NCBI GenBank assembly: GCA_902594855.1
Contig: CACJNS010000001.1
Location: forward strand, 292,696-356,695
DNA: 64,000 nucleotides
Direction of reading: 5' to 3'
From: an uncultured SAR86 cluster bacterium
GTDB lineage: Bacteria; Pseudomonadota; Gammaproteobacteria; Magnimaribacterales; AG-339-G14
Shown: one piece after another, positions 1 through 64,000 of the stretch
How the letters are laid out: each line of letters opens with the position of its first letter
Position numbering within the stretch: position 1 is the stretch's first letter
The notes under the pieces: generated by a model
The model's input: the letters and a program-made list of their open reading frames with translations, nothing else
What the model was told of the DNA's origin: nothing
Databases searched by the model: none
Program-made: the position numbers and the translations under genes

Positions 1-81
1 GAATCTTTATCGGACATTGACTAAAATTATTTTTGAAAAGAAATAGAATAACACTATATTTACAAACATCTAATTGAAAAA

Positions 82-909
82 ATGGAAAATAAAATAAGGT
101 CAATACTAAAAAAGCTGAAAAGAATTCCGAATGCTAATAAACATTCTTTCGGACATGTCTTAGTTGTCGCCGGAAACAAAGGATTTGGTGGAGCAGGAAT
201 TCTTGCATCCACAGCAGCTATATCTTGTGGCGCTGGATTAGTTAGTCTGGCCACTAGATCAGAGAACGTAACTGCAGCCTTAAGCTATTGTCCAGAGGTG
301 ATGGCAAAACCAGTAAACTCAGGTCAAGATTTGGATGATCATTTATTAAATCCTAACGTGCTTTGCATAGGACCAGGACTTGGAACCAATGCTTGGTCCG
401 AGCAAGTTCTTTATAAATCTTTGCATGCTGCCAAAAAAAGGAATTTGCCCATTTTGATTGATGCAGATGGATTGAACCTATTACCTAAGATCTTAGACTT
501 CAAGATTCCCAGAAAAAACTTAATCATCACTCCTCATGAAGGAGAGGCAACAAGGCTATTAAAAGCTAATAAAATTAGCAGTCATAAAAATAGACAGACT
601 ATGGCAAAAAAATTATTTGATCTATATCCAGGCACTGTTGTATTAAAAGGCAAAGAAACAATTGTTTATGATGGAGGCTCTTTTTCAATTTGCCCGGCTG
701 GCAATCCTGGAATGGCTGTTGGTGGTATGGGAGATGTCTTAAGCGGCATGATTTCAGGTTATTTAGCACAAGGACTGTCTTCTAAGGAAGCATCTATATT
801 GGGCGTTTTTCACCACGCGGTTGCTTGCGATAGCCTGCAAGAGAATTATGGTCAAAGATCTCTTAGACCAAGTATTCTTCTAGATCATCTCGTCGATTTA
901 GAGTTGTAA
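82..909 (+). CDS. nnrD: ADP-dependent (S)-NAD(P)H-hydrate dehydratase
   Basis: Repairs hydrated NADH/NADPH by dehydrating the S epimer with ADP or ATP. The 275-residue protein is a ribokinase-like fold domain. I see a Gly-rich segment at residues 31-39, GPGLG at 97-101, DADGLN near 127, TPHEGE near 151 and the catalytic GGMGDVL motif near 216. In E. coli this domain is fused to the NnrE epimerase and sits before tsaE. Here only the dehydratase half is present and tsaE follows 24 bp later, so the synteny is kept but the epimerase would have to be elsewhere. The first 81 bases hold no gene I can recognise. The start is the first ATG of the frame. Confidence 0.9.
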   Translation: MENKIRSILKKLKRIPNANKHSFGHVLVVAGNKGFGGAGILASTAAISCGAGLVSLATRSENVTAALSYCPEVMAKPVNSGQDLDDHLLNPNVLCIGPGLGTNAWSEQVLYKSLHAAKKRNLPILIDADGLNLLPKILDFKIPRKNLIITPHEGEATRLLKANKISSHKNRQTMAKKLFDLYPGTVVLKGKETIVYDGGSFSICPAGNPGMAVGGMGDVLSGMISGYLAQGLSSKEASILGVFHHAVACDSLQENYGQRSLRPSILLDHLVDLEL

Positions 910-933
910 GTGAGACAAATATTAATATAGACA

Positions 934-1371
934 TTGGAAGAATTAATCGGCGAAAAGGAAACTGAGGACAAAGCAAAAAATTTTGCCTCTTTAATTAAAG
1001 GATTTAAAAATTCCCTTCTTATAAACTTGATAGGAAATTTGGGAGCAGGGAAAACAACTTTTGTAAGAGGATTAATTCAAGAGCTTGGCTTTGATGAATT
1101 TGTAAAAAGTCCAACCTTTACAATAGTAGAGTCATACGAATCTGATAATTTAAAAGTTTTTCATTTTGATTTGTACCGAATTGAAGACGATAAAGAACTT
1201 CAAGCTATTGGGGTGGAAGATTATTTAACTGAGGAAAATGCCATCACCTTGGTTGAATGGCCAGAAAAATCAAAGAGATATTTTAATAATCCTGATTATA
1301 TTATTGAGTTAAATCATTGCGACAATGATGAAAAGAGGCTGATCAATATCATAAAGGATCTACGTCAATAG
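934..1371 (+). CDS. tsaE: tRNA threonylcarbamoyladenosine biosynthesis ATPase TsaE
   Basis: ATPase partner of TsaB/TsaD in making t6A37 on ANN-decoding tRNAs. It has 145 residues, slightly short of the usual 150-160. Walker A GNLGAGKT lies at residues 34-41, a FDLYR motif near 79, and LVEWPEK near 108. The only good start for the full domain is a TTG at 934 with a weak ribosome site. It lies just after nnrD on the same strand, the E. coli order, but amiB does not follow. Its 3' end overlaps the convergent priA by 23 bp. Confidence 0.93.
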   Translation: MEELIGEKETEDKAKNFASLIKGFKNSLLINLIGNLGAGKTTFVRGLIQELGFDEFVKSPTFTIVESYESDNLKVFHFDLYRIEDDKELQAIGVEDYLTEENAITLVEWPEKSKRYFNNPDYIIELNHCDNDEKRLINIIKDLRQ

Positions 1372-3511
1372 ATAACCTAACTTTGTTGCCAATAATCTTA
1401 TGATTTTCTAATACTCTATTGAGAGAGTTGTGTAGCAGAGTTCTATTTTTACTTTTTGCTGAAATTTGCCACCTAAAGATGTTTTTTCTTTTTTCAATGA
1501 TGCATGGTTGAGGTCCAATCACATCAATGTGAGGATTTACAAACATGCTTCTAATTTTATTTAATTCTTCTTTGCAAGAGATATAAGAAGTTGATTCTGT
1601 TATTAAATTTATCGAATGATAAAAAGGAGGAAGCTTATTTTGATTTCTGTCTTGAAGAAGATTTTCCGCAAGAGTCTCGTAACTAGAATCGACAACCTTT
1701 TCAAGACTTGGATGCTCAGGCACAAAAGTTTGAATCAATACCTTTCCGGACTTGTTGCCTCTTCCTGATCTGCCTGATACTTGTGTGATTAGTTGATTCA
1801 TTCTTTCCGTTGCTCTGAAGTCAAGACTGTAGAGGCTGAAATCTCCGTCTAAAATAACTACCAAAGTGATATCTGGGAGGTGATGACCTTTGGCAAGAAT
1901 CTGCGTGCCAACTAGAATCATAGGATCTCCTTTTAACGGTTGAGCTAGCAAAGTATTCAGATCTTTTTTATATGAAATATCGCTATCTATTCTTAAGATG
2001 GGGAAATCAGGAAAAATAGTTCTTAAAGACTCCTCTAATTTTTCGGTTCCTGCTCCATAGAAAGATAGCTCGTTGTTTGGACAAACTTTGCATTCTTGAA
2101 AGTAATTTTCAGCATATCCACAATGATGACAAGAGTATTTATTTGTTTGTTTGTGATAGACCATTCTAACGTCACAATTTGGACAATTAGGCGACCACCC
2201 ACATGACTCGCAAACAACTACAGGTGAATAACCTCTTCTGTTTTGAAAGATCATCACTTGATTTCCATTGGTAAGTTCTTTCTTAATTTCAGCTATCGTA
2301 TTTGTGGCAAGCCCTGAAATAATTTCTTTACCTCGAAGATCAATTAACTCGAGTTTTGGCTTGCTAGCTTCACTTACTCTTTCCTCAAGTTTATTCAAAG
2401 CATATTTTTTTAGTTTGGCATTATTGAACGACTCTAGGCTTGGAGTTGCAGATGCCAAAACAACAGGACAATCATGCAACTTTGCCTTATAAATGGCTGT
2501 ATCTCTGGCTGAATAACAAGGCATCTCATTTTGTTTATATGAAGAGTCATGCTCTTCATCAACAATAATGAGTCCTAAATCAGGAGTTGAGGTAAAAATA
2601 GAAGATCTTGTGCCTAGGATAATTTTTGCACTTGATGATTGAATTGACTTCCAAGATCTTTGTCTGTCTTTGTTAGACAAAGAAGAATGCATTGTGACTA
2701 CCTTATTTCCAAATCTACTTTTAAGTGATTTTTCTAAAGATCCGGTCAAGCCAATCTCGGGAACCAAAACCGCAACTTGTTTATGATTTTCTAATACATC
2801 TCTAACAATATGCATGTACGTTTCAGTCTTACCACTTCCTGTGACGCCGAATAAAAGATGCACCTTAAAAGATCCTAAAGATTCTTTGAAAGACTCATAG
2901 GCTGCCTTTTGCTCGTTGTTTAGTTCAAGAAAGTTTTCTGTAGTTTCGTATTGAATTTCTTCTTTATATTTGATTTTCTTTTTAGAAATAAGCTCTTTCT
3001 TTATAAGCTCTCTAAGAATTCTCGAGTCATATGAAATACTCTTCAAGCCATGACGTGTGGCTGTTTTTTCTTTTCTGAAATAAGACAACATTTCAAGTTG
3101 CTTTGGAGATTTTTTTAATAGATCTTCGCTGTAAAATTCTCCTTTTTGAGTAAGCTCAAAAATCTCTTGCTCATCCGGAATTTCAATCTCCTTTCTCATT
3201 GATGGAGGGAAGAAAAGCTTAGCCACCTCTCCTATTGGAGTTTTATAGTAATTTGATAGCCATGAAATTAACTCAATATCTTTTTTGTTTAGTAATTCCT
3301 TATCATCTAAAACAGAATCAATAGACTTTAGATCCTTTTGAAAACTAGGTTTTGTAGATGAAGAAATCACAACTCCAATTAAAGATCTTGAACCAAAAGA
3401 AACCTTTACTCTGGTTCCAGGGAGAATTTGGTTTTTACTGAGATATGAAAAACTGCTCCTTACAGGTACTGGAACAGCTACTTCTACAACATTGTATTCA
3501 GAATCTTTCAT
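1349..3511 (-). CDS. priA: Primosomal protein N' (replication restart helicase PriA)
   Basis: DEAH-type 3'-5' helicase that recognises stalled forks and reloads the replisome. At 720 residues it is close to the E. coli length. Visible are the N-terminal 3'-binding domain, Walker A GVTGSGKT near residue 222, DEEHD near 316, and a zinc-binding block with paired cysteines (CESC, CPNC, CHHC, CKVC) near 434-478. These are followed by GTQILAKGH and the arginine-rich QVSGRSGR helicase motif. Start is an ATG at 3511. It diverges from the L31 gene, with 60 bp between them. Confidence 0.95.
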   Translation of the reverse strand: MKDSEYNVVEVAVPVPVRSSFSYLSKNQILPGTRVKVSFGSRSLIGVVISSSTKPSFQKDLKSIDSVLDDKELLNKKDIELISWLSNYYKTPIGEVAKLFFPPSMRKEIEIPDEQEIFELTQKGEFYSEDLLKKSPKQLEMLSYFRKEKTATRHGLKSISYDSRILRELIKKELISKKKIKYKEEIQYETTENFLELNNEQKAAYESFKESLGSFKVHLLFGVTGSGKTETYMHIVRDVLENHKQVAVLVPEIGLTGSLEKSLKSRFGNKVVTMHSSLSNKDRQRSWKSIQSSSAKIILGTRSSIFTSTPDLGLIIVDEEHDSSYKQNEMPCYSARDTAIYKAKLHDCPVVLASATPSLESFNNAKLKKYALNKLEERVSEASKPKLELIDLRGKEIISGLATNTIAEIKKELTNGNQVMIFQNRRGYSPVVVCESCGWSPNCPNCDVRMVYHKQTNKYSCHHCGYAENYFQECKVCPNNELSFYGAGTEKLEESLRTIFPDFPILRIDSDISYKKDLNTLLAQPLKGDPMILVGTQILAKGHHLPDITLVVILDGDFSLYSLDFRATERMNQLITQVSGRSGRGNKSGKVLIQTFVPEHPSLEKVVDSSYETLAENLLQDRNQNKLPPFYHSINLITESTSYISCKEELNKIRSMFVNPHIDVIGPQPCIIEKRKNIFRWQISAKSKNRTLLHNSLNRVLENHKIIGNKVRLSIDVDPL

Positions 3512-3514
3512 GTG

Positions 3515-3542
3515 TTGATAATAAAAACTTCTCTGGTATCAT
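3515..3542 (+). promoter_or_regulatory. Likely sigma-70 promoter of the L31 gene
   Basis: TTGATA at 3515-3520 and TATCAT at 3537-3542 are separated by 16 bp. A TGG precedes the -10 (extended -10 style) and a G/C-rich GCCGTCAC follows it. It is 29 bp before the GTG start of the ribosomal protein gene. This is a consensus match by eye, not a mapped start site. Confidence 0.45.
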
Positions 3543-3571
3543 GCCGTCACTAAATTTATTAAGCAAACAAA

Positions 3572-3997
3572 GTGAAAAGAGACATTCATCCAGAATACAG
3601 AGAAGTACTTTTTCATGATACAAGTGTAGATCAGTACTTTCTTATTCCTTCGACCATTCAAACGGATCAAACAAAAGAATGGGAAGGAAAATCTTATCCT
3701 TATTGTCCGCTTGATATATCTTCTGCTTCTCATCCATTTTATACAGGTAAGCATAAATTAGTTGATACAGGTGGAAGAGTTGATAAATTCAATAAAAGAT
3801 TCAGAAAACCTTCATCTAAAGTTAAATCAGAGGAATCTCCTGTAGTTGAAGAGGCAGCAGTTGAGACTCCTGTAGTTGAAGAAGCAGCAGCTGAGACTCC
3901 TGTAGTTGAAGAGGCAGCAGCTGAGACTCCTGTAGTTGAACAGGCAGCAGCTGAGACTCCTTCTGGAGATGAATCTGCAGAAGAACCAAAGTCTTAA
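3572..3997 (+). CDS. rpmE2: 50S ribosomal protein L31 type B with long acidic repeat tail
   Basis: The first ~80 residues match zinc-independent (type B) L31: [10 protein letters not shown] at the N-terminus, then [20 protein letters not shown] and [13 protein letters not shown]. The CxxC pair of type A L31 is absent. Type B L31 usually stops near residue 85. This one continues to 141 residues with four tandem 10-residue units of the form [10 protein letters not shown] and a final acidic stretch. The units are encoded by a near-perfect 30-bp tandem repeat. The start is a GTG, because no ATG would include the conserved N-terminus. It is the first gene after the priA divergent promoter and is followed by typA. 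The tail's function is unknown. Confidence 0.9.
3841..3960 (+). repeat. Four tandem 30-bp coding repeats in the L31 tail
   Basis: Four consecutive 30-bp units (3841-3870, 3871-3900, 3901-3930, 3931-3960) begin TGTAGTTGAA and end GAGACTCC, with only one to three base differences between units. They stay in frame and encode PVVEEAA(A/V)ET. The lack of spacers and the reading frame rule out a CRISPR array. Such repeats often change copy number by slippage. Confidence 0.95.
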
Positions 3998-4040
3998 TTA
4001 AAATTTATAAATCAGTTATTTTGATAATTCATCTCGTTAC

Positions 4041-5828
4041 ATGAATTCGGAAAATATTAGAAATATTGCAATTATTGCTCATGTTGATCATGGAAAAACT
4101 ACACTCGTAGACAAGCTACTAGAGCAATCTGGAACTTTAGATAGAAAGGATTTAGGATCAGAAAGATTGATGGATTCTTTCGATCAAGAGAAGGAAAGAG
4201 GCATCACTATACTTGCCAAAAATACTGCTATTAATTGGAAAGATTACAAAATAAATATTGTAGATACTCCAGGTCATGCTGATTTTGGTGGAGAAGTGGA
4301 AAGAATTCTAACCATGGTTGATTCAGTTCTACTTTTAGTAGATGCAGTTGACGGACCAATGCCTCAAACAAGATTTGTTACTGAAAAGGCTTTTGAACAA
4401 GGTCTTAATCCAATATTGCTGATTAATAAAATTGATAGAGATGGTGCAAGGCCAGATTGGGTATTAGATCAGGTTTTTGATTTATTCGATCGTCTAGGCG
4501 GTAATGATGAACAAATGGATTTCGATGTTATTTATACATCTGCTTTAAATGGAGTTGCTGGATTAGAGCCTGATGAGATTAAAGAAGATATGTCTCCTTT
4601 ATTGGACTTAATAATTGAAAAAGTCCCTTCTCCAAAAGTTGATGTGAGTAAGCCTTTTCAAATGCAAATCAGTGCATTAGATAGTAATGAATATGTTGGC
4701 GTAATAGGCATTGGAAGAATTAAAGCTGGAAAAATTAAACCCAATGATCCAGTAGTTATTATTGATTCAGATAAAGAAGAAAGAAAAGGTAAAGTTCTAC
4801 AAGTGATGAGTCACAGAGGCTTAGAAAGAATTGAGGTATCTGAGGCAGATGCAGGAGATATTGTTTGCGTTTCAGGAATTGAGAAACTCTTCATCTCAGA
4901 TACTTTATGCTCTCCTGAAAATATATCTTCACTTCCTCCTCTAAAAGTAGATGAGCCAACCGTAAGCATGACTTTTCAAGTAAATGATTCTCCATTTGCT
5001 GGTCAAGATGGAAAATTTGTTACATCAAGGAACATAAAAGAACGATTAGAACAAGAATTACTCAGTAATGTTGCATTAAGGGTTAAGCAAGGAGACTCGC
5101 CTGATAAATTTATTGTATCCGGCAGAGGAGAACTTCATTTATCAGTTCTCATAGAAAGCATGAGAAGAGATGGATTTGAGCTTGGAGTCTCCAAGCCTGA
5201 AGTTATTCAAAAAGAAATCAATGGCGAAATCCATGAGCCTTATGAACAAGTAGTGATCGATATTGAAGAGGAGTTTCAAGGATCAATCATGGAAGAGATG
5301 GGTCTAAGAAAAGCAGAATTAAGAGATATGGTTCCGGATGGCAAGGGAAGATTAAAACTAGAATTTTTGGCTCCCTCAAGAGGTATTATTGGTTTTAGGT
5401 CTCAATTTTTAACTTTAACAAGCGGGACCGGGATTTTTACAAGCGTATTTGAAAAATACGACAAAGCGAAAACAAATGAACTTAAGAATAGACAAAATGG
5501 TGTCTTAGTTTCCATGGCGGCTGGAAAAACACTTGCCTATTCATTATTTAATCTGCAAAACAGGGGAAAATTATTTGTTGGTCATGGTACAGATGTATAC
5601 AAAGGACAAATTGTAGGTTTGCATTCTAGAGATAATGATCTACCAGTAAATCCTACAAAAGCAAAACAATTGACAAATATAAGGGCAGCGGGAACGGATG
5701 AAAATTTAATCCTGACCCCGCATATAAATCATTCCTTAGAGCAAGCATTGGAGTTTATTGAAGAAGATGAGCTGGTGGAGGTTACTCCAAGCCATCTTAG
5801 GCTGAGAAAAAAAGAATTTACCTTCTAA
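4041..5828 (+). CDS. typA: Translational GTPase TypA/BipA
   Basis: EF-G-like GTPase that assists 50S assembly and stress adaptation. At 595 residues it is near the usual 600-610. The N-terminus carries AHVDHGKTTL (G1), the RGITI switch region, DTPGHADFGGEVER (G3) and NKIDRDGARP (G4). The C-terminal half has GRGELHLSVLIE and the TypA-typical APSRGIIGFR and LFVGHGTDVYKGQIVG segments. The start ATG is 43 bp after the L31 stop. It converges with dut, with 5 bp between their stop codons. Confidence 0.97.
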   Translation: MNSENIRNIAIIAHVDHGKTTLVDKLLEQSGTLDRKDLGSERLMDSFDQEKERGITILAKNTAINWKDYKINIVDTPGHADFGGEVERILTMVDSVLLLVDAVDGPMPQTRFVTEKAFEQGLNPILLINKIDRDGARPDWVLDQVFDLFDRLGGNDEQMDFDVIYTSALNGVAGLEPDEIKEDMSPLLDLIIEKVPSPKVDVSKPFQMQISALDSNEYVGVIGIGRIKAGKIKPNDPVVIIDSDKEERKGKVLQVMSHRGLERIEVSEADAGDIVCVSGIEKLFISDTLCSPENISSLPPLKVDEPTVSMTFQVNDSPFAGQDGKFVTSRNIKERLEQELLSNVALRVKQGDSPDKFIVSGRGELHLSVLIESMRRDGFELGVSKPEVIQKEINGEIHEPYEQVVIDIEEEFQGSIMEEMGLRKAELRDMVPDGKGRLKLEFLAPSRGIIGFRSQFLTLTSGTGIFTSVFEKYDKAKTNELKNRQNGVLVSMAAGKTLAYSLFNLQNRGKLFVGHGTDVYKGQIVGLHSRDNDLPVNPTKAKQLTNIRAAGTDENLILTPHINHSLEQALEFIEEDELVEVTPSHLRLRKKEFTF

Positions 5829-5833
5829 GCTAA

Positions 5834-6379
5834 CTAGAAGCCAGAGGATCCAAAACCTTTGTCTCCTCTCTCTGACGATGAAAACTCTTTCACGATAGAA
5901 AAATTAGGATTCATAACCGGTAAGAAAACCATTTGAGCAATCCTTGCCCCAGGCTCAACTGTGAATGTTTCATCAGATCTATTCCATAAAGAAACCATGA
6001 TCTCTCCTTGATAATCCGAATCAATTAATCCAATCAAGTTACCTAAAACTATACCGTGCTTATGACCTAAACCAGATCTTGGAAGAATAAAAGCAGCATA
6101 ATCAGGATTATCTATGTGAATACTAAAGCCTGTAGGCACTAATACGGAGCCGTTTGGATTGAGAAAAATATCTTCTTCAATGCATGCACATAGATCTAGG
6201 CCAGCAGAACCAGCAGTCTGAAAGGTGGGCAATGGAAATTCTTTACCTAACCTTTCATTAAGAATCTTAAATTTTACATTTAACGGTAAGTTAGATTCCT
6301 TTTGATTTTTACCTGTGAAAGTTTTAATGATGTCAGGCAAAAGGAAGCCCAAAATTCTGACCAATAACCATCTAATCAC
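5834..6379 (-). CDS. dut: dUTP diphosphatase with N-terminal hydrophobic extension
   Basis: Hydrolyses dUTP to dUMP and pyrophosphate. All five dUTPase motifs are visible: [10 protein letters not shown], the [10 protein letters not shown] motif, [23 protein letters not shown] and the C-terminal [11 protein letters not shown] arm. The trimeric enzyme is normally about 150 residues; this reading gives 181. The first ~30 residues ([19 protein letters not shown] and on) are hydrophobic with basic residues and have no counterpart in E. coli Dut. No ATG, GTG or TTG lies between this segment and the conserved domain, so the extension appears real. The start is a GTG whose bases overlap the coaBC stop (GTGA), matching the E. 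coli dfp-dut order. Confidence 0.92.
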
Positions 6380-7575
6380 TTTAAATTATCGGATATATAT
6401 TTGATTATTTCTCTTGAAACTTTCTCTTTCGTAGATTTATTGATTTTCCTTGAATTTTTTTCCGAGATTAAATGCACTTCGTTATCATCGGAATCAAATC
6501 CAATCTCAGCATTTGAGACATCGTTTGCAATGATTAGATCAAGTTCTTTTTCAGAAAGTTTGAGTTTAGCGTTATCAAGAACATTCTCAGTTTCAGCAGC
6601 AAACCCAATTACCTTCTTATTTGGATGAGCTTTTTTAACGCTCGCCACAATGTCAGGATTTTCTTCTAAAAGAATGTTGTTTGCATCGAGTATCTGTTGT
6701 TTTTTGATTTTTTGATTTGAAGGATGAGATGGCTTGATGTCACAAACTGCAGCGGTTGCAATGAAAATATCTATCTCATCTATCATTTCATTTACTTTGT
6801 CATACATTTGTTTTGCAGTTTCAACATCATGTCTGAATATTCTTTCAGGAGTGGGTAAATTGACTGGCCCGGATATCAAGCTAACAAAAGCGCCTTCATC
6901 ACAAGCTGCTTCAGCTAAAGCAAAGCCCATTTTCCCTGAACTACGGTTTGATATGAATCTAACAGGGTCAATCATCTCGCGCGTTGGTCCTGCAGTAATA
7001 AGGATTTTTTTTCCCGCCAATAGGCCTTTACTAAAGTTCAATGAAACTTGTTGAATTATATCCGATGGCTCTGTCATTCTCCCTGGGCCGGTGTCACCAC
7101 AAGCTTGGGTTCCAATATCTGGGCCAATAAAAATAAAGTTTTTTTCTGCAAGGGTGGATATATTGTTTTGTGTCGCCCCATCTCTCCACATGGCCTGATT
7201 CATTGCAGGAGCAACAAAAATTGGTGCATCAGTAGATAGAGCAACCGCACTAAGAAGATCGTCGCCTCTGCCTAAAGCTAGTTTTGCAATTGAGTCGGCT
7301 GTGCATGGTGCTATGACAATAATATCTGACCACCTAGCCAATTCTATATGTCCCATAGCAGCTTCAGCTCCTGGATCAAGAAGATCAGAATGAATTGGGT
7401 TGCCGGAAAGAGCCTGCATAGTTAAAGGTGTAATAAATTCCTGAGCGGATTTAGTCATCAAAACCCTCACGTCAGAACCAGAGTTTTTGAATAACCGAAC
7501 TAATTCAGCAGATTTATAGGCAGCAATGCCACCAGTCACGCACAAGAGAACCCTTTTATTTATTAGCTGATCCAT
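6376..7575 (-). CDS. coaBC: Bifunctional phosphopantothenoylcysteine decarboxylase / phosphopantothenate-cysteine ligase
   Basis: Carries out the second and third steps of coenzyme A synthesis from 4'-phosphopantothenate. The 399-residue protein has an N-terminal flavin decarboxylase domain ([13 protein letters not shown], the PAMNQAMW loop, [10 protein letters not shown] lid) and a C-terminal CTP-dependent ligase domain ([25 protein letters not shown], then ATAAVCD, KIKK and IGFAAETE). It overlaps dut by 4 bp and is divergent from rpmB across 83 bp. Confidence 0.96.
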
Positions 7576-7619
7576 AATGCGAAATATAACTTAGATAGGT
7601 TTTCATAACCATTAGTTTC

Positions 7620-7628
7620 TGGTATAAA
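7620..7628 (+). promoter_or_regulatory. Probable extended -10 promoter of rpmB-rpmG-maf
   Basis: TGG followed by TATAAA at 7623-7628 lies 31 bp before the rpmB start, followed by a G/C-containing CGTGCC discriminator. No convincing -35 is seen at 17 bp, so I read it as an extended -10 promoter. The sequence around it resembles the promoter before the L31 gene. Confidence 0.4.
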
Positions 7629-7658
7629 TCGTGCCTCAGATTTATTAAAAATATAGTT

Positions 7659-7895
7659 ATGTCAAAAATTTGTCAGGTAACAGGAAAAAAGCCAATGGCA
7701 GGAAACAATGTTTCCAAGGCATTAAACAGAACGAAAAGAAGGTTTTTGCCCAATCTTAATCAACATAAATTTTGGGTTGAATCTGAAAATAAATACGTTT
7801 CTCTAACTGTTTCTGCAAAAGGGATGAGAATTATTGATAAGAAAGGAATTGATGAAGTGTTAAAAGACATTAGATCAAGAGGAGAAAAAATATGA
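7659..7895 (+). CDS. rpmB: 50S ribosomal protein L28
   Basis: A 78-residue protein of normal length, starting [13 protein letters not shown] and including [18 protein letters not shown], the L28 signature region. The start is an ATG. Its TGA stop overlaps the ATG of rpmG, so the two are translationally coupled in the usual rpmB-rpmG operon. Confidence 0.97.
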
Positions 7896-8047
7896 GAGAA
7901 AAAATTAAGTTAGTATCTTCTGCCGGAACAGGACACTTTTACACTACGGATAAAAATAAAACTTCAACTCCAGATAAGATTGAAATGATGAAGTTCGATC
8001 CAAAAATTAGAAAAAGAGTTATCTACAAAGAAGAAAAAATTAAATAG
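7892..8047 (+). CDS. rpmG: 50S ribosomal protein L33
   Basis: I translated this 51-codon frame directly from the sequence. It begins [19 protein letters not shown], contains [17 protein letters not shown] and ends [11 protein letters not shown], matching L33 along its full length. It lacks the zinc cysteines, as in E. coli L33. It overlaps rpmB by 4 bp (ATGA) and its TAG stop shares its final G with the GTG start of maf. Confidence 0.96.
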
Positions 8048-8664
8048 TGACTATTTCAGGCTTATACCTAGCCTCTAAATCTCCCCGAAGAAAAAATATC
8101 CTTAATCAATTGATGGTTGATTTCGAAGTTCTTGAAATTGACGTCGATGAAGATGAGATTCAAGACGAGGGTCCTCAAGAATATCTTGACCGAATAGTAA
8201 AATCTAAAGTCACAGCAGCTGGAAATAAATTACTGCAAGAGAATTTAACTCTTAAGCCTTTTTTAGTGGCCGATACGGTGGTTAGTCATAAAAATAAAAT
8301 TTTTGGAAAACCAACTACCAGAGATCATGCTCATAGAATGTTGAAAGAATTATCCGGAACCACTCATACCGTAACAACAGGAATAGCTTTGGGTCATATC
8401 TCTGAATCAAAAGAAATAAAGTTTGTTCAGAATCATTCTCACACAGTTGTAGAAATGAAATCTCTATCTGAAAAGGAGATCGAGAGATATGTCTTAACTG
8501 AAGAACCAATGGACAAGGCTGGCGGTTATGGCATTCAGGGATTAGGTGCTTCCTTTGTTAAAGGTATTGGTGGTTGTTACTTCAATGTTGTGGGTTTACC
8601 AATTCAAGAAACCTGTCTACTTTTAGATGACTTAAATATCTCCTATTGGTCAAACAAAGATTAA
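8047..8664 (+). CDS. maf: Maf-family nucleoside triphosphate pyrophosphatase (YhdE-like)
   Basis: House-cleaning pyrophosphatase that hydrolyses dTTP, UTP and related modified nucleotides. It has 205 residues, with LASKSPRRKNIL near the N-terminus, ADTVV in the middle and DKAGGYGIQGLGASFVKGIGG near residue 157. The SPRR form and GIQGLG match the YhdE subgroup rather than the YceF (m7GTP) subgroup. The start is a GTG overlapping the rpmG stop by one base, so it belongs to the ribosomal protein operon. Confidence 0.92.
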   Translation: MTISGLYLASKSPRRKNILNQLMVDFEVLEIDVDEDEIQDEGPQEYLDRIVKSKVTAAGNKLLQENLTLKPFLVADTVVSHKNKIFGKPTTRDHAHRMLKELSGTTHTVTTGIALGHISESKEIKFVQNHSHTVVEMKSLSEKEIERYVLTEEPMDKAGGYGIQGLGASFVKGIGGCYFNVVGLPIQETCLLLDDLNISYWSNKD

Positions 8665-8687
8665 ATTTTTATTGATATGATGCCTTG

Positions 8688-10220
8688 ATGGTGATCATAA
8701 AATCATTTACCGCGACTGTAATCGGCGGACTCTTGGTTCTTTCTTTTGAACCATTTGATTTATGGTACCTAAGTCCATTTTTTTTGGCAGGTTTGTGGAG
8801 ACTGCTAGTTCTTGAGTCACCCAAAAATACTTTTGTAATAAGTTTTTTCTTTGGCTTGAGCCTTTGGGTACTTGGAGCTGGTTGGGTTGAAAACAGTATA
8901 GTTAATTACGGAGGAGCTTCGAAACTCGCTGCATATACTTTTGTTTTTTTGATCGCATCTTTTTTGAGTCTTTTTCAAGCAACAAGTTTCTTTTTCATGA
9001 GTTTATTTCGTCTCAATGATCACCACAGATTGATTCTAGCTTTCCCTGTATTTTATGTTTTCGGTGAATATTTGAGAGAATTTTTGTTCACAGGATTGCC
9101 TTGGTTATATGTTGGATATTCAAGCTTAAATAATTTTTTCCTTAATGGTTATATTCCAGTCATAGGTGTTTTTGGAATGTCATTTTTAATATGTCTGTTT
9201 GCAAGCCTGCTAGGCTCTGTGATCTTTTTTCAAAAATTAAGAAAATCACATTTATTTTTGAGTTTGGTCTTTATGAGTATGTTTGCTCTCAACGCAACTT
9301 GGTTATCAACTAAATCTTGGACAGAAAAGACCTCCAGTTTTCAGGCAATTATTGTTCAGCCAAATATCGATGTTCTTGAAAAGTGGAGTCGAGATGGTCA
9401 GGTAAAATCTAGAAACTATTTTTCTAAGGTATTTTTTGATGAGCTTATCGGTAATGAAAACTCACAAGAAAAAATTATATTTTTTTGGCCAGAAGTATCT
9501 TTGCCAGGGTTGTTTTCTAGATTTGAAATTTTTTTAAAAGGGTTATCAGGCACCTTAAAACTAGCTAACGCAGGTGCAGTAGTCGGAATGCTTGATGAAA
9601 AAAAGGATGAAGGTTATGTGAATTCTTTAAAAGGTATAGGCATTTTACAAGGGAATTACGAAAAGAAACGTCTCGTTCCTTTTGGGGAATATCTACCTAT
9701 GGGTGATCTATCAGGTTATTTATTTAATCTCTTTCAATTAGATAGGCCTAATATTGTCAAAGGAGATAATAACTCTTTCATTTCTGGAGATGGCCTCAGA
9801 ATAGGAAGCAGTATTTGTTATGAGATTGCTTATCAAGATGATGTAGCTTTTCAAGCAAAAAATTCAGATGTGATATTTTCAGCTAGTAACGATAACTGGT
9901 TCGGAACCACCATAGGTCCACATCAGCATCTTCAGATTGCCAGATATCGAGCTGCAGAAAATCAAAAGCCCCTCTTGCGTAGTACTTCTACCGGTATATC
10001 AGCTGCAATAAATTTCCATGGAGAAGTTATTGAACAAATTCCTACATTCGTAAACTTTAATAATAAAAATGAGTCATATGATGGTCAGATTTTGAAAGTT
10101 AAAATCAACGCAAGAAGTGGCTCAACGCCATATAACGAGAATGGAAAATATCCATTTCTTTATTTAATTTTATTTATTTTTATTGCCCAAATTTTAAGAA
10201 GGTTTATATTTGATAAATGA
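8688..10220 (+). CDS. lnt: Apolipoprotein N-acyltransferase
   Basis: Inner-membrane enzyme that adds the third acyl chain to lipoproteins. The first ~220 residues form several hydrophobic helices, followed by a periplasmic nitrilase-like domain. The catalytic set is present: Glu in FWPEVSLPG, Lys in EKKRLVPFGEYLP, and Cys in GSSICYEIAY. I chose the ATG at 8688; a TTG at 8685 directly precedes it and a GTG follows at 8691. The last four bases overlap the next gene. In E. coli lnt follows corC (ybeX), but here corC lies 10 kb away on the other strand. Confidence 0.94.
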   Translation: MVIIKSFTATVIGGLLVLSFEPFDLWYLSPFFLAGLWRLLVLESPKNTFVISFFFGLSLWVLGAGWVENSIVNYGGASKLAAYTFVFLIASFLSLFQATSFFFMSLFRLNDHHRLILAFPVFYVFGEYLREFLFTGLPWLYVGYSSLNNFFLNGYIPVIGVFGMSFLICLFASLLGSVIFFQKLRKSHLFLSLVFMSMFALNATWLSTKSWTEKTSSFQAIIVQPNIDVLEKWSRDGQVKSRNYFSKVFFDELIGNENSQEKIIFFWPEVSLPGLFSRFEIFLKGLSGTLKLANAGAVVGMLDEKKDEGYVNSLKGIGILQGNYEKKRLVPFGEYLPMGDLSGYLFNLFQLDRPNIVKGDNNSFISGDGLRIGSSICYEIAYQDDVAFQAKNSDVIFSASNDNWFGTTIGPHQHLQIARYRAAENQKPLLRSTSTGISAAINFHGEVIEQIPTFVNFNNKNESYDGQILKVKINARSGSTPYNENGKYPFLYLILFIFIAQILRRFIFDK

Positions 10221-10798
10221 GAATTGTTTCACTGATATCAGTATTTTTGTTATTTTCTTGTTCGACCATGTTGCTAGATAAAAAAAAATATAACTATGAG
10301 GAACTTCAAAATGAAAGGTCTTTTATACATATCGACCTAAACGAGCAAAAATTATATTATCAAGACGGTAATCGAGTTATCGACTTTCCTATCTCATCAT
10401 CCAGCTACGGTATTGGCAGCGAAGAAAATTCCTTCAAGACCCCCCTCGGACTTCACGAAATATCTGAAAAAATAGGAAACGATCTACCTTTGGGGGCTGT
10501 GATGAAAGGCAGAGTTTGGAATCAGGAAATCATTGAGCCGATTATTGAAGATATCGATATTGAAGAGGACGTTATTACTTCAAGAATTATGTGGCTTGAT
10601 GGCTTAGAACCAGGGAAAAACAAAGGATCCGGGATAGATTCGAAAGCTAGATACATCTACATTCATGGAACTGCAGAGGAAGGACTCATTGGAAGACCTG
10701 CTTCGTTGGGTTGCATCCGAATGATTAATAAGGATGTAATAAGGTTATTTGATTTGGTAGAGGTAGGAACCAAGGTGTTGATTTATTCCCAATCGTAA
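10217..10798 (+). CDS. L,D-transpeptidase (YkuD) lipoprotein
   Basis: Predicted cell-wall cross-linking or protein-attaching enzyme. It has a lipoprotein signal with lipobox ending at Cys15 (LLFSC). The catalytic motif YIHGTAEEGLIGRPASLGCIRM lies near residues 147-168, with the active-site Cys in SLGC. At 193 residues it is essentially a bare YkuD domain without a LysM or peptidoglycan-binding module. ATGA overlap with lnt implies coupled translation. That neighbour finishes lipoprotein maturation, which suits a lipidated product. Substrate is not deducible. Confidence 0.88.
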   Translation: MRIVSLISVFLLFSCSTMLLDKKKYNYEELQNERSFIHIDLNEQKLYYQDGNRVIDFPISSSSYGIGSEENSFKTPLGLHEISEKIGNDLPLGAVMKGRVWNQEIIEPIIEDIDIEEDVITSRIMWLDGLEPGKNKGSGIDSKARYIYIHGTAEEGLIGRPASLGCIRMINKDVIRLFDLVEVGTKVLIYSQS

Positions 10799-10811
10799 CC
10801 AAATATAACCT

Positions 10812-11345
10812 ATGAAAATTTTATCTTTATTGTTTCTTTTTGCCTCGTCATTGGTGTTTGCTGACGATTCTTCATGTAAAAACCTGCTTGATCACGAAGT
10901 TCGTATATTAGCCTCATCAGATTCCGAAAACCTATGCGCATACAATGATAAAGTCATCATGGCGGTCAATGTTGCTAGCTCGTGTGGATTCACCTATCAA
11001 TACGAAGGCTTAGAGAAAATTTACGATAAATATAAACAGAAGGGTTTCATTGTCTTAGGATTCCCCTCTAGAGATTTTTTATATCAAGAATTTAAAGATG
11101 AAGATAAAACAAAGGAATTTTGTAAGACAACTTACGACGTTTCTTTTCCTTTGTACGCAACCTCTAAGGTAAGAGGTGACAGGGCAAACTCATTTTACAA
11201 AAATCTCGCTAAAAATTCTGGAGAAGAACCTTCTTGGAATTTCAGTAAATATTTGATTTCTAAAAACGGTGATATAGAGCTAATACCTCATACCACTAAT
11301 CCTGATTCTCCAGAGGTGATGAAAAAAATAGAAGCTCTTCTTTAA
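10812..11345 (+). CDS. Exported glutathione peroxidase-family protein
   Basis: Thioredoxin-fold peroxidase with a signal peptide (first ~18 residues, cut after FA), so periplasmic. The peroxidatic Cys58 sits in NVASSCGFTYQYEGL, and the SWNFSKYLI motif supplies the Trp and Asn of the active site. The FPCNQFGGQE motif of classical enzymes reads FPSRDFLYQE here, so the tetrad Gln position is Asp. I read that as belonging to a proteobacterial subgroup, not as inactivation. It follows the L,D-transpeptidase by 13 bp and probably shares its transcript. It converges with rpiA with a 4-bp overlap. Confidence 0.85.
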   Translation: MKILSLLFLFASSLVFADDSSCKNLLDHEVRILASSDSENLCAYNDKVIMAVNVASSCGFTYQYEGLEKIYDKYKQKGFIVLGFPSRDFLYQEFKDEDKTKEFCKTTYDVSFPLYATSKVRGDRANSFYKNLAKNSGEEPSWNFSKYLISKNGDIELIPHTTNPDSPEVMKKIEALL

Positions 11346-12016
11346 TCTATTACTTCTACACCGTTTTGTGTTGCTACTACAACCTTGGTAGCTGTCTTCT
11401 GGGCAAAGATTCCGTTCTCAACTACCCCTGGGATTCTGTTTAATCTAATTTCTAATTCATAGGGAACAGCGTAATCCAAATTTAATACATCTAGTATTTG
11501 GTTTCCCTGATCAGTGACAAATCCTGTTCTGTAGGTTGGCTTCCCGCCTAGCTTAACTATTTCTCTCGCAACAAAGCTTCGCGCGTATTCCAAAACCTCG
11601 ATTGCTAGCGGAAAAGCGCCAAGCCTATTTACTTTTTTTGATTCATCAACAATACAAATAAATTCTCTTGCAGAGTAAGCTATTATTTTTTCTCTAGTAA
11701 GAGCTCCGCCTCCGCCTTTTATAAGCTGCTTCTTATCATCATACTCATCAGCTCCATCAACATATATATCTGGCCCACCGACATCGTTTAGCAACGAAAC
11801 TTCAATGCCTTTCTGTTCAAGAAGTTTTGAGCTTCTTTCAGAGCTTGAAACCGCTGCTTTAAAGACAGGATTTTTCTCAGCTAACATTTCGATAAATAAA
11901 TCAACAGTAGAGCCTGTCCCAATACCGATGATTGAGTCCTCGTAAAGTTTTGGCAATATAATATCCAGTGCTTTTGCAGCAGACTGGCGCTTTAAGTTTT
12001 CTTGATCAGAGCTCAT
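11342..12016 (-). CDS. rpiA: Ribose-5-phosphate isomerase A
   Basis: Interconverts ribose 5-phosphate and ribulose 5-phosphate in the pentose phosphate pathway. With the ATG at 12016 the protein is 224 residues, near the E. coli 219. An upstream in-frame start at 12103 would add a hydrophobic stretch and run into ilvA, so I rejected it. Key motifs are GIGTGSTV near residue 30, DGADEYD near 92, KGGGGALTREK and FICIVDESKK. It is divergent from ilvA across 52 bp. Confidence 0.95.
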   Translation of the reverse strand: MSSDQENLKRQSAAKALDIILPKLYEDSIIGIGTGSTVDLFIEMLAEKNPVFKAAVSSSERSSKLLEQKGIEVSLLNDVGGPDIYVDGADEYDDKKQLIKGGGGALTREKIIAYSAREFICIVDESKKVNRLGAFPLAIEVLEYARSFVAREIVKLGGKPTYRTGFVTDQGNQILDVLNLDYAVPYELEIRLNRIPGVVENGIFAQKTATKVVVATQNGVEVID

Positions 12017-12042
12017 TGAAGTGCTTTTACTATGATTAACAG

Positions 12043-12048
12043 TATAAT
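12043..12048 (+). promoter_or_regulatory. Consensus -10 element upstream of ilvA
   Basis: A perfect TATAAT lies 20 bp before the ilvA ATG in the rpiA/ilvA divergent region. A matching -35 at 17 bp spacing is poor; TTGAAG at 12016-12021 would give a 21-bp spacer. Confidence 0.35.
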
Positions 12049-12068
12049 ACAGCGCTTTTAAGGGATTC

Positions 12069-13592
12069 ATGACTAAAAAGAGACAGATCATAGAGAAAAT
12101 CATTTCATCTAAAGTGTATGATATTGCTCAAGTTACTCCGATAGACAAGGCTAGTAACTTATCTAAGTCTTTAAAAAATAATATTTTTCTAAAGAGAGAA
12201 GATCTGCAACCTACTCACTCTTTTAAAGTAAGAGGCTCGTATAACAAAATTGAGCATCTTTACAGAAAAAAGAATGTTCAACATGTAGTGACTGCATCGG
12301 CAGGCAATCATGCTCAAGGTGTGGCCTTAGCAGCAAAACATTTAAAAATTAAAGCTACAATTTTTATGCCCCTTACAACTCCTAAAATAAAAGTTAATTC
12401 TGTAAAAATGTTAGGAGCTAAAGTTAAGCTGACAGGAAATAATTTTGATGAAAGTGCATTGGCTGCTAGCAAATACTGCGGTCAATACAATTTGGATTTT
12501 ATTCATCCATTTGATGATGAGCTGGTGATCGCCGGACAAGGTACCGTTGGCTTAGAAATTGCAAATCAATTTACCGATAACATCTATGCAGTTTTTATAG
12601 GCTCCGGCGGAGGTGGTCTTGTTTCTGGAGTGGGTGAATATTTAAAATCAATAAGACCCGATATAAAAATAATAGCTGTCGAATCAGAAGACTCTGCCGC
12701 TCTACATCAAACCCTAAATTCTGGGAAAAGAATTAAACTTAAAGAAGTTGGTTTATTTGCTGATGGAACAGCAGCAAAACAAATAGGCAAGAAGAACTAT
12801 CCTATTATCAAAGACGTTGTTGATTACTCGATGACAGTAAACATAGATGAGATCTGCTCGGCAGTTAAAGATACTTTTATCGAAACAAGAACCATACCTG
12901 AGCCATCAGGAGCACTGGCTCTTGCTGGATTGAAAAAATATGTCTCCAGATATGGATTAAAAAAGAAAAACTTAATTGCAATTTATTGTGGCTCAAACCT
13001 TAACTTTGAGATGCTTGCCCCAATCGTTGATAGGTCTAGCATGGGCGAACAAAAAGAGATTTTCTTAGGAGTTCAGATTCCAGAGGTGAAAGGAAGTTTT
13101 ATAAAACTTTGCTCAGCTATCGGAAATAAAAACATCACTGAATTCAGTTACAGAATGGATGATTCCTCAACTGCAAAGGTATTTTTAGGTCTTGAATTAG
13201 AATCAAAGCAAAAAAAAGAATGGTCTATAAAGTCTCTCAAGAAGAAATTTTCTGTTATTGATTTATCTGAAGATGAAGTCTCTAAAGTTCATTTAAGGCA
13301 TATGTCAGGTGGAAGAGGACCAGCTTTTAATGGAGAAGAATACGAGGAAATATATATGGTTGATTTCCCAGAAAAACCCGGAGCACTCCTATTTTTCTTG
13401 GAGTCACTTGGAAATCAATGGAACATTTCTCTCTTCCATTACAAAAATCAAGGAGCTTTGTATGGTGGAGCCTTAATTGGTTTTAAGGTTAAAAAGAACT
13501 CTAAGAAAAAATTAGAGCAGAAATTAATTTCCATAGGATTTCCGTTCACTAATCAAACTTCCAGTAAAGCTTATCAAGCGTTTTTAAAATAA
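12069..13592 (+). CDS. ilvA: Threonine ammonia-lyase, biosynthetic
   Basis: PLP enzyme that deaminates threonine to 2-oxobutanoate, the first step to isoleucine. The PLP lysine is in PTHSFKVRGSYN near residue 55, with the phosphate loop in GSGGGGLVSG near 178. At 507 residues it has the C-terminal regulatory part (two ACT-like domains, about 325-507), including PEKPGALLFFLE, so it is the isoleucine-feedback form and not the short catabolic TdcB. The start ATG is 52 bp from the divergent rpiA start. It converges with fau, 1 bp apart. Confidence 0.95.
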   Translation: MTKKRQIIEKIISSKVYDIAQVTPIDKASNLSKSLKNNIFLKREDLQPTHSFKVRGSYNKIEHLYRKKNVQHVVTASAGNHAQGVALAAKHLKIKATIFMPLTTPKIKVNSVKMLGAKVKLTGNNFDESALAASKYCGQYNLDFIHPFDDELVIAGQGTVGLEIANQFTDNIYAVFIGSGGGGLVSGVGEYLKSIRPDIKIIAVESEDSAALHQTLNSGKRIKLKEVGLFADGTAAKQIGKKNYPIIKDVVDYSMTVNIDEICSAVKDTFIETRTIPEPSGALALAGLKKYVSRYGLKKKNLIAIYCGSNLNFEMLAPIVDRSSMGEQKEIFLGVQIPEVKGSFIKLCSAIGNKNITEFSYRMDDSSTAKVFLGLELESKQKKEWSIKSLKKKFSVIDLSEDEVSKVHLRHMSGGRGPAFNGEEYEEIYMVDFPEKPGALLFFLESLGNQWNISLFHYKNQGALYGGALIGFKVKKNSKKKLEQKLISIGFPFTNQTSSKAYQAFLK

Positions 13593-13593
13593 T

Positions 13594-14127
13594 TCAGTCC
13601 GACACTATAATTTGATCGAATTTCATATCGAATTCTTGTTCATCAAATTTAATTCTCTGATATTTATAAGCGATTCCAATTTTGATAATTTTTTTATTTA
13701 AGTTTTCAACATATCTATCGTAAAAACCTCCTCCTCTTCCCAGTCTTTTATAGGATTCAGAAAATCCAACCATTGGAATCAAAATTGCTTCAAAAGAGGC
13801 TTTCTTTTCTTCGATAAATTCTGGCTCACTAATTCCTAAAGGATTTATTTTGTAATCGGTAGCAGAATCTACTGGGCAGAAATCAAGCTGTTTTTTGAGG
13901 AGATTAACTCTTGGTAGAAAAACTTCCGTTCCTTTTTCAATAAGCAGTTTATTTAGTTCTTTTGTAGGAAATTCATCTGAAAGAGACGCATAACTGGCTA
14001 TTGAATTGTACTTACCAAAATATTCTATTGCTCTGCTGAACAAAATTTTTGTTTCTTTTTCCTTTTCGGAATGATTAAGGATAGAAAATCTTCTTTTAAT
14101 TTCAGACCTTGCATCCGTTTTGTTCAT
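13594..14127 (-). CDS. fau: 5-formyltetrahydrofolate cyclo-ligase
   Basis: Converts 5-formyl-THF to 5,10-methenyl-THF with ATP. The signature GRGGGFYDRY lies near residue 140, and an N-terminal RSEIKRRF segment follows the start. I start the gene at the ATG at 14127 (177 residues). An upstream start at 14157 would put coding sequence inside the terminal helix of 6S RNA. The fau(ygfA)-ssrS-zapA order is the classical gammaproteobacterial one, and fau is expected to be co-transcribed downstream of 6S RNA. Confidence 0.93.
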   Translation of the reverse strand: MNKTDARSEIKRRFSILNHSEKEKETKILFSRAIEYFGKYNSIASYASLSDEFPTKELNKLLIEKGTEVFLPRVNLLKKQLDFCPVDSATDYKINPLGISEPEFIEEKKASFEAILIPMVGFSESYKRLGRGGGFYDRYVENLNKKIIKIGIAYKYQRIKFDEQEFDMKFDQIIVSD

Positions 14128-14134
14128 TAAGGAA

Positions 14135-14302
14135 GTTTCCCAGATTACCGTTAACAAAACTAGACCTGAACCGTGAAGTTCAGGGCGGGAAAATCACCCG
14201 CTATCAGGCTGCCCTTAGGGCGCTCAACAAGCAAGGTATCAAGTCCCTTGATTTAATTTATCGGCTCGAGGTTTATTTTGTATATCGAATAACCCAGGAA
14301 AC
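14135..14302 (-). ncRNA. ssrS: 6S RNA
   Basis: Regulatory RNA that mimics an open promoter and binds sigma-70 RNA polymerase. The ends can pair perfectly over 15 bp including G-U pairs (14291-14302 and beyond with 14135-14149), forming the closing stem. Inside, the minus strand reads CCTCGAGCCGATAAATT, closely matching the conserved CCUGAGCCGAU block of gammaproteobacterial 6S. Further internal arms follow (GCGGGTGATTTTCCCGC and CTGAACTTCACGGTTCAG). Position between zapA and fau on the same strand is the standard locus. The length of about 168 nt is slightly below the E. coli 184. Exact ends are estimated from the helix. Confidence 0.9.
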
Positions 14303-14323
14303 AAAGAAATTATAGTTCCAATA

Positions 14324-14701
14324 TTAGAGCTTTGAAAGCTCTGATATTTCTGAGACTAGCTTAAAGTTCAGATCTTCGCCATTTTCGTCTTGAAGATCTG
14401 GATCCTCAGTTTGACTGATCTCTGGTTCTTTCGTGATTTCTTCTTTTGGAGATTCTGGTTGGTCTATGCTTTCAATGACCTCAGCTCCTTGAGACTGAAG
14501 CTTTACTAAATCAGAGGAGATATCCAATGCAGCTAATACTGAAATTCTCTCCATGGGGAGAGTTTTTAATTTTCTTTTGGTTGATTTAATTTTTTTATCG
14601 AGTTTCTCGGCTGCTTCCAATAAATGAGGTTGTTCTTCAACTGGACATTGAAGCTTATATTCTAAGCCACCAATTCTTATTGAGATAATTTCTTCTTCCA
14701 T
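14324..14701 (-). CDS. zapA: Cell division protein ZapA
   Basis: FtsZ-ring stabilising protein. The N-terminal ZapA domain is clear: SIRIGGLEYKLQCP, EEQPHLLEAAEKLDKKI, then MERISVLAALDISSDLVKLQ. At 125 residues it is longer than E. coli ZapA (109), because the C-terminal 45 residues form an acidic, proline-containing tail instead of ending after the coiled coil. It lies between a coiled-coil gene (2 bp upstream) and 6S RNA, all on the minus strand. Confidence 0.92.
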   Translation of the reverse strand: MEEEIISIRIGGLEYKLQCPVEEQPHLLEAAEKLDKKIKSTKRKLKTLPMERISVLAALDISSDLVKLQSQGAEVIESIDQPESPKEEITKEPEISQTEDPDLQDENGEDLNFKLVSEISELSKL

Positions 14702-14703
14702 AG

Positions 14704-14892
14704 TTATAGATTATCCACTTTATCGATTAAATTCTCTATATTTTCTAACGCTTCATCCATGCCTTTTTTTAATTTAATGTTTTCAGATTTAAGCTTTTTA
14801 TTTTTCTTTCTTAAATCTTGATTCGCTTCCCTAAGTTTTTTTGACATTTCTAGAAGTTCTTTTATGTTTTCTTCAAGAGAAGCTTTAGACAT
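14704..14892 (-). CDS. Small coiled-coil protein of the TIGR02449/ZapB-like type
   Basis: A 62-residue protein made almost entirely of charged heptads (LREANQDLRKKNKKLKSEN and flanks), predicted to form one long coiled coil. A short coiled-coil gene directly upstream of zapA is a known gammaproteobacterial pattern (TIGR02449 family). A role in the division ring is an inference from position and resemblance to ZapB. Start ATG at 14892, and the stop is 2 bp before the zapA start, so translation is likely coupled. Confidence 0.75.
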   Translation of the reverse strand: MSKASLEENIKELLEMSKKLREANQDLRKKNKKLKSENIKLKKGMDEALENIENLIDKVDNL

Positions 14893-14916
14893 TTGATTAT
14901 TTTAACATTCTGCATA

Positions 14917-14958
14917 TAAAAAAAAGCACCCTTTGAAAAATCTTAGGGTGCTTTTTTT
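14917..14958 (-). terminator. Intrinsic terminator of katG
   Basis: An 8-bp G/C-containing stem AGCACCCT/AGGGTGCT (14925-14932 with 14945-14952) has a 12-nt loop and runs of A on one side and T on the other. On the minus strand it directly follows the katG stop and ends in a U-run. It would also work in the other direction, but no plus-strand gene precedes it. Confidence 0.9.
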
Positions 14959-14967
14959 ACTATCAGA

Positions 14968-17199
<2,232 letters not shown>

Positions 17200-18105
17200 A
17201 TGATCAGCATTAAACAAATAAATTATGCTCTAACCGTAGCAAAAACTTTACATTTTAGAAAGGCTGCAGAAATTTGTTTTGTCTCTCCTTCTACATTGAG
17301 TAATGCCATAACCGAGATGGAAAATCAGCTAGGCATCAAAATTTTTGAAAGAAATAATAAAAAAGTCATCGTGACCGAACTTGGTCGAGAAATCCTAGAA
17401 AAATCTAAAACAATCAAAATGCAGCTTGAAGACATACAAAAAATTTCTGAATCAACTAAAGCTCCCTTATCTCACAATTTATCTATAGGCATTATTCCAA
17501 CTGTGAGTCCTTTTATACTTCCTTATTTATTGCCAAAGTTGAGTAGTGATTTTCCTAAACTGAAACTTAAAGTCACTGAGGCACAATCTGAGAATCTCCT
17601 TATCATGCTGGAAAATGGAGAAATAGATATGGCTGTTCTTGCCCTTCCCTACAATATCAGGGGATTAAAATCGTATAAGTTCTGGCATGAAAACTTTTAT
17701 TGGATTAGCACAAAAAAAGATACTAGGAGCAAGAGAAATAAAATCAAAGCTAAAGACCTTGATTTGAATGAACTTATCCTTTTAGAAGAAGGCAACTGCC
17801 TGAAAGATCACGTTCTTTCAGCGTGTAAAATTTCTGATGAAACTCAACACGATATAAAAGCAACCAGCCTTAATACTCTCATTCAATTGGTTAAAGGCGG
17901 TATGGGGACAACTTTGATTCCAGAAATGGCGCTGGAACAACTAATTAAAGGCAATAAAAATCTTTCAATGACAGAATTGGATGAGAGCGGACCACATAGA
18001 GAAATTGCTCTAATCGTTCGCCAAAATTATTCTGGCCAGAGGGATGCTCAAATTTTGTGTTCAATACTTAAAACAGAACTTGATATACGATTTTCAAAGC
18101 AATAA
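17200..18105 (+). CDS. oxyR: Hydrogen-peroxide-sensing regulator OxyR
   Basis: LysR-family activator of peroxide defence. The N-terminal winged helix spans residues 1-60 (LHFRKAAEICFVSPSTLSNAI). The redox cysteines are conserved: Cys200 and Cys209 in LLEEGNCLKDHVLSACK, equal in spacing and context to E. coli Cys199 and Cys208. This separates it from generic LysR regulators. At 301 residues the length is normal. Divergent katG is the likely target, and autoregulation is expected from family behaviour. Confidence 0.94.
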   Translation: MISIKQINYALTVAKTLHFRKAAEICFVSPSTLSNAITEMENQLGIKIFERNNKKVIVTELGREILEKSKTIKMQLEDIQKISESTKAPLSHNLSIGIIPTVSPFILPYLLPKLSSDFPKLKLKVTEAQSENLLIMLENGEIDMAVLALPYNIRGLKSYKFWHENFYWISTKKDTRSKRNKIKAKDLDLNELILLEEGNCLKDHVLSACKISDETQHDIKATSLNTLIQLVKGGMGTTLIPEMALEQLIKGNKNLSMTELDESGPHREIALIVRQNYSGQRDAQILCSILKTELDIRFSKQ

Positions 18106-18138
18106 ATTACACAAATAAATCTAGGTTAAAATAACAGT

Positions 18139-19434
18139 ATGAATACATATCAAAAAAGAAGAGATGAACTTGTCAGTTCTTTGCCAAAAAACTCCTTGGT
18201 TTTGATTGCTTCAGCTGATGAAATTATTAGAAATAATGATGCCATGTTCTCTTTCCGTCAGAACAGTGATCTGCTGTATTTATCTGCTTTCAATGAACCG
18301 GAATCTATTGCGTTATTTGATACTGACAATAAGAAGTTTCATCTATTTTGTAGAGACAAAGATCCACTTCGAGAACAGTGGGATGGAAAAAGATTGGGAT
18401 ACAAAGGAGCATCAAATATTGGTGCGGATGAAGGGCACGATATAAAAGAATTTGATTCGAAATTCTTAGAGTTGATAAAAAATAAAGAAAGAATTTATTT
18501 GCAAAAAGACAACATCCATCTTTCGACAAAAATTGATGCGCTGGTAGATCAGGCAAAAAAAGAGTTTGGAAGAACTAACTATTCTTTTCCTGAAGAGTTC
18601 TTCTCAATTTCACCAATCCTTCATGAAATGAGGCTTTTTAAAGATGAGGATGAAATTTCAATAATGAAGAAAGCTTGTTCTATTTCTGCTCAAGCACACA
18701 TTAGAGCAATGAAATCAGTGAAGCCTGGCATGTTCGAGTATGAACTCGAGGCTGAATATGTTCATGAATTTATGAAGAACGGTGCTAGAGATTGTGCTTA
18801 CACTCCTATCGTGGGTAGTGGCAACAACAGTTGTATTCTTCATTACAATCAGAACGATAGAAAAATGGAAAACGGGGATCTGGTTTTGGTAGATGCTGGT
18901 TGTGAATATCAAGGATATGCAAGCGACATAACAAGAACCTTTCCTGTAAACGGAAAGTTTTCCCCGGAGCAGAAGCTTATTTATGAAATAGTCTTAGAAG
19001 CCCACAAAAATTGTATCGAAATGCTGAAGCCTGGAATTTCATGGATGGATGTTCATCGCCAGTCTATTGAAACAATTACCGAAGGCCTTATTGAAATTAA
19101 TCTTTTGTCAGGATCATTAGAGGAAAATATAGAGAAAGAAAATTATTCTAAATTTTATATGCATAGAGTAGGCCATTGGCTTGGTCTTGATGTTCATGAT
19201 GTAGGGGGGTACGGATCGGAAGGTGACTGGAGATTAATGGAACCAGGAATGGTTACAACAATTGAACCTGGAATCTATATAAAAGAAGGGCTTGAGGGAG
19301 TGCCTGAAGAATTTCATAAAATTGGTGTAAGAATTGAGGATGACGTCTTAATAACAGATGATGGTTATGAAATTCTGAGTTCGGAAGTTCCTGTCGACGT
19401 TGAATCTATTGAAAAGCTAGCATCGTCAGATTGA
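18139..19434 (+). CDS. pepP: Xaa-Pro aminopeptidase
   Basis: Metallopeptidase removing an N-terminal residue before proline. At 431 residues it resembles E. coli PepP (441). It has the N-terminal aminopeptidase-P domain (residues 1-125) and a pita-bread catalytic domain with all metal ligands: DAGCEYQGYASDITRTF, HRVGHWLGLDVHD, TIEPGIY and RIEDDVLI. It overlaps the TTG start of ubiH by 4 bp. The pepP-ubiH order is as in E. coli. Confidence 0.95.
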   Translation: MNTYQKRRDELVSSLPKNSLVLIASADEIIRNNDAMFSFRQNSDLLYLSAFNEPESIALFDTDNKKFHLFCRDKDPLREQWDGKRLGYKGASNIGADEGHDIKEFDSKFLELIKNKERIYLQKDNIHLSTKIDALVDQAKKEFGRTNYSFPEEFFSISPILHEMRLFKDEDEISIMKKACSISAQAHIRAMKSVKPGMFEYELEAEYVHEFMKNGARDCAYTPIVGSGNNSCILHYNQNDRKMENGDLVLVDAGCEYQGYASDITRTFPVNGKFSPEQKLIYEIVLEAHKNCIEMLKPGISWMDVHRQSIETITEGLIEINLLSGSLEENIEKENYSKFYMHRVGHWLGLDVHDVGGYGSEGDWRLMEPGMVTTIEPGIYIKEGLEGVPEEFHKIGVRIEDDVLITDDGYEILSSEVPVDVESIEKLASSD

Positions 19435-20567
19435 ATTACGACGTAGTCATAATTGGAGTCGGGGTCGTTGGATCAGCTGTTGCTTTAGGTCTAGCTCAAC
19501 AGGGTCATAAAATCGCTATTGTCGATAAATCCTCTGTCCCGCCTAATTCACCACGCCATCTTTCTGTTAACAAAAAAAGTTCAGCTTTTCTTGATTTGCT
19601 TGGAGTTTGGGACGCAGTTAAACCTTCATCAATGCCCTATTCAAGGATTCAGGCTTGGGATCGAGAAGGCACTGGAAAGGTAGAGTTTTCAGCGCAAGAT
19701 ATTGGCGAGAACAACTTAGGCTTTATTGTGAAAGAAGGAGATTTACAAAAGTATTTAATATCTTCCCTAGAACAATTAGGTGTTGATATCTTTTGGTCAA
19801 AAGAATTAATAAATATAAGCGACAAAGGAGACTTGGTTGAAATCATACTTGATGACGGTAAGAAGCTAATCAGCTCCTCATTACTGGGAGCCGATGGAAT
19901 ATCTTCCAAAGTCAGAGAGTTATGCAATTTTCAAATTAAATCTTGGTCTTACGACCAACAAGCGATAGTGGGACAAATAGATTCTGACGAAAAATTAGAT
20001 GATGTAATAAGACAATCCTTCACCAAATATGGACCTTTGGCCTTATTGCCAATTAATTCATCTCAGATGACAATGATTTGGTCGGTAGATAATAAAAGTC
20101 TAAAAGACTTAAGTGAACTTGACGATGACTTGTTTTTAGAAAAGTTACAACTTGAATTTGGTGGAAAGACCAGAAATTTAAAATTTTCGTCTCAGAGATT
20201 TACATTTCCATTAAAACATTTAACTGCAGTAGGATTTGCAAAAGGAAGAATAGCAATTCTTGGAGATGCTGCTCATCATGTTCATCCTTTGGCTGGGCTT
20301 GGACTAAATTCAGGACTAGGAGATGCGGAAAGTATAGTAAAACTTTTTAGTAAATATCCGGCCATTAAGGTTGAAACAATATTTAAACAATACAGTAATG
20401 AAAGATTGCCAATCAATATTGGTCTTGCTGCCGCTATGGAGCTCTTCAAAAGAGGTTTTGGAAATCAAAACATTTGGCTAAAAACTGTACGAAACCTAAC
20501 TTTTAAGTTTGTCGATAATCAGCAAGAGATCAAAAATACTTTTGTGAAGCTTGCCACTACTCTGTGA
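19431..20567 (+). CDS. ubiH: UbiH/UbiF-family FAD-dependent hydroxylase
   Basis: Flavin monooxygenase of the ubiquinone ring-hydroxylation group. The FAD-binding GVGVVGSAVALGLA is at residues 9-22. ADGISSKVRE (DG motif) is near 152, and GDAAHHVHPLAGLGLNSGLGDA is near 280. With the TTG start the length is 378. Position after pepP supports UbiH (C4 hydroxylase), though UbiI/UbiF homologues look alike and some bacteria use one enzyme for two positions. It converges with corC with an 11-bp overlap. Confidence 0.88.
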   Translation: MNYDVVIIGVGVVGSAVALGLAQQGHKIAIVDKSSVPPNSPRHLSVNKKSSAFLDLLGVWDAVKPSSMPYSRIQAWDREGTGKVEFSAQDIGENNLGFIVKEGDLQKYLISSLEQLGVDIFWSKELINISDKGDLVEIILDDGKKLISSSLLGADGISSKVRELCNFQIKSWSYDQQAIVGQIDSDEKLDDVIRQSFTKYGPLALLPINSSQMTMIWSVDNKSLKDLSELDDDLFLEKLQLEFGGKTRNLKFSSQRFTFPLKHLTAVGFAKGRIAILGDAAHHVHPLAGLGLNSGLGDAESIVKLFSKYPAIKVETIFKQYSNERLPINIGLAAAMELFKRGFGNQNIWLKTVRNLTFKFVDNQQEIKNTFVKLATTL

Positions 20568-21426
20568 CTTTTACTCTTAATTTTTTGATCTGTCGCCTAC
20601 TAGCTGAAACAACCGTGAACTTGTAGCCATTTATATCGACTGATTCATTTAAAGCAGGGAATCTAGCAAACTCTTTCAGAACTATTCCACCTATCGTATC
20701 AAAATCATCTGCTATGAACTCAGTATTAAATTGATCGTTAAAATCTTCGAGTTCTGTTAAAGCTGGAACTAAGTATTCATTATCAGAAACTTGAAGAATC
20801 TGCTTCTCTTCATCGATATCAGTTTCGTCTTCTATTTCTCCAACTATCTCTTCCAAGATATCTTCGATGGTCACTAAACCGCTAACCGATCCATACTCAT
20901 CAACGACGATGGCCATGTGATATCTTTTTTTTCTAAATTCTTCCAATAAGGAATCCAACTTTTTACTCTCAGGAATAAAATTTACCGGTCTCATGACTTT
21001 TTCTAGATTGAAGTCATCATTTGAATTGAAACCAAAAGGGAGCAATTCTTTTGCAAGGAGAATACCTTTTACTTCTTCTGAATCTTCATCAACAACGGGA
21101 AATCTTGAGTGTGAAGAATCAATAATTCGAGGAAGAAATTCTTTAGGCTTTTCATTGTGCCTGACTACAATCATTTGGGGTCTAGGAATCATCACATCTC
21201 TTACTTGCATTGAGGAGAATTCCAAAGTTTCCTCCATCATGTCCAGAATGTTTTTATCGATAAGATTCATTTCTTCGGCCTCTTTTAGAACGCCGCTTAA
21301 TTCCTTCTGGTTCATAGGGGTATAAGAAACCCTTTTATAAAGGCCTCTCAGAAATAATCTTATTTTTTTGAAAAAACCCAAGCCCTTATTAGACTCAGGC
21401 GATGTACTTGGAGGTTCTTCTATCAT
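20557..21426 (-). CDS. corC: CorC/HlyC-family CBS-domain protein (YbeX)
   Basis: Two CBS domains around residues 68-190 (VRDVMIPRPQMIVV; MAIVVDEYGSVSGLVTIEDILEEIVGEI) are followed by a CorC_HlyC transporter-associated domain to residue 289. There are no membrane helices, so it is the cytoplasmic YbeX form. In E. coli YbeX is linked to Mg/Co efflux, and recent work ties it to ribosome metabolism. It is last in the miaB-phoH-ybeY-corC run on the minus strand and abuts ybeY with no gap. Confidence 0.93.
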   Translation of the reverse strand: MIEEPPSTSPESNKGLGFFKKIRLFLRGLYKRVSYTPMNQKELSGVLKEAEEMNLIDKNILDMMEETLEFSSMQVRDVMIPRPQMIVVRHNEKPKEFLPRIIDSSHSRFPVVDEDSEEVKGILLAKELLPFGFNSNDDFNLEKVMRPVNFIPESKKLDSLLEEFRKKRYHMAIVVDEYGSVSGLVTIEDILEEIVGEIEDETDIDEEKQILQVSDNEYLVPALTELEDFNDQFNTEFIADDFDTIGGIVLKEFARFPALNESVDINGYKFTVVSASRRQIKKLRVKVTE

Positions 21427-21885
21427 TTAATAAACGTAAGGATCTGCGAAATTAAGTTTTTGCATTAATTCTTTCTCGATAGATTCCATTTTTTTTCTAT
21501 TATGCATATTTTCGTGAGAAAAACCCAGCAAATGAAGAACGGCATGAATAATGAGATGATACAGTCTGGATTCAAAGCTCTTTCCAAATTTTTTGGCTTC
21601 TTCATCAATTATTTGAGGACAAATTGCTATTTCTCCAAGAAAACCTTGATCAATTAAAAAATTACTTTCTGGGTAAAAAGACAAAACATTTGTAGGTGTA
21701 TCCTTCTTTCTAAACTCTTTATTCAAAGCCGAAATTTCATCTATTTTGCAAAACTTAATGTTGACTGATTTACCAGCAGAATTTTCAAATTTCTCTTCAA
21801 TTAAACCTAAAGCTTCGATAATTTTCTTTTTTGAGGGAATGGAAAATTTACTGAAATTTTTTGAGTTGGATAATGAAAGTTTCAT
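21427..21885 (-). CDS. ybeY: Endoribonuclease YbeY
   Basis: Zinc-dependent RNase involved in 16S rRNA 3' maturation and 70S quality control. The metal motif reads HAVLHLLGFSHENMH near residue 115, matching HxxxHxxGxxH. NVLSFYP and GEIAICPQII are also typical. 152 residues. Its start overlaps the end of phoH by 4 bp. Confidence 0.95.
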   Translation of the reverse strand: MKLSLSNSKNFSKFSIPSKKKIIEALGLIEEKFENSAGKSVNIKFCKIDEISALNKEFRKKDTPTNVLSFYPESNFLIDQGFLGEIAICPQIIDEEAKKFGKSFESRLYHLIIHAVLHLLGFSHENMHNRKKMESIEKELMQKLNFADPYVY

Positions 21886-22871
21886 TCCTTTTCGTGAGAA
21901 TCGTATGCCTCGATAATTCTTTGAACTAAACCGTGTCTGACTACGTCTTTTGATTGAAAACGACTGAAAGAAATATTTTTTTCACCCTCTAAGACTTCTA
22001 TAGCATCCAATAGGCCTGACTTTGAGCCTTTGGGAAGATCCGTTTGAGTTATATCCCCGGTTACTATGGCAGATGAACCAAAACCAATTCTAGTCAAAAA
22101 CATTTTCATTTGAGATTTTGTACAGTTCTGAGCCTCATCCAATATGATGTATGAATTATTCAAAGTCCTTCCTCTCATGTAAGCCAAAGGTGCAAGCTCA
22201 ATTATTCCTCTTTCCAAAAGTTTATTGACCCTTTCAGGACCAATCATTTCATATAAAGCATCGTAGAGAGGCTTAAGATAAGGATCAACTTTTTGAGACA
22301 AATCACCCGGAAGAAAACCTAGGTGTTCTCCTGCCTCAACTGCGGGTCTGGCTAAAATTATTTTTTGAACCTTATTCAACATTAGTTCTGAGACTGCAAC
22401 AGCAACGGCAAGAAAGGTTTTACCTGTTCCTGCAGGACCAATTCCAAAAGTTAAATCGTTTTTTAAAATTTCTTTCAGAAATTTTTCCTGCGAATCATTT
22501 CTCGGTGAAATGACTAGTTTTGGGGTTTTTATTTGTAGGCTTTTTGCAAAAATATCTTTTTCCTTTGGCTTTAGTAAATTTCCTGAATCAACTTTATCGG
22601 CTGTTGATTGAGCTTTTCTGATAAATAAGTGGACTTCTCCAGGCGTAATTAATTCTGACTTTTCAGCTTTTAAATGAAGAGTTTCAATAACTTCCTTCCC
22701 GGCTTTTATTGCCTCGGTTTTTCCAACCAAAGAGAAGCTATTCCCTCTGCTCTTAACTTTGATGCCTAAAGAATCTTGAATTTGATTAATGTTAGCGTTT
22801 ACAGGTCCGAAAACTTTGGAGAGTATTGATGAATCTTCCGAGCTAAGTTTGAATTTAATTTCCTCAGTCAT
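21882..22871 (-). CDS. ybeZ: PhoH-like ATPase (YbeZ)
   Basis: A 329-residue protein with an N-terminal KH-like segment and a PhoH domain. Walker A is GIGPAGTGKTFLA near residue 143, and Walker B ends in YIILDEAQNCT. GDITQTDLP and a C-terminal DVVRHGLVQRIIEAY match YbeZ. It partners YbeY in rRNA processing in E. coli. It begins 7 bp after miaB. Confidence 0.95.
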   Translation of the reverse strand: MTEEIKFKLSSEDSSILSKVFGPVNANINQIQDSLGIKVKSRGNSFSLVGKTEAIKAGKEVIETLHLKAEKSELITPGEVHLFIRKAQSTADKVDSGNLLKPKEKDIFAKSLQIKTPKLVISPRNDSQEKFLKEILKNDLTFGIGPAGTGKTFLAVAVAVSELMLNKVQKIILARPAVEAGEHLGFLPGDLSQKVDPYLKPLYDALYEMIGPERVNKLLERGIIELAPLAYMRGRTLNNSYIILDEAQNCTKSQMKMFLTRIGFGSSAIVTGDITQTDLPKGSKSGLLDAIEVLEGEKNISFSRFQSKDVVRHGLVQRIIEAYDSHEKE

Positions 22872-22878
22872 TGAGCAA

Positions 22879-24204
22879 TTAAGAAAGGTCTTTAACTTCT
22901 CCTCTTAAAGAATTCGTATAAGCATCAAGAATTCTCAAATTTACAAAATCTCCAATTTTGTGATCTTTTGGTCTGAAATTAACAACTCTGTCATTGATGG
23001 TTCTAGCTTGAAATTCGCCCGGATCTTTCTTTGATCTTGCAGTGATTAAGCAATTTTGAATAGATCCAACCATTTTTCTGCTGTACCTATATGATAGCTG
23101 ATTCAGTCTATTTTGTAAGATGTCTAACCTTAATTTTTTTTCTTCTTGAGTCACGCTATCAGGCATCTCAGAAGCAGGTGTATTTGGTCTGGGAGAATAA
23201 ATGAAACTATAAGACTCATCAAAACCTACTTCATTTACGATATCCATGGTGGCTTGAAAGTCTTCTTCTGATTCGTCTGGAAAACCAACTATAAAGTCTG
23301 AAGAAAAACTCATGTCTGGTCTTACGGATTTGATTCTATCTATCAGATCTAAATATTTCTCCACGGTGTATCGTCTTCTCATTAGTTTTAAAATTCTGTC
23401 AGACCCGCTTTGAACCGGGAGATGAACATGACTAACAAGTTCAGGCACGCTCCCATAAACTTCCACTAAGTCATCCTTAAATTCATGAGGGTGACTGGTT
23501 GTAAATCTAATTCTTTCGATATTTTCTATTTTTGCTACTTCCACAATTAACTTCGCTAAGGATGATTTGTTACCATTCTGAAGACCTTTAAAATTATTTA
23601 CGTTTTGACCTAGGAGGTGAATTTCTCTAGTTCCGTTATCTGCTAAAGCTGAAACTTCATTAAGGATATCATCAAAGTTTCTTGATACTTCATGACCTCT
23701 GGTGTGCGGAACTACACAAAAAGAGCAATATTTATTACATCCCTCCATAACAGAAACAAATGAGGAAGGCTCTCCATAGTCTGGAGTCGGTATGTGATCG
23801 AATTTTTCAATTTTAGGAAATGTAATATCTATCTGAGATTTATCATTTATCTCATTGTTTTTAATCAAATCAGGAAGTTTATGAAGAGTCTGAGGACCAA
23901 AAACTATATCGACTGATGGTGCCCTTTTAATGATTTTTTGACCCTCTTGAGATGCAACGCACCCTCCAATCGCTATTTTTAAATCAGGATTAGAATCTTT
24001 TATCTTTTTCCATCTGCCTATTTGATGAAATACTTTTTCTTGAGCTTTTTCTCTTATCGAACAAGTGTTCAAAATCAGGAGATCTGCTTGTTGCTCAGAC
24101 TCAGCAAGCTCATAGTGTTCTTCTCCTTTAAGAAGATCAAGCATTTTGGCTGAATCGTACTCATTCATCTGACAGCCGTGCGTTTTAATAAAAACTTTCT
24201 TCAT
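22879..24204 (-). CDS. miaB: tRNA-2-methylthio-N6-dimethylallyladenosine synthase
   Basis: Radical-SAM methylthiotransferase acting on i6A37 of tRNAs that read UNN codons. The auxiliary cluster cysteines are in [22 protein letters not shown] and GGCVASQEG. The radical-SAM cluster is [12 protein letters not shown] near residue 150. A C-terminal TRAM domain ends near residue 441. Length is normal and it heads the miaB-ybeZ-ybeY-corC operon. Confidence 0.97.
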
Positions 24205-24258
24205 TTCAAATATAAGATTCGCAACTATATAGGCTTGAGAAAAAAAGAAAAGGTCTGA

Positions 24259-24795
24259 TTATTGAGCAAAAATATGATCTCTATAAAATCGTAATTCCTC
24301 AATTGATTCGAATACATCCGGACGAGCGCGATGAGCAATTTCTTTAGATTTTGGCTTGGTTGCGTCTGGCCTCCATCTTTTTGTGAGTTCCTTAACTGAA
24401 CTTACATCAATGACGCGATAATGAAAATAGTCTTCTAGTTGTGGCATGTAGAGCGTTAAAAATTTTCTATCGTGCCAAACGGTATTTCCGCAAAGAGGTG
24501 AAACATTTTTTCCAACGTGTTGCGATAAAAAATCAAGGGTCATCGCTTCGGCATCTTCTTGAGTTATCACGCTTCTTTTAACTTCATCAATTAAGCCTGA
24601 TTTTTTATGATGTTCCTGATTCCATTCATCCATTTGATCAAGAATTTCATTTGGTTGCTTTATAACAAGGTCAGGTCCTTCAATAATTTCAGTTAAATTT
24701 TCATCCGTTACAGCAGTAAAGATCTCAATGATTCTCTCGGAGTTTGGATCCAAACCAGTCATTTCTAGATCTAGCCATATTAATTTGTTTTCCAT
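24259..24795 (-). CDS. orn: Oligoribonuclease
   Basis: DEDDh 3'-5' exonuclease degrading 2-5 nt RNAs and pGpG. At 178 residues it is essentially the E. coli length. It shows WLDLEMTGLDP near the N-terminus, GNTVWHDRKFL in the middle, and AHRARPDVFESIEELRFYR near the C-terminus carrying the last His and Asp. It is divergent from ubiE. Confidence 0.96.
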   Translation of the reverse strand: MENKLIWLDLEMTGLDPNSERIIEIFTAVTDENLTEIIEGPDLVIKQPNEILDQMDEWNQEHHKKSGLIDEVKRSVITQEDAEAMTLDFLSQHVGKNVSPLCGNTVWHDRKFLTLYMPQLEDYFHYRVIDVSSVKELTKRWRPDATKPKSKEIAHRARPDVFESIEELRFYRDHIFAQ

Positions 24796-24845
24796 AGAAC
24801 TAATTTACAATACAGGATGAGTGAAGGTTGGTTACTATAGCAAAT

Positions 24846-25598
24846 ATGGATAAAAACAAAAAAGAATATACTGACTTTGGCTATAAAGAAGTACCAAAGG
24901 AAGATAAATCCAAGCTTGTTGGTGAGGTTTTTAGCAGCGTTGCATCAAAATACGACCTTATGAATGATGTCATGTCTTTAGGCATCCATAGGCTTTGGAA
25001 AAAAGCTGCTATTGAATCCAGCCAGGTTATGCCTGGGAATTCCGTACTTGATGTGGCAGGAGGAACGGGAGACCTAGCGATAGAATTTTCAAAAATTGTA
25101 GGATCATCCGGGAGTGTTGTTTTATCAGATATCAATGAAGACATGCTTGAGGAAGGAAAAAAGAGAGTTCTTGATTCAGGAAGACTAAATGTTGACTTCA
25201 AGATTGCTAACGCTGAAGAGTTACCGTTTGAAAAAAATTCTTTTGATTGCATCTCAATTGCATTTGGAATAAGAAACGTTACTGATAAAGAAAAGGCTTT
25301 AAAAAGCATGTTTCATTGTTTAAAACCCGGAGGGCGTCTTATAGTTTTAGAATTTTCAAAACCTACCTCCAATTTATTTTCACAAATCTACGATATTTAC
25401 TCCTTTAATTTGCTTCCCTTGATGGGGAAGTTAATTGCAGATGATGCCTATAGTTATCAGTATCTAGCAGAGTCAATCAGAAAACATCCTGATCAAGAAA
25501 CTTTTAAGAAAATGATGCAGTCTGCTGGCTTTTTGGATGCTAGCTATGAAAACCTCACCGGAGGAATTGTGGCTTTGCACAAAGGAACTAAAACCTAA
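24846..25598 (+). CDS. ubiE: Demethylmenaquinone/2-methoxy-6-polyprenyl-benzoquinol methyltransferase
   Basis: C-methyltransferase of ubiquinone synthesis. SAM site [13 protein letters not shown] near residue 69. HSVASKYD-like signature [25 protein letters not shown] at 25-49, and GFIVLEFSK-like [10 protein letters not shown] near 170. I chose the ATG at 24846 (250 residues, E. coli 251); a TTG 18 bp upstream would add six residues. It is directly followed by ubiB with a 1-bp gap. The ubiJ gene that sits between them in E. coli is absent here. Confidence 0.94.
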
Positions 25599-25599
25599 A

Positions 25600-27138
25600 A
25601 TGATTTTCGTACAGTTCTTTAAGATTATTTTTATTTTTTGGAAATATAGACTCGATCTCTTATTGCCTGACCTTAATTTAAATCTATTTTTTAAGATTTT
25701 GCATGTCATTAATCCATTACGTTTAATTCCTGCTAGAGGAAGTAAGGGAGAGCGATTATTCTCTGCGCTCTTAGCCGCCGGTCCTGTTTATGTAAAATTA
25801 GGTCAGATTTTATCAACTCGGTCAGACTTCTTTGATGATGAAATCATTCATGAGCTCACAAAATTTCAATCTAATTTACCTACTTTTGATTCAAGGATAG
25901 CCATTAAGATTATTGAAGATGACTTGGGTAAACCAATTGAAGAACTGTTTGAAAGCTTTCAGAGAAAACCTTTGGCTGCTGCCTCAATTGCTCAAGTACA
26001 TGAAGCGGTTCTTTTTTCTGGAGAAGACGTTGTAGTCAAAGTGATACGCCCAAATATTCGAAAGGAAATCACTAAAAACCTTGGCCTAATAAAATTAATT
26101 TCAAAATTATTGGATTTTCTTCTTGTTGATGCTCAAAGACTGCAACTAAAAGAATTAGTTCAAGAATATGAAATTGTAATTCAAGGAGAAGTAGATTTAA
26201 AAAGGGAGTCTGCGAATACACGATTGACAGCCGAATATTTTGAAAATTCTAAACTGCTATACGTTCCAAAAGTTTTTTCAGAATTTTCTGGCAGCCAAAC
26301 TTTAACGATCGAAAAAATTAAGGGCGTTCCGATAACAGATTTCAAAACATTAGATAAATTAGAAGTAGATCGAAAACTTTTGTCCGAACGAGGAGTTAGC
26401 ATTTTCTTCAAACAAGTGTTCGAAGATAATTTTTTTCATGCAGATATGCATCCAGGGAATATTTTTGTTGATGTAAGCAATCCTAAGTCACCAACTTATA
26501 TAAACGTAGATTACGCTATATGCGGAAGTTTAAGCGATCAAGAACAATTTTTTATTGGAAAAATGTTGTCTGAAATGTTCTCTCAAAATTTTAAGGCGGT
26601 TGCTGAGACTATGATAAGTGCAGGATGGGTTGATAAAAAAACCTCACCATTAGAACTAGAGATAACGGTAAGAACTTTTCTAGAGCCAATTATTGAGAAG
26701 CCTTTTGATGACATCAATTTTGGTGAAATGCTATTTCAGTTTTTTGATTCAACAAGAAAATATAATCTTTCTCTTCCGCCTTCGCTATTATTACTTGAAA
26801 AAACACTCATAAACATTGAAGGCTTAGGTAAACAGATTTATCCACAGCTCGATTTATGGGTTACTGCTAAACCTTTTATACAAGAGTGGATAAAGGCTAA
26901 ATACAATCCGGCTAGAATTTTTAAAAAAATCCACGATGATGCTGGATTCTTGATAGAAAAAGCTGTCAATCTTCCTTCTCAAATCGCTAATTTATTTGAT
27001 GCGGTAGATAAGATGGAAAATTACACCGCTGAATTACGAGACTTAAGAAAAGAAGTTAAAAAATCTGAAAGGAGAAATTCTTGGCAATTATTTGCGCTAG
27101 CTTTCCTTTTGATTCTGATAATATTTGCTGTCATATGA
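25600..27138 (+). CDS. ubiB: Ubiquinone biosynthesis atypical kinase/ATPase UbiB
   Basis: ADCK/ABC1 family protein needed for ubiquinone synthesis. With the ATG at 25600 it is 512 residues. Motifs: GPVYVKLGQILSTR (KxGQ) near 66, AAASIAQVHEA (the alanine-rich ATP loop) near 126, FHADMHPGNIFVD near 280, and VDYAICGSL. The C-terminus has one clear membrane helix (LFALAFLLILIIFAVI), where E. coli UbiB has two predicted segments. It overlaps hisE by 4 bp (ATGA). Confidence 0.93.
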   Translation: MIFVQFFKIIFIFWKYRLDLLLPDLNLNLFFKILHVINPLRLIPARGSKGERLFSALLAAGPVYVKLGQILSTRSDFFDDEIIHELTKFQSNLPTFDSRIAIKIIEDDLGKPIEELFESFQRKPLAAASIAQVHEAVLFSGEDVVVKVIRPNIRKEITKNLGLIKLISKLLDFLLVDAQRLQLKELVQEYEIVIQGEVDLKRESANTRLTAEYFENSKLLYVPKVFSEFSGSQTLTIEKIKGVPITDFKTLDKLEVDRKLLSERGVSIFFKQVFEDNFFHADMHPGNIFVDVSNPKSPTYINVDYAICGSLSDQEQFFIGKMLSEMFSQNFKAVAETMISAGWVDKKTSPLELEITVRTFLEPIIEKPFDDINFGEMLFQFFDSTRKYNLSLPPSLLLLEKTLINIEGLGKQIYPQLDLWVTAKPFIQEWIKAKYNPARIFKKIHDDAGFLIEKAVNLPSQIANLFDAVDKMENYTAELRDLRKEVKKSERRNSWQLFALAFLLILIIFAVI

Positions 27139-27446
27139 AAAAATATTTGGACGATCTTGAAGCGACAATTCAGGATAGAAAAAACAAGGATCCTCAAGAA
27201 TCTTATGTTGCTTCTTTGTTTGAGGAAAAAGAGAAAATCCTCTCAAAAATTAAAGAGGAGTCAGAGGAATTAGCAGAAGCTTTCCGCGAAAATGATCCCG
27301 GTAGCATTAAACATGAATCTGCAGACCTCTTGTTTCACTTAATGGTATTATTATCGGAGAAAAATATACCTTTCGATGAAGTTTTATTAGAACTTAAAAA
27401 ACGAGAAGGAGTATCTGGTCATGAAGAAAAGAAATCGAGGAAATAA
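27135..27446 (+). CDS. hisE: Phosphoribosyl-ATP pyrophosphatase
   Basis: Second step of histidine synthesis, hydrolysing PR-ATP to PR-AMP. I start it at the ATG at 27135 (103 residues: MKKYLDDLEATIQDRK). ESYVASLFEEKEKILSKIKEESEEL and HESADLLFHLMVLL match the all-alpha NTP-PPase fold with its acidic metal motif. It is the stand-alone HisE form, not fused to HisI. A hisE gene just upstream of tatA is common in proteobacteria lacking the fused HisIE. Confidence 0.93.
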   Translation: MKKYLDDLEATIQDRKNKDPQESYVASLFEEKEKILSKIKEESEELAEAFRENDPGSIKHESADLLFHLMVLLSEKNIPFDEVLLELKKREGVSGHEEKKSRK

Positions 27447-27449
27447 TTA

Positions 27450-27626
27450 ATGGGTTTTGGTGGCATAAGCATTTGGCAAATCTTAATCATTCTTGCAATC
27501 ATAATATTGATTTTCGGCACTTCTAGATTAAAAAATATTGGTTCAGATCTCGGATCAGCATTCAAAGGATTCAAAAAAGCTGTAAACGAGGAGCCTACTA
27601 AAGAAGAAGATAAAGATAACCAATAA
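27450..27626 (+). CDS. tatA: Sec-independent translocase subunit TatA
   Basis: I translated this 58-residue frame directly. It begins [20 protein letters not shown], giving one N-terminal membrane helix, then the hinge [20 protein letters not shown] and an acidic tail. Phe-Gly at the hinge and the amphipathic FKGFKK helix mark TatA rather than TatB. It lies 3 bp after hisE. Its TAA stop overlaps the tatB ATG by one base. Confidence 0.95.
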
Positions 27627-27820
27627 TGTTCTCAATTGGTTTTTTTGAGCTCTTCATAATCTCAATAATAGCTCTGGTTATATTAGGACCAGAAAGACTT
27701 CCGCAGTTTATAAGATGGGTTGAAGAAACCATTAAATCCATTCGTGCAAGTTTTAATAAAACATCGAAGGAGATAAAAGATAGCATCTACGTCGAAGATC
27801 ATAATAAAAAAAATGATTGA
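27626..27820 (+). CDS. tatB: Sec-independent translocase subunit TatB
   Basis: A 64-residue protein with N-terminal helix FSIGFFELFIISIIALVILG and the TatB-typical GPERLPQF hinge, then an amphipathic helix. It is much shorter than E. coli TatB (171), as the variable C-terminal tail is missing. Short TatB proteins occur in streamlined genomes. It overlaps tatC by 8 bp. Confidence 0.93.
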   Translation: MFSIGFFELFIISIIALVILGPERLPQFIRWVEETIKSIRASFNKTSKEIKDSIYVEDHNKKND

Positions 27821-28541
27821 TCAAGATAAAGATACAAACTATCTCGAACACCTTTCTGTTTTAAGAAAAAGTATCATCAAGTTTCTTATATTTTTAGGAA
27901 TAACTTTTGTTGTTGCAGCTTTCTTTTCTAAAGATATTTTTAATTTTATTTCAGATCCACTGATCAGCGCTTTGCCAACAGGATCCAGCCTTATAGCTAC
28001 AGAGGTTGCTTCGCCTTTTCTTACTCCTCTAAAATTTGCTTTTTATCTAGCCTTATTTATTTCAATACCTTTTCTTATTTATCAGCTCATTAAATTTGCT
28101 TCGCCAGGATTGTATTTTGAAGAAAAGATTTATTTCTTTCCTTTGGTTTTAGGTTCTATCCTGCTGTTTTATCTCGGAATTACTTTTGCTTACTTTGTTA
28201 TTCTTCCGATTGTTTTCTCTTTCTTTTCAGCCTCAACTCCAGAAAACGTAATGATGATGACGGACATCAATTTACTTTTGTCATTCGTTATCAAAATGTT
28301 TTTTGCTTTCGGTTTAGCTTTTGAAATGCCGATAATAATTATTCTGCTTCTTGTATCGAACGCAGTTACGGTGAGTAAACTTGTATCTGCAAGACCTTAT
28401 GTTTTTTTAGGATGTTTTGTAGTTGGGATGTTACTAACTCCACCAGATGTTATTTCACAGAGTCTGCTTGCAATTCCTGCTTGGCTTCTCTATGAATTAG
28501 GAATCATTGTCGGTAGAATGCTCATCCGAAATAAGCAATGA
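27813..28541 (+). CDS. tatC: Sec-independent translocase subunit TatC
   Basis: Twin-arginine signal receptor of the inner membrane. 242 residues with six hydrophobic segments. The N-terminal YLEHLSVLRKSI matches the conserved LxELRxR region, and KFASPGLYFEEK corresponds to the conserved PGL loop; FAFGLAFEMPIIIILL is the conserved helix with Phe-Glu. Its end overlaps the sppA start (ATGA). Confidence 0.95.
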   Translation: MIDQDKDTNYLEHLSVLRKSIIKFLIFLGITFVVAAFFSKDIFNFISDPLISALPTGSSLIATEVASPFLTPLKFAFYLALFISIPFLIYQLIKFASPGLYFEEKIYFFPLVLGSILLFYLGITFAYFVILPIVFSFFSASTPENVMMMTDINLLLSFVIKMFFAFGLAFEMPIIIILLLVSNAVTVSKLVSARPYVFLGCFVVGMLLTPPDVISQSLLAIPAWLLYELGIIVGRMLIRNKQ

Positions 28542-30352
28542 ACGCACTCAAGTCAGTTTTTAATTTTTTAGGCAGATTTTTAACTTCCACAAGGATTGTT
28601 GTAACAAACTTGATTACTTTTATTTTTTTAGCTCTTGTTTTTATTGGACTGATCTCGGTTTTTATCCCTAACGATAGGAGTATTGATAAAGAAGGAAAAG
28701 TAGTCATTTTGAACCCTGAAGGTGTCCTGGTGGACCAAGAGGTGCAGTATTCAGACTTCCAATTTTCTTTTGGTCAGGTTGAACAAATTCAAACCAGAGA
28801 TCTTATAAAACTTATTCAGTCAATCTCTAAAGACGAAGATATTCCTGCCGTCCTAGTGGACTTTAGTGGTTTATCTTATTCTGGACCGACAAATTTAATT
28901 AAAATTTCTGAGGAAATTCAAAAGCTCAGTGAATTAAAAAGAGTAATCGCATTTTCGGATAGATATACAACTTCGTCTTACTTAATCGCAGCGCATGCAG
29001 ATGAAATTTATATACATCAGGCTGGTGGTTTTGATATTCAGGGAATCGGAGGCTACAGAAGTTATAGCAAATCTCTATATGAAAATTTAAAAATGAAAGT
29101 CTATAACTATTCTCAGGGTGATTATAAATCTGCTGTAGAAGGACTTACTAGAGATTCAATGTCAGACTTTGATAAAAAACAAAGGAAGGCTCTTTATGAT
29201 CCTATATGGAGTAAGTACAAAGAAATCATTGCCCAAGCAAGAGGTATTTCGAAAGAAAAGGTCCAAAAATTTGCAGATTCATATTTCGATGCCATTGGTG
29301 AAGCCGCTTTCGACAACATAGAAGCAGGAATTGAGCAAAATTATTTAACAGGCGTAAAAAGTTTTCCTGAATTTAGAAGCTATATGATTGATGAATTTGG
29401 TAAAGACGAATCATCCGATAGAGAAACATACAACTACATTACGTATGAGGAATATTCATCTTCGATGAAAGAAGACAAAGAAAAATCAGAAAATATAATT
29501 TCTGTTATCACTGCTGAAGGCGCAATTGTTGAAGGAGAAATTTCGCAAGGCTTTGCAGGATCTGCCGGTATTGCTAGACAGATCAGAAAGGCTCATGAAG
29601 ACGAAAAAACTAAAGCTATTGTCTTTAGGGTTAACAGTCCTGGTGGATCAATAATTGCTAGTGAAATCATCAGAGATGAATTACTCCAGGCTAAAAACAA
29701 AGGAAAAAAAGTTGTAGTTTCAATGGGTGACTATGCTGCTTCAGGTGGAGTTTATATTTCCACGCCTGCAGATTATATTTTTGCACATCCGACTACAATT
29801 ACTGGCTCCATAGGAGTTGCTATAGCTTTTCTCACTACTGAGGATTCCCTAGAGTATATCGGTATCAGCAAAGATGGGGTTCAAACTTCTAAGTTTGCTG
29901 GTTGGACTCCTGAATTACCAGTAACGGAAGAATTGGATAATATTTTCAATAATTTAGCTGAAAGAAGCTACCAAAGATTTCTTGAGGTTGTCTCGGAATC
30001 AAGAAAAAAAGATGTTTCTGAAATAAATAAAATTGCTGGTGGCAGAGTTTGGATAGGCACTGATGCGCTTCAAATAGACATTATTGATGAACTTGGTGAT
30101 ATTGAAGATGCTATAGGGAAAGCAGCTGCGCTTGCAGAAATTTCTGAATATCAATTGAAATACAGCTCAAGTGATGTTTCTTTTGTTGAAACAGTTCTTT
30201 CCGAAATTTTTGGAAAACTATCCCTTCCATTAGAAAAAATTAAATTTGTTAAAGCTTCTGAATCGATTTATAAATTTTTAACAGAAATTGCTCCTTTTAA
30301 TAAGCCCTCAGCTAGTATGATCTGCAAGGTTTGCATCATTGAAACGTCATAA
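28538..30352 (+). CDS. sppA: Signal peptide peptidase SppA, 67K type
   Basis: Membrane-anchored Ser-Lys protease degrading cleaved signal peptides. The 604-residue double-length form has an N-terminal helix near residues 18-45 and two peptidase S49 domains. The catalytic Lys lies in YNYSQGDYKSAVEGLTRDSMS of the first domain. The catalytic Ser lies in MGDYAASGGVYIS of the second domain. It follows tatC with a 4-bp overlap, which makes a protein-export group. Confidence 0.93.
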   Translation: MNALKSVFNFLGRFLTSTRIVVTNLITFIFLALVFIGLISVFIPNDRSIDKEGKVVILNPEGVLVDQEVQYSDFQFSFGQVEQIQTRDLIKLIQSISKDEDIPAVLVDFSGLSYSGPTNLIKISEEIQKLSELKRVIAFSDRYTTSSYLIAAHADEIYIHQAGGFDIQGIGGYRSYSKSLYENLKMKVYNYSQGDYKSAVEGLTRDSMSDFDKKQRKALYDPIWSKYKEIIAQARGISKEKVQKFADSYFDAIGEAAFDNIEAGIEQNYLTGVKSFPEFRSYMIDEFGKDESSDRETYNYITYEEYSSSMKEDKEKSENIISVITAEGAIVEGEISQGFAGSAGIARQIRKAHEDEKTKAIVFRVNSPGGSIIASEIIRDELLQAKNKGKKVVVSMGDYAASGGVYISTPADYIFAHPTTITGSIGVAIAFLTTEDSLEYIGISKDGVQTSKFAGWTPELPVTEELDNIFNNLAERSYQRFLEVVSESRKKDVSEINKIAGGRVWIGTDALQIDIIDELGDIEDAIGKAAALAEISEYQLKYSSSDVSFVETVLSEIFGKLSLPLEKIKFVKASESIYKFLTEIAPFNKPSASMICKVCIIETS

Positions 30353-30812
30353 ATTTCATTTTCTTTTTTTAACATTTTTTCTTTCCGCAAATGCTTACGC
30401 GGAAATCCTAAATAACTTAGAGGTTGCTTGGGTGGTAGACGGCGATACGGTGCATGCAACCAAGAACGGTCAACTATACAAAATAAGATTAACCGAAATA
30501 GATGCTCCTGAGAGAGATCAACCTTTTGGAAAACAATCTACAGATAATTTGAAAGTTTTTCTTAGAAAAGGATTTATCGATGTTGATCTAAAGGGCCAAG
30601 ATATCTACAAAAGACATTTAGGAAGGATTTATGTTGACGGTAAAGACATCAATAAAAAAATGGTCTCGACTGGAAGTGCTTGGGTTTACGATAAATACGT
30701 TACTGACAAGAGTTTTTATATAGAACAGAAGAAAGCCCAAAATAATAAGCTGGGAATTTGGGCTGATGAGGAAGCCATGCCTCCTTGGGAGTGGCGCCAA
30801 CGAAATAATTAA
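30339..30812 (+). CDS. Secreted thermonuclease-family (SNase) nuclease
   Basis: A 157-residue protein with a signal peptide (about 21 residues, ending AYA) and a staphylococcal-nuclease fold: WVVDGDTVHA, IRLTEIDAPERDQPFG, RHLGRIYVDGKDINKKMV and GSAWVYDKY. The acidic residues and arginines of the SNase active site are in place. The likely start is a TTG at 30339, inside the last codons of sppA. It may scavenge DNA or RNA in the periplasm. Its stop overlaps the end of fba by 4 bp. Confidence 0.9.
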   Translation: MKRHKFHFLFLTFFLSANAYAEILNNLEVAWVVDGDTVHATKNGQLYKIRLTEIDAPERDQPFGKQSTDNLKVFLRKGFIDVDLKGQDIYKRHLGRIYVDGKDINKKMVSTGSAWVYDKYVTDKSFYIEQKKAQNNKLGIWADEEAMPPWEWRQRNN

Positions 30813-31822
30813 TTTTCCAGAGAACTTTCCCATTCTCCTAAAGCAGCTAATTTATTCATTTTAGCTCTGTGAGAAAACGCTTCTTGCGCAGCAGTCTCGT
30901 TCTCAACATTACCGCTCCAAGCTTTAAGAGCAGCTTGTTGGAGCGCTCTTCCATAAGAAAAGCTTAACTTCCAAGGATTAGATGATATTTTATTCATCTT
31001 GTCTAAATGCGCAGTTGAATCAATATCAGACTGCCCACCTGACAAAAAAGTTACTGCAGGCAAATCATCAGAAAGACTGTTTTGTAAGCACTGCACAGTT
31101 TTTTCTGCTACTAAAGAAATATTCGCTTGCTCGCTTGCAGTTGAACCGCTGGTAACCATGTTGGGCTTTAGAATTGTTCCTTTGATGTTAACTTCATGAT
31201 CAGTCAGAGAATTAAACAACGTTTCGAGCGCTCTAGATGTCGCTGAGTAACAATCTTCAATTGAATGGAACCCATCCATGAGAACCTCAGGCTCAACAAT
31301 TGGAACCATATTGTTGTTTTGAACTATCTTTGCATACTCTGCCAAAGCCTCCATATTTGCCTTAAGACAATCATCTGAAGGAAATGAACCGTCTTGTTTT
31401 ATTACTGCTCTCCACTTAGTAAATTTAGCTCCTAATGAAAAATACTCTGCACATCTTTCATCAAGGCCATCTAAGCCTTGAGTTAAATTTTCATCTGGCG
31501 AAGAGTCAAGCGGCTTAATTCCTTTATCTACTTTTATTCCTGGAAGAGCTCCCTGAGCATAAATAATATCCGAAAGCATCGTTCCGTCTTTCGCTGCTTG
31601 TCTTAAAGTTTCATCAAAAAGTATCACGCCTCCAATGTTATTTTTCATGCCTTCCGCTCTGAATAATAATTCTCGATAGTCTCTTCTATTTTCTTCGGTT
31701 GATTCTGTATCAATCGTGTCAAACCTCTTTGTAATTGTGGGCGTGCTTTCATCAGCAGCTAAAATTCCCTTACCGTCTGAAACTATATGGTTAGCAATAT
31801 CTTCTAAACTTTCAAAATTCAT
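30809..31822 (-). CDS. fba: Fructose-bisphosphate aldolase, class I
   Basis: Schiff-base aldolase of the animal/plant-like class I family: GKGILAADESTPTITKRFD near residue 17, LFRAEGMKNNIGGVILFDETLRQ, VEPEVLMDG, and GTILKPNMVTSGS carrying the Schiff-base Lys near residue 218. Length 337. Most gammaproteobacterial tkt-pgk-fba operons carry a class II zinc aldolase, so the class I form is a replacement. It overlaps pgk by 4 bp. Confidence 0.94.
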   Translation of the reverse strand: MNFESLEDIANHIVSDGKGILAADESTPTITKRFDTIDTESTEENRRDYRELLFRAEGMKNNIGGVILFDETLRQAAKDGTMLSDIIYAQGALPGIKVDKGIKPLDSSPDENLTQGLDGLDERCAEYFSLGAKFTKWRAVIKQDGSFPSDDCLKANMEALAEYAKIVQNNNMVPIVEPEVLMDGFHSIEDCYSATSRALETLFNSLTDHEVNIKGTILKPNMVTSGSTASEQANISLVAEKTVQCLQNSLSDDLPAVTFLSGGQSDIDSTAHLDKMNKISSNPWKLSFSYGRALQQAALKAWSGNVENETAAQEAFSHRAKMNKLAALGEWESSLEN

Positions 31823-32976
31823 ATTTTCTCCTTTAATGCATCTAGAGAGGGTAATGATCCTTTCTCAATATATTCCAAAAAGGCGCCTCCAGCAGTCGAG
31901 GCATATCCTACTTTATCTAATAAGTTTGATTGATTAAAGGCAGTTAAAGTCTCTCCTCCACCAATTACAGAATATGCATCTGATTCAGAAATAACCTTGG
32001 CAAGATGCAATGTACCTCTTGAAAATTCTTCTCTCTCAAAAAAACCTAAAGGACCATTCCATAGTATAGTTTTACAACTCGAGATAATATTATTTAAGCT
32101 TTTTATTGAGTTAATACTAACGTCATAAATAATGTCGTCTGGCAATATTCCTTCAGAAGTTTTCTCAACAATAGACTTATCTTTTTGTTCTACTACAAAG
32201 GTATCGGGTAATATTATTTTGTTATTTTTACTAAGATCTTTTGCTTCTTCTAAAAAATCATTTTCTACAATTGATTGACCGATTTCATACCCTTTTGATT
32301 TGTGTAATGTATTAGCTATCCCTCCTCCAACGAAAAGCCAATCAACTTTTTCAAGAAGAGATTCCAGAATATTTATTTTTGTTGATATTTTTGAGCCGCC
32401 AATGATTCCCAGCATTGGTTTTGATGGATTATTTAAAATTCCTTCTAGAGAATTTAACTCTTCCTCAACCAACCTTCCAACACATGAATCTATAAAATGA
32501 CTAACTCCTTCAGTGGAGCAGTGACTTCTATGAGCCGATCCAAAAGCATCCATGACAAAAACATCAGCTAATTGTGCAAGCTTTTTTGAAAATAACTCAT
32601 TGTTGTCAGTTTCACCTTCAAAAAATCTTACATTTTCCAACATCGAAATCTTTTTTTGATTATCTGAGAAATGATCAAGGTTTAAGTCATCATGAAAATA
32701 AATCTCTTCGGACAATAAAGTGCTCAAGTGTTCAGCAACTTTTTTCAGAGAAAAGTCTTTATCAATCTCTCCTGCTTTTTCAGGTCTGCCTAGATGGCTG
32801 AGAATTATTACTGAACTGGCTTTAGATAGAATATAAGTTAAAGTTGGCAGTGTTCTTAAAATTCTCTCGTCATCACTGACTTTTCCATTTGAATACTTTA
32901 CGTTGTAATCAAATCTGACTAATACTCTTTTTCCTTGAAGATCAAGATCATCAAGCGTCGGGATCCCGTTGATCAT
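31819..32976 (-). CDS. pgk: Phosphoglycerate kinase
   Basis: Makes ATP from 1,3-bisphosphoglycerate, or runs in reverse in gluconeogenesis. 385 residues with [47 protein letters not shown] and the C-terminal GGGETL and [10 protein letters not shown] motifs. It is in the order tkt-pgk-fba, overlapping both neighbours by 4 bp. The epd or gap gene usually between tkt and pgk is missing. Confidence 0.97.
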
Positions 32977-34958
32977 TTTTCAAGAAAGCTGATTATTTTT
33001 TTTGAAACCTTATCTGCGGTAAATCCGAAGTGATCCATTAAAACTGATCCTGGAGCTGATTCACCAAAAGATTCCATTCCAAGGACTAAGTCTCCTTGAT
33101 TGAGATACTTATGCCAGAAGTCTGGGTAACCGCATTCAATGGCTACTCGCGGTCCGTCTCCGAGAATGTTAGTTTTATATTCTTCGTCTTGTTGATCAAA
33201 AATTTCAGTACAAGGCATAGATACAACATTTGCTTTTAAGCCATTTTCCTTTAAGTGCGCTTTCGCATGCATAGCTAACTGAACCTCTGATCCAGTGGCT
33301 ATAATGGTTAAATCGTTCTGCTCTTCCTTGCTAAGTAAGTAACCTCCTTTTGCAATCTGTGTATGATCATCTCTTTCCTGAGGTTCTAAGTTCTGTCTAG
33401 ATAGGATTAAAGCAGTCGGTTTATCTTGTGAAGTTAATGCCGTTTTCCAAGAGTAAGCTGTTTCAACGCCATCGCAAGGCCGCCAAGTATTTAAGTTCGG
33501 CGTAGATCTTAATATGGTTAGATGCTCAACGGGCTGATGGGTTGGCCCATCCTCACCTACACCGATAGAATCATGTGTATAAACGTATATTATTGGCAAC
33601 TTCATTAATGCGCTCATTCGAACTGCATTTCTTGCATAATCTAAAAAGGTTAAAAAAGTCCCTCCATAAGGTCTAAAACCACCATGCAAATAAAGCCCAT
33701 TCATTATGGCAGACATGCCAAATTCTCTTACCCCATAACTTAAATAATTCCCTATTCCGTTTTCTAAAATTTCTGAACCCTTCCATTGAGTATTGTTAGA
33801 TGGAGATAAATCAGCAGAACCTCCAAACAATTCTGGAATTCTAGGACCTAATGAATCAAGGCACATGCCAGATGCCTTTCTTGAAGCATGGTGCGTTTCA
33901 TCGTTTGAAAAATTTTCTATTAAGTCTTCAAAAATTTTATTTAGCTCCTCAGGTAAAGAGTTTGAAAATATTCTTTCAATTTCCGAATGCTCTTTTGAAT
34001 AATTTTTTGAGTAATCGTCAAACATTGCGTTCCAATCATCTTCTACAGCTTGACCATCTTTTTCATTATTCCAAGCTTCATAAACATGCTCGGGAACTTC
34101 GAATGGAGGGTACTCCCATCCAATCTCTTCTCTAGTAAGTTGTATTTCTTCGTCGCCCAAAGCTGCCCCATGCACCTCAGAAGTGCCAGATTTATTTGGA
34201 GAACCCTTGCCTATGACGGTTTTGCAACAAATCAATGTAGGCTTTGCAGATTTTTTTGCCTTTTCTATGCAAGAATTTATTTTGCTGACATCGTGGCCGT
34301 CTACATTACCAAAGACTTCCCAGCCATAAGACTCAAATCTTTTTTTTGTATCGTCAGTGAACCAACTATCCACCCTTCCATCAATGCTGATTTCATTATC
34401 GTCGTAAAATACGATTAAATTGCCTAATTCTAATGTTCCAGCTAAGGAACAGGCTTCATGAGAAATACCTTCCATTAAATCTCCATCTCCAACAAAGGCA
34501 TAGGTTTTGTGATCAAAAATTTGGAAATTATCTTTATTGTATTTTGTAGCCAATATTTTCTCTGCCAGAGCCATTCCAACAGCGTTAGCAATGCCTTGAC
34601 CTAATGGTCCCGTAGTAGTCTCAACTCCTGGTGCATAACCTATCTCTGGATGGCCAGGCGTCTTTGAATGCAGTTGCCTAAAGTTTTTAAGGTCACTAAT
34701 TGAAAGTTCATAGCCGGTGAGATGCAGGAGAGAATAAAGCAGCATAGAACCATGCCCGTTTGAAAGAACAAACCTATCTCTATTTAACCAGTTGGGATTT
34801 TTGGGATTATGGGATAGGTGATTCATCCATAGAGCTTGAGCAATTTCTGCCATGCCCATTGGCATTCCTGGGTGTCCGCACCCAGCTTCTTGTACTGCAT
34901 CCATAGATAAGGCTCTAATGGCGTTGGCAAAATCTGAATTGGTAGATTGTTTAGGCAA
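32973..34958 (-). CDS. tkt: Transketolase
   Basis: Thiamine-diphosphate enzyme of the pentose phosphate pathway. 661 residues. N-terminal [10 protein letters not shown] near residue 29, [14 protein letters not shown], the TPP motif [13 protein letters not shown] near 157, the C-terminal domain with [20 protein letters not shown] near 465, and GSEVQLAM near 562. It heads the tkt-pgk-fba operon and is divergent from metK across 72 bp. Confidence 0.97.
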
Positions 34959-35030
34959 TTTTCAAAACCTATATTTTCTACTATTTTGATCAAGCTTCAT
35001 AGTAGAATGTCCGGCCTCACAGAGATATAA

Positions 35031-36182
35031 ATGAGTGAATATACAACTTTTACGTCCGAATCCGTATCAGAGGGTCATCCAGATAAGCTATCTGATCAAA
35101 TTTCTGATGCGATCCTTGATGCATTCCTTGCTGAGGATCATAAAGCTAGAGTTGCATGCGAAACTCTAGTGAAAACTGATCTCGTTGTTGTAGCTGGTGA
35201 AATAACATCTAGTGCAAACCCAGATCTGGAGAAAGTCGTTAGAAATGTAATCAATGAGATAGGTTATGATAACGATGCCGTCGGTTTCAACGGAGACAAG
35301 GTAGAATTTTTAAATGCCATCGGAAAGCAATCTCTTGATATTGCTCAAGGGGTTGATGAAGGGACAGGCGAAGATCTTGATCAGGGAGCAGGCGATCAAG
35401 GTTTAATGTTTGGTTACGCAACTAATGAAACTGAACAACTGATGCCAGCACCTATTCATTACTCACATTTGTTAGTTAAAAAACAATCGGAAGTAAGAAA
35501 AAATGGAAAACTAAAATGGCTTAGACCCGATGCAAAAAGTCAATTATCTTTTAATTATGATACTAATGGTAATCCTTCTGCAATTACTGCAGTTGTTTTA
35601 TCTACTCAACATGATGATGAAGTCTCACAAGACGATTTAAAAGAAGGTGTCATGGAAGAGATTCTAAAACCAGTTTTACCTAGCAACCTAGTCAATAAAG
35701 AGACAAAATTTTTTATAAATCCTACCGGAAGATTTGTTGTAGGAGGGCCTGTCGGTGATTGTGGCTTAACAGGCAGGAAAATCATTGTTGATACTTATGG
35801 GGGTATGGCTAGGCATGGTGGAGGTGCTTTCTCTGGAAAAGATCCTTCTAAAGTTGATAGGTCAGCTGCATATGCAGGAAGATATGTTGCAAAGAATATT
35901 GTAGCCGCTGGATTGGCTGACAAATGTGAAGTGCAAATATCCTATGCTATTGGAATTGCTGAACCAACCTCGATCAGTGTCAACACATTTGGAACAGGGA
36001 AAATTTCTGAAGAGAAAATAATGCACTTAATTAGAGAAAAGTTTGATTTAAGACCTAAGGGGCTAATAGCTATGCTTAATTTGTTAAAACCTATTTATCG
36101 AGAAACAGCAGCTTATGGACATTTTGGAAGAGAACAATTCCCTTGGGAAAAAATAGATAAAATTGAAGAGTTAAAATCCTAA
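35031..36182 (+). CDS. metK: S-adenosylmethionine synthase
   Basis: Forms SAM from methionine and ATP. 383 residues, with [18 protein letters not shown] at the N-terminus, [12 protein letters not shown] near residue 121, [21 protein letters not shown] and [16 protein letters not shown]. It starts the methyl-cycle pair metK-ahcY, 13 bp apart. The 72-bp upstream region has a TAGAAT -10-like hexamer but no room for a SAM riboswitch. Confidence 0.97.
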
Positions 36183-36195
36183 AACGGAGCAATGA

Positions 36196-37572
36196 ATGGA
36201 ATTTAAAGATTATAAAGTAGCCGACATAAATTTAGCTGATTGGGGAAGAAAAGAAATAATTCTTGCTCAAGCGGAGATGCCAGCCCTTATGAAATTAAGA
36301 GAAAGGTATGGCGAAGAAAAGCCTCTTAAGGGAGCAAAAATAATGGGTTGCATTCACATGACAATTCAAACAGCTGTTTTAATTGAGACTCTTGTTGAAC
36401 TTGGAGCTGAAGTAAGGTGGTCATCTTGTAATATTTTTTCTACTCAAGATCATGCTGCAGCTGCTATTGCAGCAGCTGGCATACCCGTATTTGCCTGGAA
36501 AGGAATGAATGACGAAGAATTTGACTGGTGTATAGAACAAACGATATTGGAAGATGAGAAACCATGGGATGCAAATATGATTCTTGATGATGGTGGAGAT
36601 CTGACTGCAATGGTTCACGATAAATTTCCAGAAATGCTAGAAAGTATTCACGGGATCTCTGAAGAAACCACTACAGGCGTTCATCGATTAAACGAAATGG
36701 TCGAGAAAGGAGAACTCAAAGTTCCAGCCATCAACGTAAATGATTCGGTTACTAAATCAAAAAATGATAATAAATATGGCTGTAGACATAGTCTTAATGA
36801 TGCTATTAAAAGAGGAACTGACATGCTCCTTTCTGGAAGAAAAGCTTTGGTGATAGGTTATGGTGATGTAGGTAAAGGATCTGCAATGAGCTTAAGGCAA
36901 GAAGGAATGGTTACTCGAGTAACTGAAATTGATCCAATTTGCGCAATGCAAGCATGCATGGATGGTTACGAAGTAGTATCGCCATATGTGAATGGTCAAA
37001 ATAACAATGACGATGAATCAATCAATAAATCTTTATTGCAAGATACGGACTTAATTGTGACAACTACAGGTAATGTAAACGTTTGTGATAAACACATTCT
37101 TAATAATCTCAAAAGCGGAAGTATAGTTTGTAACATCGGACACTTTGACAACGAGATTGATACTGCCTACATGAGAGATAAATGGACTTGGGAGGAGATA
37201 AAACCTCAAGTTCATAAAATTTATCGAGACTCTAAAGATCCTTCTAATTATTTAATCCTTCTATCAGAGGGAAGATTGGTTAATCTTGGAAATGCAACTG
37301 GTCATCCATCAAGAATTATGGATGGGTCTTTTGCTAATCAGGTGCTAGCTCAAAAATTCTTATATGAACAAGCATTTGCATCCATAAATGACGAAAGCGT
37401 AAAAAAAGATATGATCAATGTGCAAGTTCTACCTAAAGAATTAGATGAAGAAGTAGCGAGTTACATGGTAGAAGGTTTTGGTGGTGTGATGACAAAGCTA
37501 ACTAAAGATCAAGCTGAATATATTAACGTCGATGAAGCGGGACCTTACAAACCTGAATATTACAAATACTAA
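36196..37572 (+). CDS. ahcY: Adenosylhomocysteinase
   Basis: NAD-dependent hydrolase that removes S-adenosylhomocysteine after methyl transfer. 458 residues: [17 protein letters not shown] near residue 50, [15 protein letters not shown] near 77, the NAD site [15 protein letters not shown] near 219, and [15 protein letters not shown]. Many enterobacteria use Pfs/LuxS, so AhcY indicates the reversible SAH hydrolase route. The start ATG at 36196 follows a CGGAG ribosome site. Its stop codon meets the argH start. Confidence 0.97.
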
Positions 37573-38957
37573 TGGCCAAAAAGAATACCAGCTGGGGAGG
37601 AAGATTTAGTCAATCAGTATCTGAACTAGCTAGTAAATTTTCCAACTCTATAGATGTAGATTCTGTCCTTGCAGAAAAAGATATCATTGGATCGATAGCA
37701 TATGCAGAATCTTTAATGGAAGCAGGAGTTATAAATAAATCAGAGCTCATAAAGATTAAACGCGGTCTCAATCAAATAAAAAAAGAAATAGAAACTGGGA
37801 AATTTAAATGGAATCCGTCACTTGAAGATGTTCATATGAATATCGAGTCAGCCCTAGAAAAGAAAATTGGGGATCCTGCAAAAAAACTACACACCGGCAG
37901 ATCAAGAAATGATCAAGTTGTTACAGATCTTAAGCTTTTTCTCAAAGATGAAACCAAAGAAATTAAGAAAAAAATTAAAGACCTGCAAAAAAGTATTTTA
38001 AATAAAGCTCAAAAACATTATTCAGATCTTATGCCGGGCTTTACTCATCTGCAAATAGCTCAGCCGGTAACCATTGGACATCATTTGCTTGCTTACTTTG
38101 AAATGCTGCAAAGAGACTCTATTAGATTTGAAAACAACGAAAAATCCCTAAATCAAATGCCTTTAGGAGTTGGTGCGTTGGCAGGTAATAGATTTGGCAT
38201 AAATAGAACAAAGCTTGCAAAGAAACTTGGTTTCACCGAGATTACAAAGAATTCAATCGATACAGTAAGCGATAGAGATTTTGTTATCGATGCATCCTAT
38301 AGTTGTTCAATGCTTGCCGTTCATTTATCGAGAATGTCAGAGGAAATAATTTTATGGTCATCCTCGCAATTTGATTATGTTCAGCTTCCTGAAGAATTAT
38401 GCACCGGCTCGTCAATCATGCCTCAAAAGAAAAATCCTGACATGGCAGAACTTATTCGAGGAGGTAGCTCAAAAACTCTAGGTAACCTTGTTACAACGTT
38501 ATCTTTAATGAAAAGCCAAAGCCTTTCATACAATAGAGATAATCAGGAGGATAAAGAACCTCTTTTTAAATCAATTAATTTCGTTAAGGATGCCTTAGAT
38601 ATTACGACTGAAATGATCAAAGGTATGAGTTTTAATATAAAGAAAATGTCGCAAGACCTAGATCTATCTGAGGTTGGAGCAACAGATTTTGCTGAGTATT
38701 TAGTTTTAAAGGGCGTCCCTTTCAGAGAAGCCCATGAAACAACTGGCAAAACAGTCAAAGAAGCTGAAAGAAGAAATATTTTTATCAGAGACTTCAGTTT
38801 GAGTGAACTAAAAAAAGTACATCCAAAGATAGAGAGAGATATTTATAAATTTATTGATCCCAAAAGAGCCATACACGCTAAGAACAGTCTGGGCGGGACA
38901 TCGCCCAAAAAAGTCAAAGCAGCTATTATCGCTGCTAAAAAGACTCTTTCTTCATGA
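37572..38957 (+). CDS. argH: Argininosuccinate lyase
   Basis: Last step of arginine synthesis. 461 residues with WGGRFSQ at the start, HTGRSRNDQV near residue 109, TVSDRDFV and the fumarase-superfamily signature GSSIMPQKKNPDMAEL near 279. Its first base overlaps the ahcY stop. Its TGA overlaps the ATG of a small lipoprotein gene. Confidence 0.97.
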   Translation: MAKKNTSWGGRFSQSVSELASKFSNSIDVDSVLAEKDIIGSIAYAESLMEAGVINKSELIKIKRGLNQIKKEIETGKFKWNPSLEDVHMNIESALEKKIGDPAKKLHTGRSRNDQVVTDLKLFLKDETKEIKKKIKDLQKSILNKAQKHYSDLMPGFTHLQIAQPVTIGHHLLAYFEMLQRDSIRFENNEKSLNQMPLGVGALAGNRFGINRTKLAKKLGFTEITKNSIDTVSDRDFVIDASYSCSMLAVHLSRMSEEIILWSSSQFDYVQLPEELCTGSSIMPQKKNPDMAELIRGGSSKTLGNLVTTLSLMKSQSLSYNRDNQEDKEPLFKSINFVKDALDITTEMIKGMSFNIKKMSQDLDLSEVGATDFAEYLVLKGVPFREAHETTGKTVKEAERRNIFIRDFSLSELKKVHPKIERDIYKFIDPKRAIHAKNSLGGTSPKKVKAAIIAAKKTLSS

Positions 38958-39085
38958 AAATATTCAGCGAAATATTACTCATTTTTAGTCTTATCTTAGG
39001 TTCCTGTGGAATCAAAGGTCCGTTATACTTGCCCACCGAAGAACCTTCGTCGCAAGAGATAGATAAGACTTATGAGACCAAATAG
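38954..39085 (+). CDS. lptM: LPS translocon maturation chaperone LptM-like lipoprotein
   Basis: A 43-codon frame read directly from the sequence. It starts MKIFSEILLIFSLILGSCG, a lipoprotein signal with the acylated Cys at residue 18, immediately followed by GIKGPLYLP. The C-G-(L/I)-K-G-P-L-Y motif defines LptM (YifL), which helps LptD assemble its disulfides. Position before lysA/dapF is the conserved one. It overlaps argH by 4 bp and lysA by 14 bp. Confidence 0.92.
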   Translation: MKIFSEILLIFSLILGSCGIKGPLYLPTEEPSSQEIDKTYETK

Positions 39086-40298
39086 CATCAAAAGTTTAGA
39101 TAATATCCTCTATTTGGAGGATGTTTCCTTGTTAGATATTGCTAAAAAGTATCCAACTCCTTTTTATATTTACTCAAAAGAAATGATCCTTGCTGCTATC
39201 GATTCCTATCTAACAAATATTCGAAAAAAAGATCTAGTCTGTTATTCGGTAAAAGCAAATTCAAACCTAGCTATATTGAAAATAATGGCAGAAAAGGGAA
39301 TGGGATTCGATGTCGTTTCCGGTGGAGAACTGTTTAAAGTTTTGAAGATTGGAGCTGATCCACAAAAAATTATTTATTCTGGAGTTGGTAAAACGAAACC
39401 TGAATTAGAGTATGCCGTTGATAAAGATATAAAAAGCATAAATATTGAATCTCTTTTTGAATTAGAGTTGTTAAATCAAATTGGTAATGAAAAAAATAAA
39501 GTTATCAACACAGGTATCAGGATCAATCCAGATATTGATGCTAAGTCTCATCCCTATATTGAAACTGGCAAAGCTGACTGTAAGTTTGGATTATCTGTAG
39601 ATGATGCTAAGAGGATTGCAGATGCAAGTCATGATGGTATTTCAATATCCGGCATCTCTGCTCACATAGGATCACAAATAACAGATGATGAGCTCTTTGG
39701 AACTTTATTTAATGATTTAAAAGCTCTTTCTGAATTTTTTATATCTAAAGGACATCCAATAAATCATATTGATGTTGGTGGAGGCCTTGCCATTGACTAT
39801 GACTTCCAAGAAAGTTTTTCTCCAGAATTAATGACTAAAAAAGTTATTGATATGGCTGGAGACATTCCTATTTTTTTTGAGCCTGGAAGATCTCTAATCG
39901 GACAAGCTGGTTCATTGGTCACAGAAGTATTAGGCGTAAAAATTAACGGTACAAATAGATTTTTAATTGTTGATGCAGGTATGAATGATTTAATTAGACC
40001 AGCCTTGTATCAAGCAAATCATAAGATAGAGGCTATTTCAGCTTCCAGCGAATCTTCAGAAAAGCATTATGTTGTCGGTCCGGTTTGCGAAACAGCAGAT
40101 AGCTTTGGTGAATTTTCAATTGCTGCTCAAGAACATGATCATTTGGTTATTTATTCTGTAGGGGCCTACGGTTATTCAATGGCTTCAAACTATAATTCTC
40201 GTCTTCGAGCAGCAGAATATTTAATAGATGGCAGCAAAATAAGTGAAATACGAAAAGCTGAGTCCTATGAGGATTTAATTAAGCTTGATCAATATTAA
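39072..40298 (+). CDS. lysA: Diaminopimelate decarboxylase
   Basis: PLP enzyme making lysine from meso-diaminopimelate. 408 residues. The PLP lysine is in VCYSVKANSNLAIL near residue 60. Other motifs are the HIGSQI motif near 196, the phosphate-binding VGGGLAIDY, FEPGRSLIG, and GPVCETADSF near 337 with the dimer-interface catalytic Cys. Its last base overlaps the dapF start. Confidence 0.97.
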   Translation: MRPNSIKSLDNILYLEDVSLLDIAKKYPTPFYIYSKEMILAAIDSYLTNIRKKDLVCYSVKANSNLAILKIMAEKGMGFDVVSGGELFKVLKIGADPQKIIYSGVGKTKPELEYAVDKDIKSINIESLFELELLNQIGNEKNKVINTGIRINPDIDAKSHPYIETGKADCKFGLSVDDAKRIADASHDGISISGISAHIGSQITDDELFGTLFNDLKALSEFFISKGHPINHIDVGGGLAIDYDFQESFSPELMTKKVIDMAGDIPIFFEPGRSLIGQAGSLVTEVLGVKINGTNRFLIVDAGMNDLIRPALYQANHKIEAISASSESSEKHYVVGPVCETADSFGEFSIAAQEHDHLVIYSVGAYGYSMASNYNSRLRAAEYLIDGSKISEIRKAESYEDLIKLDQY

Positions 40299-41107
40299 TG
40301 TCTGATAACTTAACTCACATGTCTGCTCTAGGTAATGACTTCATTGTGATAGATGCCATTTCTAATCAATACGATTTATCAAAAATGATAAAAAATGAGT
40401 TGGAGATCCTGAAACAGAACATGCCTTTTGATCAAATTCTTTGTCTCTTGCCTCCTAGAGACATTAACTGTGATGTTTATCTTGAAATATACAACGAGGA
40501 TGGATCACAATCGGAGAATTGTGTTAATGGACTTAGATGCATAGGTAGATACATGCACGATCACAATCTTGCATTTAATGAAGAGATTTGTGTGCAGTTA
40601 GTTAATCAAATTACAAAAGTCAAAAAGATAGATGAAGAAAATTATGAGGTGATTTTAGAGCAGTTCAGTTTAGATCCAGAGGATATTGGTCTGAAGAAAA
40701 TCAAAAGTGATTCATACTCCTTCATGCATGATCAAGAACAAATTAACTTCTATTCTGTATCCATTGGAAACCCGCATGCAATTATCTTTGCTCAAGATAT
40801 TTCTACAATAAGATTGGATGCTTTAGCTCAGTCCTTGAAAGAGGAAAACTGTTTTAAAAATGGTTTCAACCTAAATCTTGCGGAAATATCCTCAAATAAT
40901 TCCATAAAACTTAGAGTTCATGAAAGAGGCGTTGGGGAAACTGAGGCTTGCGGAAGCGGCGCTTGTGCAACAGCTCTTGCTGCGACACTTTTCAAAGAAA
41001 TGCGGCATGACATTGAAATAATATTTGAAAAAGGCACATTAAATCTGAAAATAGACCTAGATAGTAATAAAATATATTTAAGAGGAACTACCAGCTATCT
41101 AAACTAA
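40298..41107 (+). CDS. dapF: Diaminopimelate epimerase
   Basis: Converts LL- to meso-diaminopimelate for lysine and peptidoglycan. 269 residues. The two catalytic cysteines lie in GSQSENCVNGLRC near residue 73 and TEACGSGACATAL near 213. MSALGNDFIVID is the N-terminal signature. It forms a lysA-dapF pair. Confidence 0.96.
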   Translation: MSDNLTHMSALGNDFIVIDAISNQYDLSKMIKNELEILKQNMPFDQILCLLPPRDINCDVYLEIYNEDGSQSENCVNGLRCIGRYMHDHNLAFNEEICVQLVNQITKVKKIDEENYEVILEQFSLDPEDIGLKKIKSDSYSFMHDQEQINFYSVSIGNPHAIIFAQDISTIRLDALAQSLKEENCFKNGFNLNLAEISSNNSIKLRVHERGVGETEACGSGACATALAATLFKEMRHDIEIIFEKGTLNLKIDLDSNKIYLRGTTSYLN

Positions 41108-41112
41108 TTTAC

Positions 41113-41808
41113 ATGTCAAACTTGTCAAAGATTTCTTCTGAAGAAGTTGTCGAATATCTAAAAGAAAACCCTGATTTCTTTAATTTAAATCCTGAGTCTT
41201 TGAACCAGATAAATCTTAAACATGAATCCGGTGATGCGATTTCTCTAATAGAAAAACAAATTATTGAATTAAGAAAATCCTCAGACCAAGCAAATAAACA
41301 TTTAATCCAGATTCTCGAAAATGCAAAAAGAAACGAAAAATTATTTCTGCTCTCAAGAGAAATAATTCTTGGTTTATTGGCTAGCTCAACAATAGACGAT
41401 ACGGTAAACGAACTCGAATCGTATTTTATAAACTCATTTAACACCGATGCCTGTAAGGTGATATTTTTTAGCGAAGATGAAAAAAGATTCGGCAAGGAAA
41501 GAGTTACTAGCCCTGATCTTGCAACTGACCTCTTTCGCGATCAATTTAAAAACAAAGATATTATTCAAGGCGGTATAAGTCCTGAGATAAGCAATTTTGT
41601 TTTTGGCGCTAAAGCTCAAATACAGGAAGCTGCGATATGCAAATTGGAATGTTCTACGGTAACAGGGATATTTGCGATCGGCAGTAAATCTTTAGGAAGA
41701 TACTCAAGCGAAAAGGATAATTTATTTCTCCTTTTTATCGTTTCAGCTTTGAGTAAATTTATCGATAGAATTATTCTCAGCAAGTCATATGCAAAAGGAA
41801 ATAAATAA
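41113..41808 (+). CDS. DUF484 (GAF-like) protein
   Basis: A 231-residue protein of the DUF484 family conserved between dapF and xerC in gammaproteobacteria. The first ~45 residues hold the typical VVEYLKENPDFF motif. A coiled-coil segment follows around 50-85, then a GAF-like domain to the end. The role is unknown. Its 3' end overlaps xerC by 20 bp. Confidence 0.88.
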   Translation: MSNLSKISSEEVVEYLKENPDFFNLNPESLNQINLKHESGDAISLIEKQIIELRKSSDQANKHLIQILENAKRNEKLFLLSREIILGLLASSTIDDTVNELESYFINSFNTDACKVIFFSEDEKRFGKERVTSPDLATDLFRDQFKNKDIIQGGISPEISNFVFGAKAQIQEAAICKLECSTVTGIFAIGSKSLGRYSSEKDNLFLLFIVSALSKFIDRIILSKSYAKGNK

Positions 41809-42676
41809 GTTTCTTGATTACCTATCAAAAGTCAGAAATTTTTCTGTTCATACGGTTAAAAATTACAAGAAAGACCTTGAGAAGTTCAGTGCTTTCTACG
41901 AAGCAAAAAAATTCACAGACCTGGCTGCTGTGAGCCAATCTGACATTAGAGATTTCGTTGGTATCGAGAGAAGACGCGGGCTTAGTCCAAGAAGCATTGC
42001 TAGGTTAATTTCTTGCTTAAAAAGTTTTTACCGCTACCTCAACTTAGAAAGAATAGTAATGAAAAATCCCATTTTGGGGATAAGCGCTCCAAAGTCTGCC
42101 AACTTATTACCCAAAGCCATCGATCCTGATTTAATCAATCAACTGCTGGATTTTCATCCGAAAGAATGGATAGATTACCGAGATAAAGCTATGGCGGAAT
42201 TAATCTATTCTTCCGGATTAAGACTTTCTGAATTATGCAGCTTAAATATTTCTAATTTGTCGTTAAAAGATCAAAGTTGCAGAGTTGTTGGCAAAGGAAA
42301 CAAAATGAGAGATCTACCCATCGGAGGCATGGCATTGAAAGCATTAGAGTCTTGGATGTTGAAGAGAACTGAAGTAGAGATAAACGAACCTGATGCTTTA
42401 TTCATCAATAAAATGGGAAACAGATTGGGAGCGAGAACGGTGCAAGAAAGATTAAAAAAATTGAGTGTTAAACAAGGCGTTCCATACTTGCATCCACACA
42501 TGTTAAGACATTCCTTTGCCTCCCATGTATTAGAATCTAGTGGCGATTTAAGGGCAGTTCAGGAGTTGCTTGGTCATGCTAATTTATCGACCACGCAAAT
42601 TTACACAAAATTAGATTTCCAACATCTTGCTAAGGTTTATGATAAAGCTCATCCGCATGCGAAAAAACGAACATGA
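41789..42676 (+). CDS. xerC: Tyrosine recombinase XerC
   Basis: Resolves chromosome dimers at dif with XerD. 295 residues. The N-terminal SAM-like domain covers residues 1-85. The catalytic set is present: Arg in IYSSGLRLSELC, Lys in VVGKGNKMRDLP, H-x-x-R in HMLRHSFASH, His in LLGHANLSTTQIY and the nucleophile Tyr in that last motif. Position after DUF484 and before a HAD phosphatase is the conserved xerC locus, so it is not a mobile-element integrase. Confidence 0.95.
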   Translation: MQKEINKFLDYLSKVRNFSVHTVKNYKKDLEKFSAFYEAKKFTDLAAVSQSDIRDFVGIERRRGLSPRSIARLISCLKSFYRYLNLERIVMKNPILGISAPKSANLLPKAIDPDLINQLLDFHPKEWIDYRDKAMAELIYSSGLRLSELCSLNISNLSLKDQSCRVVGKGNKMRDLPIGGMALKALESWMLKRTEVEINEPDALFINKMGNRLGARTVQERLKKLSVKQGVPYLHPHMLRHSFASHVLESSGDLRAVQELLGHANLSTTQIYTKLDFQHLAKVYDKAHPHAKKRT

Positions 42677-43371
42677 CCATCAAAGTAGTAACATTTGATT
42701 TGGATGATACTCTCTGGCCTTTGAGAGAAACGATATTGGCTGCTCACAAAAGTGCTAATGATTTTCTAGCCAGTCAAGTTCCTAGCGTTAAGGAAATATT
42801 GTCTACCAATAAGGAAAGAGAAGTTTGGGGACAACTAATTGAGAAAGATCCAACAATGCGTCACAGACTGAGTGAACTGCGTTTCAATGTCTTTAAAAAC
42901 ATTCTACAAAGCTTAGGCCAAACCGAGCAACAGGCGGAGAAACTCTCATCTGAAGCATTACAAATATTCATGAACGGTAGGCATCAACTTACTTTGTTTG
43001 ATGGTGTTGAAGAAGTTCTAGCCCAACTAAAAGAAAAATATACTTTGGGTGTTCTGACTAACGGCAATGCAGACATCAATAGGCTCGGCATAGATCATTA
43101 TTTTAATTTTAGCTTCAGCGCGGAAGAATTAAACGATAGTAAGCCCTCAGCAACCCACTTTAAGAAAGCTATGGAATTCACTTCAGAAAAAGCCGCCTCA
43201 ATTTGTCATATTGGCGATCATACGGAATGCGATGTTGAAGGCGCCTTGAATGCCGGGTGTAAAGCAATTTGGTATAACGAACTTAATAACGAGTGGCCTG
43301 ATTCTGAGGGTTGTCCCGTTCAGGAAATTAAAAGTTGGTACGATATGGAAGAAGCCATATCAAAGTGCTAG
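42673..43371 (+). CDS. HAD-family phosphatase (YigB-like)
   Basis: A 232-residue HAD hydrolase: nucleophile motif VTFDLDDTLWPL at residues 5-16, LGVLTNGNAD (motif II) near 119, KPSATHF (motif III Lys) and ICHIGDHTECDVEGALNAG (motif IV). The gene position after xerC is that of E. coli yigB, a phosphatase in flavin synthesis. The substrate assignment is from synteny and similarity only. It converges with a cytochrome gene with 4 bp overlap. Confidence 0.88.
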   Translation: MTIKVVTFDLDDTLWPLRETILAAHKSANDFLASQVPSVKEILSTNKEREVWGQLIEKDPTMRHRLSELRFNVFKNILQSLGQTEQQAEKLSSEALQIFMNGRHQLTLFDGVEEVLAQLKEKYTLGVLTNGNADINRLGIDHYFNFSFSAEELNDSKPSATHFKKAMEFTSEKAASICHIGDHTECDVEGALNAGCKAIWYNELNNEWPDSEGCPVQEIKSWYDMEEAISKC

Positions 43372-43721
43372 TCAAAGGAATCAAGCATATATTGGACAAC
43401 TGCTCTTAACTCTTCATCAGTGCAATCTGCGCACAGCCCCATTGCAGGCATTGCGTTCAAACCATACTTAACGTTGTAAGTTAATGTATCAATTCCTTTA
43501 TCAACTCTTTGACCCCAAGAGAAAGTGTTAGCATAAATTGGGGCACCAGCCATTCCTCTATCGTGGCAGAACGCGCACGCTTGAGTATAAATTTCTTCAG
43601 TTGTTCTTGATTCACTTATTGTTGAAACAGGAGATTTATTTTCTTCTGAACAAGAAACAAAAAGTAAAAACGTTATTAATCCTAAAAATTTATAAAGCTT
43701 ATAGTCTTGAAAGATAACCAT
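43368..43721 (-). CDS. Cytochrome c5-like monohaem lipoprotein
   Basis: A 117-residue exported protein with a lipobox ending at Cys24 (LLFVSC). The haem site is CAFCH at 49-53 with the c5-type context TQACAFCHDRGMAGAPI. A C-terminal GLNAMPAMGLCADCTDEELRAVVQYM carries the likely Met ligand and the CxxC pair typical of cytochrome c5. Start ATG at 43721 lies within the 3' end of the cupredoxin gene upstream, so the two are coupled. It is likely an inner- or outer-membrane-attached periplasmic electron carrier. Confidence 0.88.
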   Translation of the reverse strand: MVIFQDYKLYKFLGLITFLLFVSCSEENKSPVSTISESRTTEEIYTQACAFCHDRGMAGAPIYANTFSWGQRVDKGIDTLTYNVKYGLNAMPAMGLCADCTDEELRAVVQYMLDSFD

Positions 43722-44310
43722 CTAATCGATCGTTGTTCATGATGAAGGTTGATTTCAAGTCACTTGCAGCTGACTTGATTTCATTAATATTAGTAGCTTC
43801 TCCAACTTGAATTACCCCAACCATAGCCATCATTGCATGCGGAGTGCAGTTATAAACATAAACACCCTCTTTATCTAACTTGATGCTTATCTCTTGATTT
43901 ATTTCCCCAGTCCATGCTTCGGCTCCGGCAGGAATCATGCCTGGGAGACTAGCTGAGTTATGAAGTTGATCTGTTAATACAAAATTGATGGTGTCGCCAA
44001 CTGAGACCTTTATCACTCCTGGTTCAAACACCATAGTGCCGTCTGCCCCTTCATTTTTCATTTCAATGGTGTGCACATTACCTTCGGAAAGTTGAACCTT
44101 ATTAGCTTGGTCTTCATTTGATGCAGAAGACATAGATCCAGAATTGATTGCTACTTTGTAACCTGGGCCCGCTGTTCTTATTCCACAACCGTCACCTTCC
44201 ATACATACCTGACCTAAAGGCATAATCCTTTTTTCTATGGATTCTGGTCTCATATCTTGGGCAAAAGTTGCATGAGAAAGAACAAAAACTAATAATATAA
44301 AATTTTTCAT
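43699..44310 (-). CDS. Pseudoazurin-like cupredoxin with cytochrome-c5-type leader segment
   Basis: An exported blue-copper protein. I start it at the ATG at 44310 (203 residues), giving a signal peptide MKNFILLVFVLSHATFAQ. The cupredoxin domain occupies about residues 85-170. Type-1 copper ligands are all present: His117 (QLHNSA), then Cys155, His158 and Met163 in YNCTPHAMMAM, with pseudoazurin spacing. Before it, residues 23-45 (SIEKRIMPLGQVCMEGDGCG) resemble the N-terminal segment of cytochrome c5 proteins, with Cys36 and Cys42. The next gene encodes a c5-like cytochrome lacking that segment. A redox pair is likely; the respiratory partner is unknown. Confidence 0.85.
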   Translation of the reverse strand: MKNFILLVFVLSHATFAQDMRPESIEKRIMPLGQVCMEGDGCGIRTAGPGYKVAINSGSMSSASNEDQANKVQLSEGNVHTIEMKNEGADGTMVFEPGVIKVSVGDTINFVLTDQLHNSASLPGMIPAGAEAWTGEINQEISIKLDKEGVYVYNCTPHAMMAMVGVIQVGEATNINEIKSAASDLKSTFIMNNDRLDGYLSRL

Positions 44311-44393
44311 GGGGCGATTATAGATCATTGAATCCCTAATATCTTCGGGGGTTGAAAAAATTTTATATCTAGAACCTGATGTTATGAAAAAAA

Positions 44394-44469
44394 GGGCTAG
44401 TAGTTCAGTGGATAGAACGTCTGCCTCCGGAGCAGAAGGTCGCAGGTTTGAATCCTGCCTAGCCCACCA
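44394..44469 (+). tRNA. tRNA-Arg (anticodon CCG)
   Basis: A complete cloverleaf: acceptor GGGCTAG (44394-44400) pairs with CTAGCCC (44459-44465), then discriminator A and an encoded CCA. The anticodon stem TCTGC/GCAGA holds the loop CTCCGGA, giving CCG, which reads CGG. The T-arm has GGTTTGAATCC. The last 11 bases overlap the 3' end of the convergent hflX coding region. Confidence 0.97.
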
Positions 44470-45766
44470 AATTGTTTGATAGCTCTTCTTGTTTCTGTTG
44501 AGGAACTAAATCCACACCATCCTGCTCTAGCAATTGATTCAGTTCAAAATTACCGATAACCACATCAAACAACCAACTATCATCAATAACTGACTCATGT
44601 TTTATGTAACCTTGTTGATATAAAGATGCTCGAATACCACCAAGCTTCTGTTTAACGGAGAGCCTACCCGTGTAGATTCCCTTGCTTAAGTGATTGGTAA
44701 TCTTTTCTTTTAAACGATTCAGGCCAATTCCTTCTGAAGCGGATATCGAAACTTGATTTACATCTTCTGAAATTCCAATTGCATCTGCTTCATCTGCCTG
44801 GTCAATTTTATTGTTTACTATGATTTGAGGAATGTTGTCGGCGTTTATTTCTCGCAAGATTTTATTTACTTCTCTGAATTTGAAATCACAATCAATGTCG
44901 CTAACATCAGATACGTGAAGTAAAAGATCTGCTTCTCGAAGATCCTCTAGAGTTGCCTTAAATGATTCAATCAAAGCAGTAGGTAAGTTGGAAATAAAAC
45001 CGACAGTATCGATAAAGAGAATCGACCCTTTACCAGGGCTTAAATTTTTTCTCGTAACAGTATCTAAAGTAGCAAACAATTGATCTGCTTCGTATTGATC
45101 AGATCCAGTCAATTTATTAAATAAAGTTGTTTTTCCTGCATTGGTATATCCAACCAAAGCCAACACTTGATTGTTGCCTTTTTTCCTTGCATATCGATTT
45201 AATTTTTTTTGGCTGTGACTCTTCTCTAGCCTTTTTTTAATGGATTTAATTCGGTTTGCTATAAGCCTTCTATCGGTTTCCAATTGGGTTTCACCGGGAC
45301 CTCTCAAGCCAATTCCTCCTTTTTGTCTTTCTAGATGACTCCATCCTCTCACAAGCCTAGTTGATAAGTGATTCAACTGAGCTAGCTCAACTTGCATCTT
45401 ACCGATGTGACTGGTCGCTCTTGAGGCAAAAATATCTAAAATCAATCCTGTTCTATCTAAGACCCTTGTTCGAAGTTCTTTTTCTAAATTCCTTTCTTGA
45501 GAGGGCGATAAATCATGATTAAAGATGACAAGATCAGCTTTGTAATTTTTTGTAGCTTCACTAATTTCATCAACTTTTCCTTTACCTAAAAAGTACTTAG
45601 CAGAAAGACTATTTTGCTGACCATGATATTCCTTGAGAATATTAGCTCCTGTTGATCCTACAAGGTCTTTGAATTCGTTAAAGGGATCAATAGGATTTGA
45701 TAAGTCGGAAACTTTTTTTAAATCCGATTGAACAATTATGACATTGGAATGAAATGTATTTTTCAT
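44459..45766 (-). CDS. hflX: Ribosome-associated GTPase HflX
   Basis: GTPase that splits stalled ribosomes in stress. 435 residues. The N-terminal HflX domain has FNHDLSPSQERNLEKELRTRVLDRTGLILDIF and the glycine-rich linker ERQKGGIGLRGPGETQLE near residue 152. The G domain has GYTNAGKTTLFNKL near 204, DTVGFISNLP and NKID. In E. coli it follows hfq; no hfq is adjacent here. Its terminal codons (Leu-Val-Gly-stop) lie inside the tRNA-Arg gene on the other strand. Confidence 0.95.
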   Translation of the reverse strand: MKNTFHSNVIIVQSDLKKVSDLSNPIDPFNEFKDLVGSTGANILKEYHGQQNSLSAKYFLGKGKVDEISEATKNYKADLVIFNHDLSPSQERNLEKELRTRVLDRTGLILDIFASRATSHIGKMQVELAQLNHLSTRLVRGWSHLERQKGGIGLRGPGETQLETDRRLIANRIKSIKKRLEKSHSQKKLNRYARKKGNNQVLALVGYTNAGKTTLFNKLTGSDQYEADQLFATLDTVTRKNLSPGKGSILFIDTVGFISNLPTALIESFKATLEDLREADLLLHVSDVSDIDCDFKFREVNKILREINADNIPQIIVNNKIDQADEADAIGISEDVNQVSISASEGIGLNRLKEKITNHLSKGIYTGRLSVKQKLGGIRASLYQQGYIKHESVIDDSWLFDVVIGNFELNQLLEQDGVDLVPQQKQEELSNNLVG

Positions 45767-45789
45767 AAAAAAATAATTTTATCAGTCTT

Positions 45790-45819
45790 TTGTGCTTTAA
45801 AATGCTTCACTGTTATATT
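45790..45819 (+). promoter_or_regulatory. Possible promoter of the 45.85 kb lipoprotein gene
   Basis: TTGTGC at 45790-45795 and TATATT at 45814-45819 are spaced by 18 bp, about 32 bp before the TTG start. Match by eye only. Confidence 0.35.
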
Positions 45820-45851
45820 CATTAAAAATTAATAGAACCTAAGGATAGGGT

Positions 45852-46151
45852 TTGAAAAATGCATATTTTTCCTATGCACTTAGAGCTTTTTTACCGTTGA
45901 GATATTTTCTAATAACAATTTTTTCTTTAATTTTTCTAAGCTGTGCCAGTGCAGATAAATCAATGCAAGCATCGGAGGAAAAAGAAGAGGATTCAAAAGA
46001 TGGTTTAATCTGTAAGTTTGAAGAAATGACCGGTAGTCATGTAAGAAAGAGAGTGTGCTACACACAAAGACAAATTGATAGGCAAAGAGAAATCGCACAA
46101 GAAGCGCTAAGAAGAAGCTCCAGAGGAGTTCCTTCTAATCCCAATCCTTAA
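45852..46151 (+). CDS. Small conserved lipoprotein with TGSxxRxxxC motif
   Basis: A 99-residue frame beginning with TTG after AAGGATAGGG; a second TTG at 45897 would shorten it by 15 residues. Either way there is a lipoprotein signal with the lipobox ending at Cys31 (LIFLSC). The mature part has ICKFEEMTGSHVRKRVCYT followed by a charged helix RQREIAQEALRRSS. The pattern of a Cys, TGS, Arg-x-x-Cys and a following helix recurs in unnamed gammaproteobacterial proteins, but I know of no function. It diverges from hflX and its end overlaps the next convergent gene by 4 bp. Confidence 0.65.
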   Translation: MKNAYFSYALRAFLPLRYFLITIFSLIFLSCASADKSMQASEEKEEDSKDGLICKFEEMTGSHVRKRVCYTQRQIDRQREIAQEALRRSSRGVPSNPNP

Positions 46152-47167
46152 GGAATTGAGATTTGATCCTGACCTTCTAAGCTTTTTGCAGTATCCACTA
46201 AAGTTTCTTCGACAGGTCTAGGCTGCCAATTCAATATAGTTTTTACTTTTTCATTTGAGAGAAACTGGGGATCACCAAGCATCCTGACACTCTCTTTAGC
46301 TGTCGAACTAAAAAAAGCAGCAAATCTTAAGACGAAATTGGGTAATCTCAATTTAGGCGCTTTTGTAAAACCTGCCTCTATCAATATTTGAGAAATTTCA
46401 TGCAGCCAAAAACTTGAAGTACAAAGAATAAAACGCTCATTGTTGGAACCTTGATTTGAGATGGCGTCAACATGAGCTTGTGCGACGTCTCTTACATCAA
46501 CAATACCAAGATGAATATTTGGAGTTCCTGGTAATTTTCCAGACGTTAACATCTGAACTAAAACGTTTGTCCCACCTAAGTCAGGCGAAAGTGCAGGCCC
46601 CAAAACCATGTAAGGACAAAAGACAGTTAATGGAAATTTTTCGTCTTCGCCTAACTCATCAATGAATTCCCATGCAGACTTCTCCGCCATAGTTTTACTC
46701 TTTGCATACGGAGTAATTTTATTTGAATCAATATCTGACCAATCATTTTCATCGTAATTTTTTTTATCTGAATCATCATAAAAAATTGAAGCGACTGATG
46801 AAGTTAAAATCACTTTCTTTGCTTTATTTGCTTTTGCAGCATTGAGAGCGCGAAGAGTACCGTCAACGGCAGGTCTGATAAGAACTTCTTCGTCCACAGA
46901 ATCGCTAGCTGAAATTGGAGAAGCAACGTGCATAACATAATCACAATCTCTCCCGGCTTCTTCCCAGCCTTCATCATTCAATAAATCTAATTCAATAATT
47001 TCTAAATTCTCTACTGAAGTGTTTGATTCTTTCATGGCAGTAATGACTTCTTCTTTTCTGATCTTGTCTCGAAGGGTGCCTCTGACAGCGTAACCTTGAT
47101 CAAGAAGTTGTTTGCAACAATGCAATCCAATGAATCCCGTTACACCTGTCAATAATACTTTTTCCAT
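46148..47167 (-). CDS. NAD(P)-dependent epimerase/reductase, dihydroflavonol-4-reductase-like
   Basis: Extended short-chain dehydrogenase of 339 residues. The N-terminus has the Rossmann motif TGVTGFIGLHCCKQLL and the active site has VILTSSVAS and YAKSK. It groups with dihydroflavonol-reductase/cinnamoyl-CoA-reductase-like enzymes, which reduce aldehydes or ketones. The substrate is not evident. It is last in a minus-strand run with a CoA-transferase, a MaoC hydratase and a CitE-like lyase, 8 bp after the CoA-transferase, so it may belong to the same pathway. Confidence 0.8.
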   Translation of the reverse strand: MEKVLLTGVTGFIGLHCCKQLLDQGYAVRGTLRDKIRKEEVITAMKESNTSVENLEIIELDLLNDEGWEEAGRDCDYVMHVASPISASDSVDEEVLIRPAVDGTLRALNAAKANKAKKVILTSSVASIFYDDSDKKNYDENDWSDIDSNKITPYAKSKTMAEKSAWEFIDELGEDEKFPLTVFCPYMVLGPALSPDLGGTNVLVQMLTSGKLPGTPNIHLGIVDVRDVAQAHVDAISNQGSNNERFILCTSSFWLHEISQILIEAGFTKAPKLRLPNFVLRFAAFFSSTAKESVRMLGDPQFLSNEKVKTILNWQPRPVEETLVDTAKSLEGQDQISIP

Positions 47168-47175
47168 AATTCTCC

Positions 47176-48372
47176 TTAATCTTGATCAGACTCAAGTCTA
47201 TTGAGCCATCTTTTAATTATTTCATCAGTGTGCTCACCTAATTTTGGTGCACGAACAAAGCTTTCATCGTGATTAGAAATCTTTACCGGATTTCCTGGAA
47301 CTTTCACCGTTTCTCCGCTATCTTGCAGGAGATCTACGATCATATTTCTTTTTAAGAGATCTTCATCTTGAAAAGTCTCTGAAAAATTGTTGATGGGCCC
47401 ACACGGCACCCTATGTTTCTGTAATAAATCTATCCAATACTCTGTTGTGTTGGTGGAAAATTTTTCCTGTAGGGCAGCATCGATTATTTCTCTGTTTTCC
47501 AATCTTCCCTTTCTGTTTTTGTTCTGTTGAGTATCTAGATGCTGTAATTCCATAGCCTCAATCAAACTAGGCCAAAAGTTTTCTGCCACCACTGCAAGCT
47601 GAATAAAATTATCTTGAGTTTTATATAGGTTGAAGGGTGCATGATTCATATGTTGATTTCCAATAGGATCAGGATCTTCTCCGGACAAAAAATGCATGGT
47701 TGCCATATAAGTCAGCAGGCTTACTTGAGTATCGAACATGGAAATATCAACATGCTCCCCGTAATCATAGATTTCTCTGGAGCGAATCGCGCTTAGAATT
47801 CCGATAATGGCGTAAAGACCTGCGCCGAGATCCGCTATAGGGATTCCCGATTTAACTGGATTATTTTTGTCAGTACCGGTGATAGACATGGCGCCCGAAT
47901 ATCCTTGCACAATATTGTCGTAAGCCGGACGATTGATCTCAGTATCGCCAAAACCCCTTATAGAACAAGTGATTATTTTGGAATTTACCTTTGTTAAGCT
48001 ATCGTGATCAATTCCTAATCTTTTGGTCACTCCTTGACTAAAATTATCAACAACCACGTCCGCTACTTCTGCCAATTTCAAAAAAAGGTTCTTTCCTTCA
48101 TCGCTTTTTAGATCTAATTCAACGCTTTTCTTATTTCTAGCAAGAGTTAGATGATAGGCCCCGATACCGTCATGCGAATACTTTGGATCATCTTTAAGAA
48201 GGTTTCTGGTGATATCTCCTATTTTAGGCTGCTCAATTTTAACAACTTCAGCCCCCAAATCAGCCAACACCATAGTCGCGTAAGGTCCCGCAAGCATGTG
48301 AGTTAAATCTAAGACTTTTATGCCTTTTAGAGATTGTTTCAATTTAGTAATTTGTTTTGTCGTCGACAGCAT
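47176..48372 (-). CDS. CaiB/BaiF family III CoA-transferase
   Basis: Moves CoA between carboxylic acids. 398 residues. The N-terminal GIKVLDLTHMLAGPYATMVLADLGAEVVKIE is characteristic, and the catalytic Asp is in KSGIPIADLGAGLYA near residue 175. The start overlaps the end of the MaoC gene by 29 bp. Its partner genes suggest an acyl-CoA intermediate of the mesaconyl-, itaconyl- or methylmalyl-CoA kind, but the family alone does not fix the substrate. Confidence 0.88.
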   Translation of the reverse strand: MLSTTKQITKLKQSLKGIKVLDLTHMLAGPYATMVLADLGAEVVKIEQPKIGDITRNLLKDDPKYSHDGIGAYHLTLARNKKSVELDLKSDEGKNLFLKLAEVADVVVDNFSQGVTKRLGIDHDSLTKVNSKIITCSIRGFGDTEINRPAYDNIVQGYSGAMSITGTDKNNPVKSGIPIADLGAGLYAIIGILSAIRSREIYDYGEHVDISMFDTQVSLLTYMATMHFLSGEDPDPIGNQHMNHAPFNLYKTQDNFIQLAVVAENFWPSLIEAMELQHLDTQQNKNRKGRLENREIIDAALQEKFSTNTTEYWIDLLQKHRVPCGPINNFSETFQDEDLLKRNMIVDLLQDSGETVKVPGNPVKISNHDESFVRAPKLGEHTDEIIKRWLNRLESDQD

Positions 48373-48862
48373 TCCCTATAGTTGGGATCAATGCCGAGCG
48401 CTTGTATGAAGCAACAACCACACCGTCTTGATTGGTGCCTGTTGTTTTCACAGTAACGATGCCGCAGTTTTCTCTCGATTCTGACAACCTTTTCTCTATG
48501 ACTTCTGATTCCGCGTACAATGTATCGCCCACAAAAAGAGGATGAGGTAAAACAATGTCAGTCCACCCTAGATTTGCAATGGCTTTTTGACTTACGTCGC
48601 TAACGCTCATTCCAACCATAACAGCCACAGTAAAAGTGCTGTTAACCAGTGTCTTTCCAAATTCCGTTGCCTTCCCGTATTCTTCGTCGAAATGAAGCGG
48701 ATGAGTGTTCATGGTCAGTAAGGTAAACCAAGTATTATCCGATTGAGTTATAGTGCGACCAGGTCGATGCTCATAAATATGACCAATTTCAAAATCTTCG
48801 AAGTACCTGCCGAAAGTTTCTCGATATCTGTTATTGCCAAGATCTTTAATACCTTTAACCAT
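48344..48862 (-). CDS. MaoC-like (R)-specific enoyl-CoA hydratase
   Basis: Single hot-dog domain protein of 172 residues: GRYFEDFEIGHIYEHRPGRTITQSDN, then the catalytic-type NTHPLHFDEEYGKATEFG and VNSTFTVAVMVGMSVSD. The form with WFTLLTMNTHPLHFD is the one often paired with CitE-like lyases. It probably hydrates an unsaturated CoA ester. Its start overlaps the stop of the lyase gene by a base. Confidence 0.88.
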   Translation of the reverse strand: MVKGIKDLGNNRYRETFGRYFEDFEIGHIYEHRPGRTITQSDNTWFTLLTMNTHPLHFDEEYGKATEFGKTLVNSTFTVAVMVGMSVSDVSQKAIANLGWTDIVLPHPLFVGDTLYAESEVIEKRLSESRENCGIVTVKTTGTNQDGVVVASYKRSALIPTIGNAVDDKTNY

Positions 48863-49692
48863 TAATCGTCATCTTCTCCTAGCTCTAATCTCAATCTCAT
48901 TGCTTCAGCAATTGGTTCATCAACCATTTTACCATCGACTTTGATAACGCCTGATCCACCGATCTTTTCGTATTCTTTTAAAACCTTCATCGCTTCTTCT
49001 TTTTCTTCTTTGGTTGGCTCAAAAGCCTTGTTAATGATATCTACTTGAGAGGGATGAATACAGGCTTTCCCGGTAAAACCCATGTTTTTTACTGCTATTG
49101 CTTCTTTTTCACATCCTTCAGGGTCATCAAGAAAGAAAAAAGGAGCATCGATTGTAAATAAATCATACATTGCTGCTGCGATAGCAACTTTAGATCTTGC
49201 ATAAAGCAGTGGCTCCCAAGCTAATTTAGCTTTAAGGCCTGCAGAAAAGTCTGCAGCACCAAAAAATAATCCTCTGACTCCTTTAAAAGAAGCTATCTCA
49301 TCCACAGTAGCTACTGCTCGAGGAGTTTCAATCAGTGGAATTAAATCGTCTTCAAATGCAATCTTGGTAGCAAGCGTAGCCAGCGAATCAAAACTTTGAA
49401 TCTTTGGCAAAATGATCGCTTCTATTTGTTCTTGATAATCTGAGATCAAATCTATGTCTTCTCTTCCTAAATCTGTGATTGGATCGTTCACTCTGACAAA
49501 AACCGGTTTAGAAAATTTATTACCGTCTTTGAAGTTGTTTATTAAATCTTCACGAGCTTCTTTTTTTAGGTCATCCGGACAACCGTCTTCCAAGTCAATG
49601 ATAAGAGCATTAACGTCGGTTCTTTGTACATCTTCAAGATTGTGCATTTTATGACCTGGCACAAACAGGTTGGACTTAAATCTGTATAACAT
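48862..49692 (-). CDS. HpcH/HpaI-family CitE-like acyl-CoA lyase
   Basis: TIM-barrel C-C lyase of the citrate lyase beta/malyl-CoA lyase superfamily, 276 residues. N-terminal RSNLFVPGHK-like segment SNLFVPGHKMHN, then ALIIDLEDGCPDDLKKEAR with the metal-binding acids, LIPLIETPRAV, and GKACIHPSQVDIINKAF. No citrate lyase alpha or gamma subunit is nearby. I read it as a malyl-, citramalyl- or methylmalyl-CoA lyase. It starts on the last base of the dsbA stop codon. Confidence 0.87.
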   Translation of the reverse strand: MLYRFKSNLFVPGHKMHNLEDVQRTDVNALIIDLEDGCPDDLKKEAREDLINNFKDGNKFSKPVFVRVNDPITDLGREDIDLISDYQEQIEAIILPKIQSFDSLATLATKIAFEDDLIPLIETPRAVATVDEIASFKGVRGLFFGAADFSAGLKAKLAWEPLLYARSKVAIAAAMYDLFTIDAPFFFLDDPEGCEKEAIAVKNMGFTGKACIHPSQVDIINKAFEPTKEEKEEAMKVLKEYEKIGGSGVIKVDGKMVDEPIAEAMRLRLELGEDDD

Positions 49693-50318
49693 TACTGACT
49701 CCTTTCGATGTCTACAAGATGATCAACAACATCTAAGAGTTCTTCGGTAGGAATATCTCTTGATGCTTTTACTTTGTATTTTCCGTTCACAATAAATGCC
49801 GGCACGCCCATGATTTCGTATTTTCTACCGTACACATCTGCGGCATTGATATTCGACTTTATTCGAAATGAATTACTGATAGCTTGGTACTTTTCAGGTT
49901 CGACTCCAAAAGCACTAAAAAGTTCCGTTATTTCCCTATCGCTGGTGAGGAATTTTCTATCTAAATGAATGGACGTAAACGCTGAACCGATTATCTCTTC
50001 CATGCCTAATGCTTCAGCAGCGTAAAATAATTTTGCGTGTTCTTTAGCAGGCGGATTCCAAGTCACCGGAACTCGCCAAAAATCGATGTCCTTGCTGAGG
50101 TTTTTCTTCCAGTCTCTTATTAATACCTCTAGCGTAAAACAATGTCCACAACCTAACCAAAAGAATTCAATCACTTCGATTTTTTCTGGATTACGAGTTT
50201 GAACTTCTTCGTCGAGAAACTGATAATCGACGCCCGGTCGGTATTCTTTAGCGTTTACCGCAAAAGAAAAAAGACTAAAGAAAAGAATTAAAAAAGATTT
50301 AATAGAGACCTGATACAT
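49692..50318 (-). CDS. dsbA: Thiol:disulfide interchange protein DsbA
   Basis: Periplasmic oxidase forming disulfides. 208 residues with a signal peptide (about 22 residues, ending NA). The active site CGHC is at 57-60 in FFWLGCGHC, and the cis-Pro loop is GVPAFIVNGKY. It lies after cytochrome c4 with a 20-bp overlap, the arrangement seen in Pseudomonas. Its membrane partner dsbB is also in the window. Confidence 0.95.
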   Translation of the reverse strand: MYQVSIKSFLILFFSLFSFAVNAKEYRPGVDYQFLDEEVQTRNPEKIEVIEFFWLGCGHCFTLEVLIRDWKKNLSKDIDFWRVPVTWNPPAKEHAKLFYAAEALGMEEIIGSAFTSIHLDRKFLTSDREITELFSAFGVEPEKYQAISNSFRIKSNINAADVYGRKYEIMGVPAFIVNGKYKVKASRDIPTEELLDVVDHLVDIERSQ

Positions 50319-50940
50319 AATTAGCCACTGCTTGAATTTCTTCTATGGTCAGCATGCTAGCAACGTTCTGCATAACCAATCCTTCTTCTTCACCGTTTCC
50401 GCGCGTTTTATTTTTGTAAGCTACTAGACTGGTAACAACGTATTCTGCTTTTTGACCGCCAAGAGCAGGATAGCCTGCTGAATTAACTCCTTTTCCTTGG
50501 GGACCGTGACACCCTGTGCATGCTGGCAATCCAGATGCAGCATTTCCAGCTCGATAAATTGTTTGTCCAAGCAATACGTTTTCATCGCTCGCTTGGCCTA
50601 CTTTAATTTTTTGAGAAGCATAGTATGCAGCCATATCTCTTAAGTCATCGTCGTTATAGCCATCAAGCAGTCCCATCATAGATTCGATGACTCTTTCGCC
50701 TTCTTGGATATGATGGAGTTGATCGAAAAGATACAGCTCTCTTTGTCCGGCTAAAGTTGGCCACATGCCCACTAAGCTGTTTCCATCAGCGCCGTGACAA
50801 GCAGCACAAGAACCGACTAATTTTTCTCCTCTTATTGGATCTCCTTTCGGTAAAGGTTTCACTTCGCCGGCCTTATCAGATGCGGCAAAAGTAGCTCCAG
50901 ATAAACAGAGAATTGAGATGAATATAACTTTTTTAATCAT
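50299..50940 (-). CDS. Dihaem cytochrome c4
   Basis: Periplasmic electron carrier with two haem domains. 213 residues, a signal peptide (FAA cleavage near residue 20), CAACH at 45-49 in GSCAACHG and a second site in PACTGCHGPQGKG near 139. Each half ends with a Met ligand region (ESMMGLL, NVASMLT). Order cytochrome c4-dsbA opposite engB is the conserved one. It likely feeds a cbb3-type or similar oxidase. Confidence 0.94.
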   Translation of the reverse strand: MIKKVIFISILCLSGATFAASDKAGEVKPLPKGDPIRGEKLVGSCAACHGADGNSLVGMWPTLAGQRELYLFDQLHHIQEGERVIESMMGLLDGYNDDDLRDMAAYYASQKIKVGQASDENVLLGQTIYRAGNAASGLPACTGCHGPQGKGVNSAGYPALGGQKAEYVVTSLVAYKNKTRGNGEEEGLVMQNVASMLTIEEIQAVANYVSGLY

Positions 50941-51018
50941 TAAGAAATATTTCAGGGTCGAGCGAGCGAAAATTATATACCATACTCCTTTAATAATCTT
51001 TGTTTAGTGTGAAAAACA

Positions 51019-51612
51019 GTGAAATCAATATTACCTATTAACCTAGCGTTTGATCGCGTTGTCGGCAACCTTGCGCAGTTACCCTTTGATGAAGGAATTG
51101 AGATAGCTGTGTGCGGTCGTTCCAACTCGGGGAAATCAAGTATCATCAATGCTTTGGGTAATAATAAAAAGCTTGCTAAGACTTCTAAAACACCCGGTCG
51201 AACCCAAACGGTAAATTTCTTCACCATTAACGATGATCAACAAACTAAATTGGTGGATTTGCCCGGTTACGGTTACGCTAAAGCGTCTAAACAAGATCAA
51301 AATAACTGGGCGCAACTGGTGGAGAGCTATTTACTTGGCAGACAGTGTCTCAAGAGGGTTGTGGTCATCATGGATATCAGACACCCGTTTAAGGAAGCTG
51401 ATCATGTTTTTCTGGATTGGTGTAAAGGCTTACCCATAAATATTTTTATCTGTCTCAATAAAGCCGATAAATTATCCAATAATCAAGCTGGGCAATCTTT
51501 GGCAGCAGCGCAGCGCGCAGCGCAGGAATACCCAGAGATAGAGCACCTGCAAATTTGCTCTGCCGAAAAGGGTAACGGTCTGGAAGCGCTTGGCTCTTTT
51601 ATCACTTCATAA
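51019..51612 (+). CDS. engB: Ribosome biogenesis GTPase EngB/YsxC
   Basis: GTPase for 50S assembly. 197 residues. G1 is GRSNSGKSS at 33-41, G2 is KTPGRTQTVNFF, G3 is DLPGYGYAK, and G4 is CLNKADKL. The start is a GTG at 51019. It converges with polA and shares the engB/polA neighbourhood with E. coli and Pseudomonas. Confidence 0.95.
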   Translation: MKSILPINLAFDRVVGNLAQLPFDEGIEIAVCGRSNSGKSSIINALGNNKKLAKTSKTPGRTQTVNFFTINDDQQTKLVDLPGYGYAKASKQDQNNWAQLVESYLLGRQCLKRVVVIMDIRHPFKEADHVFLDWCKGLPINIFICLNKADKLSNNQAGQSLAAAQRAAQEYPEIEHLQICSAEKGNGLEALGSFITS

Positions 51613-51644
51613 AAAAACCCCGGACATTGGGGTGGCCCGGGGTT
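51611..51644 (-). terminator. Intrinsic terminator of polA
   Basis: Stem AACCCCGG/CCGGGGTT (51616-51623 with 51637-51644), loop of 13 nt. On the minus strand it is followed by a run of seven U residues, so it terminates transcripts coming from polA. On the plus strand it lacks a U-run. Confidence 0.85.
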
Positions 51645-51725
51645 AATAGGAGAGTAAACATGAAAAAATCTACCTATACCTATGACCAATCAAAGGTATA
51701 AAAGTTCAATGAAACTGAAAAAAAA

Positions 51726-54398
51726 TTAGTGGGCTTTGCCCCAGTTGTTTGCAACGCCGCTTTCAACCACTAACGGAACGGATAATTTAGTAACGTCGGT
51801 CATGATTTGCTCTAGAGCTTTTAACGTTGTCTTAGTATCTTTTTCTGGACACTCAACGATAACTTCATCATGTACCTGTAAAATTAGATGAATATCCTTA
51901 CCTGTACCTTTTATATAGTCATGCATGTTGATCATGGCTAATTTCATAATGTCTGCAGCAGTCCCCTGCATCGGCGCATTGATGGCTGCTCGCTCTGCTG
52001 CCATACGCGTTCTGCCAGAATGAATACCAGGTAAATAAAGCCTTCTACCAAAAGCTGTTTCCACATAACCTTGATCCTTAGCTTTGGCTTTCATCTCGTC
52101 CATGTATATTTTTACCCCAGGGTACTTACCAAAATAAGAAGCAATGTAATCAGCCGCCTCCGGTCGTGTCACTCCCAGAGCCTTGCCTAGCCCGAATGCT
52201 GACATTCCATAAATGAGCCCAAAATTTATGGCTTTTGCACTTCGCCTAGCTTGATCATCGGCTGAACCAAACACTTCCTTAGCAGTCGCCGAGTGAATAT
52301 CTTCGCCGTTTTCAAAAGCCGTGATTAAACCTTGGTCCTTGGAAAGGTGCGCCATGATGCGAAGTTCAATTTGTGAGTAATCAATAGAGATTAAATCAAA
52401 TCCTTTCGGAGCCACAAAAGCCTCTCGAATCATCCTGCCTTCCTCAGTTTTAATGGGAATATTTTGTAAATTAGGATCTGAAGAGGATAGTCTTCCTGTA
52501 GTAGTAACCGCTTGATGAAAAGTTGAATGCACCCTACCGGTTTTCTCTGAAATCTGTTCAGGCAACCTATCGGTGTAAGTTGATTTGAGTTTGGAAAGCG
52601 TTCTGTGTTCAAGAATAACCTGCGGGAGTTCATATTGTTTGGCGAGTTCTTGCAAAACAGATTCAGCTGTTGAGGGCTGACCGCCAGGAGTCTTTTCGAT
52701 CACTGGAATATTCATCTCATCAAACAGAATCTCTTGAAGCTGTTTGGGTGAGGATAAATTAAATTCTTTACCGGCCATCGAGAAGGCTTGTTCTTCAAGG
52801 CCGTTGATGCGTTGGCCTAAATTTTTAGACTGAAGATTCAAAATATCGGAATCGATAACTGTACCTTTTTGCTCCATGTCCGATAAAACCGGTATGAGCG
52901 GCAGCTCAATATCTTTCAGAACTTTTTGCAGTGTTTTTTGTTTCTTTAAGTGCTCACCAATCGTGTCGTACATTTGCAGGGTAATGTCTGCATCCTCGGC
53001 AGCGTAATCGCTTGCGACATCTAGGTTTACTTTATTAAAGGTAAGCTGCTTAACTCCTTTTCCTGCAACTTCTTCAAAAGTTGTGGTCTTTAAATTCAGA
53101 TAATGATTAGCCATATCGTCAAGGTTATGACGCGTGGCAGTTGAATCAAGGACATAAGACATCATCATGGTGTCGTTTTCGATACTATTGATATGAATGT
53201 CGTAATTGACCAAAACGTTTCGATCGAATTTTATGTGTTGCCCGATGATCGGTTTCTCTTCCAAGATGGGTTTGAGTTTTTTTAAGCAAGCATCGCGATC
53301 CAATTGAGATGGAGCGTTGTCGTAATCATGGGTAAAAGGCAGGTAAGCTGCTTCGCCCGCATCAACAGCAAAAGAGAGACCCACCAGATCCGCAGTGGTG
53401 AAATCCAATCGATCGGTTTCACAATCCAAGATGATTTGCTTTGCTTTGGATAGTTTTTTTAGCCAACCGTCAAAGGTTTTGTCATCCAAGATACAAGTGT
53501 ACTTGCTGGAGCTTTTCGGCTTAGAAGTTTTAGGTGCCTCTTTTAATAATGTTTTGAATTCAAGTTCCGTGAAAAGCTCGTGCAACCTTTTTTCATCGCG
53601 CTCCCCAACTGCTAAATCTTCGATCCCAAAGTCCAACTTCACATCTTTCTTAATTTCGGTGAGTTGGCGAGAAAGTTTTAATTGCTCAATGCCGGTACGT
53701 AAATATTCTCCTACCTTGCCTTTGAATTCATCTGCTTTTTCAATGATGGTATCGATGTCGTTATGTTCGGTTAACCAATTGACCGCAGTTTTTGGACCCA
53801 CTTTTTCTACGCCTGGAATGTTATCCGAGGTATCGCCAACTAAAGCCAAGTAATCAACGATTTGTTCTGGCTTCACGCCGAATTTTTTCTCCACTCCCTT
53901 AATGTCGAGGACCTCGTTTTTCATCGTATTCACCAACTTAATGTTTTTGGTGACCAATTGAGCTAAATCCTTGTCGCCGGTAGAGATGATCGTAGCAATG
54001 CCTTTTTGTTCTGCCTCAGCAGCTAACGTGCCGATTACATCATCGGCCTCAACGCCTTCGACCACAAAAATTTTAATGCCTAGCGCTTTGATCACTTCGT
54101 GAATCGGTTCAATTTGCGGAATCAAATCATCGGGCATCGCCGCTCTATTGGCTTTGTAGTCCTCATACATTTCATGACGAAACGTATCGCCTTTAGCATC
54201 AAAGACCATGCCAACCGGAGCATTCGGATGATCTTGCAGGATGCGCATCACCATCGTGACCACGCCGCGCACAGCACCCGTAGGTTGGCCGGTGGATGTC
54301 GTTAACGGCGGCAAGGCATGGTAAGCACGGTACACATAAGACGATCCGTCGACCAATATGACAGAATTGTTATCGTCTAAATTTTCAGGTTTGGCCAT
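51726..54398 (-). CDS. polA: DNA polymerase I
   Basis: Repair and Okazaki-fragment polymerase. 890 residues with all three modules. The 5' nuclease is N-terminal (VDGSSYVYRAYHALPP; TGDKDLAQLV; LVGDTSDNIPGV). The proofreading domain is intact (ILDCETDRLDF; GQHIKFDRNVL; YAAEDADITLQMYD). The polymerase domain has IDYSQIELR, RRSAKAINFGLIYGM and LQVHDEVIVE. The gene and its neighbours look richer in G+C than most of the window. It is divergent from dsbB. Confidence 0.97.
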   Translation of the reverse strand: MAKPENLDDNNSVILVDGSSYVYRAYHALPPLTTSTGQPTGAVRGVVTMVMRILQDHPNAPVGMVFDAKGDTFRHEMYEDYKANRAAMPDDLIPQIEPIHEVIKALGIKIFVVEGVEADDVIGTLAAEAEQKGIATIISTGDKDLAQLVTKNIKLVNTMKNEVLDIKGVEKKFGVKPEQIVDYLALVGDTSDNIPGVEKVGPKTAVNWLTEHNDIDTIIEKADEFKGKVGEYLRTGIEQLKLSRQLTEIKKDVKLDFGIEDLAVGERDEKRLHELFTELEFKTLLKEAPKTSKPKSSSKYTCILDDKTFDGWLKKLSKAKQIILDCETDRLDFTTADLVGLSFAVDAGEAAYLPFTHDYDNAPSQLDRDACLKKLKPILEEKPIIGQHIKFDRNVLVNYDIHINSIENDTMMMSYVLDSTATRHNLDDMANHYLNLKTTTFEEVAGKGVKQLTFNKVNLDVASDYAAEDADITLQMYDTIGEHLKKQKTLQKVLKDIELPLIPVLSDMEQKGTVIDSDILNLQSKNLGQRINGLEEQAFSMAGKEFNLSSPKQLQEILFDEMNIPVIEKTPGGQPSTAESVLQELAKQYELPQVILEHRTLSKLKSTYTDRLPEQISEKTGRVHSTFHQAVTTTGRLSSSDPNLQNIPIKTEEGRMIREAFVAPKGFDLISIDYSQIELRIMAHLSKDQGLITAFENGEDIHSATAKEVFGSADDQARRSAKAINFGLIYGMSAFGLGKALGVTRPEAADYIASYFGKYPGVKIYMDEMKAKAKDQGYVETAFGRRLYLPGIHSGRTRMAAERAAINAPMQGTAADIMKLAMINMHDYIKGTGKDIHLILQVHDEVIVECPEKDTKTTLKALEQIMTDVTKLSVPLVVESGVANNWGKAH

Positions 54399-54452
54399 GC
54401 ATTCAATATTGTTTTGATGGTTTATACTTCGATACTCAAGTTTAGAGTAGCA

Positions 54453-54938
54453 ATGAAGAAAGTTCTATTACTGATTTTTGGTTTTTGTGTGGTGCTCATC
54501 GCGGTGGCTTACTTCATGGAGTACCAAATGGGATTGGAGCCTTGCCCCATGTGTATCATTCAAAGAATCGCCATTGCGTTGACCGGTTTAGCAGCCCTCA
54601 TTGGTTACTTTCACGATCGCTGGTTTAAATTTTATTTTTCCTTAACCACTGTATTTAGCATTGCCGGAGCAGCATCCGCAATTCGTCATTTGTACTTGCA
54701 GTCTTTACCGGAAGACCAAGTGCCTTTTTGCGGACCCGATTTAGGCTACCTGCTTGATAACGCTTATTTTTCCGATGCTTTGCGCATGCTTTTTATCGGT
54801 GACGGTAATTGCGCCGAAGTCGTCTGGAGTTTGTTCGGCGTATCCATTCCAGGCTGGGTGCTTATTTGGTGCATCATCAATATTTGCTTATCGGTGTCGC
54901 AACTGAACCCCAAAACTGCTCTTTCACAGAGTAATTAA
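54453..54938 (+). CDS. dsbB: Disulfide bond formation protein DsbB
   Basis: Inner-membrane quinone-linked oxidase that re-oxidises DsbA. With the ATG at 54453 it has 161 residues and four hydrophobic segments. The first redox pair is CPMC at 31-34. The second pair is Cys93 in VPFCGPDL and Cys120 in GDGNCAEVVW. An in-frame upstream start at 54414 would add 13 residues before the first helix. Confidence 0.93.
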   Translation: MKKVLLLIFGFCVVLIAVAYFMEYQMGLEPCPMCIIQRIAIALTGLAALIGYFHDRWFKFYFSLTTVFSIAGAASAIRHLYLQSLPEDQVPFCGPDLGYLLDNAYFSDALRMLFIGDGNCAEVVWSLFGVSIPGWVLIWCIINICLSVSQLNPKTALSQSN

Positions 54939-54982
54939 AAGTAACTTTTTAAGGCTCCTCTAAGATGAGACAATAAGCTGAA

Positions 54983-55870
54983 ATGAGCTTAAACGTTATC
55001 GCTATCGTCCTCTCGGCTGTCACTCTGGGTCTAGTATCTTACTTGCTGTTAAAACTGAGAGATCAAAACACCTTGGAGAAAGGTAACACCGATCATTTGC
55101 AAACTAAATTAGATTCGGTTTCAAAAGATATCAACGATATCGAAAATCAATTGGCATCCGTGACAACGCCCATCAATGAACTTAATCGCTTTCTTGGTGG
55201 GAATGTCACAACCGGAAGGTTGGGTGAATGGAACCTAGAATCCATCGTTAAAGAGATCTTGCCGGATGGCAGTTATAACTTTCAGGCACAAATTAATCCT
55301 GAGACTCAAGATAGAGTCGATTGCGCGGTCAACACTGCTGATGGTCTCATTATCCCAATCGATTCAAAGTTTTACGCCGGTCAATACAAACAGTACCAAG
55401 AAGCCAGTCGAGACAATGAACGAGGCACTGTGCTGAGAGATCTACGAACGGCGATCTTACGGGATGCCGACGACATAGCGAGTAAATACATTCGCCAAAA
55501 TTCAACTTCCAATTACGCTGTCCTTTACATAGCATCCGAAAAGTTAATCGATCTAGTCGATGATATTGAAAACTTAAGACAAGACTGTTTGGCAGAGAAA
55601 AAAGTTCTCATTCAAGGTCCCAATACCTTGGCCGCTTTTCTGGACACCATCAGGATTGGTCACCATTATCTTCAATTAAATGAAACGGCAGGCAAAGTGG
55701 CAGAAGTGGTAAGACGAATCAAAACTCAGTTTGATAGTTTTGATAAAAGCACCGAAGCTGTGACCAAAAAATTAGAGGCATCTATTAAAGAGGTCTCTTC
55801 ATTACAAACCAGAATTAATGTTTTAGGAAGAGAGCTCAATAAAGGCGCGGAAGATCTTAAAGAAGATTAA
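54983..55870 (+). CDS. rmuC: RmuC family DNA recombination protein
   Basis: A 295-residue protein with one N-terminal membrane helix, a coiled coil (about 30-65) and the RmuC domain: GRLGEWNLESIV, DCAVNTADGLIIPIDSKF, LRTAILRDADDIASKYI, LIQGPNTLAAFLDTI. This is a short form; E. coli RmuC is 475 residues. RmuC limits inversions between short repeats; its nuclease activity is inferred from fold. It converges with the SDR gene with 4 bp overlap. Confidence 0.92.
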   Translation: MSLNVIAIVLSAVTLGLVSYLLLKLRDQNTLEKGNTDHLQTKLDSVSKDINDIENQLASVTTPINELNRFLGGNVTTGRLGEWNLESIVKEILPDGSYNFQAQINPETQDRVDCAVNTADGLIIPIDSKFYAGQYKQYQEASRDNERGTVLRDLRTAILRDADDIASKYIRQNSTSNYAVLYIASEKLIDLVDDIENLRQDCLAEKKVLIQGPNTLAAFLDTIRIGHHYLQLNETAGKVAEVVRRIKTQFDSFDKSTEAVTKKLEASIKEVSSLQTRINVLGRELNKGAEDLKED

Positions 55871-56730
55871 CCCAAATCGTAACCATAACGATCTTTTTGA
55901 ACTTTAAAGTATTCATCGTCGTCTTCGATCTTACCGTCCTCAATCCAAGCTTCTGGGCCGTCCTCATCATAAACTCTGATGTTATCTCTGGCATCTTGTT
56001 CGAGTAAATAATGCATCTTAGGATTCTCTGAAACGACTATTTCCTCCATGCACTTAGCTATATCGATTGGATCGCAACCTGTTTCCATTAAACCTTTAGT
56101 TATCATGCGCACTGTTCTTGATTGCAGCATTTCATAATGTTCCTTGTCTTCATCAGGTAGAGCATTTTTACCAAAAATAGGGGTTCTTACGACTCCAGGC
56201 TCCACTAATACTACTCGAATACCAAACTTAGCTACTTCGTGAGCCAAGGTTTCTGAAAGTCCGTTGAGTGCATATTTGCTGGCGCAATACGGACCTTGCA
56301 GAAAAAACGGGCGCCTGCCTGCTTGAGAGGAAATGTTGATAATAGTGCCAGAGCCTTTTACTCGCATGGTTGGAATCACTGCTTTCATCATTCGATAAGC
56401 ACCAAAATAATTGGTTTCCATGATCTCTCTGGCTTTATCTATAGAAGTATTCTCGACTGACATTCCGTGACCGATACCAGCATTGTTTATCAGCACATTG
56501 ATAGCTCCTACCTCGTCTGTTACTTTTTTGATTGTAGTATCAACTGAAGCTTGATCGGTTACATCGAGAGGCAGAACCATTGCGGAATCATTGCTTTGAT
56601 CAAGAGATTGAAGTCCTTCAGATGACTTTGGGTTTCTTGCCGTTGCGATGACTTGATAGCCTTTGGCACTAAAATGCTCCGCTGCTGCCAATCCAATGCC
56701 TGTGCTACATCCGGTTATAAATACGTTCAT
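55867..56730 (-). CDS. Short-chain dehydrogenase/reductase
   Basis: Classical SDR of 287 residues. Cofactor motif TGCSTGIG near residue 7, NNAGIGHG near 83, the catalytic Ser in INISSQAG and the Tyr-Lys pair in YCASKYALNG near 147. The arginine in ATARNPK points to NADP(H). The family acts on many ketones and alcohols; I cannot name the substrate. It diverges from the MAPEG gene. Confidence 0.85.
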   Translation of the reverse strand: MNVFITGCSTGIGLAAAEHFSAKGYQVIATARNPKSSEGLQSLDQSNDSAMVLPLDVTDQASVDTTIKKVTDEVGAINVLINNAGIGHGMSVENTSIDKAREIMETNYFGAYRMMKAVIPTMRVKGSGTIINISSQAGRRPFFLQGPYCASKYALNGLSETLAHEVAKFGIRVVLVEPGVVRTPIFGKNALPDEDKEHYEMLQSRTVRMITKGLMETGCDPIDIAKCMEEIVVSENPKMHYLLEQDARDNIRVYDEDGPEAWIEDGKIEDDDEYFKVQKDRYGYDLG

Positions 56731-56786
56731 GATTTACCTCTTTAAATTTTTTAATTTAATTGTCTATTGGGTTTAGAATACTCCTC

Positions 56787-57206
56787 ATGTTGGGAATATA
56801 TCAATCTTCGTTAATCGGTTTATGGTTCATCTTGGCTACAATCGTAGTTCAGGCAATGGTATTAATAAGAGTTCATCGCAGACAACCTGGATATAAGGTT
56901 GGGGTCATCGATCCTTCACTAGGACAGGAGTCTTTATTCTTCAGAGCGTATCGAACGTTTTGGAATTCGATGGAAAACATCATACCGCTTTTCGGTATGG
57001 CGATCCTTGCGTTGGTCTCCGGTTACAGTGCAACCAAACTATCGATTGTGGTTTGGACCTATGCGATTGCCAGAGTCTTTCACATGATTTTGTACTACAT
57101 GGTCGCTACCGATAAGAATCCGAGTGTGCGCAGTATCTTTTTCGGCATTGGCTTTTTGGCTACCTTTTATTTGATAATTGATTTAGGTCTGTATTTAGTT
57201 TTTTAA
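56787..57206 (+). CDS. MAPEG family integral membrane protein
   Basis: About 139 residues with four hydrophobic helices and the MAPEG pattern: an N-terminal helix, VLIRVHRRQPGYK loop, FWNSMENIIPLF, and ARVFHMILYYMVATDK with the family's arginine and tyrosines. Bacterial MAPEG proteins are often glutathione transferase or peroxidase-like, but function here is unknown. I chose the ATG at 56787; a TTG at 56760 would add nine residues. Confidence 0.8.
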   Translation: MLGIYQSSLIGLWFILATIVVQAMVLIRVHRRQPGYKVGVIDPSLGQESLFFRAYRTFWNSMENIIPLFGMAILALVSGYSATKLSIVVWTYAIARVFHMILYYMVATDKNPSVRSIFFGIGFLATFYLIIDLGLYLVF

Positions 57207-57246
57207 CCGCTTTCTTTTTTGTTCTTTTAAAGGTTTAATATTGCCC

Positions 57247-57537
57247 ATGAAATTTAAGCTGTTTGCAATTCTTTTTGCGCTCGTCTTTTCAGCGGGGATT
57301 ATCTCGCATGAGACATCGCATTTTGAAATGGATCACGGCGAGCACGCTCATAACGAGCATGAGGTTGAACTAACTGAAGATTGTTCAACTTGTTTAGCTG
57401 AACAAATTGAGTACGTGCATGAAGATACCGTTGTTAATCCAACAACCATATCTTTTGATTTCCTTGATGCTTATCAGCCAAGAGAAATCACCCTTTCTTA
57501 CAATCAACTCTCTATTCGCGCACCACCAAGAAATTAA
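57247..57537 (+). CDS. Small exported His-rich protein, possible metal binder
   Basis: A 96-residue protein with a signal peptide (about 17-20 residues). It then has a His/Glu-rich stretch (HETSHFEMDHGEHAHNEHEVE) broken across residues 22-44 and a CSTC pair. It ends in a region rich in Tyr, Arg and Pro. I do not recognise a named family with certainty; the size, signal and CxxC recall DUF2946-type proteins found beside metal-uptake TonB receptors. It lies 38 bp before the TonB receptor on the same strand, which suggests an accessory role in metal binding at the cell surface or periplasm. Confidence 0.7.
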   Translation: MKFKLFAILFALVFSAGIISHETSHFEMDHGEHAHNEHEVELTEDCSTCLAEQIEYVHEDTVVNPTTISFDFLDAYQPREITLSYNQLSIRAPPRN

Positions 57538-57575
57538 ATTTTATTTTTTTTAATTTTTAATTTTTTGGAGGTTTT

Positions 57576-59897
57576 GTGAAACATTTTATTTATTTTTTAT
57601 TAGTTCTATTCAGTGCTCAATATTTATTGGCGGATGATGTAGAAGAAATCGTAGTTACATCTTCTTTGATTGACGTGAAGCTTAGCGATGTTGGAGAGCC
57701 AGTTCATATCCTGTCTGGAGTTGATCTCGATGCGCAAGGGAGAGCGAGTCTGGGAGAATCCATTGATAGCTTGTTAGGTGTATCAAACGCAGATTATGGA
57801 TTTGCTACCGGTCAACCGGTCATTAGAGGATTATCTGGCAGCAGAGTCAAAATTCTTAAAAACGGAATGGTCAATAGAGACGTATCTGCTATTGGAGTGG
57901 ATCATCCCGTTGAGATCGATATGAATAACCTTGAACAAATTGAGGTTGTTAGAGGTCCTTCTTCGTTGCTATATGCCAACGGAGGTGTCGGTGGGATTAT
58001 CAATATTGTTGATAACACCATTGCCAGAAAAGATTTTGAAGGTGAAGAGATTAATCTAGATATCGAAGCTCAATCAGTAAACAAAGGAATAGCAACAGCT
58101 TTTGGTGCTCGTAATAACATCAATGGAGTTAACCTAAGCTATTCTTACGAGAACACAGATTTTGGTAATTACGAGATTCCAGATGGTAGTGTCATGCATT
58201 CAGAAGAAGAACATCATGACGAACATGAGGGTGAAGAAGAGCATCATGATGAGCATGAAGATGAGCACGAAGAAAAAGAATCTGGATACTTAAGTAACTC
58301 TGACTACGAACGTTTTTCTCATAAATTAGGTTTTTCAAAAGTTGAAGACTGGGGTTACATTGGTGGTTCAATAAATATTCTTGAAACGCATTACGGTATC
58401 CCTTATCACGGAGAAGGTCATGGCGGACACGGTGGTCACGATGAGCATGAAGGTGAAGAAGAGCACGAAGGCGAAGAAGGTCATGATGATGAGCACGAAG
58501 GTGAAGAAGGTCATGACGCTCATGAAGGCGAGAGAGTTTTCGCAGTTACTGATTCCAAAGAAGCTAATATCGAAGGTTCTTATGCCTTTGATGCAGGCGC
58601 TTTAAATAAAATTAACTATTTTCTCAGAAACACTAACTATTCATTAACTGAAGGTCATGCAGAAGCAGGTCACGATGAGCATGAAGGTGAAGAAGAGCAC
58701 GAAGGCGAAGAAGGTCATGATGATCATGAAGAAGAAGGTCCAACTACATTCTCTAATGATGCAATTGAGTTTGGGGCAATTTTAGATTTCTCAACAAACG
58801 ACTTGGGTCAAAAATTATCCATTAATCTTGCTAAGGAAGATACTTCTATAATCGGTCATGAGGCTTTCATGAATCCAACTCAATCTGATGAATACACCTT
58901 TGGTTATTTTATTTCTAAAGATTTAGGAGCTCACCACTTAGACTTCGGAGCTAGATATGATTCAGTAGCTAGGAAAGGTTCTTTGAGCGAACATGATGAG
59001 CATGAGCATGATGAGCACGAAGGTGAAGATGGTCACGACGAGCACGAGGGTGAAGAAGAGCACGAAGGCGAAGAAGAGCATGCTGAAAAAACTTTTTATG
59101 ACGTCAATATGGACAGCGCTAGTTTGGCTCTGACTTATTCTTACGATATTTTAGATGATGTCAGATTGTTAATTGGAGCAGCGTCAGTTCAAAGAGCGCC
59201 ATCAGCATTAGAGCTTTTCATGAACGGTCCTCACTTAGCTACCGGCAGGTTAGAAACTGGGAACGTTAATCTAAATTCAGAGAGATCTAACAACGTTGAT
59301 CTTACTTTAGAGTTTGACGTTGACAATTGGTTTGGAAACTTCTCGATTTATGCCAATAACGTAACTGATTACATCTATTTACAAGATGAAACTGAAGAAG
59401 ATCACGAAGAGGAAGGTCATGACGATCACGGTGGCCTAATCAAAGCAGATTATCTTCAGAAAGATGCTGAGTTCACCGGGTATGAGATAGAAGTTGGTAC
59501 GGTTATCGATGTTAACGATGGAGCGGTTGAGATTTCTATTGGAAGAGATTCAGTTGAAGGAAAATTTGCCACAGGAGGCTTCATTCCGCGCATGACGCCG
59601 AACAGAAATTTCTTTGATGTGTCATACAGAAACAATGATTTAAAAACTTCTTTGACTCTGAAAGATGTCGAGGAGCAAACCAAACTTGCTCTGAATGAAA
59701 CTGCAACAGGAGCATATCAAATGTTGAACTTCACCATCTCTGGTACAGTCGCATTGGATTCCGATGTTGATTTGAATCTTGCTTTCTTTGCATCAAATAT
59801 TCTTGATGAGGCAGCAAGGAATCATAATTCGTTTGTAAAAGATCAGGTCCCCTTGCCTGGCAGAAACGTAGGTTTGCGCTTTAGCTTACGATTCTAA
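57576..59897 (+). CDS. ZnuD-like TonB-dependent outer-membrane receptor with His-rich insertions
   Basis: A 773-residue TonB-dependent receptor, start GTG after a GGAGG ribosome site. Signal peptide about residues 1-19, then a TonB-box-like EEIVVTSS, a plug domain to about residue 145 (QPVIRGLSGSRVKILKNG, IEVVRGPSSLLYANGGVGG), and a beta-barrel ending in LPGRNVGLRFSLRF with C-terminal Phe. Five insertions rich in His, Glu and Asp sit at about residues 208-233, 278-318, 361-388, 470-505 and 605-620, consistent with extracellular loops. The fold and the His/Asp-rich loops match ZnuD-type zinc receptors. Other transition metals cannot be excluded from sequence. Confidence 0.88.
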   Translation: MKHFIYFLLVLFSAQYLLADDVEEIVVTSSLIDVKLSDVGEPVHILSGVDLDAQGRASLGESIDSLLGVSNADYGFATGQPVIRGLSGSRVKILKNGMVNRDVSAIGVDHPVEIDMNNLEQIEVVRGPSSLLYANGGVGGIINIVDNTIARKDFEGEEINLDIEAQSVNKGIATAFGARNNINGVNLSYSYENTDFGNYEIPDGSVMHSEEEHHDEHEGEEEHHDEHEDEHEEKESGYLSNSDYERFSHKLGFSKVEDWGYIGGSINILETHYGIPYHGEGHGGHGGHDEHEGEEEHEGEEGHDDEHEGEEGHDAHEGERVFAVTDSKEANIEGSYAFDAGALNKINYFLRNTNYSLTEGHAEAGHDEHEGEEEHEGEEGHDDHEEEGPTTFSNDAIEFGAILDFSTNDLGQKLSINLAKEDTSIIGHEAFMNPTQSDEYTFGYFISKDLGAHHLDFGARYDSVARKGSLSEHDEHEHDEHEGEDGHDEHEGEEEHEGEEEHAEKTFYDVNMDSASLALTYSYDILDDVRLLIGAASVQRAPSALELFMNGPHLATGRLETGNVNLNSERSNNVDLTLEFDVDNWFGNFSIYANNVTDYIYLQDETEEDHEEEGHDDHGGLIKADYLQKDAEFTGYEIEVGTVIDVNDGAVEISIGRDSVEGKFATGGFIPRMTPNRNFFDVSYRNNDLKTSLTLKDVEEQTKLALNETATGAYQMLNFTISGTVALDSDVDLNLAFFASNILDEAARNHNSFVKDQVPLPGRNVGLRFSLRF
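58434..58490 (+). repeat. 57-bp perfect direct repeat inside the TonB receptor gene, copy 1
   Basis: Starts GGTCACGATGAGCATGAAGG and is identical base for base with 58668-58724. It encodes GHDEHEGEEEHEGEEGHDD. The same motif family recurs less exactly at 58200-58275 and 58990-59090. Confidence 0.95.
58668..58724 (+). repeat. 57-bp perfect direct repeat inside the TonB receptor gene, copy 2
   Basis: Identical to 58434-58490, 234 bp downstream and in the same reading frame (234 is divisible by 3). Recombination between copies would delete one loop and a beta-hairpin segment without a frameshift. Confidence 0.95.
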
Positions 59898-59942
59898 AAA
59901 TGTGATGCTATCGCCCGATTAAGTTCGGGCGATATGTCATAC
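59898..59942 (+). repeat. Stem-loop repeat element, copy 1
   Basis: After TGTGATGC a 10-bp helix forms between TATCGCCCGA and TCGGGCGATA with a TTAAGT loop. An outer 5-bp helix pairs TGTGA with TCATA. It begins at the TonB receptor stop codon and ends 33 bp before the CobW-like GTPase start. A second copy lies at 61876-61920 with compensatory stem changes. No U-run follows on either strand, so it is not a standard terminator. Confidence 0.8.
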
Positions 59943-59975
59943 AAATAAATTTTAAAACCTTGGTAGGTGTAGAAC

Positions 59976-61181
59976 ATGGAAAATGTTATCAATTCAAAAC
60001 TCCCTGTAACTGTTTTATCAGGGTTTCTTGGTGCAGGTAAAACAACCGTACTAAGCAATATCTTAAATAATAGAGAAAACAAAAAAGTTGCCGTCATTGT
60101 TAATGATATGAGCGAAATAAATATTGATTCGGCAATTGTTCAAAATGAAGTTTCTTTAAACCGCAGTGAAGAAAAACTTGTTGAAATGAGCAATGGATGT
60201 ATTTGTTGCACACTTCGCGAGGATTTATTAGAAGAAGTAACTAAATTGGCTAAGGAAAACCGTTTTGACTATTTGGTTATTGAGTCAACGGGTATTTCAG
60301 AACCCTTGCCGGTTGCAGAAACTTTTACCTTCGCTGATGAAGATGGCATTTCTTTATCCGATGTTGCCAAGCTAGATACTATGGTAACTGTTGTGGATGC
60401 TGTAAATTTTATTAAAGATTACGATCAAGCTAAAAGCCTTCAAGAAGCAGGCGAATCTATGGGTGAGGATGATGAGCGAAGTGTGGCTGACTTGCTGGTT
60501 GATCAAGTGGAGTTTGCAGATATTATTCTTATCAGCAAAACTGATCTTGTCACCTCAAAAGAGGTAGAGCGTTTAACTGCCATCATAAAAACACTCAACA
60601 CGGATGCAAAAATCATTCCAATTGAAAACGGAAATGTAGAAATCGATGAGGTTCTGAATACTAATTCTTTTGACTTTGCGCGCGCGCAACAATCACCTGG
60701 CTGGCTTAAAGAAATGAGAGGTGAACATGTGCCTGAAACAGAGGAATACGGAATTTCGAGCTTTAGTTATGAAGCGCGCAGACCTTTCCATCCTGAAAAA
60801 TTTCATAATTTTCTTCATGGAACAGAAAAGTATGGAAAATTAATTCGTTCAAAAGGATATTTCTGGTTGGCCACTCGTCCAGAATTTGCCGGTCAATGGA
60901 GTCAAGCTGGAGGAATTGCTCGTTACGGTTTTGCGGGGATGTTTTGGAAAGCTGTTCCAGAAAAAGATTGGCCGCAGGAAGAAGAATATCTTGAGTCCAT
61001 CAAGAAACAATGGGTTGAGCCGTTTGGAGATATGCGTCAAGAATTAGTCTTTATTGGCCAAAGACTTCAAAAAGAAAAAATGATTGCTGCTTTGGATGCA
61101 TGTCTTTTAAGTGAGGAAGATGTTCTTAAAGGAAGAGAGTACTGGTCTACTTTCAATGATCCTTTTCCAGCGTGGAAGTAA
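59976..61181 (+). CDS. CobW/COG0523 GTPase, ZigA-type zinc metallochaperone
   Basis: A 401-residue G3E-family GTPase. Walker [10 protein letters not shown] at 16-24, the metal motif CICC at 75-78 in [12 protein letters not shown], SxGxSEP in ESTGISEP, and SKTDLV for guanine recognition. The C-terminal CobW_C domain has [13 protein letters not shown] and [11 protein letters not shown]. The subgroup is that of ZigA/YciC, zinc-transferring GTPases made under zinc limitation. The DUF1826 gene 18 bp downstream and the ZnuD-like receptor upstream support this. No clear Zur box was found in the 78 bp before it. Confidence 0.9.
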
Positions 61182-61199
61182 ATTGGAGATAAAAATATC

Positions 61200-61835
61200 A
61201 TGAGATCAATTTTTAGTAATAAGTTAGAAAGTTTTGCAAATATTTATTCAAAGGATATCGAACTAGTGTGCATGGCTCATCCTCAATCAAGCTATTTAGA
61301 TACTTTGGGAAAAAAAATTCTCAACACAAGGAAAGACCTCGAACTTCAATGGATTCAATCTCTAAATGATTTGAGAGTCGTAGATGAACTGCTACCAGCA
61401 TCGATTGATTCTGAAGCAAAAAAAATGCTCGCTGACCAAATAAAAGAGAGCTGCGGCATGCTGCATGAAACTTTAGATTGTAAGTACGTTGGGGTTAGGC
61501 TCTTAACCCTCGATAAACCCATGTGTCCTAGGTTTCATGTTGACCAAATTCCATGCAGATTGCTAATTACACTTTCTGGTGGTGGGACCGAATGGATCGC
61601 AAATGAAGATGTTGATTGGAAACTTTTTGACGACAGAACAAATCTTGATGCCCCATTAAAAGAAAAAAAGAAAGTAAAGCAATTTAAAGCTGGCGAATGG
61701 TCGTTGTTGAAAGGCGGAACTTGGCAAAGTCAGTTCAATGGTGTTGTCCACCGATCTCCAAACATAAATGAAGACAGATTAATGTTGTCTTTAGATCCTA
61801 TTTTTGATGAAGATCAATTCAAGATGTATGTATGA
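61200..61835 (+). CDS. DUF1826 protein of the zinc-starvation cassette
   Basis: A 211-residue protein. The core PMCPRFHVDQIPCRLLITLSGGGTEW, then EWSLLKGG and a HRSPNI motif, is the DUF1826 pattern: conserved Cys, His and Asp that could bind a metal in a double-stranded beta-helix-like fold. DUF1826 genes are repeatedly found beside ZigA-type GTPases under Zur control in proteobacteria. Biochemical role is unknown. ATG start with GGAGA nearby; same strand as the GTPase. Confidence 0.83.
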   Translation: MRSIFSNKLESFANIYSKDIELVCMAHPQSSYLDTLGKKILNTRKDLELQWIQSLNDLRVVDELLPASIDSEAKKMLADQIKESCGMLHETLDCKYVGVRLLTLDKPMCPRFHVDQIPCRLLITLSGGGTEWIANEDVDWKLFDDRTNLDAPLKEKKKVKQFKAGEWSLLKGGTWQSQFNGVVHRSPNINEDRLMLSLDPIFDEDQFKMYV

Positions 61836-61871
61836 CAAAAGCATTCATTCATAAGATTTAAATCACTAACC

Positions 61872-62639
61872 CTAGAAAATGTGATGCAACCACTCGATTA
61901 ATTTCGGGTGGTTCGTCACATCCAAGATGTATTCTTGTCCGCGACCTTTGCAATGCGTAATACATTCTTTCTTATCTACCCACTTGAGTCTGTTTAAAAA
62001 AGGGTCTGAATTTGCAAAATATTTCTTTGGTAATTGCCAAACAGAACGGGTTGCTTGATCTTTTGTTAGGATTAAATCTTTGTGAGTTTTTTTAAAATGT
62101 CCGAAACCTTTATGAGATGTTTTTTTATTTCCTAAGGTTAACTTTTTTGACCCAACGTAAAGGCAATTATTGTTGAATTTATAAAAAGCATGCGGATGCA
62201 TCTTTTTTTTATTTTTAAAGTATTCTTGAATCGCTTCATTGCCATCGATTATTTTATCTATTTGAAGCCAGCCAAAAATATGATGCAGGTCTTTTCCTTT
62301 TTCAAAGTAATTTTTAAACCAACCAAAAAATAAAAAAAGATCTCCAGGTCCAACTTGATTGTTTCGCAACTCGGATTGCGAACTGCTTGCTTGTCCAAAT
62401 AATCCTGTATCTAGATTTGGATCGTAATGACAATTATCATCTGGCTTACTTTTTGCCTTGGATTCTTTCAAGGCATCGATACACCTAATGCCATTAACGC
62501 TGACATCTTGAAACTTATCCGGGGCCGGTCCTGAGAAAGGAATGGGCAAAGAACATAACCTCCCATCAGAAAAAATAGGTGACGCAACACCGCCAGAAGA
62601 CGAATCAAAGCCTTTTCTGCTCAAAATGATTCTTTTCAT
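61872..62639 (-). CDS. Nmad3-like protein (putative nucleotide modification associated domain 3)
   Basis: A 255-residue protein starting at the ATG at 62639 (a TTG precedes it). The N-terminus MKRIILSRKGFDSSSGGVASPIFSDGRLCSLPIP closely matches what I recall of the Nmad3 family, proposed by computational work to belong with base-modification systems, often in phage or mobile settings. Later conserved-looking parts are LFLFFGWFK and FGWLQIDKII near 104-130, and a basic C-terminal half with LGNKKTSHKGFGHF. The sequence here is not accompanied by a glycosylase, kinase or methyltransferase. Its 3' end is built from the stem-loop repeat. Function unknown. Confidence 0.7.
   Translation of the reverse strand: MKRIILSRKGFDSSSGGVASPIFSDGRLCSLPIPFSGPAPDKFQDVSVNGIRCIDALKESKAKSKPDDNCHYDPNLDTGLFGQASSSQSELRNNQVGPGDLFLFFGWFKNYFEKGKDLHHIFGWLQIDKIIDGNEAIQEYFKNKKKMHPHAFYKFNNNCLYVGSKKLTLGNKKTSHKGFGHFKKTHKDLILTKDQATRSVWQLPKKYFANSDPFLNRLKWVDKKECITHCKGRGQEYILDVTNHPKLIEWLHHIF
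61876..61920 (+). repeat. Stem-loop repeat element, copy 2
   Basis: Same architecture and orientation as 59898-59942: TGTGATGC, a 10-bp helix AACCACTCGA/TCGGGTGGTT with a TTAATT loop, and an outer helix TGTGA/TCACA. About 31 of 41 aligned bases match copy 1. Three inner base pairs differ by changes on both sides and one by a G-U pair, so pairing is kept. It covers the last codons of the convergent Nmad3-like gene. Confidence 0.8.
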
Positions 62640-62688
62640 CAATTCATTATTGCATTAAATTATTGAGTGATTCTTTCAGTCTTAATAC

Positions 62689-63030
62689 GTGATTTATTTT
62701 ATCTATAACGCTGATGGCTCTTTTTTTGGAGAGATCAGCTACTTTCTAAAAAAACTCTCCGGTCGTGATAAGTGCAAACTATGCGATCTGAGTCATACTT
62801 TTATCTTTCAAAAAAAGTCCTGGGATGATTTCTTGAAAGAACTAGAGCGTCCTTATCAGGTCTTGCATATCAATGAGCTACCCGATTCTATAAAACAGCT
62901 AAACCTGACTTATCCTTCCATATTATTGGAAAAAAATGATTCCTTTGAGGAGCTAGTTTCAAGACAAGATTTTGAACAGATTGATAATTTATCTCAACTG
63001 AAACAGTCTCTTGAAGCTAAGATTAATTAA
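62689..63030 (+). CDS. Small CxxC protein of unknown function
   Basis: A 113-residue cytoplasmic protein starting at a GTG. The N-terminus MIYFIYNADGSFFGEISYF and the segment SGRDKCKLCDLSHTF resemble a widespread family of small bacterial proteins with a YNADSG start and a CxLC pair, for which I know no function. The CKLC could bind a metal. It lies between a Nmad3-like gene and an outer-membrane protein gene in the metal-related island. Confidence 0.6.
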   Translation: MIYFIYNADGSFFGEISYFLKKLSGRDKCKLCDLSHTFIFQKKSWDDFLKELERPYQVLHINELPDSIKQLNLTYPSILLEKNDSFEELVSRQDFEQIDNLSQLKQSLEAKIN

Positions 63031-63068
63031 CCTTCTTTTTTAGCCATCAATCATATACCATACCCTCC

Positions 63069-63671
63069 ATGGGTATAAAGGTGCTTGTATTTGCAATGCT
63101 TTTTTTCACGTTGAACAGTGAAGCGAGGCCTATTTCGTATTCGGGAGGTTCAACCTTGATGGCTTTTTCAGGGAACATGTATAACTCGCTCTATTATCAT
63201 TTCTCGCCTACTTATCGATATTCTCTTGGTGTTGAAAGCGTTGAAGATAAATTTTTTAATCAACAATACAGCTACTTCAGATTTACCTACCTACTAAGCA
63301 GGCGTAATACTGAGAGTTCTCAAGGAAACCTCTATTTCCAGTCTGGTCTTAGCTCAGATGGCCTGGATGGGCATTTCTATGGATTGCACGGAGACTGGGA
63401 GACTCGAAGATGGTTTATTGGCTTCAATTATCGGGATGTGAAAAATTCTCTGAAAAATTATACCGATCAATTTTTGCAAGTTGGGGTTGCTCCCTATTTG
63501 GGTGCTTACGGAGATTTTCATACCTGGATTATGATAAAAACAAAGAAAAATACTCTGCTTGGTGATTGGTCAACTTTTCCGGTTTTGAAATTTTTTAAAG
63601 GGAATTTTCTCATCGAATTTGGTTACAACGATCAAACAGAATGGGATGCCCATGTTATGTATAGGTTTTAA
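63069..63671 (+). CDS. Putative outer-membrane beta-barrel protein
   Basis: A 200-residue exported protein with a signal peptide (about 19 residues, ending EAR/A). The rest alternates hydrophobic and polar residues, is rich in Tyr, Phe and Trp, and ends in HVMYRF. The C-terminal Phe and aromatic spacing are those of small outer-membrane barrels. No named family recognised. It ends 10 bp before the His-rich HMA gene, suggesting a joint operon for metal handling at the envelope. Confidence 0.6.
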   Translation: MGIKVLVFAMLFFTLNSEARPISYSGGSTLMAFSGNMYNSLYYHFSPTYRYSLGVESVEDKFFNQQYSYFRFTYLLSRRNTESSQGNLYFQSGLSSDGLDGHFYGLHGDWETRRWFIGFNYRDVKNSLKNYTDQFLQVGVAPYLGAYGDFHTWIMIKTKKNTLLGDWSTFPVLKFFKGNFLIEFGYNDQTEWDAHVMYRF

Positions 63672-63681
63672 GGAGGCGTTT

Positions 63682-64000
63682 ATGAAAATATTTTTTGCGT
63701 TCGTATTTTTTGTGCCTGCACTTATTAATGCACAAGATAATCACGATCATCATGATCATCATTCTCATGAAGGGCATCTGCACGAGCAAATGGTTGATGG
63801 CGAAAAGTTAGAGGTTGATGTCGAACGTTTTGATAAATTCGTTAAAGGTTTGAAAGATAAACAAATTGCAGTGGTCAGTGTCAAAGGCATGGTTTGTGAC
63901 TTTTGCGCGCAAGGAATCGAAAAAACTTTTAAAAAAGATAAAACCGTGGCCAAGATTGATGTTGATTTGAACAAAGGTAAGGTTTTTATTGCGTACCAAA
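63682..64000 (+). CDS. Exported His-rich heavy-metal-associated (HMA) domain protein, partial
   Basis: Read directly from the sequence; the frame is open to the window edge. A strong AGGAGG precedes the ATG. The signal peptide ends near residue 17 (LINAQ). Then comes a His cluster with eleven His between residues 21 and 37 (HDHHDHHSHEGHLHE). From residue 60 on an HMA ferredoxin-like domain begins with SVKGMVCDFCAQGIEKTF, with the metal cysteines at 72 and 75. It probably binds Zn or Cu in the periplasm. The C-terminus is outside the window. Confidence 0.85.
   Translation, partial: MKIFFAFVFFVPALINAQDNHDHHDHHSHEGHLHEQMVDGEKLEVDVERFDKFVKGLKDKQIAVVSVKGMVCDFCAQGIEKTFKKDKTVAKIDVDLNKGKVFIAYQ

Follow-up and report, generated by a model that had tools for sequence, protein, structure and literature searches.

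The 64,000-nt stretch of DNA analysed here (the window), part of a SAR86-cluster genome of 1.23 Mb (G000), carries what is probably a zinc locus built around a ZnuD-type TonB-dependent receptor, in which the extracellular loops of the receptor copy sequence from each other and a short upstream leader appears to stand in for the regulator Zur. Nothing else at the locus is as unusual as this leader, which the sequence-only reading had overlooked; a metal-sensing arrest leader, as it is predicted to be, in the place of Zur is apparently a new combination of known parts. SAR86 is a common bacterial group of the surface ocean, where zinc is scarce, and to our knowledge little is known about zinc uptake and sensing in streamlined bacteria. 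At the level of sequence, the locus shows metal-binding loops of a single receptor being copied from one to another, and its leader provides a testable zinc counterpart to metal sensors of the nascent-chain type, which have been described to date for copper; a natural replacement between Zur and leader, found in one relative, serves as a control for the zinc-leader reading.

The receptor gene (57576..59897, + strand) starts with GTG and encodes 773 residues comprising a plug and a barrel domain, both recognised by Pfam. Its top NCBIfam model is ZnuD (NF038289), with a score of 203 bits that is far below the cut-off of 950; the protein is therefore named ZnuD-type here and is not filed under that family. 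The sequence-only reading had called it a ZnuD-like receptor, which agrees with the comparison to solved proteins: ZnuD is the closest solved relative both by sequence (4rdr; E 3.8e-34 with the receptor alone, E 2.3e-146 with a profile of 42 relatives) and by structure, the AlphaFold2 model (mean pLDDT 77.7, pTM 0.78, 22 strands) being matched best in VIA-align by ZnuD 4rdt (Z 47.0, rmsd 1.9, 593 residues aligned). The zinc ligands of ZnuD, given in excerpts of the literature as Asp99, His100, Glu340 and His499, correspond in the alignment to D109, H110, E359 and H553 of the receptor; among 42 sequences, H110 and H553 are invariant, while D109 and E359 are kept in 41 (with a gap in the remaining one for E359). 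By its computed fold and ligand conservation the receptor is a ZnuD-type transporter, and zinc would be the metal it binds and takes up. Like ZnuD of Neisseria meningitidis (PDB 4RDR, 4RDT, 4RVW), it is a 22-strand TonB receptor with four zinc ligands and a His/Asp-rich loop 3; unlike the meningococcal protein, it has five expanded loops (L2, L3, L4, L6 and L8) which exchange sequence, and no Zur box was found near its gene; the relative G059 has one. A search of open-licence PMC texts found no paper treating SAR86 and ZnuD together.

The next gene downstream (59976..61181, + strand) encodes ZigA, a zinc metallochaperone GTPase of COG0523 (NF038288, 702.5 bits, cut-off 600), and is followed by a gene for a DUF1826 protein (61200..61835, + strand). 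This pair follows znuD in the window and in two other genomes (G002, G007) and was not found at the site in G001 and G006; ZigA scores above its cut-off in 13 of 41 relatives. A gene for an Nmad3 nucleotide-modification-associated protein (61872-62642, − strand) adjoins the zinc operon, and at one other locus (L008) an ORF judged by eye to be similar lies just upstream of the receptor. As regards the route across the inner membrane, ZnuA (PF01297) was not found in the window genome and occurs in one of 40 family genomes, ZIP was found in none of 21 genomes, and HupE_UreJ_2 is present in 35 of 41.

Upstream of the receptor lies an ORF (57241..57537, + strand) of 98 aa from a TTG, or 96 aa from the ATG at 57247, which is predicted to be a metal-sensing ribosome-arrest leader; 38 nt separate its end from the start of the receptor gene. 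Its N-terminus is hydrophobic, and it contains a His-rich stretch, a CSTC motif (residues 48–51) and, at the C-terminus, RAPPRN; the RAPP codons, counted from the sequence at 57517..57528 (+ strand), are the predicted arrest site. RAPP is described as a demonstrated ribosome-arrest motif in passages of two papers (PMC10951233; PMC12992588), and the passages of the latter, a survey, also report arrest uORFs ending in RAPP or RGPP to be enriched upstream of TonB-dependent receptor genes. A structure model of the leader is uninformative (pLDDT 64), and no family in Pfam or NCBIfam, DUF2946 (PF11162) included, matches it.

The leader is a nearly constant feature of the SAR86 receptor loci examined. 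In two sets gathered by whole-protein search, a RAPP-tailed ORF was found just upstream of the receptor in 28 of 29 and 21 of 22 loci, that is 49 of 51. The two loci counted as leader-less belong to G059 (L008) and G029 (L147); at L147 a leader is present but frameshifted, and its receptor also has an internal stop, leaving G059 as the one genome that lacks a leader for a reason other than a frameshift. Among wider relatives, 65 loci extend far enough upstream to be judged, and 35 of them have a short ORF with an R[AG]PP tail upstream of the receptor; some of the search patterns for this set were taken from inserts, so that it favours receptors which have them. At two of the 35 (L093, L097) the ORF is more than 500 nt away. 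Loci from Bacteroidota and Marinimicrobia mostly have RGPP tails. Elsewhere, R[AG]PP tails were found twice among the 2621 short ORFs examined, one of the two (L092) overlapping the receptor start. The counts required R[AG]PP, and leaders ending in QAPP were scored as misses in the sets of 65 and 29 loci. Four SAR86 loci (L036, L037, L048, L053) have a leader just upstream of the receptor with the tail QAPPKIII in place of RAPP; in a Myxococcales leader with QAPP, the Q matters for arrest. A CxxC is present in 24 of 28 SAR86 leaders, always 40–42 residues before RAPP (41 in the window leader), and the other four (L013, L015, L016, L017) have a single Cys at this site. The spacing is nearly fixed while leader sequence drifts to 12–22% identity, and all six leaders of the genus are 96 aa long when read from the ATG, in contrast to the labile inserts of the receptor. 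One Opitutaceae MAG has, downstream of its receptor, a second short ORF that is rich in His and has a RAPP tail (L063:8179-8496).

The end of the leader and the start of the receptor gene are predicted to form an mRNA hairpin (57515..57580, + strand), whose 5′ arm (57515-57538) comprises the RAPP codons through to the stop and whose 3′ arm (57556-57580) comprises the Shine-Dalgarno site and the GUG start. Four of the five bases of the Shine-Dalgarno sequence GGAGG (57567..57571, + strand) are paired in the predicted fold, and the region 57495-57620 has a minimum free energy of −22.4 kcal/mol (z −4.97), with none of 200 shuffles as good. Of 28 SAR86 leaders, 22 have two or more Shine-Dalgarno bases paired to the region from RAPP to the tail; no such pairing was found in the remaining six (L007, L014, L015, L016, L017, L028). 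In a control set of ten unrelated tandem gene pairs, which leaves out the QAPP leaders of L036, L037 and L048, two show the Shine-Dalgarno site paired to the tail of the upstream gene. The registers of pairing differ between lineages, and the two arms coevolve: when arms were permuted among 20 representatives, to which 43 loci had been reduced, own arms bound with a mean of −11.62 as opposed to −9.00 for swapped ones, and none of 5000 permutations did as well; for two of the 20, 17 of 19 foreign arms bind better than their own. Related loci do not count as independent cases. A scan for promoters and terminators stayed at chance level.

It is unlikely that the ORF encodes an ordinary small periplasmic metal chaperone to which the RAPP tail and the hairpin are incidental. 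The product does look exported and rich in His and Cys, and arrest is predicted from sequence; however, a chaperone would not account for RAPP or RGPP tails concentrated upstream of receptors as counted above, for a nearly fixed CxxC-to-RAPP distance in otherwise diverged sequences, or for tail codons that coevolve with the Shine-Dalgarno site of the next gene.

An arrest leader, by comparison, has close counterparts. Like CruR, the DUF2946 leader of Bordetella pertussis bfrG, the SAR86 ORF would encode a small exported product at the head of an operon for a TonB receptor; it has a CXXC and a C-terminal RAPP, the latter needed for control in CruR, at a conserved spacing (45 by CruR residue numbers, 41 in the window leader; excerpts of PMC9426467). 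A predicted helix at residues 3–23, together with the hydrophobic N-terminus, corresponds to the export signal or transmembrane segment of CruR leaders. In the same excerpts CruR responds to copper, acts through Rho-dependent termination and is followed by a gap of 162 nt, whereas here the gap is 38 nt, a hairpin sequesters the Shine-Dalgarno site in the predicted fold and the receptor is of the zinc type. Membership of the leader in DUF2946 was considered and rejected; since PF11162 does not match, the leader may be said to work like CruR but is not filed as a DUF2946 protein. Ten of 12 loci with a PF11162 protein (L114–L125) end in R[AG]PP, L117 and L119 being the exceptions, and the SAR86 leaders may for this reason be an unrecognised arm of the DUF2946 family. 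CutF of Rhodobacter capsulatus, as described in passages of PMC9973294, likewise senses metal as a nascent exported chain; its tail is rich in proline, and a stem in the mRNA hides the Shine-Dalgarno site of the following gene. It differs in having CxxxC, in sensing copper, in its target, a multicopper oxidase, and in its positive response to metal. The word zinc does not occur in the main text of the CruR paper (PMC9426467) or of the survey (PMC12992588), the passages of which describe neither Shine-Dalgarno pairing nor a replacement of Zur, and a zinc leader of such a type was not found in open-licence PMC texts.

By analogy to CruR and CutF, control might proceed as follows. Without zinc, the ribosome would stall on RAPP and keep the hairpin open, so that the receptor would be translated; with zinc bound by the nascent CxxC/His segment, the arrest would be relieved and the Shine-Dalgarno site would become buried in the hairpin. 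In a RAPP stall, as the passages of PMC12992588 have it, the two proline codons occupy the P and A sites, and a ribosome halted in this position would presumably cover the 5′ arm of the hairpin. Conservation, spacing, Shine-Dalgarno pairing and coevolution of the leader are results of computation; arrest and its relief by metal, the identity of the metal and the sign of control are modelled on the two known systems, and the sign is not fixed, the response of CutF to metal being in the other direction.

The distribution of Zur bears on the identity of the metal. The one Fur-family protein that the window genome encodes is Fur by its score (179 bits against a cut-off of 146). A second Fur-family gene above cut-off is present in just one of 61 genomes, G059; the best model for its product is Zur, for which its 122 bits lie below the cut-off of 167, and the zinc uptake regulator 4mtd is among the solved relatives that match it best. 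In 14 other SAR86 genomes this Zur-like protein has no close match, the only hit being the Fur of the window genome at 3.2e-4. Just upstream of its receptor, G059 has a Zur box, TGTTATGTTATAACA, which deviates from the Zur core by one mismatch and is equalled in none of 100 shuffles; at every other locus the best match to the core has at least three mismatches, and the window holds four two-mismatch sites, a number at chance level, none of them near the receptor gene. As G059 has Zur and a Zur box and no leader, this swap suggests, from a single genome, that zinc is the ligand and that the leader is a stand-in for Zur; apart from G059, Zur is absent from the SAR86 genomes searched, where the leader appears to take its place. 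We consider it somewhat more probable than its negation that the SAR86 zinc receptor is controlled in a Zur-free manner, with zinc sensed by the CxxC/His segment of an exported nascent peptide and a stall at RAPP opening the hairpin over the ribosome-binding site, and that Zur and leader are interchangeable modules.

An alternative as to the metal is a receptor for another one, copper for instance, under a CruR-type copper leader, which is rather improbable here. CxxC alone is a copper motif too, operons for copper receptors begin with CruR-type leaders that have CXXC and RAPP according to the excerpts of PMC9426467, and the copper receptor OprC is the next structural match after ZnuD (Z 38.7); but ZnuD is clearly the better match and its ligands are kept, ZigA adjoins the receptor, and G059, which has Zur, carries a Zur box in front of the orthologous gene.

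The sequence-only reading had proposed that the receptor carries five His/Glu/Asp-rich inserts sharing an EHEGEEEH theme. All five are present in the sequence; the literal motif occurs in inserts 1–4 and is absent from insert 5 (DETEEDHEEEGHDDH). All eight occurrences of codons of the HEGEE type (CAYGARGGNGARGAR) in the 1.23-Mb genome fall within the receptor gene; a control pattern gave none. With approximate bounds, all on the + strand, and strand joins numbered from the N-terminus of the model, insert 1 (about 58188..58289) lies between strands 3 and 4 in extracellular loop L2; insert 2 (58404..58541) between strands 5 and 6 in L3, the His/Asp-rich loop of meningococcal ZnuD, and it conforms to the His/Asp/Glu-rich extracellular loop 3 of ZnuD receptors; insert 3 (58647..58742), which starts at the predicted ligand E359, between strands 7 and 8 in L4; insert 4 (58980..59093), of which 28 bp are common to inserts 2 and 3, between strands 11 and 12 in L6; and insert 5 (59379..59435), whose length is constant in the genus, between strands 15 and 16 in L8. 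Each insert falls in an odd-to-even strand join and is therefore extracellular in the model, as both barrel ends of TonB receptors are periplasmic; a periplasmic placement was found for none of the five. Nearly all insert residues have low confidence in the model, as would be the case for disordered loops. The five disordered loops may form a metal-catching net over a single buried zinc site made of Asp109, His110, Glu359 and His553, in which the loops themselves would bind metal. The principle of such a net is already known, because loop 3 of ZnuD, with its clusters of His, Asp and Glu, is described as a metal-catching “fishing net” in passages of PMC4557270 and PMC2895646; the variant here is its spread to five loops. 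Loops that are surface-exposed in the model and variable in length might instead serve to evade phages or grazers, or to change antigens, which we regard as very unlikely: the inserts use a narrow alphabet of His, Glu, Asp and Gly with repeated His in each, kept across relatives, while evasion would presumably favour chemical diversity.

Two of the inserts contain the same 57 bp, in insert 2 (58434..58490, + strand; the probable recipient) and insert 3 (58668..58724, + strand; the probable donor). The duplication, noted already from the letters alone and taken there as a sign of recent copying, proved to be exact, in frame and the longest repeat in the receptor gene. When synonymous codons of the inserts were shuffled 2000 times, the longest repeat had a mean length of 22 bp and was never above 48 bp, so a common amino-acid composition alone is insufficient to produce 57 bp. 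Low-complexity convergence, by which few amino acids and AT-biased codons would yield the repeat with no recent copying, can explain shorter matches, those of 28–29 bp being no rarity under shuffling (174 of 2000 runs give at least 28) and the repeats of 23–29 bp in other congeners lying near their own nulls; for the 57 bp, which no shuffle reached and whose motif the other five congeners lack in insert 2, we hold it to be highly improbable. The repeat is limited to the window gene, the only one of 42 relatives to have it, and distant relatives do not conserve it. EEEHEGEEGH is found in insert 3 of three congeners (window gene, G006, G008); in insert 2 the window gene alone has it, all five other congeners lacking it there. 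Since sister species have the motif in insert 3 and not in insert 2, the simplest history is that insert 3 was probably copied into insert 2 after the split from the sister species, the direction being given by parsimony; gene conversion or template switching may have been the process. Over DEHEGEEEHEGEE, the two copies of the window show no differences, and differ from insert 3 of the sisters at 2–3 positions. Synonymous differences amount to 0 of 19 codons between the window copies compared with 23/145 and 25/144 (~16–17%) between sister species; 19 codons identical by descent have p ~0.03, and a dating of the copy by synonymous identity alone is weak, suggestive rather than decisive.

The receptor gene is present in six of nine genomes of the genus, each time with five inserts. 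Nearly all of the 42 relatives have inserts 1 and 2; insert 3 is found mainly in SAR86 and close kin, and the presence of inserts 4 and 5 is irregular. In all 15 pairs of congeners, the gap runs lie within inserts and none in the 604 core columns, although alignments of the inserts are ambiguous due to their low complexity; the genes of G006 and G008, set apart at 5 of 146 synonymous codons of the core, nevertheless have an indel of 10 residues between them in insert 2. The sequence-only reading had envisaged that loop number and length may vary between cells; among the six congeners, length varies between species and number is constant. Loops of this kind would evolve by copying among themselves and by in-frame indels. 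A scan of viral contigs found no relatives. In another SAR86 lineage, exact matches of 38 and 33 bp link inserts 1 and 2 of two receptor genes (L041:6001-8250 and L049:6001-8250), which 3 and 2 of 300 shuffles, respectively, equalled.
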